From the IMG/VR virus record IMGVR_UViG_3300030329_000108, positions 1 through 21,575 of that record: a stretch of DNA of 21,575 nt; one strand, 5' to 3'. The DNA comes from a virus. The translations under genes and the position numbers were made by a program. Below, in pieces: positions 1 to 21,575 of this stretch (within the stretch, counting starts at the first letter, position 1; each line of letters starts with the position of its first letter). The notes below the pieces were generated by a model. The model saw only the letters and a program-made list of their open reading frames with translations. It was not told the DNA's origin and made no database searches.

Positions 1-14
1 TGAAGGAAGATAAT

Positions 15-323
15 ATGAAACACATTGAAGGTAATAGAGTAGGAGACATGGCAGAACATTATGCTACCACTTGGTTATGGGATAATGGCTATGAAGTATT
101 TAGAAACTGTGGATGTACAGGAGGTGTTGATCTCATTGCTATATCTAAGACAGGAGAGTTAACATTAATAGATGTTAAGTCTTATCGAAGTAAGAAAGGT
201 AAAAGCTATACAGATTTTAAACCTACAGGAAAAAGGACTGAACATCAAAAGAAGTTAGGCGTACAGTATTTATATTATGATGCCGAGACTCGTAAATTAA
301 AGTTTGTTAAACATAGAACATGA
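15..323 (+). CDS. YraN/Hjc-like PD-(D/E)XK nuclease (putative Holliday-junction resolvase)
   Basis: This 102-residue protein probably cuts branched or damaged DNA during phage replication or recombination. The sequence shows a PD-(D/E)XK core: Glu14 in an N-terminal helix (GDMAEHYA), Asp39 in GGVDLIAI, and Asp53-x-Lys55 in LIDVKS. This order and the small size match UPF0102/YraN proteins and archaeal Hjc-type resolvases. The ATG at 15 has an AAGGAAG Shine-Dalgarno just upstream. The stop overlaps the next start as ATGA, so it is coupled to the exonuclease that follows. The fold is well supported; the exact substrate (Holliday junction or other branched DNA) is inference from the family. Confidence 0.8.
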   Translation: MKHIEGNRVGDMAEHYATTWLWDNGYEVFRNCGCTGGVDLIAISKTGELTLIDVKSYRSKKGKSYTDFKPTGKRTEHQKKLGVQYLYYDAETRKLKFVKHRT

Positions 324-1222
324 GTAAAAAGAAACTAAACACCTTAGTAGATGACATCTATAAAAAGTTATCTGTCTTAGGAGAAGGTAAACAGTTAGAC
401 GTATCTGATAAAGATATAGACGAATTAGGAGAATCTATTAAGACTGCTCTTAAAAGCTGGGCACACCCTGAACCTAGAAATAGTACAGACACTTTAAGAA
501 TGTCTAATATAGGAAGGCCACCTAGACAGTTATGGTATGATATGAACTTGGAAGATAGTAATACCCCTATCACTCCTCCAACTTTTATTAAGTTTTTATA
601 CGGACATATATTAGAAGAAATTGTTTTATTCTTAGTTAGGTTAGCAGGACATAAAGTAGATGACGAGCAAAGGAGTGTAACTGTTAATGGAGTTAAAGGA
701 CATATGGATTGTACAATAGACGGAGAAGTAGTTGATATAAAAACTGCGTCTGGTTTCTCATTTAAAAAGTTTAGGGATGGAACATTAGCTGAACAGGATA
801 GCTTTGGTTACATGGCTCAACTTGCTAGTTACGAAGAAGCTATGGGTACAAGTAAAGGAGGCTTCTTAGCTTTAAATAAAGAAACAGGAGAATTAGCATT
901 ATTTATTCCTGAAGAGCTTGACAAACCTAATATAAAGACTAAAATAAATACAGTTAAGAAAGCTTTAAAAGCTACTGAACCTCCCCAAAAATGTTATGAT
1001 CCTGTACCTGATGGTGTAGCAGGTAATATGAAACTACCTCGTGAATGTTTTTATTGTAGACATAAGTTTGAATGTCATAAAGATACTAATGATGGTAAAG
1101 GATTAAGAATATTTAAGTATGCTAAAGGTCTTTCTTATTTTACAACTATTGTTAAAGAACCTAAAGTACAAGAGATAACAAATGAATTCAAAAAAAGCAA
1201 AGCACGTAAGAAGAAGAGCTAA
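320..1222 (+). CDS. Cas4/RecB-like PD-(D/E)XK exonuclease with probable Fe-S cysteines
   Basis: This 300-residue nuclease likely resects DNA for recombination or breaks down host DNA to feed nucleotide synthesis. Visible motifs in order are GHILEE (His96, Glu99/100), GHMD with Asp130, VVDIK with Asp139 and Lys141, and a RecB motif IV-like QLASY (Gln167, Tyr171). The C-terminal half has Cys225, Cys243, Cys246 and Cys252, the last three spaced CxxCx5C as in Cas4/AddB iron-sulfur nucleases. In Cas4 the first cysteine lies N-terminal to the nuclease core; here all four are C-terminal, so the cluster is plausible but not certain. The C-terminal tail is very Lys-rich. There is no good Shine-Dalgarno, and translation probably depends on the ATGA overlap with the resolvase-like gene. 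Confidence 0.82.
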   Translation: MSKKKLNTLVDDIYKKLSVLGEGKQLDVSDKDIDELGESIKTALKSWAHPEPRNSTDTLRMSNIGRPPRQLWYDMNLEDSNTPITPPTFIKFLYGHILEEIVLFLVRLAGHKVDDEQRSVTVNGVKGHMDCTIDGEVVDIKTASGFSFKKFRDGTLAEQDSFGYMAQLASYEEAMGTSKGGFLALNKETGELALFIPEELDKPNIKTKINTVKKALKATEPPQKCYDPVPDGVAGNMKLPRECFYCRHKFECHKDTNDGKGLRIFKYAKGLSYFTTIVKEPKVQEITNEFKKSKARKKKS

Positions 1223-1454
1223 AGAACTTATGGTAGATTGGATAAAGTCTATGATTCCAGAAGATCAGCACCAGGATATTACAGTAGAAAATTTAGATAA
1301 GTATATGCCAGATCAAACACACATCTATGCTAATAGAAAAGTTATATTATCTGCTTATAGTTATAGATGGTTTATTAAAAAAATTAAAAAATTATATAAT
1401 TTAAAAAATATAAATATAAATAATATTACTTTAAAAGATACAGAAAATGTCTGA
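1182..1454 (+). CDS. Small conserved-looking phage protein, unknown
   Basis: I do not recognise this 90-residue protein. It is basic at the N-terminus (KKAKHVRRRAKEL), then has an amphipathic part with IPEDQHQDITVENLDKYMP and QTHIYANRKVILSAYSYRW, which looks like a folded helical domain. The last 25 residues are low-complexity Lys/Asn/Ile, encoded by an extremely AT-rich run at about 1376-1437. The start overlaps the exonuclease end by 41 nt in another frame. The stop overlaps the next small gene by 8 nt. The context of nucleases and nucleotide enzymes suggests an early-gene role. A later start would remove the basic tail; none has a better Shine-Dalgarno. Confidence 0.6.
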   Translation: MNSKKAKHVRRRAKELMVDWIKSMIPEDQHQDITVENLDKYMPDQTHIYANRKVILSAYSYRWFIKKIKKLYNLKNININNITLKDTENV

Positions 1455-1623
1455 AGAATTTATAAACGTAGATGGTATTAACTTAAAAGATTTAATTACT
1501 ATAGTAGGTAGTTATTTATTTAATGGTAATGATATAGATACTATAGATACTGAAGTATTAGAAAAGATGCACGAGCTAGTAGAATTAGAATTAGAAGAAA
1601 GAGAAATAAAGGTATTACATTAA
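1447..1623 (+). CDS. 58-residue acidic protein, unknown
   Basis: A short open frame starts with ATG at 1447, overlaps the previous stop by 8 nt, and ends in TAATG, sharing one base with the DUF3310 start. The protein begins MSEEFINVDGINLKDL and ends with an acidic helix (ELVELELEEREIKVLH), a probable coiled coil or interaction helix. It is not recognisable by family. It is called because it exactly fills the space between two genes with typical phage coupling overlaps and has the same A/T-rich third codon positions as its neighbours. No signal peptide, membrane segment or catalytic motif is visible. Confidence 0.6.
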   Translation: MSEEFINVDGINLKDLITIVGSYLFNGNDIDTIDTEVLEKMHELVELELEEREIKVLH

Positions 1624-1865
1624 TGACTAAGAAAAAGAAAGAAGATTTAGTGAATCATCCAAAGCATTACAATCAAGGAGAGATAGAGTGTATAGATGCA
1701 ATCAGAGCTATGTTAAGTACTGAAGAATTTATTGGGTACTTACGTGGTAACTCTTTGAAGTATAGATGGAGATTTAGATATAAGAATGGTGTTCAGGACT
1801 TACTAAAAGCTGAATGGTATGATAAAAGATTAATAGAAACATTAGAAGAGAAAGGGAATGATTGA
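1623..1865 (+). CDS. DUF3310 family protein
   Basis: This 80-residue protein matches the DUF3310 pattern common in phages: VNHPKHYNQGEIECIDAI near the N-terminus, then GYLRGNSLKYRWRFRYKNG and QDLLKAEWYDKRL. Database names for this family include 'nucleotide kinase', but no P-loop is present and the biochemical role is not established. Genes of this family usually sit among phage DNA-metabolism genes, as here, directly ahead of nrdA. The start shares a base with the previous stop (TAATG), and the end overlaps the nrdA start by 8 nt (ATGATTGA), so it appears cotranslated with ribonucleotide reductase. Confidence 0.88.
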   Translation: MTKKKKEDLVNHPKHYNQGEIECIDAIRAMLSTEEFIGYLRGNSLKYRWRFRYKNGVQDLLKAEWYDKRLIETLEEKGND

Positions 1866-3753
1866 AGATAAAGTTGGCAAGAAGCCTTATTTAGGAATAG
1901 TAATAGATTATAATAAAGAAAAGAAACTGGATAAGTTTAGTTTAGATACTTTACAAGACAGATACTTTTGGGAGAATGAGACTCATGCACAAGAAGCTTT
2001 TGCAAGAGCTGCAGTATTTGCTGCAACTTATAAAGGAGAAACTGATTTTGAACTTGCTCAAAGACTTTACGAATACAGTTCTGATCTTTGGTTTATGTTT
2101 AGTACTCCTATCTTATCTAATGGTGGTACTACTCGTGGACTTCCTATCAGCTGTTTTTTAAATTATGTACCTGATAGTAGACGAGGATTGTCTGATCATT
2201 ATGACGAGAACATATGGTTAGCTAGTTCAGGTGGAGGTATTGGTGGCTATTGGGGAGAGGTTAGAAGTAATGGAGTAGCTACTAGACATGGTTCTAGGTC
2301 TACTGGATCAATACCTTTTATGCACGTAGTAGATGCAGAGATGTTAGCATTTAATCAAGGCACAACAAGACGTGGAAGTTATGCAGCTTATTCTGATATA
2401 GACCATCCAGAGATAGAAGAGTTTATTAACATGCGTAAAGAATCTGGTGGAGATATAAATAGAAAGAATTTAAATATACACAACGCAGTTAATCTAACAG
2501 ACGAATTCTTACGAGCAGTACAGGACGATGATGACTGGAGATTAATTGATCCTAAGACAGGGGAAGCTGTTAAGACTGTTAGTGCTAGAGATTTATGGTG
2601 GCAACTGTTAAATGCCAGAGCAGAAACAGGTGAGCCATACTTAATAAATATAGACAGATGTAATCAAGAGTTACGTCAAGAACAAAAGGACTTAGGTTTA
2701 GAAATTAAACAGAGTAACTTATGTTCAGAGATAGTATTACCTACGAATGAAGAACGTACTGCTGTCTGCTGTCTATCGAGTGTAAACTTAGAATACTTCG
2801 ATAAATGGAAGAAGGACGATAAGTTTATAGATGATTTAATAACTATGCTTGATAATGTGTTAGAACATTTTATCGAAGCGATTGTAGACACTTCAGGATT
2901 AGGTGGATACAATGCAAACTTTAAGAGGTTTAAAAATTATGTCAGAGAAGAAAAAGAAGGAATGGTTAAAGCAGCTTATTCTGCATATAGAGAGAGGTCG
3001 GTGGGTCTTGGAGCGATGGGCTTTCATGCTTTTCTCCAAAGCAAAGCACTACCTTTTAATGGGCTCTTCGCAACGAGTAATAACAACATTATCTTTTCAG
3101 AGATCAAGAACAAAGCTTTGGAAGCTACAAAAAGACTTGCTGATGAACGTGGCGAAGCTCCTGATATACATGGTAGTGGGCATCGTAACGCTCATCTTTT
3201 GGCTATTGCTCCTAATGCCAGTAGTAGTATTATATGTGGTGGTACTTCCCCTAGTATTGAGCCATATCGTGCTAACGTATATACGCACAAAACTTTATCC
3301 GGGAGCTACCAAGTCAGAAATAGATTTCTAGAAAAGCTACTCAAGAAGAAAGGAATTAATGTACAGGAAAGAGAAAAGATATGGAAAGATATAGCAGGGT
3401 CAGATGGTTCTGTTCAGCATTTAGATATTTTAACAGAAGAAGAAAAAGAAATATTTAAAACAGCACCTGAGATTAATCAAATCTATTTAGTAGAACACGC
3501 ACACATGAGACAACAATACGTATGTCAAAGTCAAAGTGTAAACCTTTTCTTTAATATGCCAAAAGCTACCGAGTCTCAAGAAGTACATGATGAATACTTA
3601 CAGTATGTAAATGATGTTCATTGGTATGGTGTTAATAAGTTAAAGTCTTTATATTACTTTAGATCAAATGCTGCTCGTAATGCAGAGAATGTTAATGTAA
3701 AGATTCCAAGAGTTAAATTAGAAGACATAGAATGTCTAAGTTGTGAAGGATAA
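1858..3753 (+). CDS. nrdA: Class I ribonucleoside-diphosphate reductase, large (alpha) subunit
   Basis: The enzyme reduces ribonucleoside diphosphates to deoxy forms, working with the NrdB radical subunit encoded about 370 nt downstream. All catalytic residues are visible: Cys99 (PISCFLN) and Cys304 or Cys305 as the active-site redox pair, Asn287-x-Cys289-x-Glu291 (SNLCSE), Tyr599-Tyr600 of the radical relay, and a C-terminal CxxC (Cys626, Cys629) for re-reduction. At 631 residues it is much shorter than E. coli NrdA (about 760). The N-terminus goes almost directly into the catalytic barrel, so the ATP-cone that lets dATP switch the enzyme off appears absent. That would suit a phage needing unchecked dNTP supply. 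Start ATG 1858 overlaps the DUF3310 stop, with an AAAGGG upstream. Confidence 0.97.
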   Translation: MIEDKVGKKPYLGIVIDYNKEKKLDKFSLDTLQDRYFWENETHAQEAFARAAVFAATYKGETDFELAQRLYEYSSDLWFMFSTPILSNGGTTRGLPISCFLNYVPDSRRGLSDHYDENIWLASSGGGIGGYWGEVRSNGVATRHGSRSTGSIPFMHVVDAEMLAFNQGTTRRGSYAAYSDIDHPEIEEFINMRKESGGDINRKNLNIHNAVNLTDEFLRAVQDDDDWRLIDPKTGEAVKTVSARDLWWQLLNARAETGEPYLINIDRCNQELRQEQKDLGLEIKQSNLCSEIVLPTNEERTAVCCLSSVNLEYFDKWKKDDKFIDDLITMLDNVLEHFIEAIVDTSGLGGYNANFKRFKNYVREEKEGMVKAAYSAYRERSVGLGAMGFHAFLQSKALPFNGLFATSNNNIIFSEIKNKALEATKRLADERGEAPDIHGSGHRNAHLLAIAPNASSSIICGGTSPSIEPYRANVYTHKTLSGSYQVRNRFLEKLLKKKGINVQEREKIWKDIAGSDGSVQHLDILTEEEKEIFKTAPEINQIYLVEHAHMRQQYVCQSQSVNLFFNMPKATESQEVHDEYLQYVNDVHWYGVNKLKSLYYFRSNAARNAENVNVKIPRVKLEDIECLSCEG

Positions 3754-3755
3754 TT

Positions 3756-3968
3756 ATGAGTCAAGATACAAGAAGAGAAACTAAATTTGATGCACTACAT
3801 AAAAAGTATGAAGCTGATATAGCTATAGCTAAAGCTGAATTAGATAATTACTTTGAAGTTAGTGTAGGAGTAGGAGAACATCCACATATAATAGAGGACA
3901 TGGATAAGTTACTAGACAACTTAACAAGTGCTGAAGAAAAGTTAAAAGCTTTAAGAGATCATTTCTAA
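3756..3968 (+). CDS. 70-residue helical protein between nrdA and nrdB, unknown
   Basis: I do not recognise a family. The 70-residue protein is charged and predicted helical throughout, with an N-terminal helix (RRETKFDALHKKYEADIAIAK shortened: KFDALHKKYEADIAIA), a middle GVGEHPHI turn, and a C-terminal heptad-like helix (LTSAEEKLKALRDHF). This suggests a coiled-coil hairpin. A good AAGGA Shine-Dalgarno lies in the nrdA stop region. The stop shares one base with the next ATG. Its place between the two reductase subunits, followed by a second small gene, hints at an accessory or merely hitch-hiking role; the sequence gives no direct functional clue. Confidence 0.65.
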   Translation: MSQDTRRETKFDALHKKYEADIAIAKAELDNYFEVSVGVGEHPHIIEDMDKLLDNLTSAEEKLKALRDHF

Positions 3969-4144
3969 TGGCAAATACATCTTTTAAACAGTTTTGTAGA
4001 AGGATGTGGTTAGATTATTGTGATGAAAACAATACTAGACAGAGTAAGCATTTAGAAGAAAAAGAATACACACAACTCTATTGGTTGTGGTTACTAGATA
4101 AATATGAAGAATTGAAGGAGCAAGAAAATGAGTCTGCTAAGTAA
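3968..4144 (+). CDS. 58-residue Trp/Tyr-rich protein overlapping nrdB start, unknown
   Basis: This short frame begins at ATG 3968 (sharing a base with the previous TAA) and ends at 4144, 17 nt inside nrdB. The protein is MANTSFKQFCRRMWLDYC followed by a charged, aromatic helix (TQLYWLWLLDKYEELKEQE). Two cysteines, Cys10 and Cys18, and several Trp/Tyr residues make it look like a compact folded domain rather than random translation. The nrdB Shine-Dalgarno (AAGGAG) lies within its 3' end, so the two genes are probably coupled. The family is unrecognised; small genes with similar MWLDYCDE-type sequences are, to my recollection, recurrent in marine phages. Confidence 0.65.
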   Translation: MANTSFKQFCRRMWLDYCDENNTRQSKHLEEKEYTQLYWLWLLDKYEELKEQENESAK

Positions 4145-5096
4145 TAGAGATTACTATAAACCTTTTGATCATCCTTGGATGTTTGATAAGTATGTAGAAC
4201 AAAACCAAATGCATTGGCTTCCTGAATCAGTACCACTACACACAGATGTAAAGGACTGGCAGGAACTTAGTAATGAAGAAAAGAATTTATTAACACAGAT
4301 ATTTAGATTGTTTACTCAATCAGATGTAGATGTGGGTTCAGGTTATATAGATAAGTATATGAGAATATTCAAGAAACCTGAAGCTAGAATGATGATGACA
4401 GCCTTTGCCAATATGGAATCCATACATCAACACGCATATAGTTTATTATTAGATACAGTAGGTATGCCTGAGATAGAATATAAAGCCTTTGCTGAGTATG
4501 AGGAGATGTCTAATAAACATGATTACGTAAATAGTTTTAAACCTACATTAAAAAATAAGAAAGCAATAGCTAAAACTTTAGCAGTCTATTCAGCTTTTAC
4601 AGAAGGACTACAATTATTTAGTAGCTTTGCAATCTTATTAAACTTTCCTAGATTTGGAAAGATGAAAGGTATGGGCCAGATTGTTACATACTCTATACGT
4701 GATGAGTCACTTCACGTTGAAGCTATGACACAACTGTTTAGAGAATTTATAAAAGAGAACTTGGATATATGGACAGATAAATTCAAGAAGGAACTCTATG
4801 ATATATGTAGAGAAATGGTTGAGTTAGAGGATAAGTTCCTCGACCTCGTATTTGAAATGGGAGATATGCAAGGGCTTACAAAGAAAGATATGTATGCATA
4901 CAATCGTTATATAGCTGATAGAAGATTGTTACAGTTAGGATTAAAAACTAACTTTGATCAACGAGAGAATCCTTTACCTTGGTTAGATGAAGTACTTGGT
5001 GTTGAACATCAGAACTTCTTTGAAGGTAGAGCAACTGCGTATATGAAAGCAGGACTTAGAGGTAAACAAGAAAAGATTAGCTTTACGGAGATATAA
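4128..5096 (+). CDS. nrdB: Class I ribonucleoside-diphosphate reductase, small (beta) subunit
   Basis: This 322-residue ferritin-fold subunit holds the metal-radical cofactor for NrdA. The carboxylate/histidine ligand set is complete: Asp66, Glu97 and His100 (ESIHQHAYS), Glu159 (FTEGLQLF), and Glu193 with His196 (RDESLHVEA). The radical tyrosine is present at Tyr104, seven residues after Glu97 as in E. coli NrdB (Glu115/Tyr122). This argues for a tyrosyl-radical enzyme, not a Tyr-less class Ic type. An AAGGAG Shine-Dalgarno sits 8 nt before ATG 4128. The pairing with a cone-less NrdA is consistent with a phage enzyme freed from host feedback. Length and motifs show no truncation. Confidence 0.97.
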   Translation: MSLLSNRDYYKPFDHPWMFDKYVEQNQMHWLPESVPLHTDVKDWQELSNEEKNLLTQIFRLFTQSDVDVGSGYIDKYMRIFKKPEARMMMTAFANMESIHQHAYSLLLDTVGMPEIEYKAFAEYEEMSNKHDYVNSFKPTLKNKKAIAKTLAVYSAFTEGLQLFSSFAILLNFPRFGKMKGMGQIVTYSIRDESLHVEAMTQLFREFIKENLDIWTDKFKKELYDICREMVELEDKFLDLVFEMGDMQGLTKKDMYAYNRYIADRRLLQLGLKTNFDQRENPLPWLDEVLGVEHQNFFEGRATAYMKAGLRGKQEKISFTEI

Positions 5097-5098
5097 AT

Positions 5099-5323
5099 AT
5101 GAAAGCAAAGGAAGCGAACATATTATCGTTTCGTGTCTTATTTGATACTAAAGGTAATTTAGTAACAGAAGTTGGAGGGCTTCCGTTAGAAGATGCAAAT
5201 AAAGTTTTTAAAGGTAGAGATTTAAAAATAATACAAACTGTAATTAGAGAAGGTAGACAAAGAATCCATAATATTCATAATGAATTAGAAACAGAATTAG
5301 ATGCTTTGAACTCTGCTATTTAA
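5099..5323 (+). CDS. 74-residue protein at end of left arm, unknown
   Basis: This protein starts two bases after the nrdB stop with a GGAG Shine-Dalgarno inside the nrdB end. The N-terminal half looks like a small beta unit (ILSFRVLFDTKGNLVTEVGG), and the C-terminal half is a long amphipathic helix (REGRQRIHNIHNELETEL). I recognise no family. It is the last gene of the rightward arm. Its final 8 nt overlap the 3' end of the opposite-strand cyclase gene, so the two transcripts meet tail to tail without a spacer. It is probably cotranscribed with nrdAB. Confidence 0.6.
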   Translation: MKAKEANILSFRVLFDTKGNLVTEVGGLPLEDANKVFKGRDLKIIQTVIREGRQRIHNIHNELETELDALNSAI

Positions 5324-7058
5324 TAGTATAGATTTCTAGAGGTTTAGACTTACCTTTAACTTTAATAGGTTTAAGTTCTTTAAACTTATTATTACAGTTA
5401 GACATAGTAGCTTTAGTTATAAGTAAGTCTGCTCCTGCTTCTTTACAAGCTGACTCAGTTCTAGCTCCTACATTTACAGCATCACCTATAGCTGTATAGT
5501 CAAACCTATCATCACTTCCCATATTCCCAATGATAGCATCGCCAGTATTAATCCCTATACCTATATTAACTCCTAAGTTTATATTCTTTATGTTCTGTTG
5601 AATCTCTATCGCACAATCTACAGCCTTCTGTTCGTGATTAGGTAGGTCCATAGGAGCATTAAAGATAGCCATCATTGCATCTCCTATATACTTATCTACC
5701 ATACCACCATGTTTCTTAACAGCATCAGCTTGTATAGTAAGAGCTACATTCATTATCTCAGTAACTTCTTCTGGCTCTAACTTCTCCGACATAGCTGTAA
5801 ATCCTCTTACGTCTGTAAATAAATAAGTACAACGCTTTCTTTCTCCACCTAACTTTAAAAGGTCTGGATTGTCTTGTAGTTTTTTAACCTGTCTTGGATC
5901 AAGGTAATGTTCAAATTGTTTCTTAATCTGCTGTCTCAACTTAAATTGAATTCTAAAATTTAAATAGAAGGCTGTTGCAGCTGTAACAAATTGTGATAAT
6001 AATGTCCACGTTACATCTATTAAAATTCCACGTCTAATTAAGTACATTCCTAAAATCCCTGTAGCAATCCAAATAGTACCACTAACTAAAAGTCCTAAAG
6101 TTATACCTAAATTATTTAAGAATATCCAAATACAAACAATAGATAAAGTAAATATAAACAACTCTAAAGCTTTACTGTAATCAGGTATATAAGGGCTGTC
6201 TTGTACTAAAATTGATTCAGCTAAAGCAGCTTGAATTTTATGAGGTTCAAGCAATCCAACTGGAGTACTAAGTTGTGGCATTACTCCATTAGCAGTTACT
6301 CCAACTATAACAAATTTATTCTCAACATCCATCTCTTCTAATGTAGTTTGAGGAGTATTAATCCAACTAATCCACTTTCTTCCTAATGAATCAACAGGTA
6401 CTGGAGGCAATCCTTTTACTCTTATTTCTTCTATACCATTAGGATTAGTTTTAATTACATACGTATCTGCATTAGCCATAACCTTTAATATCTGTGTGCC
6501 TACAGATGCTACCCATCCATCAGGAGTACGCATTAGTAAAGGAAGTCTTCTAACTAATCCATCGACATCTATAGGAGCAGAAGCTATACCTTGTGTTGCA
6601 CTTTGTTTAAGAATATCTATATTCTCTACAACACCTTTAGCTGTGTAACCTCCTATGTTATCACCTAATATAACTGTACCTACAGTAGGAGGATAGTTAC
6701 CATTGTCATGTTCAAACATAGAAAGAACACTAGGATGTAGTCTTAGAACCCTTGCGAAGTCTTGATCACCTCCTTGTCTATCAGGCTCTGAGAAAGAGAT
6801 AACATATCCTACCCCTAGTGCTCCAGAATTTAATATATCTAAATGTATTTCTGCCAGTCTTTGTCTTGGTAAGGGATACCCACCTTCTCTTTTTACGTCA
6901 TCTTCTGTAATATTTAATATAACAAAATGATTAGAAGGTTCTGGAGTCTTAACAAACTTGTCAAATGTTTTTAACTTCATCATCTCTAAAGGTGTGAAGT
7001 TTGATACGAAAGGTATTCCTAATATTAATAATAAACCTAGTAGTTGTAATTTCTTCAT
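5316..7058 (-). CDS. CHASE2-domain membrane adenylate cyclase (class III)
   Basis: The 580-residue protein is a complete bacterial-type sensor cyclase. An N-terminal membrane/signal anchor (about 5-20) is followed by an extracytoplasmic CHASE2 domain (about 35-290), three membrane segments (about 296-316, 318-341, 347-367), a linker, and a class III catalytic domain (about 405-580). Catalytic residues are intact: metal Asp416 (FTDVRGFT) and Asp460, substrate Lys456 (DKYIGDA) with Thr522 (YTAIG), and transition-state Asn529 and Arg533 (VNVGAR). The Lys/Thr pair is the bacterial adenylate form, so the product should be cAMP made in the host cytoplasm. Its ATG shares a base with the FecR gene stop (TAATG), so they are made together; CHASE2 cyclases and FecR-domain genes are also often neighbours in bacteria. 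A phage carrying an apparently functional one is unusual. Confidence 0.93.
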   Translation of the reverse strand: MKKLQLLGLLLILGIPFVSNFTPLEMMKLKTFDKFVKTPEPSNHFVILNITEDDVKREGGYPLPRQRLAEIHLDILNSGALGVGYVISFSEPDRQGGDQDFARVLRLHPSVLSMFEHDNGNYPPTVGTVILGDNIGGYTAKGVVENIDILKQSATQGIASAPIDVDGLVRRLPLLMRTPDGWVASVGTQILKVMANADTYVIKTNPNGIEEIRVKGLPPVPVDSLGRKWISWINTPQTTLEEMDVENKFVIVGVTANGVMPQLSTPVGLLEPHKIQAALAESILVQDSPYIPDYSKALELFIFTLSIVCIWIFLNNLGITLGLLVSGTIWIATGILGMYLIRRGILIDVTWTLLSQFVTAATAFYLNFRIQFKLRQQIKKQFEHYLDPRQVKKLQDNPDLLKLGGERKRCTYLFTDVRGFTAMSEKLEPEEVTEIMNVALTIQADAVKKHGGMVDKYIGDAMMAIFNAPMDLPNHEQKAVDCAIEIQQNIKNINLGVNIGIGINTGDAIIGNMGSDDRFDYTAIGDAVNVGARTESACKEAGADLLITKATMSNCNNKFKELKPIKVKGKSKPLEIYTIK

Positions 7059-8179
7059 TAGCCTGATCCTTGTGTAATTGTAATTGTTGAAGAGCTACCA
7101 CCATTAACTGTAATAGTTTTAGTAACTCCATCCTGTATAAATATAACTGTATAACTTCCAGAACCATCTAAGTCTAAACGTACTGATTCACTTACGCTTC
7201 TTCTTAAACTAATAGTTTGTCCTTGTATTAAGGTAGTTATCTGAGTCTCCATGTCCTGACCGATTGATGTACCTTGTACACTAATACCTGACGCATCTCT
7301 AGCCAACTCATCTTCAGCTTCAATCATATCTAATTCTGAAACTATATCTAATAAATCTTCCAAGAAGTTTACATCTAAATAGTTTATATCTAATTCTGAG
7401 AATTCTAATTCAGCCTCTGCATCTAAGAAATCTTCATTTAAATAATCTATATCTAAATCATTGAAGTCTAAAAATACATTAGATGATTGAGCTGTACCTT
7501 CTTCTTGTATAACCTGTTCCTTTTTTGGAGGAGTTACAATAAGCATATTATCTATAATGTCTAGAGTTAAATCTAATATTACAGGTTTACTTGGAGAGCT
7601 TTCAAAGACTGTTACAGTTGTAGCTTGATAAGGTTTGTTGAGCACAACAGTACTCATAGCAGTAGAGACTGTAATCTCTCCACTAGCTAAACCATTTTCA
7701 TCAGGTAATAAAATTATTAAAGACCTGCCGAGTTCATCTACAGTACAAGTGAAATCTGTACCACGTATTGCGATGCTGGCAGTTGGGGTTTGTATTGATA
7801 TGTTCTCTTTGTTAATTCTACCGAGACCACCAGTTATAAATCTAGCAGTACCACTAGCAAACGTAAGAGCCATTTTAGATTTGCTTGGATTAGGATCATA
7901 GATATATTCATCTATGACAAGTTTAGAATGTTCAGTAAGTCTGACCTTACTGTTGTCCAGAAAGGTTATAGCGAGTCTTCCAGCAGAGGTGCGAACATCA
8001 TCAAGATGTTGAACATCAAAATCAAGTTCAGCACCATAAGCCTTATCTCGTAGAACTTGTGCAGTTCCGTTTAGTTCTGTTATGTCTCCAATGTTAGCAT
8101 CCGACTGCTGTGCCATCATCGTCTTGGATGACACAAATAGTACCATTGCTACCAGTAGAAAGTATCTTGAGCCAATCAC
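7058..8179 (-). CDS. Secreted FecR-domain protein with acidic 21-residue repeats
   Basis: The 373-residue protein begins at GTG 8179 with a signal peptide (MIGSRYFLLVAMVLFVSS, cleavage near AQQ at 23-25). A FecR domain covers about 30-145, with LDDVRTSAGRLAITFLD, EYIYDP and TPTASIAIRGTDF visible. Residues 237-278 are two 21-residue acidic, Leu-rich repeats, followed by a partial third. A beta-rich, Ser/Thr/Gly tail ends the protein. It lacks the anti-sigma N-terminal domain and inner-membrane helix of true FecR regulators, so it is more likely a periplasmic or surface ligand-binding partner, plausibly of the CHASE2 cyclase it is coupled to. No Shine-Dalgarno is visible at the GTG. The first 86 nt overlap the curlin gene; an ATG at 8146 is possible but would cut into the signal peptide. 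Confidence 0.85.
   Translation of the reverse strand: MIGSRYFLLVAMVLFVSSKTMMAQQSDANIGDITELNGTAQVLRDKAYGAELDFDVQHLDDVRTSAGRLAITFLDNSKVRLTEHSKLVIDEYIYDPNPSKSKMALTFASGTARFITGGLGRINKENISIQTPTASIAIRGTDFTCTVDELGRSLIILLPDENGLASGEITVSTAMSTVVLNKPYQATTVTVFESSPSKPVILDLTLDIIDNMLIVTPPKKEQVIQEEGTAQSSNVFLDFNDLDIDYLNEDFLDAEAELEFSELDINYLDVNFLEDLLDIVSELDMIEAEDELARDASGISVQGTSIGQDMETQITTLIQGQTISLRRSVSESVRLDLDGSGSYTVIFIQDGVTKTITVNGGSSSTITITQGSG
7346..7471 (-). repeat. Two tandem 21-residue (63 bp) acidic repeats in the FecR-domain gene
   Basis: The FecR-domain protein contains LDFNDLDIDYLNEDFL... directly followed by LEFSELDINYLDVNFL..., which align over 21 residues with conserved L, F, LDI, YL and FL positions. 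A partial third copy (SELDM) follows. The DNA copies have diverged (related taattctga / atatctaaat segments), so the duplication is old or under protein-level constraint. Confidence 0.8.
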
Positions 8180-8804
8180 GTGCTAATAAACTCTGTTGTT
8201 GTATATTAAATGTTCTGTCGTTACCTGTATGATCTAGATAGAAATACCCATTAGCATAACCATCAGCATCAAACGTAACAGTATTAGAATCACCATCTAC
8301 GTCAACGTAGTTAGTCGCTGAATCATAATCTATATCAAAATCAAATTCGTTACTGTCACCTTGAATTATCCAGTCTAAGTCTAGCGTACTTGCCATTGCA
8401 GATGTACCTACATTAAGTGTAAAATCATTACTACTTCCAGTTACATCTACATTAAAGTTACCACTATCAGCACCATATGTATCAGTAGGATCAACTTGAA
8501 TATTAAATACGTTAGAGTCTCCATCAAATTCAAAGAAGCCTGTAAACGTATTAGCTAATATATCACCTAAGAATTTGTTAGAACTTCCTATTTGATTAAT
8601 ATCTAATGTCATAGTATTTCCATCCAAATCTAAGGCAGTTAAATCACCTGCAGTAGAGTCCGTTCCTCCTATTATGTTGCCTGAACCTAGCTGTTCTAAA
8701 TCAAGATTAGCAGTAGCACCAGATTGATCTACATATATTTCATTATCTGCAGCGTAAACTGATCCAACTAACAATACTAAACATAATGTTAAAAATTTAT
8801 TCAT
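8094..8804 (-). CDS. Curlin-repeat secreted protein (CsgA/CsgB-like)
   Basis: From ATG 8804 the protein is 236 residues with a clear signal peptide (MNKFLTLCLVLLVGSVYA). The mature part has repeated curlin-type units: VDQSGATANLDLEQLGSGN, LDINQIGSSNKFLG, VTGSSNDFTLNV, IQGDSNEFDFDI, VDGDSNTVTF and LDHTGNDRTFNIQQQ. The recurring G-x-(S)N and Q/D-x-G spacing matches curlin repeats, which form amyloid beta-helices. It is Asp-rich with fewer Gln than E. coli CsgA. The tail ends with Cys...Cys (TICVIQ...AVGC). It lies directly after csgG, overlapping by 8 nt (ATGAATAA), so it is the probable export substrate. A TTG at 8825 would extend the frame, but it adds residues before a perfect signal peptide. 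Confidence 0.8.
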   Translation of the reverse strand: MNKFLTLCLVLLVGSVYAADNEIYVDQSGATANLDLEQLGSGNIIGGTDSTAGDLTALDLDGNTMTLDINQIGSSNKFLGDILANTFTGFFEFDGDSNVFNIQVDPTDTYGADSGNFNVDVTGSSNDFTLNVGTSAMASTLDLDWIIQGDSNEFDFDIDYDSATNYVDVDGDSNTVTFDADGYANGYFYLDHTGNDRTFNIQQQSLLARDWLKILSTGSNGTICVIQDDDGTAVGC

Positions 8805-9597
8805 AAGTCCAATAGTTCCTCCCAAAACCTATTTGAATCATTTTTAAAACAGCTTCTTCTATTGCCTTTTGCAAAGCTATAGAAGCACTTTCGTTTTCTG
8901 CGACACCTCCCTCGATTTCAACAAGCTCTGTGCCCATCTCGATGAAACGAAAAACATCTTGCGAGACTCCAACAGATAGAAGTGTCTTAGCAGTTGTTAC
9001 TTCTATTAACACTTCACCTGTTGATACAGATATTAAACGTAGTGAGACTGTGACAGTATCTTCTCTGTATTGTTTGCTACTGCCTATACCTAAGTATCTT
9101 GCTCCTAGTCCACCACTTCTAAGGTTAGTATCATATGCTGTGACACCACCTTGGACCAATAGCCCTGCAAACAGTAAGGGCTTTAGGTCTTTGTTCTCTT
9201 CAAATTTCTCTCTAGTACTTCTTATTAATTGTCTTTCTTTCGTAAGATTATCTAAACCAATACGTTCTACTACTTGAAAGAACTCACCATTTCCTGCGTG
9301 CTTCAAAGCTCTTATTAAGAAAGCATCAGGTGCTTGTGATATTGCAGTACTAAACAATGCAAACTGACTGTTACTTTTTCTCTGTCCTGTTAAGTCTGAA
9401 AAACCATTAGGATATACAGCTATAGTAGGCCTTCTTATTGGAGGCTCAATGTTCTTTAATTCTTCTGACTGTAGTTCTAATATCTGAGTAGTTTGAATAC
9501 TAATAACAGGTATACCACCTCTTGTTAGTAACTCATCATATTTTACTGCACAGCTAGAAAGTGAAATCGCCAATAGGCAAAGTAATAGTCGTGACAT
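8797..9597 (-). CDS. csgG: CsgG-like curli secretion pore lipoprotein
   Basis: The product is a CsgG-family outer-membrane lipoprotein that assembles into the pore for curli subunits. Starting at ATG 9597 it reads MSRLLLCLLAISLSSC, a classic lipoprotein signal with the lipobox cysteine at 16. ATGs at 9603 and 9609 are also in frame with no better Shine-Dalgarno. Family features include RRPTIAVYPNGFSDLTGQR, a central ERIGLDNLTKERQLIRSTR, a glycine-rich transmembrane-loop region (FAGLLVQGGVTAYDTN, GGLGARYLG), and TVSLRLISVSTGEVL. At 266 residues it matches CsgG length. It overlaps csgF upstream by about 44 nt and the curlin gene downstream by 8 nt, giving the order csgF-csgG-curlin on one transcript. 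Confidence 0.92.
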   Translation of the reverse strand: MSRLLLCLLAISLSSCAVKYDELLTRGGIPVISIQTTQILELQSEELKNIEPPIRRPTIAVYPNGFSDLTGQRKSNSQFALFSTAISQAPDAFLIRALKHAGNGEFFQVVERIGLDNLTKERQLIRSTREKFEENKDLKPLLFAGLLVQGGVTAYDTNLRSGGLGARYLGIGSSKQYREDTVTVSLRLISVSTGEVLIEVTTAKTLLSVGVSQDVFRFIEMGTELVEIEGGVAENESASIALQKAIEEAVLKMIQIGFGRNYWTYE

Positions 9598-10015
9598 TCC
9601 CATCTTCATCTGTAATCTTTAGAGTTATCATACCATCGACAACCCAATACTCAATTATATTTCCTAATAATTCTAATATACCTTCTGTCTTAGGATTTTC
9701 ACCAAACAAGTTCTCTACTAATTGTCTAGATAACTGAGCATAGATACGAGATTCAAGATTCCTAATGAACCTTGCAAGTGTTGTATTATTTTCCTCTCTT
9801 TCTGCAGCTTCTTTAAGGGCTTTGATCTCTGCCTTTAATGCTTCCTTACGATTGAACTCTTGGTTCTCTATAGTAAGGTAATGTGAACTGGTGTTGTTAC
9901 CACTAAAGGAAGGATTCTTAAACTTATGTACTATCTCATCTGCGTTTATATTAAGTGCAAAAATACTTAGTACCATGACTAAGCTTATTATCCATATCCA
10001 TTTAGTACTATCCAT
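9554..10015 (-). CDS. csgF: CsgF-like curli assembly factor
   Basis: CsgF binds the CsgG pore at the cell surface and helps nucleate curli. This 153-residue protein has a signal peptide (about 1-25, WIISLVMVLSIFALNINA) and then the family hallmark HKFKNPSFSGN, equivalent to the FRNPNFGGN segment that plugs CsgG. A long charged helix follows (RKEALKAEIKALKEAAERE), and a C-terminal beta unit (WVVDGMITLKITDEDGN). Length is close to the usual 138. Its ATG shares a base with the previous stop (TAATG) and has GGAAAG upstream. The long helix is more charged than in enterobacterial CsgF. No csgE or csgC is visible in this window. Confidence 0.87.
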   Translation of the reverse strand: MDSTKWIWIISLVMVLSIFALNINADEIVHKFKNPSFSGNNTSSHYLTIENQEFNRKEALKAEIKALKEAAEREENNTTLARFIRNLESRIYAQLSRQLVENLFGENPKTEGILELLGNIIEYWVVDGMITLKITDEDGNVTTITLPIGDFTF

Positions 10016-10365
10016 TAATCTTTCCTCTGGTCATCTCTGTCTGCTTTTGCTACTTTATCTATCTCTATTAGATTTGGTACACCTAATAAAGTTTTTAAAA
10101 GTATGTCCTGCCTGATTGTTTGATTATCAACTGCTCTAATCCTATCTATTAAAGCAACAATCATCCCATGTTGTGCGTCTAACTTAGAAGTTATTCTTTC
10201 TTCCATAGCATCTTGTTTAGCATTTATTGAAGCATCAGTTGCATCTATCTTCTGTTCAATAGTTCCCATTATCTTTGACAGCAATTGCCAAAGTAACCAC
10301 CCTAGTCCTAAAAGTCCTGCTACTGGAACACCAACCTCATTGATTAATGTTATCACACTATCCAT
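10015..10365 (-). CDS. Single-pass membrane protein with coiled coil, unknown
   Basis: The 116-residue protein has one membrane segment (about 11-33, VGVPVAGLLGLGWLLWQLL) near the N-terminus with no cleavable signal. A long helical, heptad-rich domain follows (about 35-105: EQKIDATDASINAKQDAMEE, RIRAVDNQTIRQ). This layout resembles XhlA/BhlA-type holin accessories and YvrJ-like small phage proteins, but I cannot assign it. It sits directly before csgF with a one-base overlap and starts inside the end of the 65-residue gene, so it is part of the curli unit's transcript. It could act as a membrane scaffold for the curli pore or in lysis; the sequence does not decide. Confidence 0.7.
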   Translation of the reverse strand: MDSVITLINEVGVPVAGLLGLGWLLWQLLSKIMGTIEQKIDATDASINAKQDAMEERITSKLDAQHGMIVALIDRIRAVDNQTIRQDILLKTLLGVPNLIEIDKVAKADRDDQRKD

Positions 10366-10555
10366 TAAACTTTAAGTCCTCCCACCTTTTAAAGGATTTA
10401 GTATCAGAATCCCAAAACCAACCTTCGTAATGACTGGATTTTTTAGGTTCTTCTTCCTTTTGATCTTGATACCAGTTCCAACGACCATTATGAATGCTTT
10501 CCATATTAGTAATAATATCTTTAATTGTTTTCTCTTTACCTTTTTTTGGGTGCAT
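10358..10555 (-). CDS. 65-residue Trp-rich soluble protein, unknown
   Basis: This small protein has a Lys-rich start (MHPKKGKEKTIKDIITNMES) and a Trp/Tyr/acidic body (HNGRWNWYQDQKEEEPK, HYEGWFWDSDTKSFKRWEDL). Repeated W-x-W and WFWD features suggest a compact aromatic fold or a peptide-binding patch. There is no signal or membrane segment. I recognise no family. It ends with an 8-nt overlap onto the next gene (ATGGATAG), typical of this operon. An AGGA lies only 3 nt before the ATG, which is close for a Shine-Dalgarno; an internal ATG at codon 18 is an alternative start. Confidence 0.6.
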   Translation of the reverse strand: MHPKKGKEKTIKDIITNMESIHNGRWNWYQDQKEEEPKKSSHYEGWFWDSDTKSFKRWEDLKFNG

Positions 10556-10587
10556 TAATCCTACACTTCTCTATCGTGATTTCAAAA

Positions 10588-10737
10588 TTATGTAAAGTCT
10601 GCAATTATATCAATTATAAGGTAAACAAAAAGAATGTGCATAATGAGCCTATGCCTACGAGTACGGCTAAGTCCGTATCTCTTCTCCTCTTTATCTTCCT
10701 CAATCTCCTCTTGCGTATTGTACCATCGTCCAGCCAT
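10588..10737 (-). CDS. 49-residue small membrane protein, unknown
   Basis: Reading leftward from ATG 10737 gives MAGRWYNTQEEIEEDKEEKR, a middle RTRRHR stretch, and a C-terminal hydrophobic segment (LIMHILFVYLIIDIIADFT). This suggests an acidic soluble head anchored in the membrane by its C-terminus, with positive residues before the segment. No Shine-Dalgarno is obvious. A second frame on the same strand (10754 to 10614, 46 residues, MKSVPLWLDDGTIRKRR...) also ends in a hydrophobic stretch and starts right at the hsp20 stop (TAGATG). By A/T-rich third positions and less extreme composition I prefer the 49-residue frame. Whether one or both are made is open. Confidence 0.5.
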   Translation of the reverse strand: MAGRWYNTQEEIEEDKEEKRYGLSRTRRHRLIMHILFVYLIIDIIADFT

Positions 10738-10754
10738 AAGGGAACTGATTTCAT

Positions 10755-11183
10755 CTAAGTTTCAATCTTAATTTGTTTAGGCTTCTTCTCTTCTGGAATA
10801 AACCTAGTTAAGTTAATACGTAGAAGACCATTCCTCAAGGTTGCACCAACGACTTCAATGTCATCAGCCAACTTAAATTGTCGTCTGAAAGAGCGTTGGG
10901 CAATTCCCTTAAAGAGTTTGCCTTCCTCCTTTGTTTCAGACGATTCGTGCATTATTGTTAAAGTTCTTTCCTGTACTTCAACTTCTATGTCGTTATCGTC
11001 TAGCCCTGCGAGAGCCATTTCGATAGTGTAGTTCTCTCCATCTCTACTTACGTTTGTAGGTGGATATGTCGGTACTGATATTTCAGTAGCCTTAGATAAA
11101 CTGTCAAACAATCTATCAAATCCAACGAACATAGATGTAAATGAGGGTGAATAAAAGTCCACCAAGTTATTCTTAATAACCAT
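10755..11183 (-). CDS. hsp20: Small heat-shock protein, Hsp20/IbpA family
   Basis: The 142-residue protein is an ATP-independent chaperone that holds unfolding proteins. Its alpha-crystallin domain spans about 40-132, with PPTNVSRDGENYTIEMALAG at the start, RSFRRQFKLADDIEV in the middle and the signature NGLLRINL near the end. The C-terminal tail carries an I-x-I motif (IKI) used for oligomer assembly. N-terminal FDRLFDSL matches IbpA-type proteins. Marine T4-like phages also carry hsp20, often as a virion-assembly helper. The ATG has a strong AAGGAG, but the leader can fold over it (see the hairpin at 11181-11214). Here it heads the run of genes leading into the curli and cyclase genes. Confidence 0.95.
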   Translation of the reverse strand: MVIKNNLVDFYSPSFTSMFVGFDRLFDSLSKATEISVPTYPPTNVSRDGENYTIEMALAGLDDNDIEVEVQERTLTIMHESSETKEEGKLFKGIAQRSFRRQFKLADDIEVVGATLRNGLLRINLTRFIPEEKKPKQIKIET

Positions 11184-11214
11184 AATTTTTCTCCTTATTA
11201 TTAAGCAAGTTATG
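11181..11214 (-). promoter_or_regulatory. Candidate ROSE-like RNA thermometer hairpin over hsp20 Shine-Dalgarno and start
   Basis: In the hsp20 mRNA, CAUAA (11214-11210) can pair with UUAUG (11185-11181, containing the AUG). Inside it, UUGCU (11208-11204) can pair with AGGAG of the Shine-Dalgarno (11195-11191) as U-G, U-A, G-G, C-G, U-A around an 8-nt loop UAAUAAUA. UUGCU opposite the Shine-Dalgarno with a G-G mismatch is the hallmark of ROSE thermometers in alphaproteobacterial small heat-shock genes. This pairing is read directly; temperature response is inference. The outer stem is AU-rich and separated by a 1x5 internal loop, so it should be weak. Confidence 0.5.
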
Positions 11215-11219
11215 TATAC

Positions 11220-11250
11220 CTCTTAGACGCTCATAGAGCCATTCTAAGAG
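11220..11250 (-). other. Hairpin in hsp20 leader
   Basis: CTCTTAGA and TCTAAGAG form a perfect 8-bp inverted repeat, with an inner GCTC/GAGC that can add a 4-bp stem-loop (loop TAT). It lies just 5' of the thermometer-like hairpin on the hsp20 transcript. ROSE leaders typically have such preceding stem-loops. It has no following T run, so it is not a terminator. Confidence 0.6.
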
Positions 11251-11256
11251 AGTTTT

Positions 11257-11292
11257 TAATTACTAGATATATCGAACTCTATCTAGTAATTA
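11257..11292. repeat. 13-bp perfect inverted repeat between the 37-residue gene and hsp20
   Basis: TAATTACTAGATA (11257-11269) and TATCTAGTAATTA (11280-11292) are perfect reverse complements with a 10-nt spacer. The element can be a transcript hairpin in the hsp20 leader or a DNA operator for a dimeric regulator. On the minus strand it is followed by AAAAA rather than a T run, so it is not an intrinsic terminator for the virion genes. Confidence 0.7.
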
Positions 11293-11296
11293 TCGA

Positions 11297-11325
11297 GTCT
11301 TAAATAGACTCTATTTAGACTTTTT
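11297..11325 (+). terminator. Weak candidate intrinsic terminator facing rightward
   Basis: On the + strand GTCTTAAATA and TATTTAGAC can pair (one bulged T, 5-nt loop GACTC), immediately followed by TTTTT. Stem GC content is low. All genes here run leftward, so it could only stop antisense read-through from the left arm; a function is doubtful. An alternative fold uses GAGTCT/AGACTC (11295-11311). Confidence 0.3.
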
Positions 11326-11424
11326 AATTAAGCCTAAAATCTTCTCAAACCACTCTGGTTTTTTTCTGTAGATAACATATCCTACGATACCAGCAATGAT
11401 TATAAATCCTATTAAATTTTCCAT
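11311..11424 (-). CDS. 37-residue small membrane peptide next to holin
   Basis: From ATG 11424 the peptide reads MENLIGFIIIAGIVGYVIYR then KKPEWFEKILGLIKKSK. It has one N-terminal membrane helix and a basic amphipathic tail, typical of small phage holin- or antiholin-like peptides. The Shine-Dalgarno AGGAG is at ideal distance and lies in the last codons of the holin gene upstream; the gap is two bases. This placement supports a lysis role by association. It is the last gene before the hsp20 leader. The family cannot be named from so short a sequence. Confidence 0.65.
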   Translation of the reverse strand: MENLIGFIIIAGIVGYVIYRKKPEWFEKILGLIKKSK

Positions 11425-11426
11425 TA

Positions 11427-11903
11427 TTACTCCTGTTTATGTGAAGCTCCAAAATAGAAGCTGATTACAGCCGAGGCTAATCCACCTAGATAACCAAGCA
11501 CTAAGTTTATTAGAGCTTCGCTGTTCTGTTCTGGTGGTTGTAGAGTAACTAAAAAGATATACCCTAAAAAACCACCTAATGTAGCTACGCCCATAATACG
11601 TGCTGTCCAGTCTTTACTGAATCTTCCTCTAGCATCTTGCGTGTCAGCTACTTCTAATTTAAATACGTCTACTTCAAGCTCTTTCATCTTTAACTCAAAG
11701 TCTTGTTCAGCTTTTTTCAGCTGTAACATCTGTTCAGGTGTAGCATTCTGTACAGCTTTCTCAATAGCCTTTGGTGTATTAGGAACTCCCAATACATCTG
11801 CTATCATATTAGCTGCCATTCCTCCCATAGGCCCACCTAATGCAGAGCCTAATGTAGGAGCTACTGCACCTACGACATTCTTTAATATTCCACCTAGTTT
11901 CAT
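11427..11903 (-). CDS. Holin, 3TM gene-transfer-release type
   Basis: This 158-residue protein looks like the GTA_holin_3TM family, which permeabilises the inner membrane for lysis and particle release. Visible are a glycine-rich N-terminal segment (PTLGSALGGPMGGMAANMIA), a helical charged centre (QNATPEQMLQLKKAEQDFEL, DTQDARGRFSKDW), and two C-terminal membrane spans (about 105-122 MGVATLGGFLGYIFLVTL and 130-152 ALINLVLGYLGGLASAVISF). Its ATG overlaps the preceding small gene's stop (ATGA) and has AAGGAAG upstream. Position just after the ejection proteins and just before a small membrane peptide fits a lysis module. No separate endolysin gene is in this window; the muralytic domain is on the 1420-residue protein. 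Confidence 0.82.
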   Translation of the reverse strand: MKLGGILKNVVGAVAPTLGSALGGPMGGMAANMIADVLGVPNTPKAIEKAVQNATPEQMLQLKKAEQDFELKMKELEVDVFKLEVADTQDARGRFSKDWTARIMGVATLGGFLGYIFLVTLQPPEQNSEALINLVLGYLGGLASAVISFYFGASHKQE

Positions 11904-12049
11904 TCTTCTTCCTTATAAACTTCTTTCATTAAATCTTCAAACATCAATCTGAAATCTTCTAATTTTATAAAAGCTGTATTATGCTTAATTTGGTTTAAGC
12001 AGTATTGTCTGTAACACCTTTCTAATAGTTCTTCTGTGTACAATACCAT
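11900..12049 (-). CDS. 49-residue helical protein, unknown
   Basis: The frame from ATG 12049 encodes MVLYTEELLERCYRQYCLNQ, then a helical acidic end (KLEDFRLMFEDLMKEVYKEEE). It fills the space between the 1420-residue gene and the holin, and its TGA overlaps the holin ATG by four bases, so it is likely coupled to holin translation. The two cysteines (12 and 17) and conserved-looking aromatic spacing suggest a real short folded protein. There is no membrane segment. Similar short proteins near lysis genes are, to my recollection, seen in pelagiphage-like genomes; function unknown. Confidence 0.65.
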   Translation of the reverse strand: MVLYTEELLERCYRQYCLNQIKHNTAFIKLEDFRLMFEDLMKEVYKEEE

Positions 12050-12063
12050 TATAGTGCCTGTTA

Positions 12064-15000
12064 TTAATTTGTCAAGTTTATTCCATTAAATTGACCATAC
12101 CTTCCTGTTTTTTGTCTATAGTTAAAAGCATCTTGAACTGCATAACTAGTTAAAGTATCATCAAGTTTATAGTTATCTCCTTCAAACCCTGTTTTAGCTA
12201 TAACAAAATTTTTCATAATTGTAGGGTCTTCAAAATTTAATTTATCGTTAACTCCTACTCCCATTCTATTAGCAATATAGTTTTTAAAATTAGGATTATT
12301 AGGATTTTCTTCATCCATATGTTCAAATTCTTTTAGATCACCTTTAGCAGGAGATAAAACATCTACCATATCACTAATACTAACAGCCCTTCTACCTCCT
12401 AAAGCGTCTTGGGGTTTAATATATTTTGAGTGGACATTTAAAACTCCTGCCCTTGTACCATCAAATAAAGTTGGAAATTGCTCAAAAGTAGAATCAGTAT
12501 TGTTTTCATCTGATAATTTATTATTCCATTTAGTTTTACTTTTAACAATATTTAATGGGTTTCTGTTTAAAATATTTCTTTTCTTTTCATAATAGTTAGG
12601 GTTTTCTTTTATATCTCTAGTTAAATTATTTTCTATTTCGTCTAAAGCCCTTTTAACTATGTTACCTTCTTTTTTACCTTCACTTCCTCCATCATTATAT
12701 TGCTTACGTACTGCACCACCATTGTAGTACAAAGCAGTATAAGGCTCGCCAGTAAAAGGATTAATTCTTTCTTCTGGTTTTTCTTTAGCATTTGGTACTT
12801 CTACTTCTAACCCTTCTGCGTATTGCCTTCTTTTTCTTTTTCTTTTACCAGAACTTTTAGGCTTATCTTTAATATCATAAATCTCTATAGGTTGTATAGG
12901 GAAATCGCCTGATAATAAATGTTTAATATCTTTTCCAAAAGGTGCAACATCCATTGTGTCTGATAACGCACCTTCAAAGTCTCCTTGATATAAATTTGAG
13001 GTAACATTAGGAACTAATTTTATTAAATCATTTGTTAATGCCAATGAAGGTATTGCTCCTCCTAAACCTTCACTAGAACCCGGACCAGAAATAAGACTAA
13101 GTAGTTTTTCTGCTTGGAAAGGCATTACGTTACCTGATAATTTCATAGCTTCTAACGCATATTTAGCTGACCATCGTTCAGGAACATTAGACTCATCTTT
13201 ATAATACTCAGAAGGACTAAAAGCAATCTGCATTTCTCTTACGCCTCCGTATATACTTATAGCAGCTAACATTCTTAAAGCTAAAGCAGCATCACCATCT
13301 TCAATTCTACTTATTAAAGCATTTGTTTGTGTTGTTTTAGCTTGTGCCCATGATAAGAACTGTCCTAATGATCTGACCAATGGATTATTAGATTGTGCAA
13401 AAAGCAATCTATTACCTACAGTTGGTATAATCGCATCTCTTTCCGAAGAGTTAAATCCTGCTTTATGTAAAAATTGTTTAGTCTCTACATTATCATATGC
13501 TTCTCTTGCATTTTTAAATTTAGATATTTTTAGTAGTTCATCTTTTTTTAATCCTAAAGCATTGATTTCATTTTGTAAACTTCGTGATATTTTTTTACCC
13601 TTACCAACTCGTTTAGCTATATCATAAGCTCTAAATATTCCTGCATCATAAGCTGCTCCTCTTGCAAAATCAGTAATTCTTTTTAACTGTACAACCCTAA
13701 AAAACCAGTCATTATAATCACTTATAAATCTACCTGTTTTATTTGAGGGGTCTACTCCAAATCCTATAGCTTTTAACTCACTTTCTAAAACATTTTGATA
13801 TTTAATACCTAAACCCTCAGCCGAAAATGTATCTTGCTTTCCTCCTAAAAGTTTACCTGCTTTTGCTTTTGCTGCATATGTTTTTATAACAGGCATAAAC
13901 CCACTATTCTGTAAAGGTTGTATTAAGTCTCCAATACTAGGTATAGATACACGAGTTAGCATAGTACTATTAGCTAATGATACCAACCCTGCCATCATTA
14001 CATGACCAGTCTCGTTACTTAATCTATTTCCATACAAACCAAAGTAAGCATTAACACTATCTTTAATATGTTGTATTTCTTTCTGCTCTAACTTTGCTGG
14101 AGTTCTTTTAACTGTTCGTAATGGATAGTATTTCTTTTTTATTTCTTGTTCTATAGTTTTAAGTAGTTCTCCTTTAGGTCCAAAAGTTTTAGCAAACTCA
14201 TAACTAGGTAGTGTCTGTTTAACTAAATGAGCCAATGTTTGACTAGGATCATTTATAATATAATCTTGTAACATTACACGAGCATTTTGATCTGTGATTA
14301 CACGACCTTTTTCAAAGTTTTTTAACAAAGGTATAACAACATTACCTGACTCATCAAATGCAGTTGTGGCTCTTGTTCCTGTTAAACCTAACATTACATC
14401 AGCGACTTTATTATCAAAAGCCTCGCCACCTTCCTCAATAGCTTTTCTTATAGCATCTGTATCTGTTGGGTCTAATTTATATGTTTGAACAGCCCATGCT
14501 TCTTTTAATCTATAGCCGAACAAATCTGAATTTTTAGCAATTTTATCCCAATCCCACATTTGGGTAAGACCATAATTTTCTAAAAGTTTAAAATCTATAC
14601 CTACTTCAGATACAGCCCCTCCTAACTCATCTGTAAAATCTTTAATCTTTTGTGAAGCTTGTTGAATTATTGTCAGTTCTTCAGGATTATATTTCTTTGC
14701 TAGATCATCTAGTGTTGTAAAACCATTTCTAAATTTACCAACATCTTCTAACATTTCTCTAGGTACATCTCTTAAAACATCTTTATGTATAATATTAAAT
14801 AACTTACCTGCATTTGATAGTGCCCTTTGCTCAACGGGCATAGCACCTACAGTTGTTAAAGAAGCTCCCATCTGTTTATACATAAGCTTACTAAACAAAG
14901 ATGATGCTCCTCCCCATGCATTTAAACGTGCAGCATGTGTGCCTGCTGTATTTATTTTAAGCCATGTACGAATAGTTAACCTAGCTTCTTGATCTAGTGT

Positions 15001-16326
15001 ATCTTTAATAAGTACTTTTTGTTTATTAGTTAAAAATTTACTACGTTGTACTTGTCCTTGCCATGCTCCTAACCCTGCACCAATACCTATGAAAGTATAC
15101 ATTAACATCTCATCATCATCTTCACCAAGATATGATCCTGCTATAGCACCACTTACTCCTCCGAAAAGAGGTCTAGTTCCTTCATATACAAATTTCCTAA
15201 TTAACCCATCGCTTAAAGTTACCTTAGTTCCTATTTTTTCTAAATCCTCTAATGTTTCTTTTGCATTATCAGAAGCCATTTGAATTAATTTTTTTGTTTG
15301 AGAACTTAAGGTTTTTTCAGCTTTAGCTGCTTCTACTTTTCTTAATGCTGCTTCTCTTTCTAATTGTTTCCGAGAGACATTAACACCTAATTTTTTTAAT
15401 TCATTTATACGTTTTGTTATTTTTAAAGGCGAATCTAATTCTTCATACGCTGCTATTTTTAAACTAGCATTCTTAACAACTTTATATGAATCAGGACCAC
15501 TACCAAAAATTTCTTGAGTTTTTGATTTAATATTTAATCTTTCTTCACCTACTTCTCTTACTACAATTTGTTCTTCTGGTGTTGCTACATATTCAGGTTC
15601 ATCTTTTATTTTACTAGGTAAAGTTTTAACATTTCCTGACGAATCTACAACATCTACATCTAGAACTGTGTCTGGTTTTCTAAATTTACGTGCTATAACA
15701 TCTGCACCATAAGTTGCTCCTCCACCAAACACACCTGCCATTAAAACACTAGTAGGGTCTACTTCTCCATACAAAACTTTTTCTCTTAATGCTACATCAC
15801 CAACAGAAAAAGACGCACCTGCTCCTACAGTTGCTGCTCTACCTCCTTGAGCAATCTTAGTCCAAGGAACAAGCCAAGGTAATGGGTCAGCTAAAGCTTG
15901 AGAAATTCTTCCTGCTATAACAGCAGCATCTTCTGGTCTGTTTTTAAATTCAGGATACTCTTTAAATATATCTTCTTGCCTTTGTCGTTCAGATTCTCTT
16001 AAAGCAGCTCTAAAAGTTAATCCTTTATTAGTTAAAGATTTAGCCCCTGCCATAAAAGTCTGTGCAAGATTACCAAATATTGTTTGTTCTTGCTCTAACC
16101 CATAATCGAATTTACGTAAAAAAGAAGGTTCAGGACCTGATAAAGGTTCAGGTATGTCTATAGGTGAATCAAAAGATTCTGAAAATAAATAATCAAATTC
16201 ATTGTATACTTCTTTATCTTCTTTATCTTGTTCTTCTATTTCTTCATTAATAAGAGGATATTCTTGAGTGTTTGCTTCTTCTGTATCAGAAAACAAATAA
16301 TCAAATTCGTTAAATCTGTTAGACAT
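12064..16326 (-). CDS. Giant internal virion/ejection protein (T7 gp16-like) with C-terminal muramidase-like module
   Basis: At 1420 residues this is comparable to T7 gp16 (about 1318) and sits in the same place, directly after a gp15-sized gene. It is expected to leave the capsid and form part of the DNA-ejection channel. The N-terminus has two copies of NEFDYLFS (6-13 and 42-49). Gly/Ala-rich hydrophobic patches occur near 205 and 380-425 (GGVSGAIAGSYLG, FIGIGAGLGAW). Long helical regions follow, with FLSWAQAKTTQTNALISRIE about 1000. A basic KRKRKRR patch lies near 1170. Residues about 1250-1410 (RNPLNIVKSKTKW, FEQFPTLFDGTRAGVLN, SISDMVDVLSPA) resemble the phage virion muralytic 'NNPGNI...FE.F...GIRA' domain. 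In T7 the transglycosylase is N-terminal, so this is a rearranged layout. Confidence 0.78.
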   Translation of the reverse strand: MSNRFNEFDYLFSDTEEANTQEYPLINEEIEEQDKEDKEVYNEFDYLFSESFDSPIDIPEPLSGPEPSFLRKFDYGLEQEQTIFGNLAQTFMAGAKSLTNKGLTFRAALRESERQRQEDIFKEYPEFKNRPEDAAVIAGRISQALADPLPWLVPWTKIAQGGRAATVGAGASFSVGDVALREKVLYGEVDPTSVLMAGVFGGGATYGADVIARKFRKPDTVLDVDVVDSSGNVKTLPSKIKDEPEYVATPEEQIVVREVGEERLNIKSKTQEIFGSGPDSYKVVKNASLKIAAYEELDSPLKITKRINELKKLGVNVSRKQLEREAALRKVEAAKAEKTLSSQTKKLIQMASDNAKETLEDLEKIGTKVTLSDGLIRKFVYEGTRPLFGGVSGAIAGSYLGEDDDEMLMYTFIGIGAGLGAWQGQVQRSKFLTNKQKVLIKDTLDQEARLTIRTWLKINTAGTHAARLNAWGGASSLFSKLMYKQMGASLTTVGAMPVEQRALSNAGKLFNIIHKDVLRDVPREMLEDVGKFRNGFTTLDDLAKKYNPEELTIIQQASQKIKDFTDELGGAVSEVGIDFKLLENYGLTQMWDWDKIAKNSDLFGYRLKEAWAVQTYKLDPTDTDAIRKAIEEGGEAFDNKVADVMLGLTGTRATTAFDESGNVVIPLLKNFEKGRVITDQNARVMLQDYIINDPSQTLAHLVKQTLPSYEFAKTFGPKGELLKTIEQEIKKKYYPLRTVKRTPAKLEQKEIQHIKDSVNAYFGLYGNRLSNETGHVMMAGLVSLANSTMLTRVSIPSIGDLIQPLQNSGFMPVIKTYAAKAKAGKLLGGKQDTFSAEGLGIKYQNVLESELKAIGFGVDPSNKTGRFISDYNDWFFRVVQLKRITDFARGAAYDAGIFRAYDIAKRVGKGKKISRSLQNEINALGLKKDELLKISKFKNAREAYDNVETKQFLHKAGFNSSERDAIIPTVGNRLLFAQSNNPLVRSLGQFLSWAQAKTTQTNALISRIEDGDAALALRMLAAISIYGGVREMQIAFSPSEYYKDESNVPERWSAKYALEAMKLSGNVMPFQAEKLLSLISGPGSSEGLGGAIPSLALTNDLIKLVPNVTSNLYQGDFEGALSDTMDVAPFGKDIKHLLSGDFPIQPIEIYDIKDKPKSSGKRKRKRRQYAEGLEVEVPNAKEKPEERINPFTGEPYTALYYNGGAVRKQYNDGGSEGKKEGNIVKRALDEIENNLTRDIKENPNYYEKKRNILNRNPLNIVKSKTKWNNKLSDENNTDSTFEQFPTLFDGTRAGVLNVHSKYIKPQDALGGRRAVSISDMVDVLSPAKGDLKEFEHMDEENPNNPNFKNYIANRMGVGVNDKLNFEDPTIMKNFVIAKTGFEGDNYKLDDTLTSYAVQDAFNYRQKTGRYGQFNGINLTN
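16180..16311 (-). repeat. Duplicated NEFDYLFS motif at the N-terminus of the 1420-residue protein
   Basis: Residues 6-13 and 42-49 both read NEFDYLFS, each followed by an acidic stretch (DTEEAN and ESFDSP). The DNA encoding both copies is nearly the same (aaataatcaaattc in + orientation). Two copies of one short linear motif in a disordered acidic tail suggest a docking peptide for another virion or host protein. Confidence 0.8.
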
Positions 16327-16335
16327 ATTTATACT

Positions 16336-18627
16336 TTAAGTTTTAATTGGTAAAATTCTTTTTGCAGCTATAAGCCTATCTTCTTCTGTAGGCATAGCAT
16401 CTTTCATCGCATCAATTAAAAATTGACGAGCTAAAGGAGAATCTCCTTGTGTTATTCCTAAGAAAGAATAACCTGCTATATCTACTAAATTATCTACCTT
16501 TAATTTAGGTTGATTCCATGTTTTAGCTCTAGTATCTCCAGTACTTCCTCCTAACCACCTTTCAACTACGGCAGGAATGAAACCATACTCTTGATGAAAA
16601 GAACCTTTAAATAGTTTATCTGGATCAGAAACATCAACTTCTTCATCTACATTTGAAGCATATATAGTATACATATTAGTAGCTTTCTCCCTAATTAAAT
16701 CTTTAATAGGTCCTTCAGGAACATCATCAAATGTCATTTGTCTTTGTTTACCTCCCACTATCCCAGTAAATACAGCAGCAACTCCTAGTTGCTCAAACTG
16801 AGTACCAGTCCAAGATATATAACCTTTGGTTTCATCAAGAAGCCTTTCTGACTCTCCAACCTCTACAAAATCTTCCATAGAAACTCTAACTTTATCATTT
16901 GAGTTTGCAGCAGCAGAATCTAGCATTCTATTCTTTGTTTTAAAATCAACGCTCCTATACACTTCCATAAACTGAGAATTATTTTTAAGATTTTCTACAG
17001 TCGACTTTCTTTTTTCTACTGTTCCAGTATTGAAAACTGTAGAACTTCCATCAGAAGCAGACACTGGTGAATTATTTAAAGTAGTAGTAGTAGTTACTTT
17101 CTCTGATGTGGAAGTAGGTCCTCTTTTTAAAGTTCCAGCAGCTTGTCGTTTGTAATTCCATACATCTTCACTCCTAAACCCACTACCTTTAGTTCTTTCC
17201 CATCCTTGAATTTGTTCTACATAAGCAATTTTCGAAGCTTTTTCACTATCATAACCTAATCGCATATAATATTTTGTGCTTTCAGCAACACCACTAAGAA
17301 AATTATCGTATAATATTGTTTGGTTTGTATCTAGTTGATCAGGTTCAGGGTCTATCCAAGTTTCTTTAAAAGATTTAAAGAAGCCAGTATCTGATGTTCC
17401 AAGTTTCTCTGTAGTTAAATCTACCATAGCTCCCTCTGCCATTAGTTTATCATCATCAGATAAAGTAGGAATTGTATATCCTTTAGGAAATAAATCAGGA
17501 GCTACTGCATATGTTTTGACATATAAATCATAATTATCTTTTTTAAATACGTCAAATATTTGTTCTCTAGTTACTTCTTTTCCGCTAGCTTTAGCAGCTA
17601 TAGCTAAGTCACTAGATATTCCTCCTAAAACTATTTGGGCAGCCTTGGCTATCTCAGCTTTAGTTTTAGGAACAACTATACCATTTACTATATTTTGATA
17701 ACTTCCATCATTATTTGTATACACAACATTTTGTCTTGTACCATAAGGAGTTTTTTCTGTAACACTTTTTATTACAGAAGTCATTGGAGCATTAAATGCA
17801 TTGTATACATTTTGAAGTTTTTCAGTTTCGTCAATTTTTCTAAGAGCAGCTATATCACCAAAACCAACCAAAGCTTCCCTTAATCTTTCTTGTTCTTCCT
17901 TATTCCAAATTAAGTCACCATTTTCATCTTTTGCAGTTAATAGCTTTTCTAAACCAACTTTATTTGCAATTAACTCCTCACTATATTTAACACCATTTGG
18001 ATCAAGTAAATCTTCTAAAGCCATTTCTGCTTTATCTTTTCTAATACCAAATATTTTAGCAAGCTCATGTATAGCACCTGCATCTTTTGGACCTCTTCTC
18101 CAATCCATTAAGTTTTTTAAATACTCTTCTTCATTTATACCTTTAGAAATTTTATTAGCCTTGTATTGTTGTAATTTATATTTAGCAACTAAGTTTCTGT
18201 CTGCAACAAACTTTTTATATAAATCATCATTTATTGCTTGTAAGCCTGCTAAATCGTCAGCAATATTACTATACTTTCCTGCTTTTAAAAATTTATCTGC
18301 CTCTTGTTGAGCATACCCTTCTAAACCTATACCATCTATAGAATCCCTCCATCCTTTTTGTGCATTATACTCTTCATTATATTTTTTTATTTCAGCTTTT
18401 TCTCTAGCTATAATAGGATCAGAACTATTAACTCTTTCGTTTATATTTCTACTTGCTCTATCTTTTAGTAAAGTATCTATACCACCAAAAATTCTCCACC
18501 AATTATCTCTTTTCCTATCAGACTGTATTTGTTCCTGATAATCAGCAATATCTTGCTGTCTTTGTTTTAATAAAGCAGCTCCATACTCGGGAGAAGTCAT
18601 TTTACTTGGGTCTATATTATTTTTCAT
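16336..18627 (-). CDS. Internal virion protein, T7 gp15-like by size and position
   Basis: The 763-residue protein matches T7 gp15 (about 747) in size and lies just upstream of the gp16-sized gene with a 9-nt gap. It is expected to be part of the ejected inner core. The sequence is mostly helical and charged, without signal peptide or membrane helix: an N-terminal QRQQDIADYQEQIQSDRKRD, FLKAGKYSNIADDLAGLQAI, and a mid helical bundle around LIWNKEEQERLREALVGF. A Ser/Thr-rich linker lies around 520-545 (KVTTTTTLNNSPVS). A Shine-Dalgarno GAGAGGAT in the end of the 210-residue gene supports ATG 18627. The assignment rests on order and length, not on a recognised motif. Confidence 0.65.
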   Translation of the reverse strand: MKNNIDPSKMTSPEYGAALLKQRQQDIADYQEQIQSDRKRDNWWRIFGGIDTLLKDRASRNINERVNSSDPIIAREKAEIKKYNEEYNAQKGWRDSIDGIGLEGYAQQEADKFLKAGKYSNIADDLAGLQAINDDLYKKFVADRNLVAKYKLQQYKANKISKGINEEEYLKNLMDWRRGPKDAGAIHELAKIFGIRKDKAEMALEDLLDPNGVKYSEELIANKVGLEKLLTAKDENGDLIWNKEEQERLREALVGFGDIAALRKIDETEKLQNVYNAFNAPMTSVIKSVTEKTPYGTRQNVVYTNNDGSYQNIVNGIVVPKTKAEIAKAAQIVLGGISSDLAIAAKASGKEVTREQIFDVFKKDNYDLYVKTYAVAPDLFPKGYTIPTLSDDDKLMAEGAMVDLTTEKLGTSDTGFFKSFKETWIDPEPDQLDTNQTILYDNFLSGVAESTKYYMRLGYDSEKASKIAYVEQIQGWERTKGSGFRSEDVWNYKRQAAGTLKRGPTSTSEKVTTTTTLNNSPVSASDGSSTVFNTGTVEKRKSTVENLKNNSQFMEVYRSVDFKTKNRMLDSAAANSNDKVRVSMEDFVEVGESERLLDETKGYISWTGTQFEQLGVAAVFTGIVGGKQRQMTFDDVPEGPIKDLIREKATNMYTIYASNVDEEVDVSDPDKLFKGSFHQEYGFIPAVVERWLGGSTGDTRAKTWNQPKLKVDNLVDIAGYSFLGITQGDSPLARQFLIDAMKDAMPTEEDRLIAAKRILPIKT

Positions 18628-18628
18628 T

Positions 18629-19261
18629 TTATATCCTCTCTAATAAACTAGTATTTTTTTCTTTTTTACGTCTTTCTAATAAACTTATAATTTCTTTAGG
18701 TGGTTCAAATGTTTCAATCATATCTTTAATCTCTTCAGGCAAAGCTTCATCACTAATTTTATTTGGTTTTAAATCTTTAAAATTTAACTTTTCTTTACTA
18801 CTTTCTTTTATTTTTTTTAAAGCTTTTATAGAATTTTTTTCATTCTCTTCATCATCTTCATCATACGAATCAAAAGAATCCCCTCGGTACAAAAGATAAT
18901 CAACACCACATTGTTCTGCAATAGCTGCAAGTATATACATTGTTGGTTCTATAAGTAAAACCATTAAGTCTGGATTCCACTTACCTTCTTGAAAGCCTAC
19001 TTGTAAAATCATAGCAGCTAAATCTCCTACAGGCATTCCATCTGCTAATGATAATGCAATCATTTCATATGTTTCTTTTTCATATGAGTCAGCAACTATT
19101 GAAGTAATAGCATTTACTAAATCAGTATAAATAGGAGGCTGTTCCCAAGGGTATCTACTATCTGGACTATTTGTTAATGATTGACCTGAAATAGGTCTTT
19201 CAAATGGAGTACGTCCTCCTATTGCATCTATATTTATTAATTCATCTGTATTTATTGACAT
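18629..19261 (-). CDS. Conserved-looking virion-region protein, unknown
   Basis: This 210-residue protein has an N-terminal segment IGGRTPFERPISGQSLTNSP and YPWEQPPIYTDLVNAI, then a helical core (LADGMPVGDLAAMILQVGF, WNPDLMVLLIEPTMYILAAI), an acidic run (SYDEDDEENEKN, about 132-143) and a charged Lys/Glu tail. The GQSLTN..PYPWEQPP style is, to my recollection, widespread in marine phages beside structural genes but without assigned function. The two hydrophobic helices (75-90 and 98-116) are more likely buried than membrane-spanning. AGGAG before ATG 19261 lies at the end of the previous gene. Its tail overlaps the Shine-Dalgarno of the gp15-like gene. Confidence 0.65.
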   Translation of the reverse strand: MSINTDELINIDAIGGRTPFERPISGQSLTNSPDSRYPWEQPPIYTDLVNAITSIVADSYEKETYEMIALSLADGMPVGDLAAMILQVGFQEGKWNPDLMVLLIEPTMYILAAIAEQCGVDYLLYRGDSFDSYDEDDEENEKNSIKALKKIKESSKEKLNFKDLKPNKISDEALPEEIKDMIETFEPPKEIISLLERRKKEKNTSLLERI

Positions 19262-19270
19262 TTATCTCTC

Positions 19271-20404
19271 CTATGCAGTACCCATTAATGTTGTATCATA
19301 TATAAAATTAGCTTGCCTTAGTCTTTTTAAAGCATCTGCAGTTCCAAAAGTAGAAGGACTTGGAACTTGTGTACGAGACATTAAATCATCCATAGGCATA
19401 CTTTCAAATATTCTTCCTGTATTCTCAGATAATGAAGATATTGCACCTGACATATCACTAGAACCTTGGACATAAGGTATTTCAGGTTTTTGTAATAAAC
19501 TATGAACAGCCTTCATCTCTGTTATATTTGTATTTCTTACAAACTTAGGAAGACCTTCTATATTTTTAAAAGGTTCATACCCCATAACATCTTTTACAAA
19601 TTCTGTTCCTGTATCTGCTTTCCCATACATTTCTGATAACTTTGGAAAATTTCTTTGGAAAAAGTTAGGTTGTTTAATATCTGAGACTGATGAAACATTC
19701 ATAGGAATTTTACCTCCTTGAGCTTCAAAAGGAAGTTTTGGAGTAGTTGTTAAATCAGCTGATCCTGCAAAAGTTAAATCTGGAGTTATATCAACAGATA
19801 AATCTGTTGCAAAATCTACACCTTCAGGTTTTAATAATGATGAAGTCTCTGGTTTACTTACAATTTTACCTATTCTACCTTCTCTAATATCTTGTCCGAC
19901 TATATTTCCACTAGGAGTAATCTCTCCTGCAGTTCTAATTGAACCATCTACTGTTGTGTTCTTAGCTTGGTCAATAACATTTGTAGGAGAAACATTTGTA
20001 GGAGAAACATTTGTAGGAGAAACATTTGTAGGAGAAACATTTGTAGCAGCACTACCTGCTTCTTCTGCTATTTTTTTTGCAGTTTTTTTTGCATTACTAG
20101 CAGCATTTTTTTCTCCTCCAAACAAATCTGTTATTCCCTCAGTAATATTATTATACGATGTTTGAACTGCGTTACCCATTTCACCTATAGCATTACCAAA
20201 AGCTTTACCTACTCCTTGTCCTTCAAACAAACCACCAACAAAACTTTTCGCCCCCTGCATTAGCCATCCTCCTATCATCATCATACCAATAGTACCAATA
20301 ACTTTACCAAGTTTTGTTTTCATTAATTTTTTAAAAGGTTTACCAATTTTTTTACCTATTTTTTTAATTTTTTTACCAATTTTTTTAAATAATTTTTTAA
20401 ACAT
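19271..20404 (-). CDS. Virion protein with Lys-rich amphipathic N-terminus, possible ejection protein
   Basis: The first 34 residues of this 377-residue protein contain 16 lysines in a KK-I-x-KK pattern (MFKKLFKKIGKKIKKIGKK), like a cationic membrane-active peptide. A hydrophobic Gly/Met segment follows (35-60, VIGTIGMMMIGGWLMQGAK), then a Gly-rich region and a short run of four NVSPT repeats. The rest is polar and low in motifs. Such a charged amphipathic end suits a protein that enters the host membrane during DNA ejection (T7 gp14-like role), which is inference from position and shape. A CGGAGAA Shine-Dalgarno precedes ATG 20404. The lysine codons give poly-A/T rich DNA at 20320-20404. Confidence 0.6.
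   Translation of the reverse strand: MFKKLFKKIGKKIKKIGKKIGKPFKKLMKTKLGKVIGTIGMMMIGGWLMQGAKSFVGGLFEGQGVGKAFGNAIGEMGNAVQTSYNNITEGITDLFGGEKNAASNAKKTAKKIAEEAGSAATNVSPTNVSPTNVSPTNVSPTNVIDQAKNTTVDGSIRTAGEITPSGNIVGQDIREGRIGKIVSKPETSSLLKPEGVDFATDLSVDITPDLTFAGSADLTTTPKLPFEAQGGKIPMNVSSVSDIKQPNFFQRNFPKLSEMYGKADTGTEFVKDVMGYEPFKNIEGLPKFVRNTNITEMKAVHSLLQKPEIPYVQGSSDMSGAISSLSENTGRIFESMPMDDLMSRTQVPSPSTFGTADALKRLRQANFIYDTTLMGTA
19977..20046 (-). repeat. 15-bp tandem repeat, four copies plus a partial, encoding NVSPT
   Basis: The unit acatttgtaggagaa (+ orientation) occurs four times exactly (19977-20036) and again as a 10-base partial copy (20037-20046). In frame it encodes NVSPT repeats in the 377-residue virion protein. 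Identical copies point to recent slippage or expansion; unit length is a multiple of three, so copy number can change without a frameshift. Confidence 0.95.
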
Positions 20405-20422
20405 ATTTTTTATTCTCCGTTA

Positions 20423-21575
20423 TTATCTAATATCAGGCCCATCATCTACTAAACTTTTGGGTTGAGCTGAATAACCACTTAATATTCCCATTGCCGATCT
20501 TAGAGCTTGATCAATATTTCTACCTTTATAGATTAAACCATCATTACCTAAAGCAGCTATTGTTAAAGAAGCCTTACGTTGTAGTTCATTCTCATCTCTT
20601 TTAAATGCAAAGTCTGCCTCATCTCTAAGTTCTTGCCATAAAAAAGCTTGAGCTTGTGAACTCAGACCAAAAGCATTTTGTGCATTCTGTTGATTAATTG
20701 CATTCTGTGCTGCTGTATTAATTGTATTAGCTTGCCTTCTCCATTGAGTATTAGCCTGTTCAATTGCCTGTGCATTTTGAATATTCCATTGATTTTTAGT
20801 AAACTCTTGTTGAGCATTATATTGATCAATTTGTGTTTCAAGTTGAGCATTTAATTTAGCAACATCAGCAGCTCTATTCGCATCTTGAGCAGCTTGTAAA
20901 TTAGTCTGCTGTACATTAAATTGCTCCATTGCATTTGATTGCCTAGTATTATCTAATGAAACTTGTGTAGATAAATTAGCCATGAATTGATTTGTTTGAT
21001 TTTCACTTGTAGCATTAAATTGCCTAGAAGCGTTTGTAGCAGCTTGATTACTTAACATAGCTTGCTGTTCTGATTGAGCAGTAAACATTTTAGCTTGTTG
21101 CTCGTTAGATAAATTACTCATATCCATTTGTAAAAAAGCTTGAGCATTCTGTGCAGTTAATCTCGTAATTGCATCTGCTTCAGCTAAATTAGTCTGTGAT
21201 AAAAGTACAGCTCGTTGAATAGTTGCCTGTTGTTCATTACTAGCTTCTGTTAATCCTACAGTTTGTAAGAATCTACTATTAGATAAAGCTATTTGTTGAT
21301 CAGAATTAAATTGAGCCATATCCATTTGAAAAACATTAGAAGCGTTTGTTAAGGCTGTTTGCTGTCTTCTTTGAGTATTAGCTTCAGCTTCTCTAAACTC
21401 CATGTCTTTTTGTTGAGCGACACTAGATTGTATTGCTTGTGCATTACTTTGAGCAATTGGTATAGCTGACTGTATAATAGCATTTAATAGAGAATCTCTT
21501 CCTACTGTAGAAGCTGACATTCCTCTCTTAGCAAGCATCATTTCTACAGAAGCAACAGCTGGTTTAGCCCATACT
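20423..21575 (-). CDS. Q/N-rich helical virion protein, 5' end outside window
   Basis: An ATG at 21541 would give 372 residues, but the frame stays open to the window edge (VWAKPAVASVEMMLAKRG), so the gene most likely begins beyond 21575. The visible part is very rich in Gln, Asn and Ala with a repeating helical pattern such as QMDMAQFNSDQQIALSN, QMDMSNLSNEQQAKMF and NAIEQ-type segments. It probably forms long coiled coils or a filament-like stalk. The C-terminal 60 residues (LRDEADFAFKRDENELQRKA, GNDGLIYKGRNIDQAL) are more mixed and likely folded. It opens the run of ejection/inner-virion genes in this window. Function unknown; a T7 gp14-like or tail-core role is possible. Confidence 0.7.
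   Translation of the reverse strand, partial: VWAKPAVASVEMMLAKRGMSASTVGRDSLLNAIIQSAIPIAQSNAQAIQSSVAQQKDMEFREAEANTQRRQQTALTNASNVFQMDMAQFNSDQQIALSNSRFLQTVGLTEASNEQQATIQRAVLLSQTNLAEADAITRLTAQNAQAFLQMDMSNLSNEQQAKMFTAQSEQQAMLSNQAATNASRQFNATSENQTNQFMANLSTQVSLDNTRQSNAMEQFNVQQTNLQAAQDANRAADVAKLNAQLETQIDQYNAQQEFTKNQWNIQNAQAIEQANTQWRRQANTINTAAQNAINQQNAQNAFGLSSQAQAFLWQELRDEADFAFKRDENELQRKASLTIAALGNDGLIYKGRNIDQALRSAMGILSGYSAQPKSLVDDGPDIR

Follow-up and report, generated by a model that had tools for sequence, protein, structure and literature searches.

The closest described counterpart of the locus analysed here is the type VIII secretion (curli) module of pelagiphages, which has a conserved csgF-csgG-curlin-FecR-(second curlin)-adenylate cyclase order and alphaproteobacterial affinity. 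This module, including FecR and the cyclase, has already been reported for HTVC023P-type podophages and pelagimyophages, with CsgE, CsgC and CsgD absent and a 'histidine kinase' preceding csgF (Wittmers et al. 2022, PMC9599517). In the pelagimyophage HTVC008M a cyclase is annotated at the module position and the FecR gene is unlabelled. Both the HTVC008M and the Melnitz cluster include one more curlin gene, which carries PF07012 repeats and, in HTVC008M, PA14 as well.

Related arrangements are known from cells. The E. coli csg system shares the CsgG pore and CsgF with the phage module but lacks FecR and a cyclase in its operons. In the BiofilmReg operon of Burkholderia contaminans, the gene for a secreted FecR-domain protein precedes that for a transmembrane receptor with CHASE2, the output of which is a histidine kinase and a response regulator, and curli genes are lacking; interruption of the response-regulator gene abolishes biofilm (PMC5192318). 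The S. meliloti cyclase CyaD1 without its CHASE2 part produces cAMP constitutively (PMC5498481).

Organization and lineage of the locus

The DNA analysed (hereafter the window) comprises nucleotides 1-21,575 of the viral record IMGVR_UViG_3300030329_000108. Seven close-packed genes on its minus strand (10555-5316) include csgF, csgG, a curlin-like repeat gene, a FecR-domain gene and a CHASE2-adenylate cyclase gene (Table 1), in the same one-strand order as the published module and with the gene order and families of the HTVC008M and Melnitz clusters. It differs from the published examples in its HTVC103P/115P-like podophage background and in the absence of the second curlin gene. Every module gene is under purifying selection, with median dN/dS values of 0.11-0.15.

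Table 1. Features of the leftward gene run and its surroundings, with positions in the window.
Feature	Position	Strand	Supporting detail
CHASE2 sensor + class III adenylate cyclase, 580 aa	5316..7058	-	PF05226 5.8e-29; PF00211 (Guanylate_cyc) 1.4e-20
Exported FecR-domain protein, 373 aa	7058..8179	-	Pfam PF04773 1.1e-11; phrog_37870 8.7e-70
Curlin-like repeat protein, 236 aa, signal peptide	8094..8804	-	Repeated G-x-x-N turns
CsgG outer-membrane pore lipoprotein	8797..9609	-	Pfam PF03783 7.4e-52; LSSC lipobox
CsgF, 153 aa, signal peptide	9554..10015	-	Pfam PF10614 6.3e-20
116-aa protein	10015..10365	-	One N-terminal membrane segment and predicted coiled coil; phrog_18771
65-aa lineage-specific ORF	10358..10555	-	Overlaps 116-aa gene by 8 nt
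Hsp20	10755..11183	-	Pfam PF00011 1.2e-17; backbone gene adjoining module
158-aa protein	11427..11903	-	Two C-terminal membrane segments
Promoter-like site, perfect TTGACA-16-TATAAT	12048..12075	-	Ahead of leftward run 11903-5316

All genes named in the initial annotation were recovered at their places, with Pfam families for the cyclase, FecR, CsgG, CsgF and HSP20 and a weaker curlin label, as were the overlaps it described from the 65-residue gene onward: 8 nt at the 65-aa/116-aa junction (ATGGATAG), 1 nt at 116-aa/csgF (TAATG), 44-56 nt at csgF/csgG depending on the choice of ATG, 8 nt at csgG/curlin (ATGAATAA), 86 nt at curlin/FecR and 1 nt at FecR/cyclase (TAATG). Simulations expect 0.02 perfect promoter-like sites of this kind per window. 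An Rfam scan and a tRNA scan of the window returned no match. Hsp20, which had been counted as the first member of the operon, falls outside the unit because a 199-nt gap separates hsp20 from the overlapping genes and HTVC115P, in which the module is absent, carries Hsp20 at the same place; it was thus ruled out as a programme member and assigned to the phage backbone. The 65-aa ORF was found in near-identical contigs only. The 116-aa gene keeps its position directly before csgF (dN/dS 0.11), matching the place of the published 'histidine kinase', whereas its product gave no HisKA, HATPase or other kinase match in Pfam or NCBIfam.

The module lies between nrdB and hsp20. The exonuclease and nrdA are closest to HTVC115P, a 1420-aa virion gene matches HTVC103P, HTVC104P and HTVC115P only, and a 52.7-kb relative combines an HTVC115P-like primase and polymerase with the module at the same site. 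Judged from the exonuclease, nrdA, nrdB, hsp20 and virion genes, and with no terminase or capsid gene available for formal classification, the phage belongs to an HTVC103P/115P-like podophage lineage. Its host would be a marine bacterium, probably SAR11.

We give about even odds to the reading that an HTVC103P/115P-like podophage, probably infecting SAR11, here carries the published pelagiphage curli module, FecR and adenylate cyclase included, and that the module specifies an export pore together with a FecR-CHASE2 sensor setting cAMP. CsgG and CsgF would form an outer-membrane export pore late in infection, through which the curlin-like beta-repeat protein would reach the surface. Sensing of the state of the envelope or surface may fall to a pair made up of the exported FecR-domain protein and the inner-membrane CHASE2 receptor, which would also set the cAMP output of the cyclase domain.

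The FecR-CHASE2 sensor and its cyclase output

The FecR-domain gene begins with GTG and encodes a product with a hydrophobic N-terminal stretch. PF04773 is its only Pfam match over the cut-off, the NCBIfam Lsa33 surface adhesin model matches at 2.5e-5, and hydropathy indicates no membrane segment; the protein thus does not have the canonical FecR anti-sigma architecture of a cytoplasmic sigma-binding N-terminus and a transmembrane helix. Its AlphaFold model was set aside (pLDDT 48). Among Caulobacterales, FecR adjoins CHASE2 in 12 of 30 CHASE2 loci; control loci spanning 1.41 Mb gave no FecR match.

The cyclase protein consists of a CHASE2 domain (residues 17-305) and a cyclase domain (408-579), with membrane segments predicted by hydropathy at 4-22, 307-325 and 323-341. 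The class III motifs FTDVRGFT, DKYIGD and RFDYTAIGDAVNVGAR are present, and the class III residue set is complete, comprising the two metal-binding Asp, the purine Lys, and the transition-state Asn and Arg. Asp416, Lys456, Asp460 and Arg533 are invariant in 21 phage cyclases, Asn529 is retained in 20 of them, and the gene has a median dN/dS of 0.13. Sensor and output are modular: three swapped output types were found, with the Asp/Lys/Asp/Arg residues invariant across all of them. Phages thus swap the cyclase domain while the CHASE2 sensor in front of it is conserved, and the catalytic residues are retained. The CHASE2 part of the window shares just 26% identity with that of HTVC008M/Melnitz. 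Three close relatives carry the module without a cyclase, which is therefore dispensable.

The initial annotation proposed cAMP output inside the cell, a claim weakened by the distribution of receivers. The cNMP-binding domain (PF00027) is absent from 95 of 99 SAR11-family genomes, so that any cAMP output would be without a known receiver, and class III cyclase matches over the cut-off occur in only two of these genomes, both as module copies on contigs. None of 15 phage records encodes PF00027, yet the three bacteria with a chromosomal copy of the operon have 4-7 such domains each. It is possible, though we lean against it, that the cyclase product acts by a route other than CRP, through another target, as an ATP drain or as exported cAMP, so that the unit would not be a programme for transcriptional signalling. 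Against these counts it must be weighed that the receptor search covered PF00027, with other types such as GAF outside its scope, that the host of the contig is inferred, and that the Melnitz host, OM43, lies outside the receptor counts. The idea that phage cAMP is tied to nucleotide-based defence was also considered, and was dropped because nothing supported it.

A more specific proposal, which we put forward tentatively and regard as doubtful, is that pelagiphages place a transferable envelope-sensing circuit into a host without cAMP signalling of its own. The FecR-CHASE2 sensor would be fixed. Recombination at the junction between sensor and output would have exchanged the cyclase output domain time and again, in some cases with the HTVC008M-like type, yet the domain would remain catalytically complete and act on a non-CRP target.

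The export components

CsgG is 52% identical to its HTVC008M counterpart. No CsgE, CsgC or CsgD family was found among the nine proteins scanned (5316-11903), which distinguishes the window from the E. coli system. The curlin-like gene starts at an ATG at 8804, with the open frame extending to a TTG at 8825, and its product is homologous to the HTVC008M 'CsgB'. It gave no Curlin_rpt (PF07012) match in the Pfam scan and a weak, sub-threshold NCBIfam CsgB match (0.0034), and its label is accordingly weaker than the other module identities. It has nine G-x-x-N turns compared with a shuffle mean of 2.4 (p 0.0002). Its AlphaFold model is all-beta (pLDDT 79), and Foldseek returned nothing significant (best E 0.24), with resemblance to beta-helix proteins only. 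The second protein with true Curlin_rpt repeats, of which HTVC008M has 5, is absent from the window, and the fibre former is therefore uncertain.

An alternative that we regard as unlikely is that the CsgG-CsgF pore has been repurposed without fibres, either for the timing of or help with lysis, in a pinholin- or secretin-like manner, or for nutrient uptake, with FecR and the cyclase gating the pore. A lysis role has been proposed for Melnitz, with which no clumping was seen (PMC9004378), and an uptake role for pelagimyophages (PMC7029224); the missing PF07012 repeat would suit either. Gene neighbourhood also points this way, as the module lies near the 158-aa gene, whose product we read as holin-like, and next to phage lysozyme in HTVC023P-type relatives; the order cyclase, 158-aa gene, phage lysozyme (PF00959 5.3e-48) is found in locus L039. 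However, such adjacency may reflect late-gene placement alone, and in the window hsp20 separates the 158-aa gene from the module, which it often directly adjoins in other phages. Moreover, the curlin-like gene is kept with the module under purifying selection, and six of its turns, invariant in an alignment of 28 sequences, suit an exported curlin-like repeat protein.

Linkage and chromosomal copies

The module genes are linked far beyond chance. In viral loci anchored on FecR, an upstream CsgG is present in 43/43 and a downstream cyclase in 73/73; with CsgG as the anchor, FecR accompanies it in 64/64 loci, and 49/52 have the cyclase. The gene order is common to 80+80 viral contigs, HTVC008M and Melnitz. 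The initial annotation saw a single envelope-directed unit here, composed of export pore, curlin-like product, exported FecR-domain protein and CHASE2 cyclase, and in this it was right; the order is kept in many phages. Scattering of the genes in related phages, which would have counted against this view, was not seen. That the run is a loose cargo merely resembling one programme is highly improbable, and nearly refuted for csgF-csgG-curlin-FecR-cyclase, since although its genes belong to separate cellular families and Hsp20 and the 65-aa ORF are unrelated, the 43/43, 73/73 and 64/64 linkage, the overlapping junctions and an order shared with two further phage groups and with bacterial chromosomes all oppose it.

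What looked new to the initial annotation was the joining of FecR and a cyclase to curli-type genes in one phage transcript. The coupling was already in print (PMC9599517), and both genes are annotated at this position in Melnitz. The complete csgF-csgG-curlin-FecR-CHASE2 cyclase operon also occurs on the chromosomes of Hyphomonas TMED17 and two Caulobacteraceae MAGs. These Caulobacterales operons have the same five families, order and strand as the window, with flanks of acetyl-CoA hydrolase, TonB receptors, FAA hydrolase or acyl-CoA dehydrogenase. Such cellular copies of the whole module are rare, but the coupling is therefore not peculiar to phages, and a phage was not necessarily its assembler. 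Two further candidates were rejected or judged doubtful: a Planctomycetaceae MAG locus on an 11-kb contig with lysozyme and phage-like genes (L086) and a 3-kb Pelagibacter MAG locus (L091). As to the direction of transfer between cells and phages, CsgG, CHASE2 and FecR trees place cell, myophage and podophage lineages in a single clade, with the branching among them unresolved.

Implications

Ocean viruses carry this module in abundance. To its description the present analysis adds a further phage lineage, chromosomal copies, the exchange of cyclase domains, the lack of a known receiver in the probable host and a 116-aa gene without a kinase domain. Its FecR-CHASE2 core is a sensor pair of cellular kind that has been linked to biofilm. 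Any cAMP that is made must act via something so far unrecognised.

Genomic context of the module

The 21,575 bases of the window are the complete IMG/VR record, and its two arms converge at about 5.3 kb (see table). CsgF, CsgG, FecR, CHASE2 with Guanylate_cyc, and HSP20 were all identified by Pfam. The initial annotation described the leftward gene run correctly overall, overlaps included; for csgF and csgG, the choice of in-frame ATG makes it 44 or 56 nt. Hsp20, which had been counted as part of a single envelope programme, is instead a phage backbone gene, separated from the module run by 199 nt and present in HTVC115P, where nrdA-nrdB-small genes-hsp20-virion genes occupy matching places and the module is absent.

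The coupling of FecR to a cyclase had been proposed as novel. This combination is already published: csgF-csgG-csgA/B-FecR-(csgA/B)-adenylate cyclase was reported in HTVC023P-type podophages and pelagimyophages by Wittmers et al. 2022, with FecR and cyclase discussed as new T8SS partners (PMC9599517), and the csgF/csgG part alone appears in earlier papers (PMC7029224, PMC9004378). The records of the myophages HTVC008M and Melnitz have the same order as the window. A histidine kinase was stated always to precede csgF (PMC9599517); in the window this place is taken by a 116-aa membrane plus coiled-coil protein in which no kinase domain was found. This gene is probably the published 'histidine kinase'.

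The window represents a new, HTVC103P/115P-like lineage for the module. HTVC115P is nearest to its exonuclease and NrdA (57% and 59%), and among phage records its 1420-aa virion protein matches HTVC103P, HTVC104P and HTVC115P only. In a 52.7-kb relative (L336-L338) the module occupies the same site; this relative also has nrdA-nrdB and a primase and polymerase resembling those of HTVC115P. The other module contigs found appear mostly to be of another podophage type; the tail-region protein of one of them, L039, matches HTVC027P, HTVC023P and 023Pt_psg01. HTVC103P-type and HTVC023P-type phages are handled as separate groups (PMC10504331). Given these relatives, the window probably has a SAR11 host.

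Features and loci of the module and its surroundings
Feature	Location	Strand	Remarks
Rightward arm	to ~5.3 kb convergence	plus	Cas4-type exonuclease, nrdA, nrdB
Leftward arm			virion genes, 158-aa membrane protein, Hsp20, then module run
Cyclase exchange loci	window 5316-7058; L007:4040-5851; L014, L077, L034, L047, L058
Holin-like membrane protein, 158 aa	window 11427-11903; L039:14221-14697		71-87% identity (tblastn)
Phage lysozyme	L039:14705-15142
Perfect TTGACA-16-TATAAT, sigma-70-like promoter	12075-12048	minus	upstream of leftward run from 11903
Promoter-like 10/12 site	10640-10613		upstream of 65-aa gene
441-aa HTVC008M gene	L002:10459-11784		annotated hypothetical
NifU/IscU-like and Fe-S biosynthesis genes	L086:8974-9704		phage-like contig binned as Planctomycetaceae
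Chromosomal carriers	L085, L087, L089		Hyphomonas TMED17 (706-kb contig), two Caulobacteraceae MAGs; Caulobacterales

The holin-like protein adjoins the module in many phages, and in L039 its gene is followed by the lysozyme gene, placing the module beside lysis genes. The perfect promoter-like site (chance expectation 0.02 per window) lies where the virion genes give way to the leftward run of Hsp20 and the module; the frequency of the 10/12 site is within chance.

Conservation and the curlin-like gene

The conserved gene order was borne out across viral contigs. A FecR-anchored search, run independently of CsgG and counting only loci long enough to tell, found CsgG upstream in 43/43 and a cyclase downstream in 73/73; CsgG-anchored loci had FecR in 64/64 and a cyclase in 49/52. 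The three cyclase-less loci (L010, L011, L013), close relatives of the window's group, have nrdB directly after FecR. Median dN/dS is 0.11-0.15 across all module genes. In L086, the Fe-S genes lie between the second curlin gene and the cyclase.

The curlin label held in part. The window protein has nine G-x-x-N turns versus 2.4 in shuffles (p 0.0002), six of them invariant in relatives from 28 contigs, an all-beta AlphaFold model (mean pLDDT 79) and a weak CsgB match (0.0034, NCBIfam), but no PF07012 match in Pfam, and no significant PDB match to the model was found. Unlike the window, HTVC008M and Melnitz have a further gene carrying true curlin repeats, and the window gene is best named curlin-like. 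In the product of the 441-aa HTVC008M gene, a PA14 domain accompanies five curlin repeats.

Exchange of the cyclase output domain

CHASE2 trees join the window with L007 (100/99) and L077 with L081 (99/99); cyclase trees place L007, L014 and L077 with HTVC008M (100/99) and the window with the other type. Constraint tests rejected window plus L007 in the cyclase tree (p 3e-45) and the opposite grouping for CHASE2 (p 2e-47), values that are indicative since the groups were picked after the alignment was seen. Compared in blocks of 30 residues, L077 and L081 share 73-100% identity as far as about residue 390, beyond which identity drops to 7-50%. The cyclase domain has been exchanged between phages, including with the HTVC008M type, behind a conserved CHASE2 sensor, with a breakpoint near residue 390. 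L034, L047 and L058 are among those with a third cyclase type, FAFSLIGDPCN. All types keep Asp416, Lys456, Asp460 and Arg533; Asn529 is missing from Melnitz only. Although our literature search was not exhaustive, we know of no earlier report of such an exchange.

Cellular operons and the FecR-CHASE2 pair

The same csgF-csgG-curlin-FecR-CHASE2 cyclase order was found in three chromosomal loci among 80 bacterial CsgG loci (CsgF confirmed in two of the three), with ordinary genes on both flanks. In the trees, their CsgG falls with that of the phage modules (SH-aLRT 99) and away from every other bacterial CsgG sampled; their CHASE2 joins the phage versions (100/100) and stays separate from the free-standing FecR-CHASE2 pairs of Caulobacterales. 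These whole operons qualify the published view that bacterial T8SS operons contain neither FecR nor AC. Module-like FecR E-values are rare in cells (1/249 in the order, 2/199 in the family, and only the seed genome among 385 from the class). Three SAR11 MAG contigs with the module, L091, L334 (G263:C1) and L335 (G300:C11), are probably phage DNA binned with the host. A 1,499-base 'Salmonella phage S.Kent' record (OR851715.1) with a csgG-like gene is probably a mislabelled bacterial fragment.

FecR and CHASE2 may work as a sensor pair. FecR adjoins CHASE2 in 12 of the best 30 Caulobacterales CHASE2 loci, with no match in 1.41 Mb of control loci, mostly from other taxa. In the Burkholderia biofilm operon, a CHASE2 histidine kinase is combined with a FecR protein that is secreted (PMC5192318), and S. 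meliloti CyaD1 without CHASE2 produces cAMP constitutively (PMC5498481). Anti-sigma FecR has a membrane anchor, whereas the window FecR lacks one; the label 'iron-dependent regulator' is therefore unsupported by architecture.

No known receiver for the cAMP

The proposed cAMP output inside the cell is probable as regards enzyme activity but has no known target, given that cNMP-binding domains occur in only 4/99 SAR11-family genomes and PF00027 in 0/15 module-type or related phage records, several of which are fragments. Class III cyclases exceeded the cut-off in two of the 99 genomes, each belonging to a copy of the module, on contigs of 23 and 15 kb that are possibly phage DNA. Each of the three bacteria that carry the operon has 4-7 cNMP-binding domains. 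The module is already known and the window is another copy in another phage lineage; the new details are the missing cAMP receiver, the cellular copies and the exchange of output domains.

What the first reader, a model, noticed from the sequence alone, without database searches (positions are those of the whole stretch)
5316..7058. Phage-encoded adenylate cyclase with complete catalytic residues
Metal Asp416/Asp460, Lys456/Thr522 and Asn529/Arg533 are all present, and the CHASE2 plus three-helix layout is intact. This argues for active cAMP production on infection, triggered or tuned by an extracytoplasmic signal. Phages altering host cAMP with their own membrane cyclase are rarely described.
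Basis: partly seen in the sequence, partly recalled or inferred. Interest (0 to 1): 0.85.

Follow-up and report, generated by a model that had tools for sequence, protein, structure and literature searches.

The report
Phage curli-linked membrane adenylate cyclase
A marine phage carries an apparently working membrane sensor enzyme for making cAMP, as the last gene of an already reported phage curli-secretion cluster; the surprise is that the bacteria such phages are known to infect seem to have no cAMP system of their own for it to talk to.

Summary
ORF 5316-7058 (minus strand, 580 aa) is a CHASE2, three-helix, class III cyclase protein with every named residue in place. AlphaFold2 gives pLDDT 93, and the cyclase superposes on CyaC and CyaB (Z about 26). 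Metal Asp416/Asp460, Lys456 and Arg533 are kept wherever covered in 242 viral relatives; dN/dS is 0.05-0.15. The gene ends a module CsgF-CsgG-curlin-FecR-cyclase.

It is not new as a phage gene: HTVC008M carries one annotated as a cyclase, and Wittmers 2022 (PMC9599517) described the module. Added here: (1) it is a CHASE2 receptor cyclase, so the FecR neighbour is better read as its extracytoplasmic partner than as an iron regulator; (2) the window is an HTVC103P-like phage; (3) 97 genomes of the SAR11 order show no class III or class I adenylate cyclase and no CRP-like receptor (6 of 97 have only weak cNMP domains; the one read is fused to an acyltransferase), and none of 50 phage records has a cNMP domain. 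So 'altering host cAMP' lacks a known receptor. Activity, signal and effector are untested.

The parts
5316..7058 (-). CHASE2-class III adenylate cyclase, 580 aa
   Evidence: ORF; Pfam; model
6144..7010 (-). CHASE2 sensor domain, residues 17-305 (preceded by the first membrane helix, about residues 2-24)
   Evidence: Pfam; model; hydropathy
5913..6179 (-). three membrane helices after CHASE2, residues about 294-382
   Evidence: model helices 295-316, 319-342, 350-382; hydropathy shows the first two clearly, the third not above the threshold
5838..5948 (-). signalling helix/linker between membrane and cyclase, residues 371-407, most conserved segment in the window's group (mean pairwise identity 0.85)
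5322..5837 (-). class III cyclase catalytic domain, residues 408-579
   Evidence: Pfam; PDB chains
5811..5813 (-). Asp416, first metal-binding Asp
5691..5693 (-). Lys456, purine-specificity Lys (Glu at this place in the guanylyl cyclase Cya2 chain 2w01)
   Evidence: alignments printed
5679..5681 (-). Asp460, second metal-binding Asp
5493..5495 (-). Thr522, second purine-specificity residue (Thr also in the photoactivated adenylyl cyclase 5x4t)
5472..5474 (-). Asn529, transition-state Asn
5460..5462 (-). Arg533, transition-state Arg
7058..8179 (-). FecR-domain protein, 373 aa, FecR domain at residues 60-149, signal-peptide-like N-terminus (by eye), no other Pfam domain
8094..8825 (-). curlin-like repeat protein, 243 aa
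   Evidence: no Pfam match at 0.01; NCBIfam CsgB weakly, E 0.0053; position matches the gene annotated as curlin minor subunit CsgB in HTVC008M
8797..9609 (-). CsgG outer-membrane curli pore
   Evidence: Pfam E 7.4e-52
9554..10015 (-). CsgF
   Evidence: Pfam E 6.3e-20
10015..10365 (-). 116-aa protein with one hydrophobic segment and a coiled-coil-like tail (by eye), first gene of the module
   Evidence: no Pfam match below E 0.1, no NCBIfam match; homologues precede CsgF in many loci

Best explanation
The gene encodes a homodimeric receptor-type class III adenylate cyclase. Its CHASE2 domain sits outside the inner membrane; the state of the phage-made curli export system is reported to it, most likely by the FecR-domain protein encoded next to it; this changes the geometry of the conserved signalling helix and switches ATP-to-cAMP conversion in the cytoplasm of the infected cell. 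Shown here: fold prediction, complete active site, selection, fixed place in the module. Inferred: homodimer, ATP as substrate, FecR as partner, envelope signal. Unknown: the cAMP effector. In the SAR11 order it is apparently not a CRP-type regulator, so either a non-canonical receptor is used or the phages that need the output infect other hosts.
For: Catalytic residues and fold. Lys456/Thr522 agree with adenylate rather than guanylate cyclases: wild-type guanylyl cyclase Cya2 (2w01) has Glu where 6fht and the phage have Lys. dN/dS 0.05-0.15 for cyclase and CHASE2 alike, so sensor and enzyme are both under selection; linker very conserved. FecR lies within 3.5 kb upstream of the cyclase in 41 of 42, 31 of 33 and 47 of 60 loci with enough sequence, in the window-like, HTVC008M-like and Melnitz-like sets, and CsgF, CsgG, curlin and FecR are all present in 26 of 26 window-like loci with 6 kb upstream. 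In bacteria FecR lies within 1.5 kb of a CHASE2 cyclase in 15 of 80 loci, against 4 of 80 with one beyond 3 kb. Published precedents: CHASE2 cyclases clustered with a FecR-domain outer-membrane protein in Campylobacterota (PMC9239204, passage); CHASE2 histidine kinase with LysM-FecR protein (PMC5192318, passages); S. meliloti CyaD1 without CHASE2 makes cAMP constitutively (PMC5498481, figure legend passage).
Against: No assay. No direct evidence that FecR binds CHASE2; co-location in the phage could be shared regulation only. No cAMP receptor was found in host order or phages. 65 of 80 bacterial relatives have no FecR within 1.5 kb by my phage-built profile, though flanks and profile sensitivity are limiting. 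L077 has the cyclase turned round, with HSP20 between it and FecR.
Confidence: 0.6

Rival explanations
1. The cyclase raises cAMP to re-programme host transcription through a host CRP-like regulator.
For: 141 of 190 sampled genomes of the class of G001 have a cNMP-binding domain, as do 79 of 80 genomes of the family of a Methylotenera MAG (Methylophilaceae; OM43, host of Melnitz, is recalled as a member), including small genomes of 1.2-1.4 Mb. The window's own host is not known; HTVC103P-related group IV MAVGs have unknown hosts (PMC8528129, passage).
Against: In the SAR11 order, to which the hosts of HTVC008M and HTVC103P belong, PF00027 matched in 6 of 97 genomes only, at about 28 bits; the one of the six that I read is an ORF that also has an acyltransferase domain.
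Confidence: 0.2
2. The cyclase is part of a lysis or release checkpoint: the CsgG pore acts in lysis, and the cyclase senses envelope state to time it (extension of the Melnitz pore proposal).
For: Buchholz and colleagues propose a gated pore role in lysis (PMC9004378, passages). A 158-aa gene with hydrophobic C-terminal segments adjoins the module in many window-like loci.
Against: That gene has no significant Pfam match, so calling it a holin is recall only. A curlin-type gene is kept in 26 of 26 testable window-like loci, which a bare pore would not need.
Confidence: 0.12
3. It is a Pycsar-like pyrimidine cyclase making cCMP or cUMP, used for defence against other phages.
For: PADLOC PycC models match the cyclase domain, best E 1.7e-28.
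Against: These models share the whole class III superfamily; the Lys/Thr pair and the sequence matches are those of adenylate cyclases; CHASE2 is present; no cNMP-binding effector was found in any of 50 phage records or in the window proteins scanned.
Confidence: 0.05
4. A passenger gene carried along with curli genes, without function.
For: Reported as not always present in curli regions (PMC9599517, passage).
Against: Strong purifying selection on sensor and enzyme; invariant metal, Lys and Arg residues.
Confidence: 0.03

Closest known systems
Adenylate cyclase of the pelagiphage T8SS (curli) module: HTVC008M AGE60353.1, Melnitz QZI94833.1, HTVC023P-type envCVGs of Wittmers 2022 (PMC9599517)
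   Same: Same module order CsgF-CsgG-curlin-FecR-(second curlin)-cyclase, same cyclase family; 32.5% and 31.1% identity
   Different: The window has no second curlin between FecR and cyclase; it lies in an HTVC103P-like phage beside nrdA/nrdB; the main text of Wittmers has no occurrence of 'CHASE' or 'catalytic'
Bacterial CHASE2 receptor adenylate cyclases, e.g. S. meliloti CyaD1, Campylobacterota CHASE2-cyclase/FecR clusters
   Same: Same architecture; FecR-domain neighbour in the Campylobacterota clusters and in 15 of 80 relatives fetched here
   Different: No CsgG/CsgF near any of 80 bacterial relatives by my profiles; 25-38% identity to the window
CyaC, CyaB and OaPAC/bPAC cyclase domains (PDB 1wc1, 3r5g, 8qfi, 5mbb)
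   Same: Catalytic fold, metal and Lys residues; Z 24-26, rmsd 1.4-3.6
   Different: Other sensor domains; 28-37% identity

Membership tests
Class III adenylate cyclase | Cyclase fold | tested here: met
   Predicted model: Z 26.0 to 1wc1, 176 residues, rmsd 1.5; Z 25.8 to 3r5g
Class III adenylate cyclase | Two metal Asp, purine Lys plus Thr/Ser/Asp, Asn and Arg | tested here: met
   All present in the window
Class III adenylate cyclase | Makes cAMP from ATP | not testable with these tools
   Needs an assay; Lys456 argues for ATP
CHASE2 receptor cyclase | Helix-CHASE2-three helices-output domain | tested here: met
   Pfam, model
FecR/CHASE2 signalling pair | FecR-domain protein encoded next to the CHASE2 protein | tested here: met
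   7058-8179 adjoins 5316-7058; FecR within 3.5 kb in 41 of 42 window-like loci
FecR/CHASE2 signalling pair | Physical or functional coupling | not testable with these tools
   No complex prediction or assay available
Pelagiphage T8SS module (Wittmers 2022) | CsgF, CsgG, curlin, FecR and cyclase in conserved order | tested here: met
   curlin identity rests on weak similarity and position
Pelagiphage T8SS module (Wittmers 2022) | Histidine kinase before CsgF | tested here: not met
   The gene before CsgF is 116 aa with no kinase match
Host cAMP-CRP circuit (SAR11 order) | CRP-like cNMP-binding regulator in host | tested here: not met
   PF00027 in 6 of 97 genomes, all near 28 bits; the one of the six read is an acyltransferase-type ORF
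Host cAMP-CRP circuit (SAR11 order) | Host's own adenylate cyclase | tested here: not met
   Class III 0 of 97, class I 0 of 97; other classes not tested
Pycsar | Cyclic-nucleotide-binding effector beside the cyclase | tested here: not met
   PF00027 in 0 of 50 phage records; none in window proteins scanned

The most novel reading that the evidence does not exclude
A phage imports an entire cAMP branch into a bacterial lineage that has neither adenylate cyclase nor CRP-type receptor: a sensor cyclase coupled to phage-made curli export, whose product acts through a receptor of an unrecognised kind (phage or host encoded), or is itself exported as an extracellular signal.
Probability: 0.3. Interest if true: 0.75.

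Novelty: new member of a known kind. Interest (0 to 1): 0.5.

Why it matters
A common group of ocean phages keeps an intact receptor cyclase beside its own secretion genes, in phages whose cultured hosts belong to an order in which I found no cAMP machinery. That makes a sharp question: who reads the cAMP? It also changes the reading of the neighbouring FecR gene from iron regulation to envelope signalling. Both are directly testable with HTVC008M on HTCC1062.

Tried and rejected
Structure with 12 rows gave pLDDT 59.7 and was not used; the 100-row alignment gave 93.2. Solved matches to the CHASE2 part: none listed, but the list was filled by the cyclase domain, so this says nothing. Megablast of the window in phage records: no match. 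The 763-aa protein has no phage relative by tblastn. The two 'Acinetobacter phage MD-2021a' cyclase hits were dropped as phage evidence: the one opened is a bacterial stretch (mfd, iscS, hscA). A consensus promoter at 12075-12048 minus (12 of 12) has no counterpart of 11 of 12 or better upstream of the module in 35 other loci, and region 4900-12100 holds fewer promoter-like sites than its shuffles do. Universal stress proteins as an alternative cAMP receptor: present in 50 of 97 SAR11-order genomes, no evidence for or against binding. Tree (quick method, 45 viral and 55 bacterial rows): the viral cyclases fall together with one MAG sequence, L246, at 99 SH-aLRT; window-like and myophage sequences form separate clades, so it does not itself show the nesting inside myophages that Wittmers report. 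A paper search for CHASE2, adenylate cyclase and FecR together found two papers. A search for four phrases such as 'phage-encoded adenylate cyclase' found none, but it also misses PMC9599517, so it shows little.

Counting notes: the window-like set of 82 rows holds the window twice (itself and L081) plus 80 loci; the HTVC008M set of 81 holds HTVC008M twice (L082, L085). Set names follow the query that fetched the loci, not a taxonomic test. One window-like sequence has a gap at Arg533, one HTVC008M-like and one Melnitz-like sequence have gaps at some of the positions; they were left out of the residue counts there. The 100-row alignment, tree and model used 44 of 242 viral and 55 of 80 bacterial loci. 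dN/dS used within-set pairs of 85-98.5% identity; the membrane part fell under the length limit.

Full report
Observation. The ORF at 5316-7058 lies on the minus strand and is 580 aa long. Pfam finds CHASE2 (17-305) and the class III cyclase domain (408-579), both above the curated cut-off. The Lys456 stretch matches DKF in the engineered adenylate cyclase chain 6fht, where the guanylyl cyclase Cya2 chain 2w01 has DEF (alignments; that 6fht carries the Cya2 cyclase with converted specificity is recalled). AlphaFold2 with 100 aligned sequences gives mean pLDDT 93.2, no residue under 70, one helix, the CHASE2 part, three helices and the cyclase. VIA-align puts the cyclase on CyaC 1wc1 (Z 26.0, 176 residues, rmsd 1.5) and CyaB 3r5g (Z 25.8, 175 residues, rmsd 1.4, 37% identity).

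Neighbourhood. All on the minus strand, upstream of the cyclase: FecR-domain protein 7058-8179, curlin-like protein 8094-8825, CsgG 8797-9609, CsgF 9554-10015 and a 116-aa protein 10015-10365. The genes overlap or abut, which suggests one operon. Converging on it are nrdA and nrdB on the plus strand. The FecR protein has a signal-like start by eye and only the FecR domain, so it looks like an extracytoplasmic protein; its weak NCBIfam matches are surface proteins (Lsa33, LipL45).

Which phage. The window is an IMG/VR record of 21,575 bases, G+C 33.4%. Megablast finds no near phage. The 1420-aa protein matches HTVC103P, HTVC104P and HTVC115P, all phages of SAR11 strain HTCC7211. Seven window ORFs match HTVC103P (exonuclease 43%, Hsp20 42%, 1420-aa protein 27% and others), and sister contigs carrying the same module have a DNA polymerase 50-52% identical to that of HTVC103P. 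In HTVC103P the same stretch shows Hsp20 but no curli or ribonucleotide reductase genes in its annotation. So this is an HTVC103P-like phage, a type other than the HTVC023P-type of Wittmers (PMC9599517, section 6 read). Relatives of this kind have partly unknown hosts (PMC8528129, passages), so SAR11 as the window's host is likely, not proven.

Relatives. Asp416, Lys456, Asp460 and Arg533 are present wherever covered. Position 522 is Thr or Ser in the window-like set (60 and 20 of 80 loci, the window not counted), Ser in the HTVC008M-like set and Asp in 79 of 80 covered Melnitz-like sequences; Asn529 is Ser in 79 of 80 covered Melnitz-like sequences too. Selection is purifying on both halves. 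The signalling helix is the most conserved part within the window-like and HTVC008M-like sets; in the Melnitz-like set it equals the cyclase (0.754 against 0.756).

The FecR link. FecR sits within 3.5 kb upstream of the cyclase in 41 of 42, 31 of 33 and 47 of 60 testable viral loci, and somewhere in the locus in 42 of 42, 32 of 33 and 60 of 60. In 80 bacterial relatives a FecR protein lies within 1.5 kb in 15, and CsgG, CsgF or curlin in none. The literature passages I read give FecR-domain proteins beside CHASE2 cyclases in Campylobacterota (PMC9239204) and beside CHASE2 kinases in Burkholderia and Pseudomonas (PMC5192318). CyaD1 without CHASE2 makes cAMP constitutively (PMC5498481). I therefore read FecR and the cyclase as one imported sensor pair attached to the curli genes, not as an iron regulator plus a separate enzyme. 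This is inference; no binding was tested.

The host problem. In 97 genomes of that order: class III cyclase 0, class I cyclase 0, cNMP-binding domain 6, all near 28 bits. The one I read of those six has two such domains fused to an acyltransferase, with no DNA-binding domain found. CsgG matches in 1 of 97, weakly. Positive controls: the same cNMP search finds 141 of 190 in the class sample and 79 of 80 in the family of a Methylotenera MAG, small genomes included. In 50 phage records, among them the full HTVC008M genome, no cNMP domain was found. Completeness of the genomes is not told, and receptors of other kinds (GAF, universal stress proteins, PII-like; recalled) were not excluded; universal stress proteins occur in 50 of 97.

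What is known. HTVC008M's gene is annotated 'adenylate/guanylyl cyclase' in its record. Zaragoza-Solas 2020 (PMC7029224, passages) described the curli genes; Buchholz 2022 (PMC9004378, passages) proposed a lysis role for the pore; Wittmers 2022 (PMC9599517, abstract, passages and section 6) described the full module with FecR, 'histidine kinase' and adenylate cyclase, its spread and its proposed alphaproteobacterial origin, and noted that Pelagibacter lacks T8SS genes. That main text holds no occurrence of CHASE or 'catalytic', and in the passages I saw it does not raise the missing cAMP receptor. In this window the gene before CsgF is not a recognisable histidine kinase.

Verdict. The enzyme is real and very probably active; as a phage gene it is already on record, so this is a new member, in another phage type, of a known kind. 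The open and interesting part is the missing receptor in the SAR11 order, which turns a likely 'phage raises host cAMP' story into a puzzle that can be tested with phages in culture.

Noticed in passing
L082:7583-8908: HTVC008M second curlin-type protein (annotated hypothetical) has a PA14 domain plus curlin repeats, as if a sugar-binding tip were displayed on the fibre.
   Followed up: no
window 10015-10365: The gene before CsgF, the position where Wittmers report a histidine kinase, is only 116 aa (one hydrophobic segment and a coiled-coil-like tail) and has no kinase match.
   Followed up: partly
L083:8929-10980 and relatives: Melnitz-like phage cyclases have Asp at the Thr522 place and Ser in place of Asn529 in 79 of 80 covered sequences, a lineage-wide change at a catalytic position.
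   Followed up: partly
window 1858-5096: nrdA and nrdB lie next to the cyclase here and in six fetched contigs (L001, L003, L041, L056, L059, L077); they are not named in the HTVC103P stretch shown.
   Followed up: partly
window 12048-12075: Perfect 12 of 12 sigma-70 consensus site on the minus strand just upstream of the 158-aa gene, HSP20 and the curli module; no counterpart in 35 other loci.
   Followed up: yes
L246:3-7718: MAG 'Rickettsiales MED657' contig: the nearest bacterial-labelled CHASE2 cyclase stands beside HlyD, OEP and a cadherin-domain protein, again a sensor cyclase beside a surface-protein exporter.
   Followed up: partly
L077:3889-9761: In this contig the cyclase is turned round and HSP20 lies between it and FecR.
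   Followed up: no
L084: 'Acinetobacter phage MD-2021a' record in the phage collection is a bacterial chromosome stretch (mfd, iscS, hscA).
   Followed up: yes
OR851715.1: A 1,499-base 'Salmonella phage' record without annotation holds a CsgG-like stretch (39% identity); probably bacterial csg DNA.
   Followed up: no
L331:919-3264: Six of 97 SAR11-order genomes have a weak cNMP-domain match in a large ORF; the one read has two such domains and an acyltransferase.
   Followed up: partly
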